Below the pieces are notes generated by a model that was given only the letters and a program-made list of their open reading frames with translations, was not told the origin of the DNA and ran no database searches. Positions 1 through 47,594 of a stretch of DNA of 47,594 bases are shown in pieces (position 1 is the first letter of the stretch; each line of letters opens with the position of its first letter). Source of the stretch: Nitrospirales bacterium. GTDB taxonomy: Bacteria > Nitrospirota > Nitrospiria > Nitrospirales > UBA8639. Position numbers and translations under genes: made by a program. The DNA is taken from NCBI GenBank assembly GCA_022824735.1, contig JAJDZI010000002.1, positions 1-47,594 of the forward strand, given 5' to 3'.

Positions 1-2
1 CA

Positions 3-44
3 CTGGTCATGAAAGACGAGTTGGGTACAGGGAAAGACGAATAA
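3..44 (+). CDS. C-terminal tail of an upstream ORF (partial)
   Basis: An open frame enters from the left edge and ends at TAA (42-44), giving a tail that reads LVMKDELGTGKDE. It stops nine bases before the ATG of the ParA-like gene, in the spacing of an operon. Thirteen codons are too few to name a product. A plasmid or island maintenance gene would fit the neighbour, but that is only inference. Confidence 0.3.
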   Translation: MVMKDELGTGKDE

Positions 45-52
45 GGTGGGCA

Positions 53-313
53 ATGCGGACCATCGGATTCATCCATCAAAAAGGCGGAACCGGAAAAACC
101 ACACTGGCCATCGGGACAGCCATGGCCCTGGCGGAAACCGACGCGCGGGTGCTCCTGATGGACGCCGACCCACAAGGGACGGCGAGCGAATGGGGCACAC
201 GATGGGGTGAGCGATGGCGTGTGGTGGTTCGGTCCCAGACTCTGCCGGTCATTCATGACCAAGCCGGCAGATTTGGACGAATATTCGATTGGATGATTGT
301 AGACGGCCCGTAA
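53..313 (+). pseudogene. ParA/MinD-type ATPase, 3'-truncated
   Basis: The 86 codons start at an ATG preceded by AAGGTGGG. They begin with the deviant Walker A motif KGGTGKTT (about residues 10-17) followed by LLMDADPQGTASEW, the Walker A' region of ParA-family partition ATPases. The frame stops just after IVDGP, where intact relatives continue for another 100 or more residues through Walker B and the C-terminal half. The break lies at the edge of an IS3 remnant on the opposite strand, so insertion or deletion probably removed the 3' half. Intact ParA proteins bind ATP and position plasmids or chromosomes; this stub is unlikely to work. Its presence suggests a plasmid or integrative-element origin. 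Confidence 0.75.
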
Positions 314-322
314 GCTTCCCCG

Positions 323-565
323 TCAAGGCGACCATTCTAGAGTAGGGTGTCTCGCCTGTTCACCCTGTCGTCGGGACACGGCAGGGGGTATGCTGCCCAA
401 GCTGTGATGAGGGCGGTCCTCATTGTAGGCTGTGATCCAATAGCGCGTGATTTCTCGTACCTGCCGGAGTGACTCAAACACGTAAGCATCCAGCACATCA
501 TGGCGGAAAGTGCGATTAAAGCGTTCGATGTAGGCATTCTGGTTCGGCTCGCCTTTCAATAACAA
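323..565 (-). pseudogene. IS3-family transposase OrfB, C-terminal fragment
   Basis: The 80 codons match the C-terminal end of IS3-type DDE integrases. NAYIERFNRTFRHDVLDAYVF carries the helix with the last catalytic glutamate, and WITAYNEDRPHHSLGSIPP is the family's usual tail. The N-terminal two thirds, including both catalytic aspartates, are missing. The only start is a TTG, two bases from the stop codon of the upstream gene, so the fragment is not a real reading unit. It fills exactly the gap between the broken ParA gene and the next ORF. It resembles but is distinct from the IS3 remnants at 2951-3899. Confidence 0.8.
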
Positions 566-567
566 TT

Positions 568-1662
568 TCAGCCACCTTTCTCCTTTTTCAAACAGCCATA
601 GGCCTTAAGGATTCGGTAAGTAGCATGGCCGTCAATCAGGCAGTATTTTCTTGCGATTCCACTTACACTGCCACTTGGAGCTACCGTCAAGCTTCGAAGC
701 GTTTTCCTGATGTCTTCGCCAATTGAATGACAATGTTGGACGATTGAAATTTCCGCGTCTGATTCCGTTAGTCGAAGTACTTGGTCAGCACGTTTTCCAC
801 ACATATCGAGAGTCATTCCCCTGAACAGCTTTCCCCCACATGGACCTTTCAGCAAAAAAGCAGCAGTCCTCCTGTGATCAGCCACCGTTACGTTAGCAGA
901 AAAATGGTCATTGGACTCGCCACCCCAATCCTTTTTGGTTGGCTCACCGAACAGCCCAGCAAAAAATTGTTTTATCTTTTCCTCCGGCATTTTCTTCATT
1001 ACGTCCATCCACTCGTCAGCATCGGAAACCTGGACTTCGACCATTTTTGAAAATTCAGCGATATCTTCAGGCAAAATCTCGCCATAACAGCCATTACGGG
1101 AGGCGTTCCACGTCAAATACCGGTTTGCATCTCCGTTGCAAGGATGATCAAGCAACGGCGTGCCAATCACAAGTGGTTCGATCTCGAAACGATCAGGCTT
1201 GTTATGAAGCAAACCGACAATTGACTGGTCCGTACCTTTGGCGAGTCTTTCCTTACCGGTCGTACTCACAAGATGCTCTGTGTGATAGGTGATATGAATA
1301 GGCTTGCCAAAATCTATATCTAACTCAACTAAATGGTCTACGCGTGATGATTCAAATATGTCCTCGCAGGGAGTTAAGCGCTGCGTGCTCAGGAAGAGAT
1401 GCGTCTGTTCTCCTAGCTCTAGCGCTTTGAGTAGCGCTGGAACGCTCAATTGTCGACAGGCATCTAATAGCATATTGCTCAATAAACGATAGTTTGCATG
1501 GACGGTCATGGGATCGTTGCCTGGCTTTTGGTTTTGAATGTAGTGGTCCTGTAGCATTCTAGGAAGGACCGAAATGCAGAGGCGGCGATTCAGGAAGCCC
1601 ATGTCAATGGTATAAAAGAAATCGCCCGTGCGGATGTCGGAAGAAATATCGTGAACACTCAT
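568..1662 (-). CDS. Hypothetical protein, possibly nuclease-like
   Basis: This is a 364-residue soluble protein with no signal peptide or membrane segment. I do not recognise the N-terminal 240 residues. The C-terminal part (about residues 255-345) has a pattern I associate only loosely with uncharacterised nuclease-like proteins of defence or mobile regions: AAFLLKGPCGGKLF, then GKRADQVLRL, then a strand ISIVQHC. The spaced charged residues (K, D, Q) would suit a PD-(D/E)xK-like fold, but this is speculation. The gene lies between an IS3 remnant and a toxin-antitoxin pair, and its stop codon touches the IS fragment. No strong ribosome-binding site precedes the ATG at 1662. Confidence 0.6.
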   Translation of the reverse strand: MSVHDISSDIRTGDFFYTIDMGFLNRRLCISVLPRMLQDHYIQNQKPGNDPMTVHANYRLLSNMLLDACRQLSVPALLKALELGEQTHLFLSTQRLTPCEDIFESSRVDHLVELDIDFGKPIHITYHTEHLVSTTGKERLAKGTDQSIVGLLHNKPDRFEIEPLVIGTPLLDHPCNGDANRYLTWNASRNGCYGEILPEDIAEFSKMVEVQVSDADEWMDVMKKMPEEKIKQFFAGLFGEPTKKDWGGESNDHFSANVTVADHRRTAAFLLKGPCGGKLFRGMTLDMCGKRADQVLRLTESDAEISIVQHCHSIGEDIRKTLRSLTVAPSGSVSGIARKYCLIDGHATYRILKAYGCLKKEKGG

Positions 1663-1797
1663 TGGTTCGTTCCAGTTGAAATTTTCCCCGCACTTTCCTT
1701 CTCTCTTTCCATGAGAAGAGAAAGCAGCCCGCAGGTCGACCTTTCTCGAATTCTACTGCGGCCCGTCCAAGTTGCTGTTTCAGGAGGAGTAACGAAA

Positions 1798-2004
1798 TCA
1801 GATCTTCTTCGCGCTTCCGGCATCTCTTAGAATGCCGTTTGCCGTATGGCGACTCTTGAGATTACGTGGAACCAGCAAAATTTTGCCGTTCCCCAGACGT
1901 TTCCATTTTTCGTGCGAGCCTTTTGCGTTTTTCCAATACGCAAACCCGAGTTTTGAAATTTCTTTCGTGACCGTGTTGTAGAAATCTTCTGCCAAATTAT
2001 ACAA
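1798..2004 (-). CDS. HicA-like mRNA interferase toxin
   Basis: This 68-residue protein has the HicA layout: an N-terminal helix ending ISKLGFAYW, then KNAKGSHEKWKR with the glycine-serine-histidine where HicA toxins keep their catalytic histidine, then a strand LLVPRNLKSRHTANGILRDAG. HicA proteins use a dsRBD-like fold to cleave mRNA. The only usable start is TTG at 2004, overlapping the end of the upstream antitoxin-like gene by eight bases, which suggests translational coupling. HicA usually sits before HicB; here the antitoxin-like gene comes first. Assignment rests on motif and context. Confidence 0.65.
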   Translation of the reverse strand: MYNLAEDFYNTVTKEISKLGFAYWKNAKGSHEKWKRLGNGKILLVPRNLKSRHTANGILRDAGSAKKI

Positions 2005-2248
2005 CCGCCTTTTCTGTCTCCGGACGCTGCCACAGAATAGCCGGGATCAGCTCCTTGAAAGAATGCTCGGCAATCTCAGGGGCAGTCCGATGATTGGCGA
2101 TAATCAATTCAGGCGCTACATCCATCATGATTTCTTCAAATTCATCAAGGTCAGTGGCCTCGATATGCAAACCCTCGATATCGCTTTGAGAATAGAAGAC
2201 CTTTGCTTCAGCATCCCACACCGCTGTCACTCTAAAGGTGCGCTTCAT
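1997..2248 (-). CDS. DUF1902/HicB-like antitoxin candidate
   Basis: The 83 residues begin RTFRVTAVWDAEAKVF and continue SDIEGLHIEATDLDEFEEIM. This is the pattern of DUF1902 proteins, which share the small HicB N-terminal fold of a beta hairpin followed by SDIPGL-type residues and a helix. There is no obvious C-terminal DNA-binding helix-turn-helix or ribbon-helix-helix, unlike longer HicB antitoxins. The gene is directly upstream of and overlaps the HicA-like gene, so it most likely neutralises it. The ATG at 2248 is preceded on the minus strand by AGGGGAGGACAGG, a strong Shine-Dalgarno region. Confidence 0.65.
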   Translation of the reverse strand: MKRTFRVTAVWDAEAKVFYSQSDIEGLHIEATDLDEFEEIMMDVAPELIIANHRTAPEIAEHSFKELIPAILWQRPETEKAVV

Positions 2249-2310
2249 CCTGTCCTCCCCTGCTGTAAGAATTCAGACGAAACCTGCTGCTGCTGTCGGA
2301 GTACGCTACG

Positions 2311-2832
2311 CTAACTTGACCTACCCAACCTTTTCTCAAGATTGATTCTTTCAATCCATCGATGATAAGGTTCCCCACCGATTTTTTCTTCTGCGCTTCT
2401 TGTTACCGCCCGGTGCCTCACTTGCCCAACAAGTTCAATCTGATAAGTATCCGAGTTGTTCCTATAATAATCCGGCTCAACCCACTGTAACGTTTCATTA
2501 ACCCCGTCATTTGTCACCGATAAATTAGTTACTATTCTGGCATATAACCATGCATTTGAACCACTAAGCCTGAGCCCTGCACCGAAGTGAACCGGAAGGC
2601 CATATTGTTGTCGGCGATTTGCGTAATATGCCATATGATAGGCAGATTTTTTCGCCCGCACATCAAGCAGCCACACCACCTCTTTGATGAATTTTTCCGA
2701 ACGATTGCCACTGATAATCGCCATGATACTGCGCCAGTCGTCCGGCCGCGCCCATGGCTCCGTATCCATCCATGTAATCAACCAAGCCTTATTTAAACGA
2801 ACAGCGGGCCTAATATGTGTGGCTCTATGCAT
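2311..2832 (-). CDS. Hypothetical protein
   Basis: This 173-residue protein is rich in aromatic and basic residues (WLITWMDTEPWARPDDW near the N-terminus, YHMAYYANRRQQYGLPVHFGAG around residues 65-87) and has no membrane segment or signal peptide. I do not recognise a family. It lies upstream of the DUF1902/HicA-like pair on the same strand, with a 62-base gap, inside the accessory region. Its long frame, sensible start and phage- or island-type surroundings make it a plausible real gene, but no function can be given. Confidence 0.5.
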   Translation of the reverse strand: MHRATHIRPAVRLNKAWLITWMDTEPWARPDDWRSIMAIISGNRSEKFIKEVVWLLDVRAKKSAYHMAYYANRRQQYGLPVHFGAGLRLSGSNAWLYARIVTNLSVTNDGVNETLQWVEPDYYRNNSDTYQIELVGQVRHRAVTRSAEEKIGGEPYHRWIERINLEKRLGRSS

Positions 2833-2976
2833 ATTTAAACTCCTTTGGTCGTTACTAACACAAGAGGAGCAATCTCTTAATCAGATACCACCATCTTGGA
2901 CCTGCCCCCGGAGTTGGTCCAGCATCTAGGCGATTTTTCTGGCATCTGAAGGGTCCCCAATTTTTAGTCCACGGGA

Positions 2977-3354
2977 TTAGCGATTTTCTGACCGCTGTGT
3001 GTGCCATTGCGCCTTGTACTGCAAGGGCGTGAGGTTCTTGAGAGACCGGTGAGGTCGTCGGACCCGCAATTGCAACCCTTCCAGATCATACAAGCGATAC
3101 ACGCGCTTGTGGTTCACCTGGTGCCCTTCCCGCCTTAACAAGACATGGATCCGTTTGTACCCATAGCGAACGCGGCTCGCAGCCAGGTCGCGAAGACGTT
3201 GCCGTAGTGCCGCTTGGGACGGCCGCCTCGCTTGGTACCGCACGGTCGCCCGGGCTACCCGCACCACCCCACACGCATGCCGTTCGCTGATCCCATACTG
3301 CCCGCAGAGATAGTGCACCACAGCCCGGCGCTCTGGTGCGCTCACCACTTTTTT
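2977..3354 (-). pseudogene. IS3-family OrfB lacking the DDE core
   Basis: After the slippage site the -1 frame reads KKVVSAPERRAVVHYL and continues through the HTH_21-type region (QYGISERHACGVVRVARATV) and YGYKRIHVLLRREGHQVNHK to LQLRVRRP. It then jumps directly to HRSLKNLTPLQYKAQW, which is the extreme C-terminus of IS3 integrases. The roughly 150 residues between, holding the D, D and E of the catalytic triad, are absent while the frame stays open. The join lies at about 3045-3055. The product would be an inactive truncated transposase. Confidence 0.8.
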
Positions 3355-3608
3355 GCTGCAATCTCCTGCAGCATCACCTTGTCCAGGCTGAGTGCCGCCA
3401 CCAGGTTCTTCAGTTTGGTCTTCTCCTCCCGCAATTGCCTGCGTGCCCGCACCTCGGTGGCCTCCAAGCCGCCATCCTGCTTCTTCCAGCGATAGAACGT
3501 CTGCTCCGCAATGCCCAGCTTGCGGGCACTGTCCCCCACTGGCAGTCCCATGTCGTGTTGCTTCACCGCCGCCACAATCTGTTCCACTGAATACCGCGTG
3601 CGTTTCAT
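3342..3608 (-). CDS. IS3-family transposase OrfA
   Basis: This 88-residue protein (from MKRTRYSVEQIVAAVKQH) is a typical IS3 OrfA. It has an N-terminal helix-turn-helix (DSARKLGIAEQTFYRWKKQ) that binds the element ends, then a leucine-zipper-like coiled coil (LREEKTKLKNLVAALSLDKVML). The ATG at 3608 is preceded by GAGGAGGTC, a better start than an upstream in-frame ATG at 3632. The end carries the heptamer A AAA AAG (minus strand of 3348-3354), the usual -1 slippage site for making the OrfAB transposase. OrfA alone normally regulates transposition. With the catalytic core gone it can only act on relatives in trans. Confidence 0.85.
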   Translation of the reverse strand: MKRTRYSVEQIVAAVKQHDMGLPVGDSARKLGIAEQTFYRWKKQDGGLEATEVRARRQLREEKTKLKNLVAALSLDKVMLQEIAAKKW

Positions 3609-3680
3609 CGTCAGACCTCCTCCTCGGATCATAGTCTGCCAGAAATCGCCTCCTTTGTGGCTTAGTTTTTGGGGAGACCG

Positions 3681-3899
3681 TCACTCGTGAGCTTGGCGCG
3701 CGAAGGCCCTCGGCGTCAAATTACCGAGCGCCGAGTGCGGCCGCGCGGTATTATAGTCCTGCCTCCAATGTTCAATCCGGTCTCTGGCGTCGTGCATCGA
3801 TAAGAACCAGGAGGCATTCAAGCACTCGGCCACTTCTCGTGACACGTTCACGTCCGCACACCACGACCGGAAACACGCCCGGGCAATGGCATGGGGCAC
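3681..3899 (-). pseudogene. IS3-family transposase C-terminal fragment (second element)
   Basis: This 72-codon frame ends in ECLNASWFLSMHDARDRIEHW and DYNTARPHSALGNLTPRAFA, the C-terminal signature of IS3-group integrases. The first 25 codons look unrelated or degraded, and the frame is closed upstream by a TAA. It is not part of the neighbouring 2951-3679 element, since that element has its own C-terminal tail. So two IS3 copies are nested or abutting here. Confidence 0.7.
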
Positions 3900-3997
3900 G
3901 CCTTGGATCCCGTTCTCGCGAACCAGTTTACTAAGTGGTTATGATGAAACAGGTTGGGACACCGTGGACTAGGGAAGACTACGTGAGACTGTGTAAA

Positions 3998-4149
3998 TGG
4001 CGGAGAGGGTGGGAATTCGAAGTCGCAGGGCGAGTCCTGCCCCGCTCCCGCTAGGGGGCCACGCCCCCTCGCGCCTCTGCTTTGCTCCGGTCACCCCATG
4101 AAGGGGGCACACCCCCTTCAAAACCCCCTGTTCGAATCCCACCCTCTTC
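3998..4149. repeat. tRNA-Ser 3'-end repeats enclosing three hairpins (att-like)
   Basis: Bases 3998-4021 repeat the 3' end of the tRNA-Ser gene at 4206-4228 in the same orientation: 17 identical bases TGGCGGAGAGGGTGGGA, one extra A, then TTCGAA. An inverted copy (TTCGAATCCCACCCTCT) lies at about 4131-4147, so the two can pair as a long stem. Between them are three perfect short hairpins: GCAGG/CCTGC near 4025-4040, AGGGGG/CCCCCT near 4053-4069, and GAAGGGGG/CCCCCTTC near 4098-4117. Duplicated tRNA 3' ends are the usual mark of tyrosine-recombinase integration. The inverted copy and hairpins are not explained by that. Confidence 0.6.
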
Positions 4150-4205
4150 TCGAGCCTTTGGTTAACATTCTCGCTCCACGCTCAATTTAATCGCTCTTGA
4201 CGTCA

Positions 4206-4295
<90 letters not shown>

Positions 4296-4312
4296 GCACG
4301 ACGAAGGGTGCC

Positions 4313-4341
4313 ATCTTAGCATGGGTTTTACGGACCAACAA
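4313..4341 (-). promoter_or_regulatory. Sigma70-type promoter of tRNA-Ser
   Basis: The minus strand reads TTGTTG, a 17-base spacer, then TAAGAT preceded by TGC (an extended -10). It lies about 18 bases before the 5' end of the mature tRNA. This is a sequence match only. Confidence 0.6.
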
Positions 4342-4378
4342 GAAAACTTCCCTCACCCCGACCCATAAGGCACAATGT

Positions 4379-4417
4379 GTCAACCATGTCCCCGAACACC
4401 CGTTAACCATGTCTCCG
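4379..4417. repeat. Direct-repeat pair, possible IS481-type end remnant
   Basis: Two 16-base copies of GTYAACCATGTCYCCG lie at 4379-4394 and 4402-4417, 23 bases apart. From memory this pattern resembles the terminal region of IS481-like elements. No transposase is present next to it, so if it is an IS end it is a relic. Confidence 0.35.
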
Positions 4418-4472
4418 GTCTATACACCCACCAAGAGGGGAGAGGGATGAGGAGGGGAACACAAAAGTCCCC

Positions 4473-5288
4473 TCAGTGACCAGAGGATTGGCGTCGCTGA
4501 AATAATCGTTGTCGCCGGGAGGAACTGGTCAGCGCCTTATAGAGATGGCCGCGAAAGAGCATCATCAGGACCGCCGAGAGGGGCGTCAGGCACAGCACCA
4601 GGATCATGGCCGTTGAGGAGGACAGTCCGAGAGCCTGGAACCACTGGCTCAACACGGCGAAGGGTAATGCCAGGAGTTGAAAAAAATCCAAGCCGATCAA
4701 CCGGCCGCTCCGGCTCGAAATCGAAAAGAAAAAGGACAACCCGAACGGCGCCAGGATCACGACCAGGGGGAGAAACCATTCAATCCAATTTTCCAGGACG
4801 AATTCGTAACTGTCTTTGAGAATTTCAAGGGAGGCACCGGCACGGCTCTGGTAAATCAATTCGGGAACGGGATTGAGCAAAATAAACAGGAGCAGGAAAA
4901 CGGCTGAAACGATCACCGGCCCATACGGATTGGCTTGCATGCCGAGTTCGAGAATTTGCAGGGGGACCCACACGATAAAGCCGACCGTGATCACGTCCCA
5001 GAAATAGCTGCCGGCCACGTCCCACAGGTCGCTCCACACCATGGGTCGCGCGCCCGTCACGGCCTGTTCGAGTAATCCCAGAAACACTCCGACCACAAAC
5101 GCGTTGGCCACGCCCAGCAACAAGCCGCCCAACATGCCGAGCCCCATGGCCAATCCGGTAGCCGCGTACATGAGCACGGCCAGGATCATGACCGCCGGGA
5201 CGAGCAGCCAGCTTCTGGTCAGCGACCGCCACGTCGCAAAGAGGGCTTGACGATACAGTTGAAGAGTCGCTGGGACGAACTCCGACAT
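4473..5288 (-). CDS. Multi-pass membrane protein, unknown function
   Basis: This 271-residue protein has about six hydrophobic segments: around residues 27-45 (LLVPAVMILAVLMYAATGLA), 50-75, 98-115, 122-142, 170-190, 205-225 and possibly 228-245. It has a basic C-terminal tail ending RRQRLFQRRQSSGH, consistent with a cytoplasmic end. No transporter signature or catalytic motif is visible. It is followed on the other side by tRNA-Ser and preceded, with a gap of about 26 bases, by a small gene on the same strand, so the two may be co-transcribed. I cannot assign a family. Confidence 0.75.
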   Translation of the reverse strand: MSEFVPATLQLYRQALFATWRSLTRSWLLVPAVMILAVLMYAATGLAMGLGMLGGLLLGVANAFVVGVFLGLLEQAVTGARPMVWSDLWDVAGSYFWDVITVGFIVWVPLQILELGMQANPYGPVIVSAVFLLLFILLNPVPELIYQSRAGASLEILKDSYEFVLENWIEWFLPLVVILAPFGLSFFFSISSRSGRLIGLDFFQLLALPFAVLSQWFQALGLSSSTAMILVLCLTPLSAVLMMLFRGHLYKALTSSSRRQRLFQRRQSSGH

Positions 5289-5314
5289 GAGCCGTCGAGT
5301 GAAGTGAAAGCCGA

Positions 5315-5605
5315 TTAGCCTGATGATCCTGGATCAGAGCCTGTCCTCGACATCTGTAATCGGGGATCGGAGACAGGCTTTTGCTTGAGGGTGAGAATCT
5401 CCTGCTGTTGGCGGTCCCGTTCCTGCGCAATCTTCTTCAACCGGCTGGGCCGGTCAAGGGTCCACCACTTGACGCGATCCTTAAACGACACCGCTTTGGG
5501 CGCCACGCTTTTAAGCGGTTCCTCTTGAAAATTGAACCCCTTGTGGGACTCGCGCGTTTGGATGAACTGCTCGTAAATATTCAGGTACAGTTTTTTGAGA
5601 TCCAT
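5315..5605 (-). CDS. Small hypothetical protein
   Basis: The protein has 96 residues from the likely start MDLKKLYLNIYEQFIQ at 5605; a start three codons upstream is also possible. The middle (FKDRVKWWTLDRPSRLKKIAQERDRQQQEILTLKQ) is charged and helical and could form a short coiled coil. There is no signal peptide or membrane segment. The last 20 or so codons are encoded by a fragment of the dispersed repeat found at 22.4 and 42.3 kb, so the true C-terminus may have been altered by insertion. It lies just upstream of the membrane-protein gene on the same strand. Confidence 0.55.
   Translation of the reverse strand: MDLKKLYLNIYEQFIQTRESHKGFNFQEEPLKSVAPKAVSFKDRVKWWTLDRPSRLKKIAQERDRQQQEILTLKQKPVSDPRLQMSRTGSDPGSSG
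5339..5379. repeat. Fragment of the dispersed MITE-like repeat
   Basis: The segment CCTGTCCTCGACATCTGTAA and the following CGGGGATCGGAG match the right end of the repeats at 22367-22542 and 42291-42466 with few differences. Here it is flanked by AGCCTGTC (5339-5346) and GACAGGCT (5372-5379), a perfect 8-base inverted pair. Only the end of the element is present. Confidence 0.55.
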
Positions 5606-5799
5606 CCGGAACACCTTAGCTTACTCCATTGGTTTCTGGCAAGAAGCGGAAGGCTTAGACCCGGCGTTCAGGGCGACAGTACAGGCGTTGACACCTCACG
5701 TACCTGTATGGGTAAATAGCAACAACGGGTACACGTGTGGCCTTTGGGCTTTAGCTGCCCGGTTTCGAGTGCTCACGGGGAAAGAAACGATTCAGAGAC

Positions 5800-5882
5800 G
5801 CGAGAGTGGCGGAACTGGCAGACGCGCGAGACTTAGGATCTCGTGGGAGACCGTGGGGGTTCAAATCCCCCCTCTCGCACCA
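5800..5882 (+). tRNA. tRNA-Leu (anticodon UAG)
   Basis: The acceptor GCGAGAG pairs with CTCTCGC, then discriminator A and encoded CCA. The D arm contains GGCGGAACTGGCAGACGC, the anticodon loop CTTAGGA gives UAG (reads CUN), and the T arm has GGTTCAAATCC. The variable arm is that of a class II tRNA. It ends 35 bases before the tig start codon. Confidence 0.95.
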
Positions 5883-5917
5883 TTCCCCGCTGTCTTTCAT
5901 CAACGAACGGACTCGAT

Positions 5918-7243
5918 GTGAAACTGGAAGTCACGGAATTAGGACCGGTTAAGCGCGCGCTTAAAATCGAAGTGCCGGAAGACGCCGTCAACCAGGAATT
6001 CGACCGGGTGTACACCGACCTGAAACGCCAGGCGCGCGTCCCGGGCTTCCGGCCCGGCAAGGCGCCGGTCGCCATGTTGGAAAAACGCTACGCGAAGGCC
6101 GTCGAACAGGACGTCATTCAGCGCCTGGTGCCGATTTACTACCAGAAGGCGATTCAAGAAGCCGGCGTGGCACCCGTGTTGGTTGAAATTTCTCCCATGG
6201 AGCGGATGAAGGCTCACCGAAACACGTCGCTGACTTTTACCGCTACCGTGGAAATCAAGCCTCCGATTGAATTACGCGATTATCGTCCGCCCAACCCCAT
6301 TGCCCTGAAACCCGATTCCCGGACCATTGCCGACGAGGACGTGGATAAAGCCCTGGACCGGTTTCGAGAACAACAGGCCAAGCTCGACGCCGCCCCTGCC
6401 GGCACCCTCCTGGCTGAGGGGCTGTATGCCGTCGTGACGATCGAAGGCGAGGTCGACGGCAAGCCGGTGGAAGGTTCGAAAAAAGAAGGGCACCTCCACA
6501 AGGTGGGGTCTCAGGAGCCCGTGCTGGGTCTCGTCATCGACGACGCGCTGGTGGGAAAACAGGAAGGCGGCCGCGCGGAACTTCAGCAGGAATATGCCGC
6601 CACACATCCGGATGCCCGGCTGGCCGGCAAAGTCGTGACGTTTCATCTCTCCATTCTTGGCGTGAAGCAGAAAATTCTCCCTCCGCTGGATGATGAATTT
6701 GCCAAAGATTGCGGGGAGTATGAGAACCTCGATGCGCTCAAGGACATGATTCGTTCCGAATTGGAGTCGGTCCTCAAACGGGATATCGAAGAAGGCTATA
6801 AGGATCAGATCATGGAACGCCTGTTGGCCATGCATCACTTCGATCTGCCCGAGACCCTGGTCGAACGTGAAATTCGTACGCTGGTTCGACAACGCGTCAT
6901 GGAAGAGCAACGGAAAAAGGGCGGGAAGTTCTCAATGGATGATCAAATCCAAATGGAAGAGCACGCGAAACGCATCCAACAGGAGGTGGCGCCGGGAGCG
7001 CAGAAACGGGTCAAGCTCGCGTTGGTCCTGGAAGCCATTGCGGACAAGGAAGGGATTTCCGTCAGCGAACAGGAGATCGAGCAGGAATTCACCAAGCTTG
7101 CCAAAGGGCTTCAGGTTCCACTGGATGACATCCGCAAGATGGTGGAATCGGGAGGGGACAGTTCGCTTCAGGAGTTCGAGGATCGCATCCGGGCTGAAAA
7201 GGCGCTTCAATTGGTTTATCAATTTGCGGTGATTCAGGGGTAA
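5918..7243 (+). CDS. tig: Trigger factor (ribosome-associated chaperone)
   Basis: This 441-residue chaperone and peptidyl-prolyl isomerase meets nascent chains at the ribosome exit. The N-terminal domain contains the ribosome-binding signature GFRPGKAP (about residues 45-52). An FKBP-like domain follows at about 165-250, then a long helical C-terminal domain typical of the family. I chose GTG at 5918 (VKLEVTELG...) because the longer open frame runs back into the tRNA-Leu gene. No strong Shine-Dalgarno is visible. tig is followed by clpP and clpX on the same strand, the classic order, linking folding at the ribosome to degradation of failures. The length is normal for the family. Confidence 0.95.
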   Translation: MKLEVTELGPVKRALKIEVPEDAVNQEFDRVYTDLKRQARVPGFRPGKAPVAMLEKRYAKAVEQDVIQRLVPIYYQKAIQEAGVAPVLVEISPMERMKAHRNTSLTFTATVEIKPPIELRDYRPPNPIALKPDSRTIADEDVDKALDRFREQQAKLDAAPAGTLLAEGLYAVVTIEGEVDGKPVEGSKKEGHLHKVGSQEPVLGLVIDDALVGKQEGGRAELQQEYAATHPDARLAGKVVTFHLSILGVKQKILPPLDDEFAKDCGEYENLDALKDMIRSELESVLKRDIEEGYKDQIMERLLAMHHFDLPETLVEREIRTLVRQRVMEEQRKKGGKFSMDDQIQMEEHAKRIQQEVAPGAQKRVKLALVLEAIADKEGISVSEQEIEQEFTKLAKGLQVPLDDIRKMVESGGDSSLQEFEDRIRAEKALQLVYQFAVIQG

Positions 7244-7285
7244 GGCGCCCCGCAAACCCGTTTGGCACAGAAAGGGTACAACCGT

Positions 7286-7897
7286 ATGTTAATTCCAATG
7301 GTTATTGAGAGTACGAACCGCGGCGAACGGGCGTACGATATTTACTCCCGCTTGTTGAAGGACCGCATTATCTTCCTCGGCGCGCCTATCGACGACGTGT
7401 TCTCCAACCTCATCATCGCGCAATTGCTGTTCCTGGAAGCCGAAGATCCGGAAAAAGACATCAACCTCTATATTAATTCCCCGGGCGGGAGCGTGACCGC
7501 GGGCCTGGGCATTTACGATACCATGCAATACGTGAAACCGCCGATTACGACCATTTGTCTGGGCCAGGCCGCCAGCATGGGTGCCCTGCTCCTGACGGCG
7601 GGCACCAAAGGCAAACGGTATGCCCTGCCCAACGCCCGGGTGATGATTCACCAACCCATGGGAGGATTTCAGGGACAAGCGACGGAGATCGACATTCACG
7701 CGCGCGAGATCCTGAAAATCCGCGAACGGCTCAACCAGATCATGGCGGAACACACGGGTCAGTCGCTGGACAAAATCAGCCAGGATACCGAGCGGGATTA
7801 TTTCATGTCTGGCACGGAAGCCAAGAATTACGGTCTGATCGATGAAGTCATTGTCAGGGCGTCGGAAAAGGAAACGGCCGGCTCGAACGGCGCCTGA
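7286..7897 (+). CDS. clpP: ATP-dependent Clp protease proteolytic subunit
   Basis: This is a 203-residue serine protease that forms the two-ring barrel used by ClpX. The catalytic triad is Ser97 (GQAASMGA), His122 (MIHQP) and Asp171 (ERDYFMS). NSPGGSV (about 64-70) forms the oxyanion region. ATG at 7286 is preceded by AAAGGG at a good distance; an in-frame TTG at 7262 would add eight residues and is less likely. MLIPMVIE is the usual N-terminus of processed ClpP. The gene is 42 bases after tig and 21 before clpX, so they are probably co-transcribed. Confidence 0.97.
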
Positions 7898-7918
7898 CCG
7901 CTGAACGCCGAGTACCTC

Positions 7919-9178
7919 ATGACCAAACAACTCAAATCGGACGAGAATCTACGGTGTTCGTTCTGTGGAAAAAGCCGCGATCAGGTGCGCAAACTGATTG
8001 CGGGACCCACCGTCTACATCTGCGACGAATGCGTGGGCCTCTGCAACGAAATCATGGCCGAGGAATGGCAAGAGGCCAAAGAAGCCCTTTCCTCCAAGCT
8101 TCGCAAACCCGTCGAGATCAACCGCCACCTGGATCAATATATCATCGACCAGGCCCGCGCCAAAAAGATTCTCTCAGTCGCCGTGCATAACCACTATAAA
8201 CGCATCGCCGCGAATGAAACCGGAGACGTCGAGCTCCAAAAAGGCAACATTCTGATGATTGGGCCGACGGGAACCGGGAAGACGCTATTCGCTCAAACCC
8301 TGGCCGATTACCTGGACGTCCCGTTTACCCTGGCCGATGCCACTACCCTGACTGAAGCGGGGTACGTCGGGGAAGACGTCGAGAACATTATCCTGAAATT
8401 GCTGCAAGCCGCGGATTATGAAGTCGAACGCGCCGAACGCGGCATCATTTATATCGATGAGATCGACAAGATCACGCGGAAGGCCGACAGCCCCTCCATT
8501 ACCCGCGACGTGTCGGGGGAAGGCGTGCAGCAAGCCCTGCTGAAACTCATCGAAGGCACGGTGGCCAACGTGCCGCCGCAAGGCGGCCGGAAACATCCCC
8601 ACCAGGAATTCATCCAGGTGGACACCAAGAATATCCTGGTCATTTGTGGCGGGGCGTTTGTCGGACTTGAACCCATTGTCGAACGACGGTTGAACCGAAA
8701 CCGCATGGGCTTCAAATCGGACCGGTCCGCCTCGCCGCAGGAACGCTCCGCGTCCCTGCTGGCCCACATCCAACCGGAAGACTTACTTCAATACGGATTG
8801 ATCCCCGAATTCATCGGGCGATTGCCGGTGGTGACGACGCTGGAGGAGTTGGATGAACACGCGTTGGTCCGGATTTTAACCGAACCCAGGAACGCCTTAA
8901 CCAAGCAATATCAAAAGCTGTTGTCCTTGGACAACGTGAAACTGAAATTTACGGATGGGGCCCTCCATGCCGTCGCCAGAAAAGCCTATGCGCAAAAAAC
9001 CGGGGCACGGGGACTTCGCGCGATCATGGAAGAGGTCATGCTCGATATTATGTACGAGATTCCCTCGCAAACCGGGGTCAAGGAAGTGGTGATTACCGAG
9101 GACGTGATTCTCAAACAAGATGAACCGTTCAAATTTGTCGAATCGTCACCACGCATGAAACCCGCCGTGGGCTCGTAG
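7919..9178 (+). CDS. clpX: ATP-dependent Clp protease ATP-binding subunit ClpX
   Basis: This is a 419-residue AAA+ unfoldase that recognises tagged substrates and feeds them to ClpP. The N-terminal four-cysteine zinc-binding domain is visible (CSFCGKS...[10 protein letters not shown], about residues 12-42). Walker A is GPTGTGKT (115-122) and Walker B is IIYIDEID. The ClpX pore and sensor regions are present ([19 protein letters not shown] near residue 360). The stop codon at 9176-9178 directly abuts the stop of the convergent topB gene, leaving no room for separate intergenic terminators. Confidence 0.97.
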
Positions 9179-11833
9179 TCACGCGCCGAAGCTTCGCGCG
9201 GCCTTCTTTCTTCCGAATCGTTTGTTCTTGCCGTCGCCGTTCACGTCGTTCTTGCGCGGGGCGAACTCGAAACCCAATTTACCGGAACCGGCGTCGAGCG
9301 TGAGATGGGCGGCAAACTTGCGCCTGTTCTTCTTCGACACGAACCCTTGCAGGAGATCGGTTTTCCCTTTGTCCAACAACTGTCGCACTTCACCTGCATC
9401 AATCGGGCGGTTCAAAATTTGCCGGCTGATTTTGAAATCACAAGCCGGTTGATCACCGAGTCCGCTGCGACAGACGTACCGTCTCGGCGTATCAAGCACC
9501 GGCGCGGTGCATTTGGGGCAGGGACCGACCTGGTCCGCGGTCTGCGGATCAACGTCGTCATCCCCGGCGGTGTCGCCAAAATCAAACGCCGCGGTGAAAT
9601 CGTCCTTGATGACCAACTCGGCGGAAAATTCCCGGCCGAGACGACTGCGGAACCCGTTCAGGGGACCGAGGCGACGGTCACGCAACAGGACGGCCACCTC
9701 GTTGGGTGACAACTCGCGCCCGGCGATGGATTTCCAAATCGAGAAATCACAGCTTTCGCACACAAACTTGCGATAGTTCTCCCGCACCGTCCCCTTGCCG
9801 CACTTGGGACAGGGCTCGGCGAGCACGGCGTATTCGTCGTCAATCTGGTCGACGTCGCACTGCCGGGCGGCCTCGACGATATCGGACGTCATCCTGCGAA
9901 TGTGCCGCATAAACTCTTCGGAGGAGAACTGGTCGCTTTCAATCTGCTTCAGTTTCTTTTCCCACTCGCCGGTCAATTCGGCCGTGGTCAATTCGTCAAT
10001 CTTGAGGGCGCGTAACAACCTGAGGAGCGTCGTGGCCTTGGCCGTCGGGATCAGCTCACGGACGTCCCGCAGGATGTACCGGTTGCGGATCAGTTCCTCG
10101 ATGATCGCAGCACGCGTCGCGGGCGTGCCGAGACCACGACCCTGCAAGGCTTCCCGCAGTTCATCGTCTTCCATCAGTTTGCCCGCGCCTTCCATCGCGG
10201 ACAGCAGGGTCGCCTCGTTATAGCGCGGCGGCGCCTTGGTGTGCTTTCCTTCCACGTCGATCTCGACCACCCTGGCCGTTTCGGCGCCGGCGGTTCCCGA
10301 AAGCGGAGGCAGCGTCTCATTGCTTTCCTTGCGCCCCATGACCTGCAACCAGCCGCTGTCGATCAACACTCGCCCGCGGGTTTCGAAGGTCTCCCCTTCA
10401 ACGACGGTGCGGCGGACGGTGTTTTCGAAGCGGGCCGGAGGGTAGAAAGCCGCGATAAACGAGCGCGTGACCAGTTCGTAGATGCGCTGTTCCTGTTCTT
10501 TCAGTTTACCCGGCGCCTCCCCGGTCGGAATGATGGCAAAGTGGTCGGACACCTGGGCGTTGTTGAAGATGCGCTTATTGTTCCCATTGATGAAGTTTTT
10601 TTGAAGGACCTGCCGGGCCCAGTGGCTGATCGGCCGGTCATCTTTGTTCTCCGGCGACGCGGTGTCCCGGCCGGCGTTGGACGCGCCCAGCGATTGCATA
10701 ATGTTCCTGGCCGTGTCCGGGTAATCCTCGGGCAACGTCCGCGAATCGGTGCGCGGGTAGGTCAGGACCTTGTGCCGTTCATAGAGGGCCTGCGCGATGC
10801 CGAGCGTCGCCTTCGCCGAAAACCCGAACCGCCGGTTCGCTTCACGCTGGAGCGACGTCAGGTCAAACAGCATCGGAGGCTGCTGGCTCGATGGCTTCGT
10901 GGTTTCGGACACGGCGCCCTCCCGGTTCGCACAGTGGGCCACGATGGCCTCGGCCCGGGTCTTATCCCAGATGCGCTCAGGCTTTGTGGTGCCGTGTTGA
11001 TCCTTGACCTCACCGGATGCCGCGCCCGGCTTTGCCCGGCACTGCAACTGCGGATCAACCCAGTGCCCTTCGTACCGCCCTGAGGCAATCGCGAAGGCGG
11101 CCTTGACTTCCCAATACTCGCGAGGCTCGAAGTGCTGGATCTCTTTTTCGCGGTCGACAAGAATCGCGAGTGTCGGGGTTTGCACTCGCCCAACCGTCGT
11201 CAGTGAAAACCCGCCACCGCTCGAATTCAGCGCAGTCATCGCCCGGGTGGCATTGATCCCGATGAGCCAGTCCGACTCCGAGCGGCACACCGCGGCACGC
11301 TGGAGGGGCAACAACGTCTCACCGTCGCGAAGACGCTCAAAGCCCTCGCGTATCGCCTGCGGGGTCATGGATTGCAACCACAGGCGTTGGATCGGCTTTG
11401 AGCCCTTGAAATGGCGGATCAAGTAATGAAAGATCAGTTCACCCTCGCGCCCGGCGTCACAGGCGTTGATGACCCTGCCAATATCCTTGCGTGCGTAAAG
11501 TCTCTTGATGAGTTTGAGTTGCGATTCATTCTTCTGTATCGGTTTGAGTTCAAAGTGATCGGGAATCACCGGGAGGTTGGCGAGCGCCCACTTCCCTCGC
11601 TCGACTTCAACGCCTTCAGGGGCAACCAGTTCGAGCATGTGACCGACTGCCGACGTCACGACGTGGGCCGGCCCCTCGAAAAAGTTTTTATCGCTTTGAA
11701 ACCCACCGAGTGCTTTTGTGATGTCGCGGGCCACCGAGGGTTTCTCGGTAATGACCAAGGTCTTGCCCGCTCCTTCGGTCACACGGGAGCGCGCCTTCTT
11801 TTTTGCGGGTGCGGTGGACGTACGGGCAGGCAT
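9179..11833 (-). CDS. topB: Type IA DNA topoisomerase (TopB/topoisomerase III-like)
   Basis: This 884-residue enzyme relaxes or decatenates DNA by cutting one strand through a 5'-phosphotyrosine. The Toprim domain opens with LVITEKPSVARDI (about residues 27-39) and has DAGREGELI, the acidic metal site. The catalytic tyrosine is Tyr359 in LTYPRTDSR. The region after residue 650 holds Cys-rich repeats (CPKCGKGTVRENY...CESC; CPKCTAPVLD...) and a basic tail, as in the long topoisomerase III of proteobacteria. The N-terminal KKKARSR stretch is also basic. The start overlaps the dprA stop by one base (TGATG), implying coupled translation. It is the last gene of the mre-rng-dprA unit. Confidence 0.9.
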   Translation of the reverse strand: MPARTSTAPAKKKARSRVTEGAGKTLVITEKPSVARDITKALGGFQSDKNFFEGPAHVVTSAVGHMLELVAPEGVEVERGKWALANLPVIPDHFELKPIQKNESQLKLIKRLYARKDIGRVINACDAGREGELIFHYLIRHFKGSKPIQRLWLQSMTPQAIREGFERLRDGETLLPLQRAAVCRSESDWLIGINATRAMTALNSSGGGFSLTTVGRVQTPTLAILVDREKEIQHFEPREYWEVKAAFAIASGRYEGHWVDPQLQCRAKPGAASGEVKDQHGTTKPERIWDKTRAEAIVAHCANREGAVSETTKPSSQQPPMLFDLTSLQREANRRFGFSAKATLGIAQALYERHKVLTYPRTDSRTLPEDYPDTARNIMQSLGASNAGRDTASPENKDDRPISHWARQVLQKNFINGNNKRIFNNAQVSDHFAIIPTGEAPGKLKEQEQRIYELVTRSFIAAFYPPARFENTVRRTVVEGETFETRGRVLIDSGWLQVMGRKESNETLPPLSGTAGAETARVVEIDVEGKHTKAPPRYNEATLLSAMEGAGKLMEDDELREALQGRGLGTPATRAAIIEELIRNRYILRDVRELIPTAKATTLLRLLRALKIDELTTAELTGEWEKKLKQIESDQFSSEEFMRHIRRMTSDIVEAARQCDVDQIDDEYAVLAEPCPKCGKGTVRENYRKFVCESCDFSIWKSIAGRELSPNEVAVLLRDRRLGPLNGFRSRLGREFSAELVIKDDFTAAFDFGDTAGDDDVDPQTADQVGPCPKCTAPVLDTPRRYVCRSGLGDQPACDFKISRQILNRPIDAGEVRQLLDKGKTDLLQGFVSKKNRRKFAAHLTLDAGSGKLGFEFAPRKNDVNGDGKNKRFGRKKAARSFGA

Positions 11834-12954
11834 CAGCAGGACGTCCTGACGTAACAGGAACCGGGCGCCTGTCGAATACAGCCCCGCAATTCCAGGCTGA
11901 GCAGCAGACTCATCACTTCGGCCCGATCAAACGGCGCTTCCATTAACACCTCGTCAATCGACACGGGGTCTTCATGCAAAAGAGACAGCACGCGTTGTTC
12001 CTTGGAGGTGAAGCGTTGCGAGGCTGTCTCCTGAAAACCGGCATTCTTTACTCGATCGACCAAGGAGCCGTCAAGCTGAGGGAGCAATTCTTCAACGACG
12101 TCCCTGGCATCTTCAACGAGTTTGGCTCCTTGTTTGATGAGTCCATGAGCCCCTCGATGTTTTCCGTATTTGACGGAACCCGGAATGGCAAAGACCTCAC
12201 GGTTCTGCTCAAGCGCAAATCGTGCCGTGATCAACGCGCCGCTTTTTTGATCGGCTTCCGAGACGATCACGCCTAACGACAACCCGCTGATAATCCGGTT
12301 GCGACGCGGGAAATGGCGCGGCAGCGGCGGGGTCCCAAGCGGCAATTCCGATACCACGGCGCCATGGCCTTCAATGTCCCGTCGTAAGTGTTGATGTTCG
12401 GGCGGATACGTTCGATCCACTCCACACCCGATGACGGCAATCGTCGTGCCCTTGGCCGCCAGCGCGCCTCGATGGGCTGCCGCGTCGACTCCCCGTGCCA
12501 ACCCGCTCACGATCGTCAACCCCATGCCGGCCAAGTGTTGGCTGAGTTCCTGCGTCATGAGCGCCCCCGCCGGTGAGGCTTTTCTCGATCCCACGATCGC
12601 AACGGCGGAATCGTCGGACGCAGGCAACGTGCCGCGCACGTATAACAAGGGCGGCGGATCGGGGATCATCGCCAGCCGGCGAGGATAGGTGGCATCCAGG
12701 ATCGTGACAATCCCGCTTTCGCCCTTTTCGAGCAGCCGCATTTCCTTCCGAACGCGCGCCACGACACTTGGCTCAGGCTCTTTTCGCAACGCGGTCACAA
12801 CGGAAGGCCGCAACCCGGTCACGTGCCGCAACTCGGACGCCGAAGCGGCCAACACCTCCTTCGGCCCGCCAAAATGCCGGACGAGCGCACAGATCGTCCC
12901 ATCACTGACGCCTTTCACTGATCGCAGGATCAGCCATGCTTCCAGCAATTCCAT
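11833..12954 (-). CDS. dprA: DNA-processing protein DprA/Smf
   Basis: This 373-residue protein protects incoming single-stranded DNA and loads RecA during natural transformation. The N-terminal SAM-like/HhH region (GTICALVRHFGG...) is followed by the Rossmann-type core with VAIVGSRKASPAG, TIVSGLARGVDAAAH and AVIGCGVDRTYPPEH, then SGLSLGVIVSEA. A C-terminal winged-helix (QRVLSLLHEDPVSIDEVL, about residues 315-365) is present. It precedes topB with a one-base overlap and follows rng by 49 bases. No competence genes are seen here, so a role in transformation is only inferred from the family. Confidence 0.95.
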   Translation of the reverse strand: MELLEAWLILRSVKGVSDGTICALVRHFGGPKEVLAASASELRHVTGLRPSVVTALRKEPEPSVVARVRKEMRLLEKGESGIVTILDATYPRRLAMIPDPPPLLYVRGTLPASDDSAVAIVGSRKASPAGALMTQELSQHLAGMGLTIVSGLARGVDAAAHRGALAAKGTTIAVIGCGVDRTYPPEHQHLRRDIEGHGAVVSELPLGTPPLPRHFPRRNRIISGLSLGVIVSEADQKSGALITARFALEQNREVFAIPGSVKYGKHRGAHGLIKQGAKLVEDARDVVEELLPQLDGSLVDRVKNAGFQETASQRFTSKEQRVLSLLHEDPVSIDEVLMEAPFDRAEVMSLLLSLELRGCIRQAPGSCYVRTSC

Positions 12955-13003
12955 GGTTCAGCAGAACCACAAACAAGACGTGGATGGAATGGGCATCAGC
13001 CGG

Positions 13004-14533
13004 CTAGGCGACTCCCGCGCCTTCGCCCAATACCACAATATCATATTGTTCGAGAGGGAGCAGGGGGTCGGCATTCACCATGATCCGATACTGAAATTCC
13101 CGTTGAAGCTGCTCAAGCGTTTCGGGCTCGGTGTCTTGCAGCATCTCGACGATATGGGGATGGGCCCCGATGACCACGGTTTGTTGCCCGGCGGCTCGTC
13201 CGATGCGGCGGACGTCGCGGAAAATATCGTACACCACCGTGAGCGCAGAGCGGGTATAGCCCCGACCGTCACAATCGGAGCAAACGTCGGAGAGCGTCCG
13301 GAGCAGGTCTTCCCGCACGCGTTCTCGTGAAATCTCGATCAACCCCAAGTCACTGATGCGGGAAATGCGCGTGCGCGCCTTATCATTGCCCATCGCGTCC
13401 ACGAGCGCGTGATAGACCTTGTCGCGATTCCGTCCTCGTTCCATGTCGATAAAGTCAATGATGATGATTCCCCCGATTCCACGAAGTTTGACCTGATAGG
13501 CAATCTCGCGCGCCGCCTCCAGGTTGTTTCGCAAAATGGTTTCTTCCTGATCGCGCTTTCCGACGTACCGGCCCGTGTTGACGTCGATGACCGTCATGGC
13601 CTCCGTGTGATCGATTACAATATGGCCGCCGGACTTCAGCCAGACTTTCCGGCCCAGGGCGCGAGAGATTTCCTGTTCAATCCCCAAATGATCGAACAGG
13701 CTCTCATCCTTTTCATAATGATAAATCCGAGACGTCTGGTCGGGAAGATACCGCCGGACAAACTCCCGGACCGCTTCACATTCCTCTTTCGAATCGATGA
13801 GGAGCCGCTTGACGTTCCTGGTAAATAAATCGCGCACCACGCGGAGCGTCAGGTCCAGGTCCATATGCAACGCGACAGGCGCCGGATGACGATCCTGCTT
13901 CTTGACAATATCCTGCCACATGGCGGTTAAAAATCCGACGTCGGCCTTGAGGTCCTCCTCGCTGACCCCTTCGCTCACCGTCCGGACAATGTAGCCGTAC
14001 CCGGGTTCCCGGATGCGTTTCATGATGTCCTTGAGACGACTGCGCTCCTCCTCCTCGGCAATGCGTCGTGAGATCCCGATATGATCGACGTTCGGCATGA
14101 ACACCAGGAAACGGCCCGGCAGCGAGCAATAGGACGTCACTCGCGGGCCTTTGGTCCCGATCGGGCCTTTGGAAATCTGTACGACGAGTTCCTGGTCTTC
14201 TTCCAACAACTCTTGAATGGGCCGCACCGTTTGCCGCCTGGGACGCGGAAATTCCGGACCCTTCTCATCTTCGTCACTTTCCACCAGGATATCGCCGGGT
14301 TCGGTCCCGACCGACAAATCCGACACGTGCATAAAGGCGGCGCGCTCCAGCCCGATATCAATAAACGCCGCTTGCATGCCGGGCAGGACTTTGACCACCT
14401 TGCCTTTATAGACGTTGCCGACAAAATCCTTTTTCTTGGCGCGGTCCACGTAGAGTTCCGTGACCACTTTATTCTCCAACACCGCCGCACGTGTTTCTTG
14501 CGGAGTGATGTTGATGGCAATTTCAACTCCCAT
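13004..14533 (-). CDS. rng: Ribonuclease G/E family endoribonuclease
   Basis: This 509-residue endonuclease processes rRNA and decays mRNA. The S1 RNA-binding domain occupies about residues 35-125 (VGNVYKGKVVKVLPGMQAAFIDIGL) and carries an acidic insertion (VESDEDEKGPEF). The catalytic core has the two magnesium aspartate regions, VIDVNTGRYVGK and IIDFIDMERGRNR. The zinc-link type motif CSDCDGRGYT follows near residue 425. It lacks the long RNase E C-terminal scaffold, so RNase G is the better name. The ATG has AGGAGT upstream. It sits between rodA and dprA, as in many bacteria where rng follows the mre genes. Confidence 0.95.
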   Translation of the reverse strand: MGVEIAINITPQETRAAVLENKVVTELYVDRAKKKDFVGNVYKGKVVKVLPGMQAAFIDIGLERAAFMHVSDLSVGTEPGDILVESDEDEKGPEFPRPRRQTVRPIQELLEEDQELVVQISKGPIGTKGPRVTSYCSLPGRFLVFMPNVDHIGISRRIAEEEERSRLKDIMKRIREPGYGYIVRTVSEGVSEEDLKADVGFLTAMWQDIVKKQDRHPAPVALHMDLDLTLRVVRDLFTRNVKRLLIDSKEECEAVREFVRRYLPDQTSRIYHYEKDESLFDHLGIEQEISRALGRKVWLKSGGHIVIDHTEAMTVIDVNTGRYVGKRDQEETILRNNLEAAREIAYQVKLRGIGGIIIIDFIDMERGRNRDKVYHALVDAMGNDKARTRISRISDLGLIEISRERVREDLLRTLSDVCSDCDGRGYTRSALTVVYDIFRDVRRIGRAAGQQTVVIGAHPHIVEMLQDTEPETLEQLQREFQYRIMVNADPLLPLEQYDIVVLGEGAGVA

Positions 14534-14695
14534 ACCTCTACTCCTTTATTGCATCACCCGGGCAGCATGCGCGACCCGGGGAGAAGATGACCCATGTCCC
14601 GGCCATGGATGACAATCCAAAAGCGTGACATGGATTCTCCTTTTCGTCAAATGATCGATTCTGTTCCACGACGGGGAAGACCTCACGCGAACGGT

Positions 14696-15820
14696 TCACG
14701 GCGATAACGTGAGTCTTGCCCTCTTCACGCTGAACAGCAGGCCCAACCCGGCCATTGTCATAATCGTCGCACTCCCCCCGTAACTGAGTAACGGCAAAGG
14801 AATGCCGACAATGGGCGCCAAGCCAATGGTCATCCCCACGTTGACCGCCATATTGAACGTCAACATGCTCACAAGCCCGATCGCCAACAGGGCACCCAAT
14901 GAATCCTTGGCTTTCGCCGCAATATCCAGCCCCATGAGCAGCAGCGCGAGAAACAGGCTGATGAAGAGGACCCCGCCCAAGAATCCCCATTCCTCGGCAA
15001 AGACTGCGAAGATAAAATCGGTGTGACCTTCCGGAAGAAATTTGAATTGCGTTTGCGTTCCACCATGGAACCCTTTTCCGGCCAATTGCCCCGAACCCAC
15101 GGCAATACGAGATTGCATTCCTTGATAGCCTCTTCCCGCCGGATCATAGTCGGGATTGACAAAACTCAGGATCCGTTCCTTTTGGTAATCATGAAGCGAC
15201 CCCCATAATTCACTCCAGGCAAATGGGAAGAGCATCAGCGCGGACAGCAACACCACCCCGAACGCTTTCGACTTGACGCCGACGACCAGAAGCAAGGCGA
15301 CGTAAATCGATAAAAAGCTCAGGCTGCTTCCCAAGTCCGGTTGTTTGAGAATCAAGGAAAATCCCGGCAGGGTGATCAACGCCGGGACGATCACCCGATA
15401 CCACCAGCCTCGACGATTTTGGGTGGAATAATAGACGGCCAACACCAAAAGAAGCGGAATCTTGACAAATTCCGCCGGTTGAAACGCCAGGGGCCCCAGG
15501 GCGATCCATCGTTGAGCGCCATGACTGGCCTTCCCCCCGAAGAGCACGATCACGAGGAGCAGCAACGCAAAGCCGTACAGCAGAGACGACCATCGAGCGA
15601 GCGTATGGTAATCGATCCGCGACATCGTCAGAAAAACCAGCGCGCCCACACCGATCCATATCGCCTGTTTCAGATACAGGGGAAACTGAGTCCCGGCTCT
15701 TTCTACCGTGACGCTGTAGATGGTCAGGATTCCGATGGCTGACAACGCCAAAATAATCGCGCAGAAGTACCAATCGAACCGGTCGAACTCTCGCCTGCGA
15801 CGCCACAATTCATCAATCAC
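14696..15820 (-). CDS. rodA: Rod-shape-determining peptidoglycan polymerase RodA
   Basis: This 374-residue SEDS-family protein has about ten membrane segments. It polymerises lipid II into glycan strands during elongation and works with PBP2. Signatures include the GAQRWIALGPLAFQPAEFVK loop, KQPDLGSS and the C-terminal VGIPLPLLSYGGSA. It overlaps the end of mrdA by eight bases, so the synthase and transpeptidase are translationally linked. Length and topology are normal for RodA. FtsW is a less likely alternative because of the adjacent mrdA and mre genes. Confidence 0.95.
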   Translation of the reverse strand: MIDELWRRRREFDRFDWYFCAIILALSAIGILTIYSVTVERAGTQFPLYLKQAIWIGVGALVFLTMSRIDYHTLARWSSLLYGFALLLLVIVLFGGKASHGAQRWIALGPLAFQPAEFVKIPLLLVLAVYYSTQNRRGWWYRVIVPALITLPGFSLILKQPDLGSSLSFLSIYVALLLVVGVKSKAFGVVLLSALMLFPFAWSELWGSLHDYQKERILSFVNPDYDPAGRGYQGMQSRIAVGSGQLAGKGFHGGTQTQFKFLPEGHTDFIFAVFAEEWGFLGGVLFISLFLALLLMGLDIAAKAKDSLGALLAIGLVSMLTFNMAVNVGMTIGLAPIVGIPLPLLSYGGSATIMTMAGLGLLFSVKRARLTLSP

Positions 15821-17687
15821 GCCGCGACTCCCGTTGCATCGCCTTGTCGGACGGCCTCGTCAGGGACACCTGTGTGCGCTCTTCGTCATCGCCCCCATAT
15901 GACACATAGGCCTCGATCAGTTCTTTCGCCAACGGGGCTGCCGCAGACCCGCCATGGCCCATGTGTTCGACCAACACGGCGACGGCGATGCGGGGCTGCT
16001 CGAATGGCGCATAGGCGACAAACCAGGCGTGGTCTCGAAATCGTTTCGGGGTCTCTTCTTCGGATTCCGAACGTAACGAGACCACTTGTGCCGTCCCGGT
16101 TTTTCCGGCCAACGGGACCACCGACGATTGAGACGCTCGCGCCGTTCCTTCGGTGACCACCGCCGCCAGCGCCGCTTGAATGGCTCCCACTTGATGGGCC
16201 GGTAACGTCAGGGGGGCCGTTTGTGTCGGACTCCACTCATCAATCCATTCGCCCTTTCGTCCCCAGACGCCACGAAGGACGTGCGGTTGAAACGAAATCC
16301 CGTTATTCCCGATCATGCCAATGACTTTCGCCATTTGCAGGGGCGTGACCGTGACGTAGCCTTGACCGATTGCGACGGAAGTCGTTTCCCCCGGATACCA
16401 TGGTTCCCCTCGCGCCCGTTTCTTCCATTCCGATGACGGGACCAGGCCCGTTCTTTCGGCAGGAAGGTCGATGCCCGTTCTTTCACCCAATCCGAACTGT
16501 TTGGCATAGGACGCAATGGTATCCACACCCATACGATACCCTAAACGATAAAAATAGACGTCACACGATTGGGCAATCGCCTTCCGTAAATTGACGTCTC
16601 CATGACCATATTTTTTCCAATCCCGATACGTTCGGCGGCCCAATCGAAATTGTCCCCCACACTGAAGCGTATCGGCGGGTTTGACTTCATTGGTATCAAG
16701 TGCAGCCGCTGCCGTGATGATTTTAAACGTCGAGCCCGGTGGATACTGACCTTGAATCGCCCGGTTCGTGAGAGGATGGCGTTCATCCTGGAGAATGTCG
16801 TTCCAGACGTCGGCGCGCACCCCGCGGGATAAGGCATTGGGATCAAAACTCGGCCGGCTCGCCATGGCCAGGACGTCCCCTGTTTGCGGGTCTAACGCCA
16901 CAATCGCACCGGCTTCCCCTCCTAACAGGTCTTCGGCCAATTTCTGCAAACGAAAGTCGATCGTGAGATACACGTCATTGCCCACTTGCGGCTTATCCAC
17001 GGAAATCATGCGCTTCTCATGCCCCAATGCGTCGACTTCGATGAGTTTTCGTCCTGCGTGCCCTCGCAACGTTTTCTCGTAGATCCGTTCCACGCCGTAC
17101 TGGCCTATCACGCTACCTGCGGGCAGCCCCGCGAGTTGTTCCTCTGAAGCGACCCCCACGTACCCAAGCACGTGGGCGGCATAGCCCCCCTCGGGATTGT
17201 TCCGCTGAAATTCCGGACGAATCACCACGCCGGGCAGATCCAACCGATGCGATTCGACAATGGCCGCTTCTTTGAGACTGACGCCTTTTTTCAAACGAAC
17301 CGGTGTTCGCCCGACGTGAGTTTCCATGGTCCCGGCCAACTCATTCCGCTCCAACGACAACAACTCGACGAGCTTCCCGATCAGGGCTTCGCGGTCCGGC
17401 ACGTCACCGAGTTCCACGTACAGGTTGAAACTCGGGACACTGTTCGCCAGCAGGATTCCGTTTCGGTCATAAATGAATCCGCGAACCGGATGTAACGCAA
17501 CCGACCGGGTCCGATTATCATGAGAAAGATTTCGATAGTAGACCCCATCACGAACCTGAAGCTGCCACAGGCGCACGACCAAGAGCCCCACAATGATCAA
17601 CACGACGACCCTGACGAGCAGCAATCGTCCCTGGATGTCTGCCAACCCGGTCGATTGGAGACCGGAACTCGTTGTACCCGGCTTCAT
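15813..17687 (-). CDS. mrdA: Penicillin-binding protein 2 (elongation transpeptidase)
   Basis: This 624-residue class B PBP cross-links peptidoglycan along the lateral wall. It has a short cytoplasmic tail, one membrane anchor (about residues 25-43, VVVLIIVGLLVVRLWQL), a dimerisation/pedestal domain with PVRGFIYDRNG, and the transpeptidase domain. The active serine is Ser319 in PPGSTFK. The second motif appears as SCD (AQSCDVYFY), the usual PBP2 form, and KTG starts at Lys529 (GKTGTAQ). The gene follows mreD by 36 bases and overlaps rodA, completing the elongasome operon. Confidence 0.95.
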   Translation of the reverse strand: MKPGTTSSGLQSTGLADIQGRLLLVRVVVLIIVGLLVVRLWQLQVRDGVYYRNLSHDNRTRSVALHPVRGFIYDRNGILLANSVPSFNLYVELGDVPDREALIGKLVELLSLERNELAGTMETHVGRTPVRLKKGVSLKEAAIVESHRLDLPGVVIRPEFQRNNPEGGYAAHVLGYVGVASEEQLAGLPAGSVIGQYGVERIYEKTLRGHAGRKLIEVDALGHEKRMISVDKPQVGNDVYLTIDFRLQKLAEDLLGGEAGAIVALDPQTGDVLAMASRPSFDPNALSRGVRADVWNDILQDERHPLTNRAIQGQYPPGSTFKIITAAAALDTNEVKPADTLQCGGQFRLGRRTYRDWKKYGHGDVNLRKAIAQSCDVYFYRLGYRMGVDTIASYAKQFGLGERTGIDLPAERTGLVPSSEWKKRARGEPWYPGETTSVAIGQGYVTVTPLQMAKVIGMIGNNGISFQPHVLRGVWGRKGEWIDEWSPTQTAPLTLPAHQVGAIQAALAAVVTEGTARASQSSVVPLAGKTGTAQVVSLRSESEEETPKRFRDHAWFVAYAPFEQPRIAVAVLVEHMGHGGSAAAPLAKELIEAYVSYGGDDEERTQVSLTRPSDKAMQRESRRD

Positions 17688-17723
17688 TGACGGACCTCAT
17701 GCCGATTCATCACGGGACGTCCT

Positions 17724-18212
17724 TTACGAACTCGGCGCTTCAACCGGCCACCGGCCGAAGACCCAGTTGACCATGATCGCCACAAATCCATCCAGGACTG
17801 CTTGTGGCAATAAGATATGGGAAAATCCGTACAGCATCTCTCCCAAACCCATGCCCATCCGCGACCACAACAAAAACACCATGGCGGAAAGACCGGAACA
17901 TGCCATAACCGGCACAAAGGCGGCATGGGGCCGCCTATTCGACAAATGCCTGGCAAAGACGCCGGCCAGGAATCCCGCTCCGGCTTTTGTAAGCGTGTGG
18001 AGCCCAAACGGACCGGCGGAAAATAAATCCTGGAGAAAGCCCAGGCCAAACCCCACGATCAGGCCGTGAACCGGTCCAACCCGAAAACCAATCAAACACG
18101 CGATGACGAGACAGAAATCCGGTTGAATCCCGAAAGGATTGAAAGAAGACAACAGGGTGACCTGAAAGGAAAACAGGAACAGAGTCAACAGCGTATACGC
18201 ACTAATCTTCAT
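17724..18212 (-). CDS. mreD: Rod-shape-determining protein MreD
   Basis: This 162-residue inner-membrane protein has about five hydrophobic helices and the MreD-like QPDFCLVIACLIGFRVGPVHGLIVGFGLGFLQDL arrangement near residues 30-63. It bridges MreC and the elongation synthases. Its start overlaps the end of mreC by four bases (ATGA), a normal coupling. Sequence conservation in this family is low, so position and topology carry most of the weight. Confidence 0.9.
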   Translation of the reverse strand: MKISAYTLLTLFLFSFQVTLLSSFNPFGIQPDFCLVIACLIGFRVGPVHGLIVGFGLGFLQDLFSAGPFGLHTLTKAGAGFLAGVFARHLSNRRPHAAFVPVMACSGLSAMVFLLWSRMGMGLGEMLYGFSHILLPQAVLDGFVAIMVNWVFGRWPVEAPSS

Positions 18213-19111
18213 GGAGTCGGATTCCGTGGACCCGGGGCAATCAATGCGTGATCCGGCGACGGCATGGCTTCCGGCGACCGGGGAGAAACGACGACCAGCA
18301 CTTCGTCCAAGTGTCGGGACTGTACTGCCGGCACGATTTGGGCGGCGCGGAACAAACCGTCATCACTTTCTTCGACGCGGCTGACTTCTCCTATCAACAC
18401 CCCGCGTGGAAATCCTCCCGTCAAGCCTGACGTGACCACGGCATCTCCTGTTTTGACCGAGGAAAGCGGGGGAAGATATTTCATGCGGACCAGCTCTTGC
18501 GACGTGCCCTGGACCATGCCTTCATCCCGCGTCCGTTGAATCATGCCGGCGATGACAAGATTCGGGTCGGTTGTCAACAAGGCAATGCTCGTGGACATCG
18601 AGGCCCTGACGATGCGTCCCGCCACCCCGGCCGGCGTCATGACGCCCATCTGTTCCTGAATGCCGTCATCTTCGCCTTTATCCAGGATCACGCCTTGATA
18701 CCAATTGGACACACTACGGCCAATGACCTTTGCCGCCACCGTCCGGACCGATTTATCCTCCTGAAATGCCAACAGTGAGGCTAACCGTTCCGCCCTGTAC
18801 GCCTGTTCTCGCAATCGATTCACCTCCCCATTGAGTTGCCGGACCGTTTCCCGAAGCTGACGGTTTTGTTGGGAAAGACCTTGGAGAGCAATATATTGCA
18901 TCCACCATTCACGCAGGGTCCGGTCCACTGTGGCCATGCCCTTCACGGGAACGGCAACGAGATCGGCAAGCGGTTCGCCGAGCATGTGAAAGAGAAATTG
19001 AGATTGCTGGGGCAGGAGGGCAAACGCGACAACGGCGATGACCAAGATGGCCACGCTCACCCGTATCACGCCGGCACCCCAAAACACCCCAGGCCGAACC
19101 CGGCCACGCAT
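18209..19111 (-). CDS. mreC: Rod-shape-determining protein MreC
   Basis: This 300-residue protein has a single N-terminal membrane segment (about residues 16-33) and a periplasmic coiled coil (LSQQNRQLRETVRQLNGEVNRL, about residues 79-100). Two beta-barrel-like domains follow, with VIGRSVSNWYQGVILDKG and the typical VVTSGLTGGFPRGVLIGEV. MreC activates PBP2-RodA. It begins 14 bases after mreB. The C-terminal SPRSPEAMPSPDHALIAPG is a proline-rich tail without clear function. Confidence 0.95.
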   Translation of the reverse strand: MRGRVRPGVFWGAGVIRVSVAILVIAVVAFALLPQQSQFLFHMLGEPLADLVAVPVKGMATVDRTLREWWMQYIALQGLSQQNRQLRETVRQLNGEVNRLREQAYRAERLASLLAFQEDKSVRTVAAKVIGRSVSNWYQGVILDKGEDDGIQEQMGVMTPAGVAGRIVRASMSTSIALLTTDPNLVIAGMIQRTRDEGMVQGTSQELVRMKYLPPLSSVKTGDAVVTSGLTGGFPRGVLIGEVSRVEESDDGLFRAAQIVPAVQSRHLDEVLVVVSPRSPEAMPSPDHALIAPGPRNPTP

Positions 19112-19125
19112 AAGAAGTTGTTCCT

Positions 19126-20196
<1,071 letters not shown>

Positions 20197-20264
20197 TCAG
20201 ACTGAACTCGGAGACGAGGGGTTTCATGGACACAGGCAGGAATCGTCCGCACTTTAGGTTGCCC

Positions 20265-20293
20265 AGTATAGCAGACCTAACGCCTAACCTCAA
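20265..20293 (-). promoter_or_regulatory. Sigma70-type promoter ahead of mreB
   Basis: The minus strand reads TTGAGG, a 17-base spacer, then TATACT with an upstream TGC (extended -10). The start of transcription would be near 20258, leaving a leader of about 90 bases before mreB. The spacer itself contains a short direct repeat TTAGGCGTTAGG. Confidence 0.6.
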
Positions 20294-20335
20294 AAGATTA
20301 TGCGCCCCTGTCAACCCAAACCCTCCCCCTCCGTC

Positions 20336-20416
20336 ATTCTCGATATCTTTAATCGAGAATCCAGGGGTTTTGCTTTTTCCTCACCCTCACCCTAGTCCTC
20401 TCCCATCAAGGGAGAG
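20336..20416. other. Two hairpins in the mreB-permease intergenic region
   Basis: A perfect 9-base inverted repeat ATTCTCGAT/ATCGAGAAT (20336-20360, loop 7) is followed on the plus strand by a T-rich stretch. A second, CTCTCCC/GGGAGAG, lies at 20398-20416. They lie between divergent genes, so terminators would have nothing obvious to terminate. Operator sites or a relic of a dispersed repeat are alternatives. Confidence 0.4.
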
Positions 20417-20513
20417 AAGACTTGATTCCGTCATTCGTGTACGTGTTCACGGATTCGGGAGACTATGTTCGCATCAATGACTGTGTTAAATAGTCATGAG
20501 ACAACATCGCGGC

Positions 20514-20636
20514 GCTATGTTTATGCTATGCTATTGCTATGTTTGCGCTATGCCACTGCTATGCCACTGCTATGTCTTGCTATGCCTTTCTATGATTCTG
20601 CTATATCGAGCTATGATTTTGCTATGATTTGATATG
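20514..20636 (+). repeat. Helically phased 12-unit GCTATG array
   Basis: The hexamer GCTATG or a one-base variant begins at 20514, 20525, 20536, 20547, 20558, 20569, 20579, 20589 (TCTATG), 20600 (GCTATA), 20610, 20621 and 20631 (GATATG). The spacing alternates between 11 and 10 bases (mean about 10.6), close to one DNA helical turn. The intervening bases vary, apart from two identical 11-base units GCTATGCCACT. The last unit contains the ATG of the permease gene. It may form bent DNA or a co-operative operator. Confidence 0.8.
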
Positions 20637-22370
20637 AACGCAAACGACTCAACCTATCGTACGGGTGTCCGCTACCAACCCGACGAAACACCGCCGATGG
20701 CGCTCGCCGTCGGACTGGGGCTGCAACTCGCCGCTCTCAGTGTCGCCGCCACGGTATTGGTGCCGGTCATCATCATCCGGGCCGGCGGCGGGTCCGAATC
20801 CTACCTGTCATGGGCGGTATTCGCCGCGGTGGCGGTCTGCGGCGCAACCACGGTGCTGCAGGCGGTTCGGTTCGGCCAGGTCGGTTCGGGTTACGTGCTC
20901 CTGATGAGCATTTCCGGAGCTTCCATTGGAATCAGTATCACGGCGCTTGCCAAAGGCGGGCCGGCAACGTTGGCCACCTTGATCGTTGTCTCCTCGCTCG
21001 TCCCGCTGGCGCTGTCGACACGGCTCTGGTTCCTCCGACGAATCCTGACGCCAACCGTCACGGGAACCGTGATCATGCTGATACCGGTCACGGTGATGTC
21101 ACACGTCTTCGAGATGCTGAAGGACGTCCCGGATGGCGTTCCGGCCATGGCCGCGCCGCTCAGCGCGCTTGCAACCGTGCTTGTTATTGCAGGCTGCGTC
21201 CTGAAAGGAACGGGGGCGTGGCGTCTTTGGGCACCGGTGATCGGCGTCGTGGCAGGTTCGGCTGTTGCCGGGGTTTTCGGCTTCTACGACGTCCACCGCG
21301 TCGCCAGGGCGTCGTGGGTCGGTCTACCGCAGGGCACCTGGCCGGGCTTTGATCTCGAGTTTTCGACGGTTTTCTGGACATTGCTTCCGGCATTCGTGCT
21401 CGTGGCCCTGATCGACACCATGCAAACCATCAGCGCGTCGATCGCCATCCAGCACGTATCCTGGCGCCAACCTCGTGCCGTGGATTTCCGGGCCGTACAG
21501 GGCGCGGTAGCCGCCGCAGGAGTCGCGAAACTACTCTCCGGCCTCTCGGGCACGGTGCCGAACACGACCTACTCGACGACCGTCTCCATGACCGAATTGA
21601 CAGGCGTCAGCGCCCGAAGCGTCGGCATCGCACTCGGGACGGTCCTCATCCTGCTGGCTTTTCTTCCCAAGGCGCTCGCCCTGATCCTGGCCATCCCGGG
21701 CCCGGTGGTCGCAGCCTATCTTGCCGTCTTTCTGGCAATGCTGTTCGTCATCGGCATGAACCTGGTTGTCCGGGACGGGATCGACTACCGCAAGGGTCTT
21801 ATTTGCGGCGTCGGGTTCTGGGTGGGGGTCGGGTTCCAGGACGGCATGATCTTTTCCGAGTTGGTTTCGGAATTTGCCGGGGGTCTTCTCCGGAACGGGA
21901 TGACGGCCGGTGGGTTCGTCGCCATCATCATGACCCTTTTTATGGACCTGACAAAATCACGACACCGGCTGGAGTCGGAAGTCAACGTCCTGGCCCTGCC
22001 GAAAATCAGGGAGTTTGTCCTGGGCTTTGCTTCCCAAAGCGGGTGGGACGCCGAGATGGCAAACCGGCTGGACGCCGCCAGCGAGGAGACGCTGTTGACG
22101 CTTATCCAACGACAAGAGGCAGGAGGGACGGCTGAACAACGACGTCTGTTGCTGGTGGCCTGCAAGGAAGACGGCGGGGCGGTCCTTGAGTTTGTGGCCT
22201 CGACCGGAGAAGAAAACTTGCAGGACCGGATCGCGCTGCTGGGCACGCGGACCGACGCGGACCTGATCGAACAGGAAGTGTCACTCCGGCTGCTCCGCCA
22301 CCTGACGTCCTCGGTTCGCCACCAGCAATATCATGGTACGGATATTGTGACCATCCGCGTGGACATTTAA
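20634..22370 (+). CDS. NCS2-type nucleobase permease with RsbW-like C-terminal domain
   Basis: This 578-residue protein. Residues about 22-440 form a 12-14 helix transporter of the xanthine/uracil (NCS2) family: GSGYVLLMSISGASIG, an internal region ending FVLVALIDTMQTISA, and PNTTYSTTVSMTELTGV, the family's QNxGxxxxT-like region. Residues about 450-578 look like an RsbW/SpoIIAB-type ATPase fold (KIREFVLGFASQSGWDAEMA, EETLLTLI, LRLLRHLTSSVRHQQYHG). However, the N-box asparagine and the DxGxG motif are not evident, so this domain is probably non-catalytic. The start lies in the phased array with no Shine-Dalgarno sequence. Substrate is unknown. The STAS and RsbW-like genes nearby suggest regulated transport or sensing. 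Confidence 0.85.
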   Translation: MNANDSTYRTGVRYQPDETPPMALAVGLGLQLAALSVAATVLVPVIIIRAGGGSESYLSWAVFAAVAVCGATTVLQAVRFGQVGSGYVLLMSISGASIGISITALAKGGPATLATLIVVSSLVPLALSTRLWFLRRILTPTVTGTVIMLIPVTVMSHVFEMLKDVPDGVPAMAAPLSALATVLVIAGCVLKGTGAWRLWAPVIGVVAGSAVAGVFGFYDVHRVARASWVGLPQGTWPGFDLEFSTVFWTLLPAFVLVALIDTMQTISASIAIQHVSWRQPRAVDFRAVQGAVAAAGVAKLLSGLSGTVPNTTYSTTVSMTELTGVSARSVGIALGTVLILLAFLPKALALILAIPGPVVAAYLAVFLAMLFVIGMNLVVRDGIDYRKGLICGVGFWVGVGFQDGMIFSELVSEFAGGLLRNGMTAGGFVAIIMTLFMDLTKSRHRLESEVNVLALPKIREFVLGFASQSGWDAEMANRLDAASEETLLTLIQRQEAGGTAEQRRLLLVACKEDGGAVLEFVASTGEENLQDRIALLGTRTDADLIEQEVSLRLLRHLTSSVRHQQYHGTDIVTIRVDI

Positions 22371-22542
22371 GAAACCTCTGACTTAACGCACTATCGGGCG
22401 CAGGGCTGCGTTGTGTCCTCGCTCAACCCTCACCTATCTCTCTGATAAGCTTCGGGTTTCGCTCCGGGACGCCTTGCCCTGCATCCCGCTATCACAGTAA
22501 ACATGTCCTCGACGTTCTTAATCGGGGATCAGAGGTCCTTAA
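22367..22542. repeat. MITE-like dispersed repeat, copy 1
   Basis: The core runs 22374-22536 and is bounded by ACCTCTGA and TCAGAGGT, extending imperfectly to TTAAGAAACCTCTGA and TCAGAGGTCCTTAA. Inside, GCAGGGC and GCCCTGC can also pair, so the whole element can fold. It is roughly 90% identical to the copy at 42291-42466. It has no coding capacity and lies between two convergent genes, with the permease stop codon within its left end. Confidence 0.75.
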
Positions 22543-22550
22543 CAGTCGTT

Positions 22551-22970
22551 TTAGGGTGTTTTCCCGCTTCTGCACCGCAGGGTCACGCGGTTGCGTTCGC
22601 CAATCCGCTCGTACGTGTACTCATCCGAAAATTTTTTCGTAAGAAAGACGCCGAGACCGCCAATGGGACGGTCTGCCAAAGTCGAGGTGATATCCGCTTC
22701 CGGTGCCTCCGTGAACGGATCGAACGCGGGTCCGTTATCTTCAACCTGAGCCACGACAAACGTGTCTTCCAACGACAGACGTAACTCCAGTTCCGGTCCG
22801 GACACTGAGGGCAGGGAGTAGTTGACACTGTTGGTGATCAGTTCTTCGAGCATCAGATTCAGGCGATTTTGCAAACCCCGGTCCAACTCGTGGACACCGG
22901 CAAACTCTCCCAGGGCCTGTTCCAGTTCCGTAATCGAGGACAAATCCGGGGTAAGGGGAATCCGTTTCAT
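22551..22970 (-). CDS. RsbW-like anti-sigma factor serine kinase
   Basis: This 139-residue HATPase of the RsbW/SpoIIAB group. The N box is LMLEELITNSVNYS (about residues 40-53), with the magnesium asparagine. The G1 box is VEDNGPAFDP and the G2 region is RPIGGLGVFLTKKF near residue 100. Such proteins bind a sigma factor or other target and phosphorylate a STAS antagonist. A STAS gene lies divergently about 450 bases away and a phosphatase follows it. No sigma factor gene is in the window. The gene converges on the permease with a MITE-like repeat between. Confidence 0.9.
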   Translation of the reverse strand: MKRIPLTPDLSSITELEQALGEFAGVHELDRGLQNRLNLMLEELITNSVNYSLPSVSGPELELRLSLEDTFVVAQVEDNGPAFDPFTEAPEADITSTLADRPIGGLGVFLTKKFSDEYTYERIGERNRVTLRCRSGKTP

Positions 22971-23426
22971 TGCATTTCCGACCTGAACGAATCAGACATA
23001 CCTCATCCGAGCGAGTATAGCATGAACGGCACATCAGTGTCGTATTTTTGTGGCGCTGAATCAAGAGGCCGACTCAAAAAGGTGAAAGACAAACGCAACA
23101 GGATTCAGCCTTGTACGGCGACGATCCAACCCCCACATTGATCTTGGCATATCAACTCCGATAGAGTATGATACGTCACCATTAAAACCCGGCGAGCCGG
23201 TTATACGTATACCCACGCGGCGGCATGGTTCCTTGGATGGCTATTGAGGGAGGTTTGCAGGGATACTATGGTGTTTGCATATTCCTGCATTGCAGACTAG
23301 CCATTCAATATTCAATTTTTTTATGGAACGTGACGCGCAAGATTTGTGTTGAGGGGGGGGTAAATTTGCTTACACTACGCCTTTTGCCCAGTTTGAATAC
23401 ACCCTATATAGATGGAGGCAGGGCTT
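22971..23426. promoter_or_regulatory. Divergent control region between RsbW-like and STAS genes
   Basis: These 456 bases have no gene I can support. Visible elements are a short CCGGC/GCCGG hairpin (about 23189-23200), the palindrome TATACGTATA at 23202-23211, a run of eight G at 23353-23360 and an AT-rich stretch from 23361 to the STAS start. No confident -35/-10 pair was found. The region should hold the promoters of both divergent genes. Confidence 0.4.
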
Positions 23427-23777
23427 ATGGAAGAAAAAGCCAAACTGTCCGTGGAAGCCGAACAGAGCGATAAGGCCACAATCCTGATCGTGACCGGGCG
23501 AGTGGATGGTTCCAGTGTGGGAATTCTGGAGAGTGCCGTACAGGAACAGATCAACGCCGGGAATAAAACCCTGGTCTTTGATTTCAAGGAGTTGAGTTAC
23601 ATCAGCAGTGCCGGGTTACGGGCATTGCTCATTGCCGCCCGTCTGACCCAGAAAGAAGGTGGCAAGGCCCTGTTTTGCGCCCTTGCGGATCACATCGCTG
23701 AAATTTTCGAGATCAGCGGATTCAATGAAATTCTGGATGTTCGCGCCACCAGAGCCGATGCCCTTGAAGCGGTCTGA
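23427..23777 (+). CDS. STAS-domain anti-sigma factor antagonist (RsbV-like)
   Basis: This 116-residue single STAS domain. The phosphorylatable serine pair is in YISSAGLRALL (residues 60-61), after the strand TLVFDFKEL. When unphosphorylated, such proteins bind the RsbW-type kinase and free its target. I took ATG at 23427, preceded by GGAGGCAGGG, over an ATG five codons upstream. The phosphatase gene that would dephosphorylate it begins 63 bases downstream, and the kinase gene is divergent. Together they form a standard partner switch. Confidence 0.93.
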   Translation: MEEKAKLSVEAEQSDKATILIVTGRVDGSSVGILESAVQEQINAGNKTLVFDFKELSYISSAGLRALLIAARLTQKEGGKALFCALADHIAEIFEISGFNEILDVRATRADALEAV

Positions 23778-23840
23778 GCGAAGACTCGTACTGGAGAATG
23801 GCCATTCAACGATTAGGAAAACCGGCGGGAGAGTCAAGTC

Positions 23841-25025
23841 ATGGGTAAATCACCAACTCAGGTGCTTGTCGTCGATGACGAAGAAGATCTTGAGTTACTG
23901 GTACGTCAGAAATTCCGCCGCAAGATCCGCGAAGGAGAATTCAATTTCTTCTTTGCCCACAATGGCAAAGAGGCCCTTGACGTGCTGAATGAGAATCCTG
24001 ATGTCCACTTGGTCCTCTCCGATATCAACATGCCGGTGATGGATGGGCTCACCTTGCTAAACGAGCTCGCTGCCAAGGACAGGGACGTGCAAGCCGTGAT
24101 GGTTTCCGCCTACGGAGACATGAAGAACATCCGCACTGCCATGAACCGCGGAGCCTTTGACTTTCTGACCAAACCGATTGATTTCAACGATTTCGAAACA
24201 ACCATTGAAAAAAGCATCCGGCACGTTCAATCGGTGCAAGCGGCCGCGGAAGTCCATGATCGGCTGGTCGCCGTCAAGCAGGAGCTGGACATGGCCCGGA
24301 ACGTCCAGACGTCGTTTGAGCCGAATCCGTTGCCGGCTAGTGACCACTACGACGTGAAGGCGCTCATCATCCCGGCTCGGGAAGTCGGCGGGGACTTGTA
24401 CGATTTCTTTTTCCTCGATGAATCGCACCTCGGACTGGTGATTGCAGACGTGTCCGGCAAAGGGGTACCGGCGGCGTTGTTCGCGACCGTGACCCAGGCG
24501 CTCCTGCGAGCCGTAAGATTGAAAGACTACCTCGCGCCGGGCAATTGCCTGACAATCGTCAATGACCTGCTCTGTGAGAACAACCCGACGTGCGTCTTCA
24601 CCACGCTGTTTTTCGGGGTACTTGACTTGCAGACCGGCGACTTCAAATATGCCAACGCCGGGCACAATCTGCCCAGAGTGGTGAAAACCAATGCCGAGAT
24701 CGAGGTGGTGCCGAAAACCGGCAATATCGTCTTGGGGGTCCAGCCTGGTCACAAGTATCGCACTGGCGAAATCCAGCTTACGCCGGGTGACACCCTGTTC
24801 CTGTATACCGATGGAGTCACGGAAGCGCAAGATAACCAAAATATGGAGTTCACGGAGTCTCGACTCGACGAGAGGCTGGCCAAACTTTCCGGTGCGAGTT
24901 CTGAACTGGTGGTCACAAACGTCGTGGACGCCGTGCATGAATTTGTCGGAGATGCCGTGCAATCAGACGACATCACCTGTTTGTCAGTGCGTTTTCTGGC
25001 CCCTCTTACCGTCCATCCTTCATAA
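23841..25025 (+). CDS. Response regulator with SpoIIE/PP2C phosphatase domain (RsbU-like)
   Basis: This 394-residue protein. The receiver domain (about 5-125) has acidic Asp12-Asp13, phospho-acceptor Asp61 (LSDINMPVMDG) and Lys111 (FLTKPID). A helical linker with LDMARNVQTSFEPNPLP precedes a SpoIIE-type PP2C domain (about 190-385) with GGDLYDFF, VIADVSGKGVPAALF, YANAGHNLP and LFLYTDGVTEAQ, including the metal-binding aspartates. A two-component phosphate signal would thus control dephosphorylation of the STAS antagonist. The histidine kinase two genes downstream is its likely partner. It may be co-transcribed with the STAS gene. Confidence 0.93.
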   Translation: MGKSPTQVLVVDDEEDLELLVRQKFRRKIREGEFNFFFAHNGKEALDVLNENPDVHLVLSDINMPVMDGLTLLNELAAKDRDVQAVMVSAYGDMKNIRTAMNRGAFDFLTKPIDFNDFETTIEKSIRHVQSVQAAAEVHDRLVAVKQELDMARNVQTSFEPNPLPASDHYDVKALIIPAREVGGDLYDFFFLDESHLGLVIADVSGKGVPAALFATVTQALLRAVRLKDYLAPGNCLTIVNDLLCENNPTCVFTTLFFGVLDLQTGDFKYANAGHNLPRVVKTNAEIEVVPKTGNIVLGVQPGHKYRTGEIQLTPGDTLFLYTDGVTEAQDNQNMEFTESRLDERLAKLSGASSELVVTNVVDAVHEFVGDAVQSDDITCLSVRFLAPLTVHPS

Positions 25026-25038
25026 TCCTGCTCTGCCC

Positions 25039-26196
25039 ATGATGATGCAGATCCTCCTGATCATATTGATGATCGCAGGAACACCGTGGGGGCAGGCTCG
25101 CGCAGCATCCGATCAGGAAACGATTGTGTTCGGTCAATCCGCGGCACTCACCGGCCCAGCCCGCGAACTGGGTATCGGCATGCGCCTTGGACTCCTCGCA
25201 GCGTTTTCTGAAGTCAATCGCAAAGGCGGCGTCCACGGGTACCGGCTACAGCTCGAATCGCTGGACGATCGATATGAACCGGAAGCCGCCATTGCCAATA
25301 CCCGGTCCCTGATCGAAAAACACAAAGTCTTTGCCCTGATCGGCGCCGTTGGAACGCCGACGTCAAAATCGGCCCAGCCCGTCGCCACGGAGGCGGACGT
25401 TCCGTATATTGCCCCATTCACGGGCGCAGAATTTCTGCGGGACGCGAAGAAGCGTCCCAACGTGGTCAACGTTCGAGCCTCCTACTACCAGGAAACCGAG
25501 GAAATGGTCGTCCGGCTGAACGAGGACCTGGGCATAAACCGGATCAGCATTTTCTACCAGAACGACTCCTTCGGGCAGGCCGGGCTGAGCGGGCTGCGCC
25601 AGGCCATCAATCGTCACGGCCTGACCCTGATTGAAGAGGTGTACTATACCCGTAACACCGAGGCCGTCAAAATCGCCCTGCTGGATTTGCGCCGCGCCAA
25701 CACCGAAGCCGTGGTCATCGTGGGCGCCTATAAGCCGGCAGCGACCATGATCCGGTGGGCGAGACGTCTCAACTTCAATCCCTACTTCATCAACATTTCA
25801 TTCATCGGCAGTGCCGCACTGGCGGATGCATTGGGGCCTGACGGGACCGGAGTCTATGTGACCCAAGTGGTGCCGTTCCCACGGGATACCACCCTGCCGA
25901 TCGTCGCGCAATACCAGGAGGCGCTACAGGCCATCGATACCAACAGCAAACCGAACTTCGTCTCGCTGGAAGGCTACCTCGCAGGCCGCATCGCCATAGA
26001 AGGGCTGCGACTGGCCGGACCAGGACCGACCAGAAAAGGCTTCTTGCAGGCCCTGGTACAGGCGGGAGACATGGACTTGGGCGGTTTTCGTCTACGCTAC
26101 GGCGTCGATGACAATCAGGGGTCGGACCGCGTCTATCTGACCCGCATTGATGACAATGGACGATTCCAGGCAGTAGACAAGATGTCGCCACCATGA
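25039..26196 (+). CDS. LivK-type periplasmic ligand-binding protein
   Basis: This 385-residue protein with an N-terminal signal peptide (MMMQILLIILMIAGTPWGQARA, cleavage near residue 22). The mature part is a type I periplasmic-binding fold of the branched-chain amino acid/amide group: IVFGQSAALTGPARELG at its start, then VFALIGAVGTPTSKSAQPVA and ISIFYQNDSFGQAG. No ABC permease or ATPase genes are adjacent. Instead its stop overlaps the histidine kinase start by four bases. I therefore infer a sensing role, passing ligand information to the kinase. The first of three ATGs (25039) has no obvious Shine-Dalgarno; the longer frame inside the phosphatase gene is not the start. Confidence 0.88.
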   Translation: MMMQILLIILMIAGTPWGQARAASDQETIVFGQSAALTGPARELGIGMRLGLLAAFSEVNRKGGVHGYRLQLESLDDRYEPEAAIANTRSLIEKHKVFALIGAVGTPTSKSAQPVATEADVPYIAPFTGAEFLRDAKKRPNVVNVRASYYQETEEMVVRLNEDLGINRISIFYQNDSFGQAGLSGLRQAINRHGLTLIEEVYYTRNTEAVKIALLDLRRANTEAVVIVGAYKPAATMIRWARRLNFNPYFINISFIGSAALADALGPDGTGVYVTQVVPFPRDTTLPIVAQYQEALQAIDTNSKPNFVSLEGYLAGRIAIEGLRLAGPGPTRKGFLQALVQAGDMDLGGFRLRYGVDDNQGSDRVYLTRIDDNGRFQAVDKMSPP

Positions 26197-28487
26197 ATGA
26201 ACCCCCTCCCACCGGATCCCCGGACCAGAACGACTCGAGCGCACCAGCGAGGCAAACACAATCAGTTGCCACGAACGAGCTGGAAACTAAACGAACGTTC
26301 CGGTTCGGGGTCGGTTCCAGGTTGTATTTCGTCCTGTTCGGCGCCGTGGTCCTCATGGGAGCGGCTACGATGTTGGCCTATTTTTCCTTCAACGAAACCC
26401 TGAGGCACGAAATCCAGTTGGCAGAATACAGCATGCCCAACCTGATCGACTCGGTCGACGTAGCCCGAAAAAGTGCCATTGTCGTCAACGGAGCCTTTCG
26501 GCTGGTGTCGGCGTCCTCGAAGCAAGAGCATACGGCCGTGGTGAAATCCACGGCTCAAGAAATCGCCTCCCTTGAAAACACCATTCTGGAACTGGAGGCC
26601 AGGTCCGCCTTCAGCGAACAAACCCGATTGATCAGGGCAGACCTGGAAAAACTCGGTTTGCATCTCGAGGTGATCAAGCAATCCTCCTTGCGACGCCTGA
26701 ACATTGCCCAAGCACTCAACATCTTCCTTGACGAACTTGGCGAAACTTCCAGACACATAGAACGGTTATTGATCCAAGCCATTGACGATCAAGCCTTTTA
26801 CCTGGTCTCGGGATTACGGCGATTGGATGACAAGGTCCGCCCTATTCATAGGCGGGCTTCGGAGGACGAATTGACCGCCTACCGTAACTTGATGACCGTG
26901 AATCAATCGGCCCACATGGCTGTGCTGCTGCTGGATGAGGTCCTGGTCCTGTCTGACCGCCAGTTTCTGACCCCCTTGGAGGAACGATTCGAGAGTGCCG
27001 TCCAGAATTTCCTGCATGCCTATGAGAAGCTGCCGGCCTCCATGCAGGATAACCGGCTTGAAGAAAGTCTGGCTCGTCTGGGAGAGATCGGAAAAAGTCC
27101 GGAAGGGGTCATTATCCTGCGCCAGGAAGAGCTGCTCAGGTTGGAACAGGAACAGGAAACCCTGACAAAGGCACGAATCACCTCGGAATCGCTGGTATCA
27201 GAGGTCAACAATCTGGTTGCGCAAATTAACAAGGAAGCGCTGCAATCCAGCTCGGCGGCCCGGGACGCCGCGCAGACGGGGATCCTGTTGCTCATCCTCC
27301 TCAACCTGCTCGGGACAGTCGGGGCCTTTGCGTTGGGCTCGCTGTTCGTGAGGCGCTACCTGGTAAGCCGTCTCGTGGGATTGGCCGGCGCGATGCGCGA
27401 GATGGCCAGCGGCGACCTGGAGGTTCCGTTACAGGTCGAGGGGCATGACGTCTCCAAGCCGGAAAAAGGATCTGCCGATTACGTGAGACAAAACGTCAAA
27501 TATCTCATCTGGAATGATGAGGTCACGGACATGGCCAAGGCCCTGGAAGTATTCCGGCGTTACGCCCATGAGGTCCAGCGACTGAATCTTGTGGAAAAAT
27601 TGGCGAAAGAACTGGATGTCAAGAATGACAACCTGGAACAGGCGCTGACAAATCTGAAAGCCGCTCAAGAGCAGGTCATTGCCGAGCAGAAACTCGCGTC
27701 CTTGGGGCAACTCACCGCCGGAGTGGCACATGAAATCAAGAATCCGCTCAACTTCGTCAGTAACTTCGCCAACGTTTCAATCGAACTCGCGGACGAGATC
27801 GAGGAACTGATGAAACCGGCGGAAGGCCCTGACCTGGAAGAAATCAAGTCGATTCTGGACGAACTGCGAAAGAGTCTCACGAAAATCAAAGAACACGGGA
27901 ATCGAGCCGACAACATCGTACGCAGCATGCTGGAACACTCCCGCAGTAAAGAGGGAGAGTGGCGGAAGACGAACCTGAACGCCCTCTTGAAAGAGTACGT
28001 GGACCTGTCCTACCACTCGTTACGCGCCGAAGACAATTCTTTCAACACGGCGATCCATGAGAATCTGGACCCAAACATAACAGAAATCGTCGTGGTTCCC
28101 CAGGATATCTGTCGCGTATTTCTCAATCTCGTCACCAACGCCTTTCAGGCGATGGACGAAAAGCAGAAAAAGGGAGGCGGCGACTACCTGCCGGAGTTGA
28201 CGATCTCCAGCCGGCAATTGGACGATCACGTGGAATTCTGCATCCGGGACAATGGGCCGGGCATCTCGGAGACCATGCGTGACAAAATTTTTGAGCCGTT
28301 CATGACCACCAAGGCACCGGGGAAAGGCACTGGCCTGGGACTCTCCCTGACCACCGACATCCTGATCCGCCACGGTGGGTCCATTCAGGTTGACACCGAG
28401 GTAGGACACTACACCGAGATGCGCGTCTTGCTGCCGCTGGAGCCTCCTGTTGAAGCACGCAACAGCATGGACCATGAGACGGAATGA
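26193..28487 (+). CDS. Membrane sensor histidine kinase
   Basis: This 764-residue kinase. A cytoplasmic proline-rich N-terminus is followed by a first membrane segment (about residues 48-66), a long helical periplasmic region (about 70-365) and a second segment (about 370-390). A HAMP-like linker follows (LVGLAGAMREMASGDLEVPL), then a coiled coil and the phospho-acceptor His513 in GVAHEIKNPLNFVSN. The HATPase part contains NAFQAMDE (N box), IRDNGPGIS and GKGTGLGLSL. The ATG overlaps the stop of the binding-protein gene (ATGA), suggesting co-production and direct contact in the periplasm. The REC-phosphatase upstream is the likely phosphate receiver. Confidence 0.93.
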   Translation: MNEPPPTGSPDQNDSSAPARQTQSVATNELETKRTFRFGVGSRLYFVLFGAVVLMGAATMLAYFSFNETLRHEIQLAEYSMPNLIDSVDVARKSAIVVNGAFRLVSASSKQEHTAVVKSTAQEIASLENTILELEARSAFSEQTRLIRADLEKLGLHLEVIKQSSLRRLNIAQALNIFLDELGETSRHIERLLIQAIDDQAFYLVSGLRRLDDKVRPIHRRASEDELTAYRNLMTVNQSAHMAVLLLDEVLVLSDRQFLTPLEERFESAVQNFLHAYEKLPASMQDNRLEESLARLGEIGKSPEGVIILRQEELLRLEQEQETLTKARITSESLVSEVNNLVAQINKEALQSSSAARDAAQTGILLLILLNLLGTVGAFALGSLFVRRYLVSRLVGLAGAMREMASGDLEVPLQVEGHDVSKPEKGSADYVRQNVKYLIWNDEVTDMAKALEVFRRYAHEVQRLNLVEKLAKELDVKNDNLEQALTNLKAAQEQVIAEQKLASLGQLTAGVAHEIKNPLNFVSNFANVSIELADEIEELMKPAEGPDLEEIKSILDELRKSLTKIKEHGNRADNIVRSMLEHSRSKEGEWRKTNLNALLKEYVDLSYHSLRAEDNSFNTAIHENLDPNITEIVVVPQDICRVFLNLVTNAFQAMDEKQKKGGGDYLPELTISSRQLDDHVEFCIRDNGPGISETMRDKIFEPFMTTKAPGKGTGLGLSLTTDILIRHGGSIQVDTEVGHYTEMRVLLPLEPPVEARNSMDHETE

Positions 28488-28499
28488 GAGAGGTGACGG

Positions 28500-29852
28500 C
28501 TAGAAGTTGTACTCCAGGTGGAACTCGTAGAAGCCGTCGCGCCGCCCCACGTATTGAACATCCAATGGGTCGATGCTGAGAATCAGGTTCGCCTCCGCAT
28601 GCAGGGACCATTGGTCGAAGAGCCGCCGGTCGAATTCAAATCCCAGGTTGCGGGTTTCACGGCTGGCGTCCGTTAAAAACGCAGCCGTGATTTCAGTGTT
28701 TTGGACGTCGTTGAATGCCAGGCGCGCGCCAATGAAGAAATCGTTGTCCAGCGTCATGGGCTGGCGCCTGGGGAGCGCTCGCCGGCCCCGCTCATCATAA
28801 TTCCATTCAGCCAGCAGGCCGACGTCGGCCGTTGAATCAAAGACGGAATAGAACGTGTATTCGCCGCCCACCACCGCGGCCACGTATTCCTCTTCTCGAT
28901 ACTGACCAAGAATATCTTCAAATCCGCCTCCCTGAATCAGGGCAGTACGTATCCCTTCTTCCTGACCGAGCGGGTTACGCTCGCCGGACCGATGTATGGC
29001 CTCAAACTTGAGCAGCCAGGAGTCGAGCGTCAGTTGCGCGTCCAGCCCAAACTGGCGAATTTGTGAGTAATACGGAATAAAGACAGACGGGAACGCGCTG
29101 CCGCCACAAGCAGGCGGCGCACACACGAGGGTCGCTTCCCGGCTGGTGCCGTCGAACACGCTCATACCGACGTCCAGGGGTCCGAAGCTGCGACTGTAGC
29201 GGGCTGCGAAATCCGGATGCCATTCCTCAGCCCTGCTCTCATACTCCACCCGCTCGCGGTCCACGAGTCCCGCGAAGCGCAGGCGACCGCCACGCCCCGG
29301 GTAGATACGCGGACGGTGATACGGCAACCCAAAGAATTCCAACACGCCCCAATCGCCGGTCCACGTCAGGTGAACCATGGGTTGCCCCAACTTCACCTCG
29401 CCGTTGGGATGTTCGAGGAAGTCGATCTGATTGATGACGTCAACCAGGTGTTGCGATTCGGCCACGCCCCAGAACACCCGGTCCACGCCCAGCCGCACCT
29501 CCCATTCACCCGCGCCCAACTCGCCGTACAGCAGCGCATACGCTTCCCGCAGATCCCAGTGGGTGCGGACCGAGTCCACGCTGTCGTAGCGAAAGAACGG
29601 CAACAGGGTGAAACTACTCCCTTCGGCCTCTTCAAGGTAGAGTTTGGGCTCCACCACAAAGCCGGTCGTATACGAGCGCTGGCTGGCGTCAATGCCGGTT
29701 TGCGGAAACGCGCGGCCTTCCAGGCTCACGCGGCCGGACAGGTCCCAGGCCGCAAGCTCGAATTCCGCATGGGCTTCGATGGCCACAATAGACGCCGCCA
29801 GCCAGACCGCCGTGAAAGCCAAGGGATAACGAACGGCACGGCGTCGCATCAC
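28500..29852 (-). CDS. Outer-membrane beta-barrel protein
   Basis: This 450-residue protein has a signal peptide (to about residue 30, ...IVAIEAHA). The rest is dominated by alternating hydrophobic strands and aromatic-girdle residues. It ends in FHLEYNF, whose C-terminal phenylalanine is the usual signal for the BAM insertion machinery. A two-cysteine loop (VCAPPACGG) lies near residue 247. It follows a LolA-like gene (four-base overlap) and an RND exporter, so it is probably the outer-membrane partner of that export or lipid-traffic unit. I do not recognise a named porin family. Confidence 0.85.
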   Translation of the reverse strand: MMRRRAVRYPLAFTAVWLAASIVAIEAHAEFELAAWDLSGRVSLEGRAFPQTGIDASQRSYTTGFVVEPKLYLEEAEGSSFTLLPFFRYDSVDSVRTHWDLREAYALLYGELGAGEWEVRLGVDRVFWGVAESQHLVDVINQIDFLEHPNGEVKLGQPMVHLTWTGDWGVLEFFGLPYHRPRIYPGRGGRLRFAGLVDRERVEYESRAEEWHPDFAARYSRSFGPLDVGMSVFDGTSREATLVCAPPACGGSAFPSVFIPYYSQIRQFGLDAQLTLDSWLLKFEAIHRSGERNPLGQEEGIRTALIQGGGFEDILGQYREEEYVAAVVGGEYTFYSVFDSTADVGLLAEWNYDERGRRALPRRQPMTLDNDFFIGARLAFNDVQNTEITAAFLTDASRETRNLGFEFDRRLFDQWSLHAEANLILSIDPLDVQYVGRRDGFYEFHLEYNF

Positions 29853-30670
29853 CGGACTCGTTTCAACCCGGTTTTGCTGAAATCACGGTCCCTGAGTTTG
29901 GTCCGAAACTGATAATCCGCCCAAGTCAACACGGTACTCTTGCCCGTCAGATGATTGACCATGTTCATCTCACCGGCGCGCCAGTACTTGTCCAGGTGTT
30001 GCGTGTAGTTCCCAACGGTGAGCGTCTTCAAGTGCGCGTCCTTGCGGTCGTAGTAGTCCACTTTCCAGATGCGCAGTTCGTCTTTGTCTTGCCAGACCAC
30101 TTGGCGGCTGTAGCCTGAAGCTTTCTTGTCCACCGGGAAGCGTTCACAGACCGTACATGTCAAGTCCCCGCACGGTTCATCCCGCAGGTATCGATAAGTG
30201 AATTTTTCCACCTCCGGAGCACTCAGATCCTCATAGGAGAACTCGCTGCCCATGAAGGAGCCGGAACGGTTCGACGAACTGATCCGCTTGACTCGTTTCA
30301 GCGCCGGGAGATACAGCCATTGGTCGTCCGCTTCATGCTTATGGGCGTGGGTGAGCAGCGCAGTCCCTCGAACGTCGCGCGGCTCGTCGAACACCGTCAG
30401 GCTTTTATTCCCGTCGTCGTCCACCTCCAACACCTTGATACGGAGTTGCCGCCGGCTCTCCTGCCCCTGCTTATTGCGCAGCACCATGGTCTGCTTGGCC
30501 GTGAAATTGCCAAAGCCGTCATCACGCGCCTTGGATTCGGTGGCAATCTTCAACCCGATCTCCTCGGGGGTGGCCGGGTACGCAAATGGGGACATCCATA
30601 ACCAAGACAATACGACCAGGCACGGGGAGAGCAGCAAAACCCGTACGAGATATGCATGGATCGTTCTCAT
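29849..30670 (-). CDS. LolA-like outer-membrane lipoprotein-sorting protein
   Basis: This 273-residue protein has a signal peptide (about residues 1-32, ...SPFAYPA). The mature part is that of the outer-membrane lipoprotein-sorting group found beside RND/MMPL exporters: GNFTAKQTMVLRNKQGQESRR near the start, DDQWLYLPALKRVKRISSSNRSGSFMGSEFSYED in the middle. Such proteins are thought to carry lipid-like cargo across the periplasm in a LolA/VioE-type half-barrel. ATG at 30670 has GGAGGAAATT before it and overlaps the exporter stop by four bases. A much longer upstream frame is a shadow of the exporter. Confidence 0.88.
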   Translation of the reverse strand: MRTIHAYLVRVLLLSPCLVVLSWLWMSPFAYPATPEEIGLKIATESKARDDGFGNFTAKQTMVLRNKQGQESRRQLRIKVLEVDDDGNKSLTVFDEPRDVRGTALLTHAHKHEADDQWLYLPALKRVKRISSSNRSGSFMGSEFSYEDLSAPEVEKFTYRYLRDEPCGDLTCTVCERFPVDKKASGYSRQVVWQDKDELRIWKVDYYDRKDAHLKTLTVGNYTQHLDKYWRAGEMNMVNHLTGKSTVLTWADYQFRTKLRDRDFSKTGLKRVR

Positions 30671-32955
30671 AATTTCCTCCTGTCGATAGCCATCAGCAAA
30701 GGGGGAAGAAGCAGAAAATCGGCGGCGATCGCGAAAACGATCGTGATCGTGACCATCAGACCGAGCGCCCAACTGACCTCGAATCCCGATGCGGAATATA
30801 CCAGGAAGCCCGCTGCCAGGACCACTGTCGTGGTCCATAACGCTTGCCCCACCGTGCGAAACGTGGAGCGCACCGCCTCCGGCGCCAGGAGCCCCTCGCC
30901 GCGGGCCTTCTGATATTTGCTCAGAAAATGCGTGGTGTCGTCCACGATGAGGCCGAACGCGATCGCCGTCATCACGGACCCGGCAAGACCTACTTGGCCG
31001 ACCAGGTAGCCCCACAGGCCGAAACTCATGGCCGCGGGAATAAAATTGGGCACCAGACTGACCAGGCCGAGGCGCAGGCTCTTCAGAAACCAGATCAAAA
31101 TGAGCGAAATGAAGCCCATGGCGACAATCGTGGAGCGCAGCATGCTCTGGATGTTTCGTTGGGACAGGTGAGAAAAGACGATGCTGACGCCCGTGGCCGG
31201 GGTTGCAAGACCGGGCGCATTGGCGCGAAGCCAGGCCAGCCCGCGCTCATCAAGGTCGCGCTGTTGCTGGGCCGACAAGCTGCGCATCACGACGGTCATC
31301 CGCGTGGCGGATTTGGCAACGTCGAGACGGTCGTTGAGGTCCCTGCCGAACGGCAGCGAAAACTCGTACAGCAACAGGTATTGCGCGGCCAGTTCCGGAT
31401 CGGCAGGCAACCGATAGAAGGCCGGATCATCGCCGTGCATGTTTTTGTTGAGACGTTTCATGACGTCCGGGAAGGCCTGGACGTGAGTCACTTCGGGCTG
31501 TCCCCGGAACCATTCGGCAAAGGCATCGACCGTGCGCAGGTAGCCGGGATCCGTGACGCCGCCTTCACGCCCCGCGTTCAGCGAGTACTCCAAGGATTCC
31601 ATGCCGGTCAGGTTTTCGATCACGAAGTCCGTATCACGCCTGAACGCGTAACGGTCATCGAAATACTCCGTCCAGTTGTCGGTCAACTCAATGCGTAAAA
31701 TGCCCATGACCAGAACAACGGTCGACAGGGTGACGAACCAGAGCAGGAAAGTGCGTCGCGCAATGACGAAGGCGGCGAAGTGATCGAAGAAGCCCGGCCG
31801 GTCGGCATGAGCGCGAGGTGCCCGCAACGGCAGGACAGACAGGAGTGCCGGAAGGAGCGTCATGGAGTAGACCAAGGCGCACGTCACCCCAAACGCCACG
31901 AGATTACCCAGAACGTGAAAAGGCGGCGAATCCGAAGCATTCAAGCTGAGGAACGCGATTGCGGTCGTGATCGAGGTGAGGAAGACCGGCCAGGTATTGC
32001 TGCGTAGCGATTCCGTAATCGCCTCATTCCTGCCCAGGCCACGGCTCACACCCGCCAGGGCGGTCGTGACAATGTGGATGGAATCCGCAACGGCGACCGT
32101 CATGACGATGATCGGAACGCCGGCATTGACGGGGCTGAATATCGTACCGATCCAACCGGCGAATCCCACGGTCGTGTTGATCGTAAACATGAGCGTGACA
32201 ACGACGGCCAGGGTGGCGAACACGGAGCGCAGAAGAACGGCGGTCATGACCACGATGAGCAGGAACACGATCGGCGAGAGGTTCTCCATATCGTCCTTCG
32301 TCGCGTCGGCAAAGGCGCGGTTGATGACGACGTCACCGGTCAGGTAATAGGCGATATCCGGATGGCTTGCGCGGGCTTGATCCAAGAGGGTGTTGAGATA
32401 ATCGGTGAGTTCGACCACCGCGGGGTCAGGATTTTCCGGAAGGACGAAATTGATGGCCATCCCGGCCACTCGCCCGTCACGAGAGACCAGCCGTCCGGCA
32501 ATGTCGATGGCGTTGAGCGCAATCTTCTCGATTCGCGCCAAATCGGTATCGCTCAGCGACTGCGCGTCATCCACGAGCGGGGCGACAACCAGTTCGTCGC
32601 CGAACGCCTCACTGTGGGAATAATTGGTCAGGGAATCGACCCGGTTGGAATACGGTGTGTGCCAGGCGGCATCGGTCAGTTCCTCGATGGCACCGAGTGT
32701 CTCCCGGGTGAACGCCAACCCCTCGCGCGGCGCCACGGCGATCAACGCGGTATGGGATACGGAATAGGTATCCTCCAGGGCCTCCAACGCGGCGAGTTGC
32801 GGATCATCTTCGCTGAACAGACTACGGTAATCGTTCGTGACGCCGATGAAGCGGGCACCCGCCGTCATGACCAGCATGGCCAGTGTCGCGAAGACCACGA
32901 CCGGCCACCGGCGGCGCAGGATAACGGCGATGTATCGGTCCAGAAGCGTCATCAA
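30667..32955 (-). CDS. RND/MMPL-family exporter
   Basis: This 762-residue inner-membrane protein has two halves of six helices. Helix 1 is near residues 17-35. Each half has a large periplasmic loop, and the membrane-embedded charged region appears as MTVAVADSIHIVTTALAG in the first half and AIAFGLIVDDTTHFLSKY in the second, the usual proton-relay site. Proteins of this group export lipids, hopanoids or hydrophobic small molecules. It lies between an MpaB-like oxygenase gene (74-base gap) and the LolA-like gene. The four probably form one transcript. Cargo is unknown. Confidence 0.92.
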   Translation of the reverse strand: MMTLLDRYIAVILRRRWPVVVFATLAMLVMTAGARFIGVTNDYRSLFSEDDPQLAALEALEDTYSVSHTALIAVAPREGLAFTRETLGAIEELTDAAWHTPYSNRVDSLTNYSHSEAFGDELVVAPLVDDAQSLSDTDLARIEKIALNAIDIAGRLVSRDGRVAGMAINFVLPENPDPAVVELTDYLNTLLDQARASHPDIAYYLTGDVVINRAFADATKDDMENLSPIVFLLIVVMTAVLLRSVFATLAVVVTLMFTINTTVGFAGWIGTIFSPVNAGVPIIVMTVAVADSIHIVTTALAGVSRGLGRNEAITESLRSNTWPVFLTSITTAIAFLSLNASDSPPFHVLGNLVAFGVTCALVYSMTLLPALLSVLPLRAPRAHADRPGFFDHFAAFVIARRTFLLWFVTLSTVVLVMGILRIELTDNWTEYFDDRYAFRRDTDFVIENLTGMESLEYSLNAGREGGVTDPGYLRTVDAFAEWFRGQPEVTHVQAFPDVMKRLNKNMHGDDPAFYRLPADPELAAQYLLLYEFSLPFGRDLNDRLDVAKSATRMTVVMRSLSAQQQRDLDERGLAWLRANAPGLATPATGVSIVFSHLSQRNIQSMLRSTIVAMGFISLILIWFLKSLRLGLVSLVPNFIPAAMSFGLWGYLVGQVGLAGSVMTAIAFGLIVDDTTHFLSKYQKARGEGLLAPEAVRSTFRTVGQALWTTTVVLAAGFLVYSASGFEVSWALGLMVTITIVFAIAADFLLLPPLLMAIDRRKL

Positions 32956-33029
32956 TCTCGACTACCACCGGCTGGGAGCAAGCCCCCGGACGCACCCCGC
33001 CCAAGCTTTCGTTTGGACACGAACATCGC

Positions 33030-34205
33030 TTACCAGGGGCTCGATTTTGAGTGAGAGACGTGGTCGGGCATCTTGTAACTCACTCCCCCTTCGTCATACA
33101 CCGATATTTGGAGCATTTGAGAAAAATTATCTGATCTGATTCCGCCTTTCTTGAGCCATCGTTTGAAGAATCGTTGTACGCGTTGTTTGTTCCGGAACAG
33201 AAACAGCGTGCCGATGTTCCAGCCTTTTGGATACTGGAATTGATCGGCGAGCGTGTTCCCAAGGAGTGCGCGTGAAAGACTGTAGGCCAACGTGATCACT
33301 TTTTTCTGTTCAACCGAGTCCGTGATGCCCGCGACGACCGGAATGGACCGGATCAAGGCATTTGCCATGGTGACGGAATCGGCATCCGGCGGCGGCTCGC
33401 ACATATACCCGATCCTGTATACGGTATCCGCTTCTTCGGCGTTTGTATAGAGGATGGTTTCAGGGATCCCCATGAGATAGCCGGTGTAGCGCCACACGGC
33501 CAGCACGCTTTCTTTTTCTTCATCGCTGAAATGCGCGCCCACCAACGCCGAATAAGTCAACAGGCGCTTGGAAAAGACGGAGATGGCAAAACCCAAGTGC
33601 GCCGCGCTCAGCGGCGTGCCCCACACGTCATGCTTCCAAGCGTCGGATTTCGCCAACAGGTTCCTGATGCGAGCATGAACGAAGCGCACGCGCGTGGAGA
33701 GCTTCCACCCGTCGCCATCTCGTCGCAACCCACCGGGGTAAAAGATTTCCATCAGTTGGCGGTTATTCTGTTTGAGGCGTCTGTCGGTCGATGCGACTCG
33801 TTTGGTCGTATTGAAAGACTTGGCGATCAGCGTCGAGAAGCCTTCCACCAGCACCCCCGTCACGAAGGCGACGAGCATGAGTTGGACGTTTTCATTGAAG
33901 ACCAGAATGCCCGGACGAAACGCCTGGTAGTCCAACCAGGGAGGTTCTTCAAAATGGTCGAAGAAATCGCGCAGGGCCTGCGGTGCGCTACGGAGAACGT
34001 CAACCTGCCGCTCTACTCCCGCCTCAATGAACCGGTGCAGGGCGGCAGGCGCCAACCCGGAGACCTCCTCCAACACCGAATCGAGCACAGGGTCGCCTAT
34101 GGTGGTATGCCGAATATAGTTGTCGGCCGCTGCTTCATCAAAGAGACGGGCCTTCGCATAACCGTCGGCATAGGCCGATGGAGCGGGGAGACATGTTTTA
34201 TTCAT
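33030..34205 (-). CDS. MpaB/latex-clearing-protein-type oxygenase (DUF2236-like)
   Basis: This 391-residue protein matches the ER-bound-oxygenase MpaB / rubber oxygenase family, b-type haem enzymes that oxidatively cleave isoprenoid or other unsaturated chains. Family-like regions are LVEGFSTLIAKSFNTTKRV (about residues 118-136), TRVRFVHARIRNLL with the conserved histidine near residue 178, a likely haem ligand, and YSALVGAHFSDEEKE. No twin-arginine signal is obvious; the N-terminus MNKTCLPAPSAYADGYAK is short. Its ATG at 34205 has no strong Shine-Dalgarno. A separate promoter lies at 34290-34318. Placement before an exporter suggests that its product or substrate is transported. Confidence 0.85.
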   Translation of the reverse strand: MNKTCLPAPSAYADGYAKARLFDEAAADNYIRHTTIGDPVLDSVLEEVSGLAPAALHRFIEAGVERQVDVLRSAPQALRDFFDHFEEPPWLDYQAFRPGILVFNENVQLMLVAFVTGVLVEGFSTLIAKSFNTTKRVASTDRRLKQNNRQLMEIFYPGGLRRDGDGWKLSTRVRFVHARIRNLLAKSDAWKHDVWGTPLSAAHLGFAISVFSKRLLTYSALVGAHFSDEEKESVLAVWRYTGYLMGIPETILYTNAEEADTVYRIGYMCEPPPDADSVTMANALIRSIPVVAGITDSVEQKKVITLAYSLSRALLGNTLADQFQYPKGWNIGTLFLFRNKQRVQRFFKRWLKKGGIRSDNFSQMLQISVYDEGGVSYKMPDHVSHSKSSPW

Positions 34206-34289
34206 GTTTCTGTTTCAAGCAAGCCTGTTTTGAAAAAACTGCACAGCCGGGAACAAGAACTCGGGTAGAGACTCTGATCATAGCTGAGG

Positions 34290-34318
34290 AATATAATGGA
34301 AATGGCGGATGAAGACAA
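34290..34318 (-). promoter_or_regulatory. Sigma70-type promoter ahead of the MpaB-like gene
   Basis: The minus strand reads TTGTCT, a 17-base spacer, then TATATT. Transcription would start near 34283, giving a leader of about 78 bases. The match is good (TATATT is five of six) but it has not been tested. Confidence 0.55.
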
Positions 34319-34393
34319 TAACCGGACAGCAGGACCTCAGAAACGGACGGTTTTCACCGGCAGGGGCCTCACGTCATGAGGGGATAAACAAAC

Positions 34394-34546
34394 TTAGTGT
34401 TGCGGTAAAATCGTGCCGTCCGGCGCGTAGTAAGGCGACACATTCGGACCCGTGCCCCCGGCGATTTTTTCCAAATCATCCAGATCCAAGGGCTCGGACT
34501 CCACGTCTTTCTCGGACCCTACCCCCTTATTGATTTTTTCATCCAC
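34394..34546 (-). CDS. Small peptide with double-glycine-leader-like motif
   Basis: This 50-codon frame has a GTG start at 34546 and TAA at 34394-34396. The first part is acidic and helix-prone (VDEKINKGVGSEKDVESEP). Residues 20-31 read LDLDDLEKIAGG, the pattern of double-glycine leaders of bacteriocins and other ribosomally made peptides, in which hydrophobic residues are spaced before GG. The remaining 19 residues, TGPNVSPYYAPDGTILPQH, would be the core. No ATG, GTG or TTG lies further upstream in the open frame, which begins after a TAA. A consensus-like promoter is 75 bases upstream. No C39 peptidase, cyclase or dehydratase gene is adjacent. The oxygenase and RND exporter genes follow on the same strand. 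It could instead be a chance frame, but composition and promoter argue against it. Confidence 0.6.
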   Translation of the reverse strand: MDEKINKGVGSEKDVESEPLDLDDLEKIAGGTGPNVSPYYAPDGTILPQH

Positions 34547-34620
34547 GGAGGGCTCTTCTATCCTACCGGCTACCCGGAGGTAATTGAAATTTTACGCGCA
34601 TTTTTAATCCCACAAATTGC

Positions 34621-34649
34621 ATTGTTCCTAATTGGCAGAGAATTGTCAA
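34621..34649 (-). promoter_or_regulatory. Sigma70-type promoter of the small peptide gene
   Basis: The minus strand reads a perfect TTGACA (34644-34649), a 17-base spacer, then AACAAT (34621-34626). It lies after the stop of the antiporter gene and points at the 50-codon frame; the leader would be about 67 bases. The surrounding sequence is distinctly AT-rich. Confidence 0.65.
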
Positions 34650-34664
34650 CTATTTCTTAACCAA

Positions 34665-36287
34665 TCAATATTCGCCGGTGGCGTCCCGGGTGATGAGCTC
34701 CAGGATCTGCCGGCTGGTCACCACGCCCAGAAACTTCCGGGACTCCCGGTCCCGGACCGGTATCACCGTCAGCGAGTGTTCGATCATGTGCTGGAGCGCA
34801 TCTTCCACCAACTCTCCGGGCCAAGTCTCCAAGGCCCTGGGACGCGCAAGTTTGCGCAACGGCGTGTGGGACCATGCCTCCTTGGGGAGGTATCGCAGCA
34901 TGCTCAACGAGACAATCCCGGAAAGCTCGCCATGATCCACCACGGCATAGTCCTGCTGATGGGGGACGATCCACTGATCGGCAAAAATCCGCACCGAGAT
35001 CGACGGGTCGGGATAGGTGCGGGTCCGGTCGAGGATGTCCCCAACCGTGATGTCGTCCAGCATAAAGCGCGCCAGCGACGGTGGGAGTGATTCAGGTAGC
35101 GTGTCCCCTTCAGACGGCTTGACCCGGTTGACAACGGCGCGGATGGCGAGCGGCGTGAGCAGGATGTAGGCGAGCATGATGAGCACGAGCAATGAAAAGA
35201 CGTCGTGCCCGATCATGCCAATATCGAGAAGCACCAGCAGGAGGGCCATTTCCGCAACGCCTTTGGCCATCAGCCCGGTGGCCAGGACAAAAGGCACGTC
35301 CAGACGGGCCACGACGGCGGCGATGAACGCGGCGGAGAATTTTCCAGCCAGGGGAATGAGCACCAACGCCACAATGGTCCACACCGGCAACTCGGTGAAG
35401 GCCAGGCTGAGATGCAATCCGGCCGAGGCAAAAAAGAGGGGCACGAACAGCCCTTCGGCGGTGCTTCTCATGCCGGGAACGATGTCCCGGCGTACGTGAT
35501 ACGGAAGTTTCGACAGGGCAGCCCCGAACAGGAGCGCTCCCAGGGAGCCGTGGAGCCCCATATGCTCGGCACCGACAACCGTCAGAAACAACCCCCCCAA
35601 AATCAATCCGAAGGAAAGTTGCGGCACGTGCAGGAAGCGCTTCAGCAGAACGATCAGGGGCGGAAGCACCCGGCTGGCCAATACCCAGGTCGCCACCGTA
35701 AAGACGGCAATCTTGACCGGCAGGATAAGCACGCTTTCCCATCCCAAGTGGTTGACGTGTTCGCTGATGGTGAACCCCACCAGCAACAGGGTCAGCAATT
35801 CGGCGATAAGCGCGGTGGTAAATATCTGGATCCCGATGGGTTCCTTGAGACGGCCTTCGTCGACCAGGACTTTCGCGACCACGCCCAGACTGGTTAAAGA
35901 CAGGACCCCGGCAAGGGCCAGCGAACCGGTAAACGTGAGGCCCAGTCCGAAGTCGTAGATCACATCGGAGGTGACGAACAGGGCAATGACCAAGGACAGG
36001 AGGACCGAGATGATCGAGGCAACAAAAAACCGTCCGTGGACGGCGGCCATGAAGCCGGAAATATCGAGTTCGTCCAGGCCGATGAGGAAGAAGAAGAGGA
36101 AGATGCCGATGGACAACAGGATCTGCATTTCACTGGCGGGCTCGACGATTCCGGCAATCGGTCCCAGCAGGATTCCCGTAGCCGTGTAGGCCACAATGGA
36201 GTTCAGCCGAAAATGCCGGAGAAGGCCTTCGGCCAGTTTGGCGACAACAATAACCAAACCGATGGACAACAGGGCTTTTTCAAGCAT
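34665..36287 (-). CDS. CPA2-family cation:proton antiporter with CBS domains
   Basis: This 540-residue protein. Residues 1-390 form about 12 membrane helices of the Na+/H+ exchanger (Kef-type) fold, with LFFFLIGLDELDISGFM and SLTSLGVVAKVLVDEGRL. Residues about 415-535 contain a tandem CBS pair (MLDDITVGDILDRTR..., LVEDALQHMIEHSLTVIPVRDRES...VVTSRQILELIT), which usually binds adenine nucleotides and gates transport. There is no TrkA-N domain, unlike the second CPA2 gene at 38634. It is divergent from leuC. The transported ion (K+ or Na+) cannot be told. Confidence 0.88.
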   Translation of the reverse strand: MLEKALLSIGLVIVVAKLAEGLLRHFRLNSIVAYTATGILLGPIAGIVEPASEMQILLSIGIFLFFFLIGLDELDISGFMAAVHGRFFVASIISVLLSLVIALFVTSDVIYDFGLGLTFTGSLALAGVLSLTSLGVVAKVLVDEGRLKEPIGIQIFTTALIAELLTLLLVGFTISEHVNHLGWESVLILPVKIAVFTVATWVLASRVLPPLIVLLKRFLHVPQLSFGLILGGLFLTVVGAEHMGLHGSLGALLFGAALSKLPYHVRRDIVPGMRSTAEGLFVPLFFASAGLHLSLAFTELPVWTIVALVLIPLAGKFSAAFIAAVVARLDVPFVLATGLMAKGVAEMALLLVLLDIGMIGHDVFSLLVLIMLAYILLTPLAIRAVVNRVKPSEGDTLPESLPPSLARFMLDDITVGDILDRTRTYPDPSISVRIFADQWIVPHQQDYAVVDHGELSGIVSLSMLRYLPKEAWSHTPLRKLARPRALETWPGELVEDALQHMIEHSLTVIPVRDRESRKFLGVVTSRQILELITRDATGEY

Positions 36288-36545
36288 GCGTCATCAATCT
36301 CGTGTACGGCGCCTTGCCCGGCGCGGTATGAAGTCGTCGCTCCGCGATTGCAAAGGTCGAGGACAAGCTGTGGTACTCAGGTTGGAATGGGAGCGGGAAT
36401 TGTAGCGGAGATTGACGACCAAGTCCATGACAAAGCCGAACGCCTGAAGAGGTGAGGCGTACCCTGCCCGGGAGCAAGGCTGAGGGTTGCGCGCCACGCC
36501 TTCGATGCGCCATATTGAGGAACCTCACGAATAGAGAGCCGGGCA

Positions 36546-37949
36546 ATGACCGCACAAACGCTTTTCGACAAAATATGGAGTCCGCACGTGGTGTCCGAGG
36601 ACCCGGACGGCACGACCCTCTTGTATATCGACCGCCACCTGGTCCATGAAGTGACCTCTCCGCAAGCCTTTGAAGGACTCAAGCTTGCCGGACGCCGGCC
36701 TCGCCGGCCGGGAGCGACGCTCGCGGTACCGGACCATAACGTGCCGACCACGGACCGAAGCGTGGACATTGCGGATCCCTTGAGTCGCATCCAGATTGAA
36801 ACGCTCGAACAACATTGCGCGGATTTCGGCATTACACTGTTCTCCATGCACGACGTGCGGCAGGGGATCGTGCACGTCATCGGTCCGGAGCAGGGGCTCA
36901 CGTTGCCCGGAATGACGATTGTCTGCGGGGATTCGCATACCTCGACCCATGGGGCATTCGGGGCGCTGGCGTTCGGTATCGGGACCAGTGAAGTCGAACA
37001 CGTGCTGGCCACCCAATGTCTCATCCAGAAGCGACCGCGGACCATGGAAATCCGGGTCGACGGCCACGTCTCGCCCCATTGTTCGGCCAAGGATCTGATC
37101 CTGGCCATCATCGGACATATCGGCACCGCCGGAGGAACCGGGTACGTGGTGGAATACACGGGCGAGGCGATTCGCTCCTTGTCGATGGAAGGCCGCATGA
37201 CCCTCTGCAACATGTCGATCGAAGGGGGAGCCCGCGCCGGCATGATTGCCCCGGACGAAACCACCTTCGCCTATATCAAGGGCCGTCCCATGGCTCCCTC
37301 CGCCTCACTCTGGTCCGTAGCGGTCCGGGATTGGGAAAAGCTGCGCACGGATCCCGGAGCCGCGTATGATCGCGTGGTCACGCTCCGGGGAGAAGACGTC
37401 GCCCCCCAAGTCACGTGGGGCACGAATCCGGGCATGGTGGCCGGGGTGGACGGCGTGGTCCCGGACCCGCAATCCTTTGCCGACGCGGACACGCGAGATG
37501 CCACAACCCGGGCGCTCAACTACATGGACCTCACACCCGGCACCCCGATTGTGGAGATTCCCATTGACCGGGTCTTCATCGGTTCCTGCACGAATTCGCG
37601 GATTGAAGATTTACGCGTGGCCGCCTCCTATTTTAAAGGGAGGAAGGTGGCATCAAACGTACAGGCGATGGTTGTGCCGGGGTCCGGTCTGGTCAAGAAA
37701 CAAGCGGAAGACGAAGGATTGCATGCGATCTTTCGCGCGGCCGGCGCCGAATGGCGGGAGTCCGGCTGCAGCATGTGCCTAGCCATGAACGCCGACGTGC
37801 TCCAACCCGGTGAGCGATGCGCGTCAACGAGCAACCGAAACTTCGAAGGCCGTCAGGGCAAAGGCGGACGAACCCACCTGGTGTCACCGGCCATGGCCGC
37901 GGCGGCAGCCGTGACCGGCCACTTCGTCGATATCCGTCATTGGGCCTGA
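36546..37949 (+). CDS. leuC: 3-isopropylmalate dehydratase large subunit
   Basis: This 467-residue aconitase-family enzyme of leucine biosynthesis converts 2-isopropylmalate to 3-isopropylmalate with LeuD. The 4Fe-4S cluster cysteines are Cys348 (IGSCTNSR), Cys408 and Cys411 ([10 protein letters not shown]). [21 protein letters not shown] and [13 protein letters not shown] are family motifs. leuD starts 15 bases downstream. The 258 bases upstream contain no leader or T-box that I can recognise. Length is typical. Confidence 0.97.
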
Positions 37950-37964
37950 CCCGGAACCCTTGCC

Positions 37965-38588
37965 ATGGAACCCTTTACGACCCATACCGGACGAGTCGCT
38001 CCGCTGGATCGCGTGGACGTTGATACCGATCAGATCATTCCCAAGCAATATCTCAAAACGATTCACCGGACGGGATTAAAAGAGGGGCTCTTTGCCGATT
38101 GGCGCAAGCTCGCCGACGGGTCCCCGGACCCGAATTTTTTTATGAACCAACCGCAGTACGCCAATGCCTCCATCCTGCTCGCCCGCGACAATTTCGGGTG
38201 TGGGTCTTCCAGGGAACACGCGCCCTGGGCCTTGTTGGATTACGGCATTCGTGCCATTCTGGCTCCGAGCTTTGCCGAAATATTTTACAACAACTGCTTT
38301 CAAAACAGCATCCTGCCGGTCGTGCTGGACGCCCGGGAGATTCAACGGCTTTTCGACCACGTGTCAGCCGACGACCGGTTTGAACTGACCATCGACCTGG
38401 CTGCGCAAACGATCGCCACGCCCCAGCAATCCTCGTTTCAATTTTCCATTGACCCGTTTCGAAAACAATGCCTGCTGCAAGGGTTGGACTCGATCGGGTT
38501 GACCCTCCGGCGCGAAAAGGATATTGCGGACTACGAAGCCAGACGAAAGCAGGACGCGCCCTGGCTGTTCCAGGACTTGTGCTCGTAA
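37965..38588 (+). CDS. leuD: 3-isopropylmalate dehydratase small subunit
   Basis: This 207-residue swivel subunit. Visible motifs are VDTDQIIPKQYLKTIHRTG near residues 19-37 and DNFGCGSSREHAPWAL (about residues 74-89), which contacts substrate in the complex with LeuC. The C-terminus is slightly extended in a charged helix (REKDIADYEARRKQDAPWLF), as in many LeuD proteins. It is the second gene of leuCD and ends 45 bases before the CPA2 antiporter gene, so read-through is possible. Confidence 0.97.
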   Translation: MEPFTTHTGRVAPLDRVDVDTDQIIPKQYLKTIHRTGLKEGLFADWRKLADGSPDPNFFMNQPQYANASILLARDNFGCGSSREHAPWALLDYGIRAILAPSFAEIFYNNCFQNSILPVVLDAREIQRLFDHVSADDRFELTIDLAAQTIATPQQSSFQFSIDPFRKQCLLQGLDSIGLTLRREKDIADYEARRKQDAPWLFQDLCS

Positions 38589-38589
38589 G

Positions 38590-38621
38590 TCCGTTTTCCC
38601 TCCGTTTCCCCTCCGTTTCCC
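38590..38621. repeat. Short tandem repeat CCCTCCGTTTC
   Basis: The gap after leuD holds three imperfect copies of an 11-base pyrimidine-rich unit (GTTTTCCCTCCGTTTCCCCT then CCGTTTCCCGG). It occupies the leader of the antiporter gene. It may be simple slippage. Confidence 0.5.
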
Positions 38622-38633
38622 GGAGACTGCACG

Positions 38634-40631
38634 ATGGATGAATTCAGCGCACTCAGGGACGTGATCATCATTTTCTCCGTGTCCATCGCGGTGGTCTTCC
38701 TCTTTCAAAAACTCCACCTGCCGTCGATTGCGGGATTCCTGGTCGTCGGGGCACTCGTGGGTCCCCATGGACTCAACCTCATTTCCGACCTGGAACAGGT
38801 GCACGTGCTGGCCGAGATCGGCGTGATGCTGCTGTTGTTCACCATCGGCCTGGAATTTTCATTGGCGAAGCTGAAGTCCTCCAAGAACTTGTTCTTCGTG
38901 GGAGGACCGGCCCAGATGTTCAGTGTCCTGCTCTTTTTCATCGTCGGCGGGTACCTGTTGGACGTTGACGTGAACTCCGCAATCTTCTGGGGCTTTTTGA
39001 TCACCCTGAGCAGCACGGCGATCGTCCTGAAAGCCCTGGCTGAACGGGGGGAAAGCGACAGCCTCCACGGTCGGTCCACGATCGGCATCCTGATTTTTCA
39101 GGACCTGGCCATCGTGCCCATGATGCTCATGACGCCGTTTTTGGGAACCCACGGGTCGGAAGGCATGGGGCGCATCCTGTTGGCTCTCGGACAATCGCTC
39201 ACGTTGGTGTTCCTGATCGTGCTGGCCGCCAGGGTGTTTGTCCCCAAACTCCTGGCGCACATCGTTCGGGTAAAAAGCCGGGAACTCTTTCTCCTGACCA
39301 TCGTGGTTCTCTGCATGGGGACGGCGTGGCTGACCTCCCTGTTCGGATTATCCATCGCCCTGGGCGCCTTTATCGCCGGGCTCATCATCTCCGAATCGGA
39401 ATACAGCCACCAGGCGCTTGCCGAAGTCCTCCCGTTTCGGGACAGTTTCAACAGCCTGTTTTTCGTCTCGATCGGCATGCTCATGGATACGCGCGTGATC
39501 CTGGAATATCCCCTGCTCATCATGACCATGGTCGGCGCCGTGGTCATCGGCAAATTCGTGACGGGAGCCGCGGCGGTGTTGGCTGTGGGGGCACCGCTTC
39601 GGTCGGCAATCCTGGCCGGGGTGGCCCTGGCCCAAGTCGGCGAATTCGCCTTTATCCTCGCCGGAGAAGGGCTCACGGCAGGGATCCTCCGCCCCGAAAC
39701 CTACAACATGTTTCTCGCTGTCTCGGTCCTCACCATGATCATCACCCCATTCCTGATCCAATGGGCGCCCAGGATCGCGCGGCGGACGGAAGCCGTGCAG
39801 CGGTTACACCAATGGTTGCCCGGGCGCGTGTCGCTACGCGCGGAAACGGCCCAGTTCAAACTCAGGGATCACGTGATCATCGTGGGATACGGCTTGAACG
39901 GCCGCAGTCTCTCTCGCGTTCTTCGAGAGTTCGAGATCCCGTACGTCGTCCTGGATATCCGGGGAGAGGTGGTGCAGTTGGAAATCGGAACGGGGGTCCC
40001 CATTCAATACGGCGACGCGACCAACCCGACGGTGCTGCACCAGGTCCAAATCGAAAACGCCAAAGTCCTCGTGGTGGCCACGTCCGACCCCTTCGGGGCA
40101 CGGCGCATCGTCCAACTTGCCAAAAGCCTGAACCCGTCGATCCACATCATCGTCCGGACCCGCTATCTCAAGGAACTCGAAGAACTGCACAAACTTGGAG
40201 CGAGTGCAATCATTCCGGAAGAATTTGAAACGTCGATTGAAATCTCAACCCTGGTGCTCCAGTCGTTTCACGTTCCCAACAACGTCATCCTGGGGAAGGC
40301 CGAACAAATCCGGCGGGAAGGCTATGCGCTGCTCCGCCGGGGCGAACTGCCCGAACTGGCACACCATCTCCGGTCCGGCACGCTGGAAGACGCGGAAGTG
40401 GAAACCTGCCGTATTGATGAAGATTCACCCGCGCTGGGTCAATCACTGCACGACTTGGCCATCAGGCCGCGAACCGGCGCGTCCGTGATCGCCTTCATGC
40501 GCGACGGGGTCACGGAATCCAACCCCTCGGACAAAACCGTGCTCGAAGCCGGAGACATCGTGGTGGTGATGGGCGGCCGTGAGCCTGTTCGTCGAGCCAT
40601 CGGACTTCTCGTGGACACGAAGGCCGAATAG
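38634..40631 (+). CDS. CPA2-family antiporter with TrkA-N and TrkA-C domains (Kef-type)
   Basis: This 665-residue protein. Residues 1-385 are a 12-13 helix exchanger fold (FLVVGALVGPHGLNLISDL, LLLFTIGLEFSLAKLKS, LSSTAIVLKALAERGES). A TrkA-N (RCK) domain at about 408-525 shows the nucleotide site HVIIVGYGLNGRSLSRVL and a D at the strand end (YVVLDIRGE). A TrkA-C domain follows (about 575-660, with GARTGASVIAFMRDG-type residues and VLEAGDIVVVMG). This is the domain order of KefB/KefC-type potassium efflux proteins, but no KefF/KefG ancillary gene is seen and glutathione gating cannot be inferred. Confidence 0.93.
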   Translation: MDEFSALRDVIIIFSVSIAVVFLFQKLHLPSIAGFLVVGALVGPHGLNLISDLEQVHVLAEIGVMLLLFTIGLEFSLAKLKSSKNLFFVGGPAQMFSVLLFFIVGGYLLDVDVNSAIFWGFLITLSSTAIVLKALAERGESDSLHGRSTIGILIFQDLAIVPMMLMTPFLGTHGSEGMGRILLALGQSLTLVFLIVLAARVFVPKLLAHIVRVKSRELFLLTIVVLCMGTAWLTSLFGLSIALGAFIAGLIISESEYSHQALAEVLPFRDSFNSLFFVSIGMLMDTRVILEYPLLIMTMVGAVVIGKFVTGAAAVLAVGAPLRSAILAGVALAQVGEFAFILAGEGLTAGILRPETYNMFLAVSVLTMIITPFLIQWAPRIARRTEAVQRLHQWLPGRVSLRAETAQFKLRDHVIIVGYGLNGRSLSRVLREFEIPYVVLDIRGEVVQLEIGTGVPIQYGDATNPTVLHQVQIENAKVLVVATSDPFGARRIVQLAKSLNPSIHIIVRTRYLKELEELHKLGASAIIPEEFETSIEISTLVLQSFHVPNNVILGKAEQIRREGYALLRRGELPELAHHLRSGTLEDAEVETCRIDEDSPALGQSLHDLAIRPRTGASVIAFMRDGVTESNPSDKTVLEAGDIVVVMGGREPVRRAIGLLVDTKAE

Positions 40632-40656
40632 CCGGTCCTGCGAGGCGACGTTCCCG

Positions 40657-41448
40657 TCACTCTTCCGTGTCGTCTTCCCCACCCGTCGGACCGGGGCCAA
40701 TGCCGGCCTTTGCCCAGTCAGCCCACACACGGACACCGGAAGCAGTATCATGACGCGCGGCTAGATCCAGAAGCTGCAATACCTCGCGATCGCCGGGATC
40801 TCCCAATTTCCCCAGTCGATAGGCCGCCTCAGCCCGCACGGCCGGGGAAGCATCGAACAGGAGCCGTTCCCGAAAATCAGCGAGAATCCGTCGATCACCC
40901 AACTCACCCAGCGCAGCCACGGCTCCCTGTCGCACGACCGGGTCCGGATCGACCAATGCCTTCCGCAACGCCGGATAGGTACTCTTGGCTTCAAGCTGTG
41001 CAAGCGCGTCAACCGCGGCACGACGACTGCGTTTCTCCCCGACGGCTAACGCTTGCGCAAGGATGGCAATAACGGGTGGCCGGGAACCGATTTTCCCCAA
41101 TGCCAACGCGACGGCTTGTTTGACGGAAGGATGCTTATCACTCAATGTTCCGGCGAGGCGGACGGCTGCCTCATCGGTCACGTCTTCCCCTATCTGTCCC
41201 AGTGCCCAGGCACTGTACTCACGAACTTGGAGATCGGGATCGGATAAGGCCTGAACCAGGGCCGTGGTGGCATCGACATGCGCGATTTTCCCGAGAGAAA
41301 GCGCGGCGGTCCGTCGAACGTCCGGGGAAGGGTCTCGCAAAAGAGTGACGAGACGCGAGGTGACGATTTGCGGATTTCCGACTGGGGCTTCCGCTTGGCA
41401 ACCGGCGCTCCCAAGGAGCAAGAGCGCAAACAGGATGGGCGCGGTCAA
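40657..41448 (-). CDS. HEAT-repeat lipoprotein
   Basis: The proposed protein has 263 residues, starting at TTG 41448 (read as MTAPILFALLLLGSAGC), because a type II signal peptide with lipobox LGSAGC begins there. The longer open frame upstream is a shadow of the tatA gene. The mature part has about seven HEAT/PBS-type repeats (VRRTAALSLGKIAHVDATTAL, VREYSAWALGQIGED, VRQGAVAALGELGDRRI, VRAEAAYRLGKLGD), each of about 31-32 residues. Such repeats form a curved scaffold for protein binding. It begins eight bases after the tatA-type stop, so the two are probably co-transcribed. Function unknown; start uncertain. Confidence 0.8.
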   Translation of the reverse strand: MTAPILFALLLLGSAGCQAEAPVGNPQIVTSRLVTLLRDPSPDVRRTAALSLGKIAHVDATTALVQALSDPDLQVREYSAWALGQIGEDVTDEAAVRLAGTLSDKHPSVKQAVALALGKIGSRPPVIAILAQALAVGEKRSRRAAVDALAQLEAKSTYPALRKALVDPDPVVRQGAVAALGELGDRRILADFRERLLFDASPAVRAEAAYRLGKLGDPGDREVLQLLDLAARHDTASGVRVWADWAKAGIGPGPTGGEDDTEE

Positions 41449-41455
41449 CGCCCCG

Positions 41456-42280
41456 TTACGGATTTGGCGGTGGATCTTTGGGGACCGGAGGCTGTTTGGC
41501 CGCTTCAATAGACTGTTCAACCTCTTTTTGCGCCGATTCCAGTTCTGCTTGAATGGTCCGCATTTCCGGATCAATCGCGTTTCGCACGTCCGCCGTGGCT
41601 TCGCGGAAGGTTCGGAGAGTACTCCCCAAGCCTTCGCCCAGCGATTGCAAGTCATCACCGGCGGGGGCGGCAGCAGGGGGCTTCGCAGCTTTGGCCTGCA
41701 TTGCGGCACGTTGCGCCTGCACACGCTCCACGGCCTTCCTGTTCACAATGGCCGCCGGTCGTTTTCCGGTTTGCGTGGTCGCGGCCGCAGAAGGAACCGG
41801 CGGATACTGCGCCATAGGACGAGGCACGGCACTCGCGGCACGCTGCTCCATGGTCACCGGCTCAAACTGCTCTTGATAGGAGGCGGCATCCGGCTCCGCC
41901 TCGGCAACGGGCTGAGACGCCGGTTGAACCGCTTCGGGACCGAACCCGCCGTACACCTGGGCCGCTAACGTGCCCGGCGTCCGTTCGGGACCGGGCTGAT
42001 GGGCTTGCTGAGTGGCGGGTTGAGGCGCAGGCTCCGCTACGGGCGTTCCCTGGGCAGCGCCGGGCTGAGCCGCAGACTCCGGGGCAGGTTCGGGCAAGGC
42101 AGCCTGAGAAGGTTGGTCCTGTTCTTCTACGGGAGGAGGAACCTCATTGACTTCCTTTTTGAACCCCTTCAGGGCTTTCCCGACTCCCTCGCCGATTTGA
42201 GGAAGCCGTCCCGCTCCAAAAATGATCAGAACAATGACCAGAATGATGATGAGTTCTGAAAAGCCCAAGGTTCCGAACAT
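41456..42280 (-). CDS. TatA/TatB-type twin-arginine translocase subunit, extended
   Basis: This 274-residue protein starts [41 protein letters not shown], a membrane helix followed by the amphipathic helix of the TatA/E family. [10 protein letters not shown] is the TatA hinge. The rest (about residues 48-270) is a low-complexity Pro/Ala/Gln-rich tail, then a helical end ([41 protein letters not shown]), more like TatB. Normal TatA is 60-90 residues, so this is unusually long. A GAAGGA Shine-Dalgarno lies at the edge of the MITE-like repeat. Whether it acts as TatA, TatB or a specialised form is unclear; no tatC is nearby. Confidence 0.88.
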
Positions 42281-42290
42281 CGTGCATCCT

Positions 42291-42466
42291 TCAGAAATCT
42301 CTGATGTAGCGCACTATCGGGCGCAGGGCTGCGTTGTGTCCTCGCTCAACCCTCACCTATCTCGTTTGATAAGCTTCGAGTTTCGCTCCGGGACGCCTTG
42401 CCCTGCATCCCGCTATCACACTAAACCTGTCCTTGACGTTAGTAATCGAGGATCAGAGGTTCCTTT
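42291..42466. repeat. MITE-like dispersed repeat, copy 2
   Basis: The core (42297-42460) is bounded by ATCTCTGA and TCAGAGGT and has the same internal GCAGGGC/GCCCTGC pairs as copy 1. Roughly nine in ten bases match copy 1, same orientation. It lies directly in the 5' leader of the TatA-type gene and includes or abuts its Shine-Dalgarno. Confidence 0.75.
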
Positions 42467-42557
42467 AGAAAAGAAACGCCAAGTACTCCGTCGGTTTACT
42501 GTAAAGACCGGGGTAGAGCGTGTCAACCTGCTCGACCGCGTGGTAGAATCGCCGTTG

Positions 42558-43025
42558 ATGTCTACCTCGTCCTCTCCACAAATTCCACGGTATCGAACCA
42601 CGTTGTTTTTCGGACCCGAGGTTCATGAAACCCATGCCGATGTTCTGTATTGCGTATTCAACGTCAAAAAGCGGAGTTGGAAAGGAGGCATCCAACTCGT
42701 GGTGGAGTTGGCGCAACCCGACGTTTCCCGTTGCAAGCACCTCCTGCAATTCGAGTCCTGGTTACGGAACGCCCTGCACCATCTGCCGCCGGAGGACTAT
42801 GACGAATATTTTCAACGAGGCCAGGACCTCTTGCTCCAATACCTGTGTCAGGCCAAATTGCAACTCGCGCTCGATGGAGGCCTTCGCCAGGAAACGACCC
42901 TGCTTTCGCACGACGAGCTTTCTACGGAACTTGAGCAGGCTATCCGACGCGACGGACAGTCGTTCAAACAAGACGTGTTGGCCGAATTGGATATTCCTCC
43001 CGTAGAGGAAGAGAACGCGCCATGA
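42558..43025 (+). CDS. Hypothetical protein
   Basis: This 155-residue acidic protein starts MSTSSSPQIPRYRTTLFFGPEV and includes YCVFNVKKRSWKGGIQLVVEL. It is soluble, with an aromatic and acidic helix LPPEDYDEYFQRGQDLL in the second half. I recognise no domain. ATG 42558 is chosen because the frame upstream runs into the MITE-like repeat, although it has no Shine-Dalgarno; a -10-like TAGAAT (42544-42549) lies so close that the message may be leaderless. The stop overlaps the next gene by four bases (ATGA), so it is probably translated with the amidotransferase-like gene. Confidence 0.65.
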   Translation: MSTSSSPQIPRYRTTLFFGPEVHETHADVLYCVFNVKKRSWKGGIQLVVELAQPDVSRCKHLLQFESWLRNALHHLPPEDYDEYFQRGQDLLLQYLCQAKLQLALDGGLRQETTLLSHDELSTELEQAIRRDGQSFKQDVLAELDIPPVEEENAP

Positions 43026-43801
43026 ACAAACCGATTATTGGAGTGACGCCGGATTTTAACGCCGGCGACCGCAAGGACATGGGCGGCAAGGAGCCGACCT
43101 ATTTTCTGCGCGCCCGCTACATGAAGGCCATTGAAGACGCCGGCGGCATTCCCATGGTGTTGCCCCTGTTGTCGAATGGAGCCGCCTGGCGTCGGGTCGT
43201 GGCCCACGTGCATGGGCTCCTCATCACGGGAAGCGGGTCCGACTTGGCGCCTGAATTATACGGGGAACGACAACAGCACAGATTTGCACGCATGAGTCAC
43301 GAGCGGGCGACCATGGAATTGGGGATCGCCAAAGCGGCCTACCGGGTCGACGTGCCCATGTTGGGGATTTGCGGCGGCATGCAATCCATCAACGTCGCCT
43401 TGGGCGGCACGCTGTATCAGGACATTCCGGCGCAACTCAAGACCTCCATCGACCATCTTCCCTCCCATTCGGCGACCAAAACCTCGCATTCCGTACAGAT
43501 TGCGCCGGGATCCCTGTTGCGTCGCATTGCCGGAAAAGCGCGCGTAGACGTAAACAGTTCCCACCATCAATCCATCAAGAACGTGGCACCGAACTTTCGC
43601 CAGACCGCCGTTGCCCCTGATGGTGTGATTGAAGCCATCGAAGCCCCTGACCGTGCATTCATCCTGGGCGTCCAATGGCATCCGGAATTCCTCTACGAGC
43701 GAGACCCCATCGAACGTCGTCTCTTTACGGCATTCATCCGGGCTGCCAGGAAGTGTGCCATCGGGCAGAAGCGAGGCAGTCAGGTCTCTTTAAGGCGCTG
43801 A
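43022..43801 (+). CDS. Class I glutamine amidotransferase-like hydrolase (PuuD-type)
   Basis: This 259-residue protein of peptidase C26/gamma-glutamyl-GABA hydrolase type. Nucleophile Cys117 is in LGICGGMQSINVALGG and His220-x-Glu222 is in GVQWHPEFLY, the usual triad. The N-terminal IGVTPDFN and GLLITGSGSDLAPELYG match the family. PuuD cleaves gamma-glutamyl-GABA in putrescine use, but no puu genes are near, so the substrate is uncertain. It overlaps the small upstream gene and runs convergently into the gene at 43790, sharing 12 bases at their 3' ends. Confidence 0.9.
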   Translation: MNKPIIGVTPDFNAGDRKDMGGKEPTYFLRARYMKAIEDAGGIPMVLPLLSNGAAWRRVVAHVHGLLITGSGSDLAPELYGERQQHRFARMSHERATMELGIAKAAYRVDVPMLGICGGMQSINVALGGTLYQDIPAQLKTSIDHLPSHSATKTSHSVQIAPGSLLRRIAGKARVDVNSSHHQSIKNVAPNFRQTAVAPDGVIEAIEAPDRAFILGVQWHPEFLYERDPIERRLFTAFIRAARKCAIGQKRGSQVSLRR

Positions 43802-44140
43802 CTGGTCCGTTTCGGCAGGAGTGGCCGGAGATTCTGCCGCTTGCGGCTTGGGGGACGCGGGTTTGGGAGGGGGTTTGGGTTTTTCCGGTTTGATGCCGCC
43901 TTCCCAATGCGGCCCGGAGTACATGTCCGCGGCCAACTCTCCTTCTTTCCATTTGGCATCGAAATCCGCAGCCGCCTTGTTCGCGGTTTCGCCAATGCCC
44001 ACGAACCGGTTCCACGGATACACGGTCGGAGAGATGGAGCAGGAGTCGCCCTCTTTTCGGAGATACAACCCGATCGGGTTGCCCCGATAGGGCCCGAAAA
44101 AAATGTGAACCGTACCGACAAATTCAGGAAGTGCACTCAT
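43790..44140 (-). CDS. Small hypothetical protein with proline-rich tail
   Basis: The protein is 116 residues from the likely start MSALPEFVGTVHIFFGPYRG at 44140 (an upstream start in frame would add 25 unlikely residues). The N-terminal 80 residues include NPIGLYLRKEGDSC and YPWNRFVGIGETANKAAADF; the C-terminus is a proline/lysine-rich tail (KPEKPKPPPKPASPKPQ). No signal peptide or membrane segment. No family is recognised. Its end overlaps the convergent PuuD-type gene. Confidence 0.65.
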   Translation of the reverse strand: MSALPEFVGTVHIFFGPYRGNPIGLYLRKEGDSCSISPTVYPWNRFVGIGETANKAAADFDAKWKEGELAADMYSGPHWEGGIKPEKPKPPPKPASPKPQAAESPATPAETDQSAP

Positions 44141-44215
44141 GACAGACCAAGATTGCCACACCAGGGCTTGTGACGCAAGATCGTGCGTCACTCCTTTGTC
44201 AGGCAACCCCCTCAA

Positions 44216-44232
44216 TCCCCCTTTCAGGGGGA
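44216..44232. terminator. Possible terminator hairpin after cysNC
   Basis: TCCCCCT-TTC-AGGGGGA is a perfect 7-base stem. It lies 29 bases past the cysNC stop on the minus strand. No T-run follows, and a second hairpin TGACGCA/TGCGTCA is at 44171-44190, so the assignment is weak. Confidence 0.35.
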
Positions 44233-44260
44233 CGTGATAAGAGAGCCTCTTTTCCTCCCC

Positions 44261-46153
44261 CTACATCTCGACCCTCGATCGCAGATAGGCGATGACCTGA
44301 TCCGCAAGTTCATCCGCACTTCGCTCGCCGGCCTTCAACACGATGTCGGGATTCTCGGGCGGCTCATAGGGACTGTCGATGCCGGTGAAGTTCTTGATCT
44401 CGCCGGTCCGGGCCTTCCGATAGAGCCCCTTGGGGTCGCGGCGTTCACACACCTCCAACGGCGCATCGACGAAGACTTCCACGAACTCGCCTTCCTCCAT
44501 CATCCGGCGGGCCATCTGGCGTTCATCCCGGAAGGGCGAAATCACCGAAACGAGCACGATCAGGCCGGCGTCCACGAACAGCTTGGCAACCTCGGCGATG
44601 CGCCGCACGTTCTCGACGCGGTCGGCTGCGGTGAAGCCCAGGTCCTCGGTCAGGCCGTGGCGCAGGTTTTCGCCGTCCAGGACGTAGCTGTGCCGGCCCA
44701 GGACGTACAGGCGTTGCTCCACGGCATTGGCCGTGGTCGATTTACCCGATCCCGACAACCCGGTGAACCACAGGACGCAGGCTTTCTGGTTCTTCTGCAC
44801 CGAGCGTGCCGGTTTGTCCACCGTGAACGCGTGACGGGTCAGGTTGGACGCGCGCCGCAGGGCGAAATCGATCATACCTGCGCCCACCGTGGTATGGGTG
44901 TAGCGATCGATCAGGATGAAGCCGCCCGTTTCCTTGAGTTCCCGGTAGGGGTCGAAGGCGATCTGCCGGTCGAGATTGATGTTGCAGTAGGCGATGTCGT
45001 TCAGTGCCAGCGTCTTGGCGGCCACGCGTTCCAGGCTCTCGACGTTGAGTTTGTACTTGAGGGCCGTGACCTGGGCCCCGGCCACGTGCGTGCCAATCTT
45101 CAACAGATAGGGACGCTGGGGCAGCATCGCGTTCTCGTGCATCCAGATCAGGTGACCGGCGAACTGGTCGCTCCGGCCCGGCGGCTTCGTGGGCGACGCG
45201 ATGACGTCGCCCCGGCTTACGTCGACGTCGTCGGCCAGCGTGAGCGTCACGGCCTGGCCCGGTCGCGCGCACGCGAGATCGCCGTCCGCGGTCACGATGC
45301 GACTCACGGTCGACGGCTTCTGTGCGGGACAGATCAGGACAGGGTCGCCGGGACGCACGAGACCCGACGCGATGGTGCCGGCGAACCCGCGGAACCCGGC
45401 ATCGGGCCGGTTGACCCACTGCACGGACATACGAAAAGGTGCCCGCTCGCGGTCGGTTGCCACGTCGGCGGTTTCAAGGGCCTGGAGAAGCGTCGGTCCG
45501 TGGTACCAGCCCATCTCAACGGACGGCTTGATTACGTTGCCGCCGGTCAGGGCCGACACCGGAATGCTCGTGACGTTCGTGACGTCGAGCTGTTTCGCAA
45601 AGCGACAATAGACGCCCGTAATCCCCTCGTGGACGGTTCGGGACCACCCCACGAGATCCATCTTGTTGACCGCCAGGATCACGTGACGAATGCCGAGGAG
45701 CGCGAGGATCGTGGTATGGCGGCGGGTCTGCGGCATCACGCCCTTGCGGGCGTCGATGAGGACGATGGCAAGATCGGCGGTCGATGCGCCGGTCGCCATA
45801 TTGCGCGTGTACTGCTCGTGCCCCGGCGTGTCCGCAACGATGAAGGAGCGTTTGCCGGTCGAGAACGTGCGGTACGCCACGTCGATCGTGATGCCCTGTT
45901 CGCGTTCAGCCTGGAGACCATCGACCAGCAGGGCCAGATCCAGCGCCCCGCCCTGGGTGCCGTGCCGTTTACTGTCGGCTTCCACCCGGTCCAGTTGATC
46001 CTGGAAGACGAGTTTGGATTCATAGAGCAGGCGACCGATCAGCGTGGATTTGCCGTCGTCCACGCTGCCGCAGGTGATGAAGCGCAACACGTCCCGTGTC
46101 TCCCGGGCATTGACGTAGGCGCGGAATTCCTGAGACGGCGTAACCGGGCTCAT
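44261..46153 (-). CDS. cysNC: Bifunctional sulfate adenylyltransferase subunit 1 / APS kinase
   Basis: This 630-residue fusion. The N-terminal GTPase (CysN) has the P-loop GSVDDGKST (about residues 29-37), DTPGHEQY and NKMDLVGW; it drives ATP sulfurylase. Translation-factor-like domains follow. The C-terminal APS kinase (CysC) starts near residue 455 with the P-loop GLSGSGKST (Lys471) and VLDGENLRHGL, and phosphorylates APS to PAPS. Start at 46153 overlaps the cysD stop by one base; a longer upstream frame is a shadow of cysD. With CysD it forms the assimilatory sulfate activation complex. No reductase genes are visible here. Confidence 0.95.
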   Translation of the reverse strand: MSPVTPSQEFRAYVNARETRDVLRFITCGSVDDGKSTLIGRLLYESKLVFQDQLDRVEADSKRHGTQGGALDLALLVDGLQAEREQGITIDVAYRTFSTGKRSFIVADTPGHEQYTRNMATGASTADLAIVLIDARKGVMPQTRRHTTILALLGIRHVILAVNKMDLVGWSRTVHEGITGVYCRFAKQLDVTNVTSIPVSALTGGNVIKPSVEMGWYHGPTLLQALETADVATDRERAPFRMSVQWVNRPDAGFRGFAGTIASGLVRPGDPVLICPAQKPSTVSRIVTADGDLACARPGQAVTLTLADDVDVSRGDVIASPTKPPGRSDQFAGHLIWMHENAMLPQRPYLLKIGTHVAGAQVTALKYKLNVESLERVAAKTLALNDIAYCNINLDRQIAFDPYRELKETGGFILIDRYTHTTVGAGMIDFALRRASNLTRHAFTVDKPARSVQKNQKACVLWFTGLSGSGKSTTANAVEQRLYVLGRHSYVLDGENLRHGLTEDLGFTAADRVENVRRIAEVAKLFVDAGLIVLVSVISPFRDERQMARRMMEEGEFVEVFVDAPLEVCERRDPKGLYRKARTGEIKNFTGIDSPYEPPENPDIVLKAGERSADELADQVIAYLRSRVEM

Positions 46154-47064
46154 CAGAAATAGCCTTCCTGCTTCTTGCGCTCCATGGACCCCTCCCCGTC
46201 CCGGTCGATCACGCGACCCTGCCGCTCGGATTCCGTGGCGGAGAGCATTTCGCTGATGATCGCCGGCACGTTGTCCGCATCGGATTCGATGCCCCCGGTC
46301 AGCGGATAGCACCCCAGGGTGCGGAACCGCACCCGCTTCGTCTCCGGCTCTTCGCCGGGTTCCAGCTTCATGCGCCGGTCCGCCACCATCATCAAGGTCC
46401 CTTCCCGGCGCACCACCGGTCGAGGAGCGGAAAAATAGAGCGGCACCACGGGAATCTTCTCCCTGTCGATATAGTTCCAGACGTCCAGTTCGGTCCAATT
46501 CGAGAGCGGAAAGACGCGCATGGTCTCGCCGTTACTGAGGTGAGCGTTGTACAGGCGCCAGAGTTCGGGGCGCTGGTTCTTGGGGTCCCATCGATGGGTC
46601 CGCGTGCGCAGGGAGAACACCCGTTCCTTGGCGCGCGACGCCTCTTCATCCCGCCGCGCTCCGGCGAGCGCCGCGTCGAAGCCGTATTGCTCGATCGCCT
46701 GCTTCAGCGCCTGGGTCTTCATCACGTCCGTATGAAGCGCAGACCCATGGGTGAACGGACCGATACCCTGCGCGCGACCCTCCTCGTTGACGTGGACGAT
46801 GAGTTCCATGCCGGTCTCGCGCGCCATGCGATCGCGGAAATCGTACATCTCCGGAAATTTCCAGGTCGTATCCACGTGCAGCAGGGGGAAAGGCGGCGTT
46901 CCCGGATGAAAGGCCTTTTGCGCCAGGCGCAGCATGACCGAACTATCCTTACCGATCGAGTACAGCATGACCGGCTTGGCGAACGAAACCGCCACCTCAC
47001 GCATGATGTGTATGGATTCCGACTCAAGCTCGTCGAGATGGCTGAGACCGCGCTGTTTCGTCAT
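46153..47064 (-). CDS. cysD: Sulfate adenylyltransferase subunit 2
   Basis: This 303-residue catalytic subunit of ATP sulfurylase, an ATP alpha-hydrolase of the PP-loop group. The loop is SIGKDSSV (about residues 36-43), with [17 protein letters not shown] and [18 protein letters not shown] downstream, typical for CysD. It makes APS from ATP and sulfate with CysN. The ATG at 47064 is followed by [14 protein letters not shown] as in homologues. Its end overlaps the cysNC start (TGATG), so the two are coupled. It is divergent from the DUF1499-like gene. Confidence 0.96.
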
Positions 47065-47244
47065 GGGGCGTATTTTGACTTGTCCGAGTCCATGTGTCCA
47101 GAATAGAGACGGATGCCACGATCATGGCTCCCTGCATCTGCGCCCTCTTCATTGGTCCGGTTGTGGCTCGATTGCGCGCTTCCACATTACGAACCTGCAA
47201 CACTCGCGGGACATGCCAACGCATCCTTTAGGGGAGGCTGCTTC

Positions 47245-47594
47245 GTGTCCGAACAACTTCCGCCTTGTCCTCGTCTTTCGTTGAATTGCGTGTGCAGCCG
47301 GGAGGATGCGTTGCGCCTTCATCGAGTCGAGCCGTTCATCGTATCGGGCGATCCTCTGCCGGCGTTCGCCCGCTTGAAAGGCCTCGTGGCTGCAACGGCC
47401 CGTACCATCATCGTCACTGAGACGGATACCTACCTCCACGCGGCCTGCCGGACCCGGATCGGGTTCATCGATGATCTCGAATGCCGTCTCTGTCTCACAA
47501 GCCGTACGGTCCACGTTCGTTCGGAGTCGCGGATCGGCATGTATGACTTCGGGACGAACCGGAGGCGCGTCGAAAGGCTGCGCCGGCAGTTTCA
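47245..47594 (+). CDS. DUF1499-family protein (3' end beyond window)
   Basis: The frame is open from GTG 47245 to the window edge (116 codons), with GGGGAGG at a normal distance upstream. It begins VSEQLPPCPRLSLNCVCSRED, the CPxxPNCVSS-like start of DUF1499 proteins. RTRIGFIDDLECRL and VRSESRIGMYDFGTNRRRVERL are the second half of the family pattern (F.DD.E, SRxGxxDxGxNR). These are small proteins of unknown role. It is divergent from cysD, with 180 bases between them holding nothing else I can support. Confidence 0.85.
   Translation, partial: MSEQLPPCPRLSLNCVCSREDALRLHRVEPFIVSGDPLPAFARLKGLVAATARTIIVTETDTYLHAACRTRIGFIDDLECRLCLTSRTVHVRSESRIGMYDFGTNRRRVERLRRQF

Follow-up and report, generated by a model that had tools for sequence, protein, structure and literature searches.

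A conserved double-glycine-leader peptide gene in a Nitrospirales genus, with a probable NHLP-type C39 exporter encoded in trans

The window analysed here, a stretch of 47,594 nucleotides with a G+C content of 57.6%, is contig C63 of a Nitrospirales genome of 2.3 Mb in 151 contigs (G000). We infer that this genome belongs to Candidatus Nitrosymbion, a Nitrospirales genus that is mostly sponge-associated (PMC11812461). The bacteria of this group are nitrite oxidizers. The searches covered 14 genomes of the genus and, more widely, the phylum (396 genomes). Between an antiporter gene and an operon headed by an oxygenase gene lies a 50-codon frame (Table 1), whose translation reads VDEKINKGVGSEKDVESEPLDLDDLEKIAGG followed by TGPNVSPYYAPDGTILPQH and the stop, the predicted cut lying between the two. 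Its start codon is supported by the relatives: eight genomes have ATG at this position, and G004 has GTG, as G000 does. No clear ribosome-binding site was found at the gene and no terminator was recognized by consensus 3' of it. Rfam returned no RNA element for positions 34150-34750, and neither Pfam nor NCBIfam gave a match to the peptide.

Table 1. Features of the peptide locus in the window, and genes of the ~370-residue family at other loci (L handles, with coordinates within each locus).
Feature	Coordinates	Strand	Basis
Conserved promoter block, -35 TTGACA (34649-34644), -10 AACAAT (34626-34621)	34604..34663	-	Alignment of relatives and motif scan
Double-glycine-leader peptide gene of 50 codons, from GTG to TAA	34394..34546	-	Translation; ten orthologs
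Acidic 31-residue leader ending L(-12)DLDD L(-7) EK I(-4) A G G	34454..34546	-	Motif compared with PMC6363468
Predicted released 19-residue peptide TGPNVSPYYAPDGTILPQH	34397..34453	-	Relatives keep [Y/H]-A-[P/A]-D-G
Upstream neighbour, CPA2-type cation:proton antiporter with CBS domain	34665..36287	-	Pfam PF00999, PF00571
Downstream neighbour, mpaB/Lcp-type oxygenase (PF09995, DUF2236); maturation role putative	33030..34205	-	Pfam
MMPL (RND-type) transporter, downstream operon; role in peptide export putative	30667..32955	-	Pfam, NCBIfam
LolA_like/DUF1329 protein and DUF1302-like (weak match) probable outer-membrane protein, last operon genes	28500..30634	-	Pfam
~370-residue family	L097:3312-4415; L098:724-1851, 3211-4353; L099:685-1908, 3259-4401		
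~370-residue family	L100:1121-2248, 4591-5733; L103:2406-3473; L105:15796-16923; L122:4189-5259		

The gene appears to have its own promoter, as the earlier note had proposed. The element TTGACA-N17-AACAAT at 34649-34621 is the sole match to TTGACA-N15..19-WANAAT on both strands of the window, and it belongs to a block of 60 bases that is kept in all ten peptide-bearing genomes (TTGACA at -35 in nine and TTGGCA in one; AAYAAT in all ten).

Orthologs of the peptide were found in 10 of the 14 genomes of the genus, the window genome included, with E values down to 1e-25 in the others. Inside the coding frame every gap has a length divisible by three, whereas other indels occur in the flanks. The pN/pS ratio is 0.51 when pooled, and four independent pairs give 0.62 (Fisher p 0.04), which points to purifying selection that is only moderate. 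The gene is single-copy and its synteny is fixed: wherever the contigs permit the check, it lies between the CPA2-CBS antiporter and the oxygenase-MMPL-LolA_like-DUF1302 operon, and the antiporter adjoins it wherever both are on one contig. The GTG-started frame with an acidic N-terminus described in the earlier note, which had pointed to loss of the frame in relatives as decisive, is intact in ten genomes; comparison of their sequences confirms it as a real, conserved gene. A chance frame in intergenic sequence deserves hardly any credence. Such a frame could well be short, lack a clear ribosome-binding site and show a pN/pS that is only moderate, but ten intact orthologs with E values this low, indels that stay in frame and a conserved promoter led to its rejection.

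Beyond the genus, no relatives were detected at E <= 0.001 among the 396 genomes of the phylum, nor were any found on viral contigs; a separate weak order-level match was recorded in G196 (E 7.5e-4). Within the genus, G013 lacks both the peptide and the antiporter, and the contig that carries its oxygenase ends just upstream of that gene, where the peptide would be expected, so that the absence is not firm. A pattern scan of G000 for other copies of the leader, which misses leaders without I, V or M at position -4, returned besides this peptide only NHLP genes and apparently unrelated matches.

The end of the leader, LDLDDLEKIAGG, fits the recognition motif of C39 peptidases, with L-12, an acidic residue at -8, L-7, I-4, G-2 and G-1. 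The C39 protease LahT150 was solved with a bound leader, whose residues -4, -7 and -12 lie in a hydrophobic groove, and it accepts both Nif11 and NHLP leaders (PMC6363468). L-12, I-4 and G-1 are present in all ten orthologs, L or M at -7 and G-2 in nine, and the acidic residue at -8 in eight. The full double-glycine arrangement (hydrophobic residues at -12/-7/-4, acidic -8, GG/GA/GS) is thus found in G000 and most orthologs, the deviants being G011 (K at -7), G006 (AG, and K at -8) and G005 (V at -8). The predicted released peptide is 16-20 residues long across the genomes. Its [Y/H]A[P/A]DG is kept and its ILP mostly kept, the Tyr being replaced by His in G007.

A C39 exporter is encoded elsewhere in every peptide-bearing genome. 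PF03412 is present in 10/10, and all ten have genes for a HlyD protein, a C39-ABC protein and a second ABC protein at one site near the nth and NAD(P) transhydrogenase (pnt) genes; the C39 peptidase-transporter expected for the double-glycine class therefore occurs in the same genome in all ten, in trans. The C39-ABC protein of G001 scores above the TIGR03796 cut-off and the adjoining homologs of TIGR03797 and TIGR03794 both score below theirs, so that an export system of the kind that accompanies NHLP/Nif11 precursors is at hand. G000 has one exporter copy on C69, near the nth and transhydrogenase genes, and two more on C36 and C149. The G000 C39 domain has LahT150 as its best match (6MPZ, E 4e-39) and retains the catalytic Cys, His and Asp. 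The four genomes lacking the peptide also lack this exporter: G002 and G008 have no PF03412, G010 has a short PF03412 only, and G013 has a different exporter that adjoins its own NHLP gene. In a leuC tree, from which G013 is absent, the ten peptide-bearing genomes form one clade, and the co-occurrence of peptide and exporter therefore counts for about one evolutionary event. A scan of the exporter loci for a promoter block of the peptide type, as a sign of co-regulation, found none.

The exporter adjoins NHLP precursors in G001, G004, G011 and G012. These precursors end in LEEEQLEAIAAG, with RCCC behind the bond predicted to be cut, and their motif, E-E-E-Q-L-E-A-I-A-A-G or a close variant, is almost that of the window leader; its AG ending is the same as in the G006 peptide. 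In G003 and G005 no precursor was found beside the sole C39 exporter. In G006, the altered motif goes together with an apparently frameshifted C39-ABC gene, and the oxygenase next to the peptide has been lost, which would fit a system in decay; an assembly error is possible. The near-identity of the motif to that of NHLP precursors within the genus, together with the exact C39 spacing in most orthologs, argues against a small intracellular or regulatory protein in which the Gly-Gly is a coincidence. Such a protein would fit the very acidic leader, the moderate conservation, the lack of an adjacent exporter gene and the motif defects of G011 and G006, but we regard it as improbable.

The favoured reading, to which we give a probability of roughly 0.74, is that the gene encodes the precursor of a short secreted peptide, processed and exported in trans by an NHLP-type C39 exporter. 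The C39 domain of the NHLP-type peptidase/ABC exporter, whose genes lie at another locus (in G000 presumably one of the three copies), would recognize the acidic leader by its L-12, acidic -8, L-7 and I-4. This exporter would cut after Gly-Gly and, helped by its ABC and HlyD partners, release the 19-residue tail to the outside. Against it count the leader without an NHLP or Nif11 domain, the imperfect motif in G011, G006 and G005, and the moderate selection. The double-glycine precursor put forward in the earlier note is well supported by the conserved recognition positions and the matching exporter, and the main weakness seen there, that no peptidase lies adjacent, is removed by the NHLP-type C39 exporter at another locus in all ten genomes.

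The earlier note had further suggested that the downstream oxygenase and exporter act on the peptide, which is not established. Taken fully, the adjacent mpaB/Lcp-type oxygenase would modify the tail, perhaps once the conserved Tyr had been prenylated in trans, and the MMPL operon would assist export, which would make the peptide a RiPP precursor. We consider this unlikely, if somewhat less so than an intracellular protein. Throughout the genus, peptide, oxygenase and MMPL operon adjoin one another. In G001, G011 and G012, the NHLP/exporter cluster also contains paralogs of the oxygenase (39% identity in G001) and of the MMPL transporter (43%), next to a family for which an ABBA-prenyltransferase fold is predicted. 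Moreover, an NHLP-directed enzyme can act on truncated leaders with LX4L only (PMC10858898), a motif present here at -12/-7. Yet the peptide is intact in G009, where most of the oxygenase and MMPL genes is deleted (oxygenase residue 40 is fused to MMPL residue 366) and no other oxygenase homolog was found at E <= 1e-10, and its frame is kept in G006, where only the last ~60 residues of the oxygenase remain. The His that stands for Tyr in G007 also speaks against such a precursor, as does the lack of YcaO, LanM or radical SAM enzymes adjoining the peptide. The operon appears to be decaying in some genomes (L030 in G006, L032 in G009, L028 in G004). G004 was dropped as an instance of a broken operon, since its exporter genes are broken too and its breaks may be assembly errors; reliance is placed on G009 and G006. 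Because the evidence on the neighbouring operon runs both ways, the peptide is not called a RiPP.

Several further genes were observed at the NHLP loci of the genus. A ~370-residue family flanks the oxygenase paralog and other NHLP genes at NHLP/exporter loci; it has no Pfam match and, in the members scanned, no convincing NCBIfam match. At the exporter locus L098, an mpaB/Lcp-type oxygenase gene (1912-3138) lies between two genes of this family and an MMPL paralog (6380-8725) adjoins an NHLP gene, and likewise at L099 and L100. A YcaO cyclodehydratase gene (L105:17782-19899) lies near the NHLP/exporter locus of G007, and frames clustering with it are found at the edges of L099 and L100. Two related proteins of 39% identity are encoded near NHLP loci (L173:3341-4282, on C80 of G000, and L103:1419-2402), the latter with a sub-threshold match to the squalene-hopene cyclase C-terminal model. 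The NHLP precursors of G000 (L173:5189-5446, L096:9412-9741 and L097:2507-2773) carry the tails GGCWSYG, AVPTGDW and LPWCSSGGCW past the GG.

A sequence-profile search of the PDB with the ~370-residue family found nothing. Its AlphaFold model (mean pLDDT 84) consists of repeated helix-strand units, and the PDB matches of the model at E <= 0.001 are ABBA-type aromatic prenyltransferases (best E 3e-6, TM ~0.5), suggesting that the NHLP peptides may be prenylated by this family. MpaB cleaves a farnesyl chain. One could imagine, as a long shot, that the symbionts make prenylated and oxidatively trimmed double-glycine peptides, namely the NHLPs with their C-terminal Trp/Tyr/Cys tails and perhaps the Tyr-bearing window peptide, by ABBA-fold prenylation, mpaB/Lcp-type cleavage of the isoprenoid, and MMPL and C39 export. 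Peptide prenyltransferases of NHLP or Nif11 clusters are already known, PalQ, which has another fold (PMC10853753), and MppC (PMC12715784), to which NHLPs prenylated by an ABBA enzyme would add a new variant.

As to the role of the peptide, our guess, a weak one, is an intra-species signal or a surface or biofilm peptide like the EbfG proteins, and not a bacteriocin, since the gene occurs in a single copy, the tail is conserved and no immunity candidate is adjacent. On the peptide strand between antiporter and oxygenase, no candidate immunity gene of at least 45 residues was found, and in this respect the interval does not resemble a bacteriocin locus. Symbionts of this group are reportedly inherited vertically in sponges, and to our knowledge peptide communication in them is unstudied. 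The gene adds a genus-specific candidate secreted peptide to these sponge symbionts, with a 19-residue tail short enough for direct synthesis and testing. Since precursor and exporter can lie apart, searches restricted to the neighbourhood of the exporter miss such genes.

In our view the peptide represents a new family among the short double-glycine-leader peptides, themselves a known kind. With the NHLP and Nif11 precursors (TIGR03793, TIGR03798; Haft et al. 2010, PMC2887384) it shares the acidic leader ending L(-12)...L(-7)..I/V(-4)xGG, the presence of a TIGR03794/03796/03797-type exporter in the genomes, and precursors that may lie far from the machinery. Membership by domain was rejected, the peptide having no NCBIfam match to either model, and TIGR03798 found no match in G000. 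The 31-residue leader lacks the NHLP/Nif11 domain, the tail is Cys-free and conserved instead of hypervariable, and a modification enzyme is only a candidate. Class II microcins and bacteriocins and ComC-type GG-leader signals share its length, its leader layout and, as predicted here, C39 processing, and one ortholog has a sub-threshold match over the leader to the cerein 7B family model (E 0.0024); unlike them, the window peptide lacks an immunity candidate or exporter next to it and matches no Pfam or NCBIfam model. EbfG1-4 of Synechococcus elongatus, with PteB, are likewise small double-glycine proteins served by a C39 peptidase-transporter, which helps their secretion, and they act in biofilm formation rather than killing (PMC4997328). 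Their precursors are of 9-10 kDa, with mature forms of 6-7 kDa, and their four genes lie together, whereas here a single precursor of 50 residues would be served by an exporter encoded elsewhere, with a biofilm role suggested by analogy.
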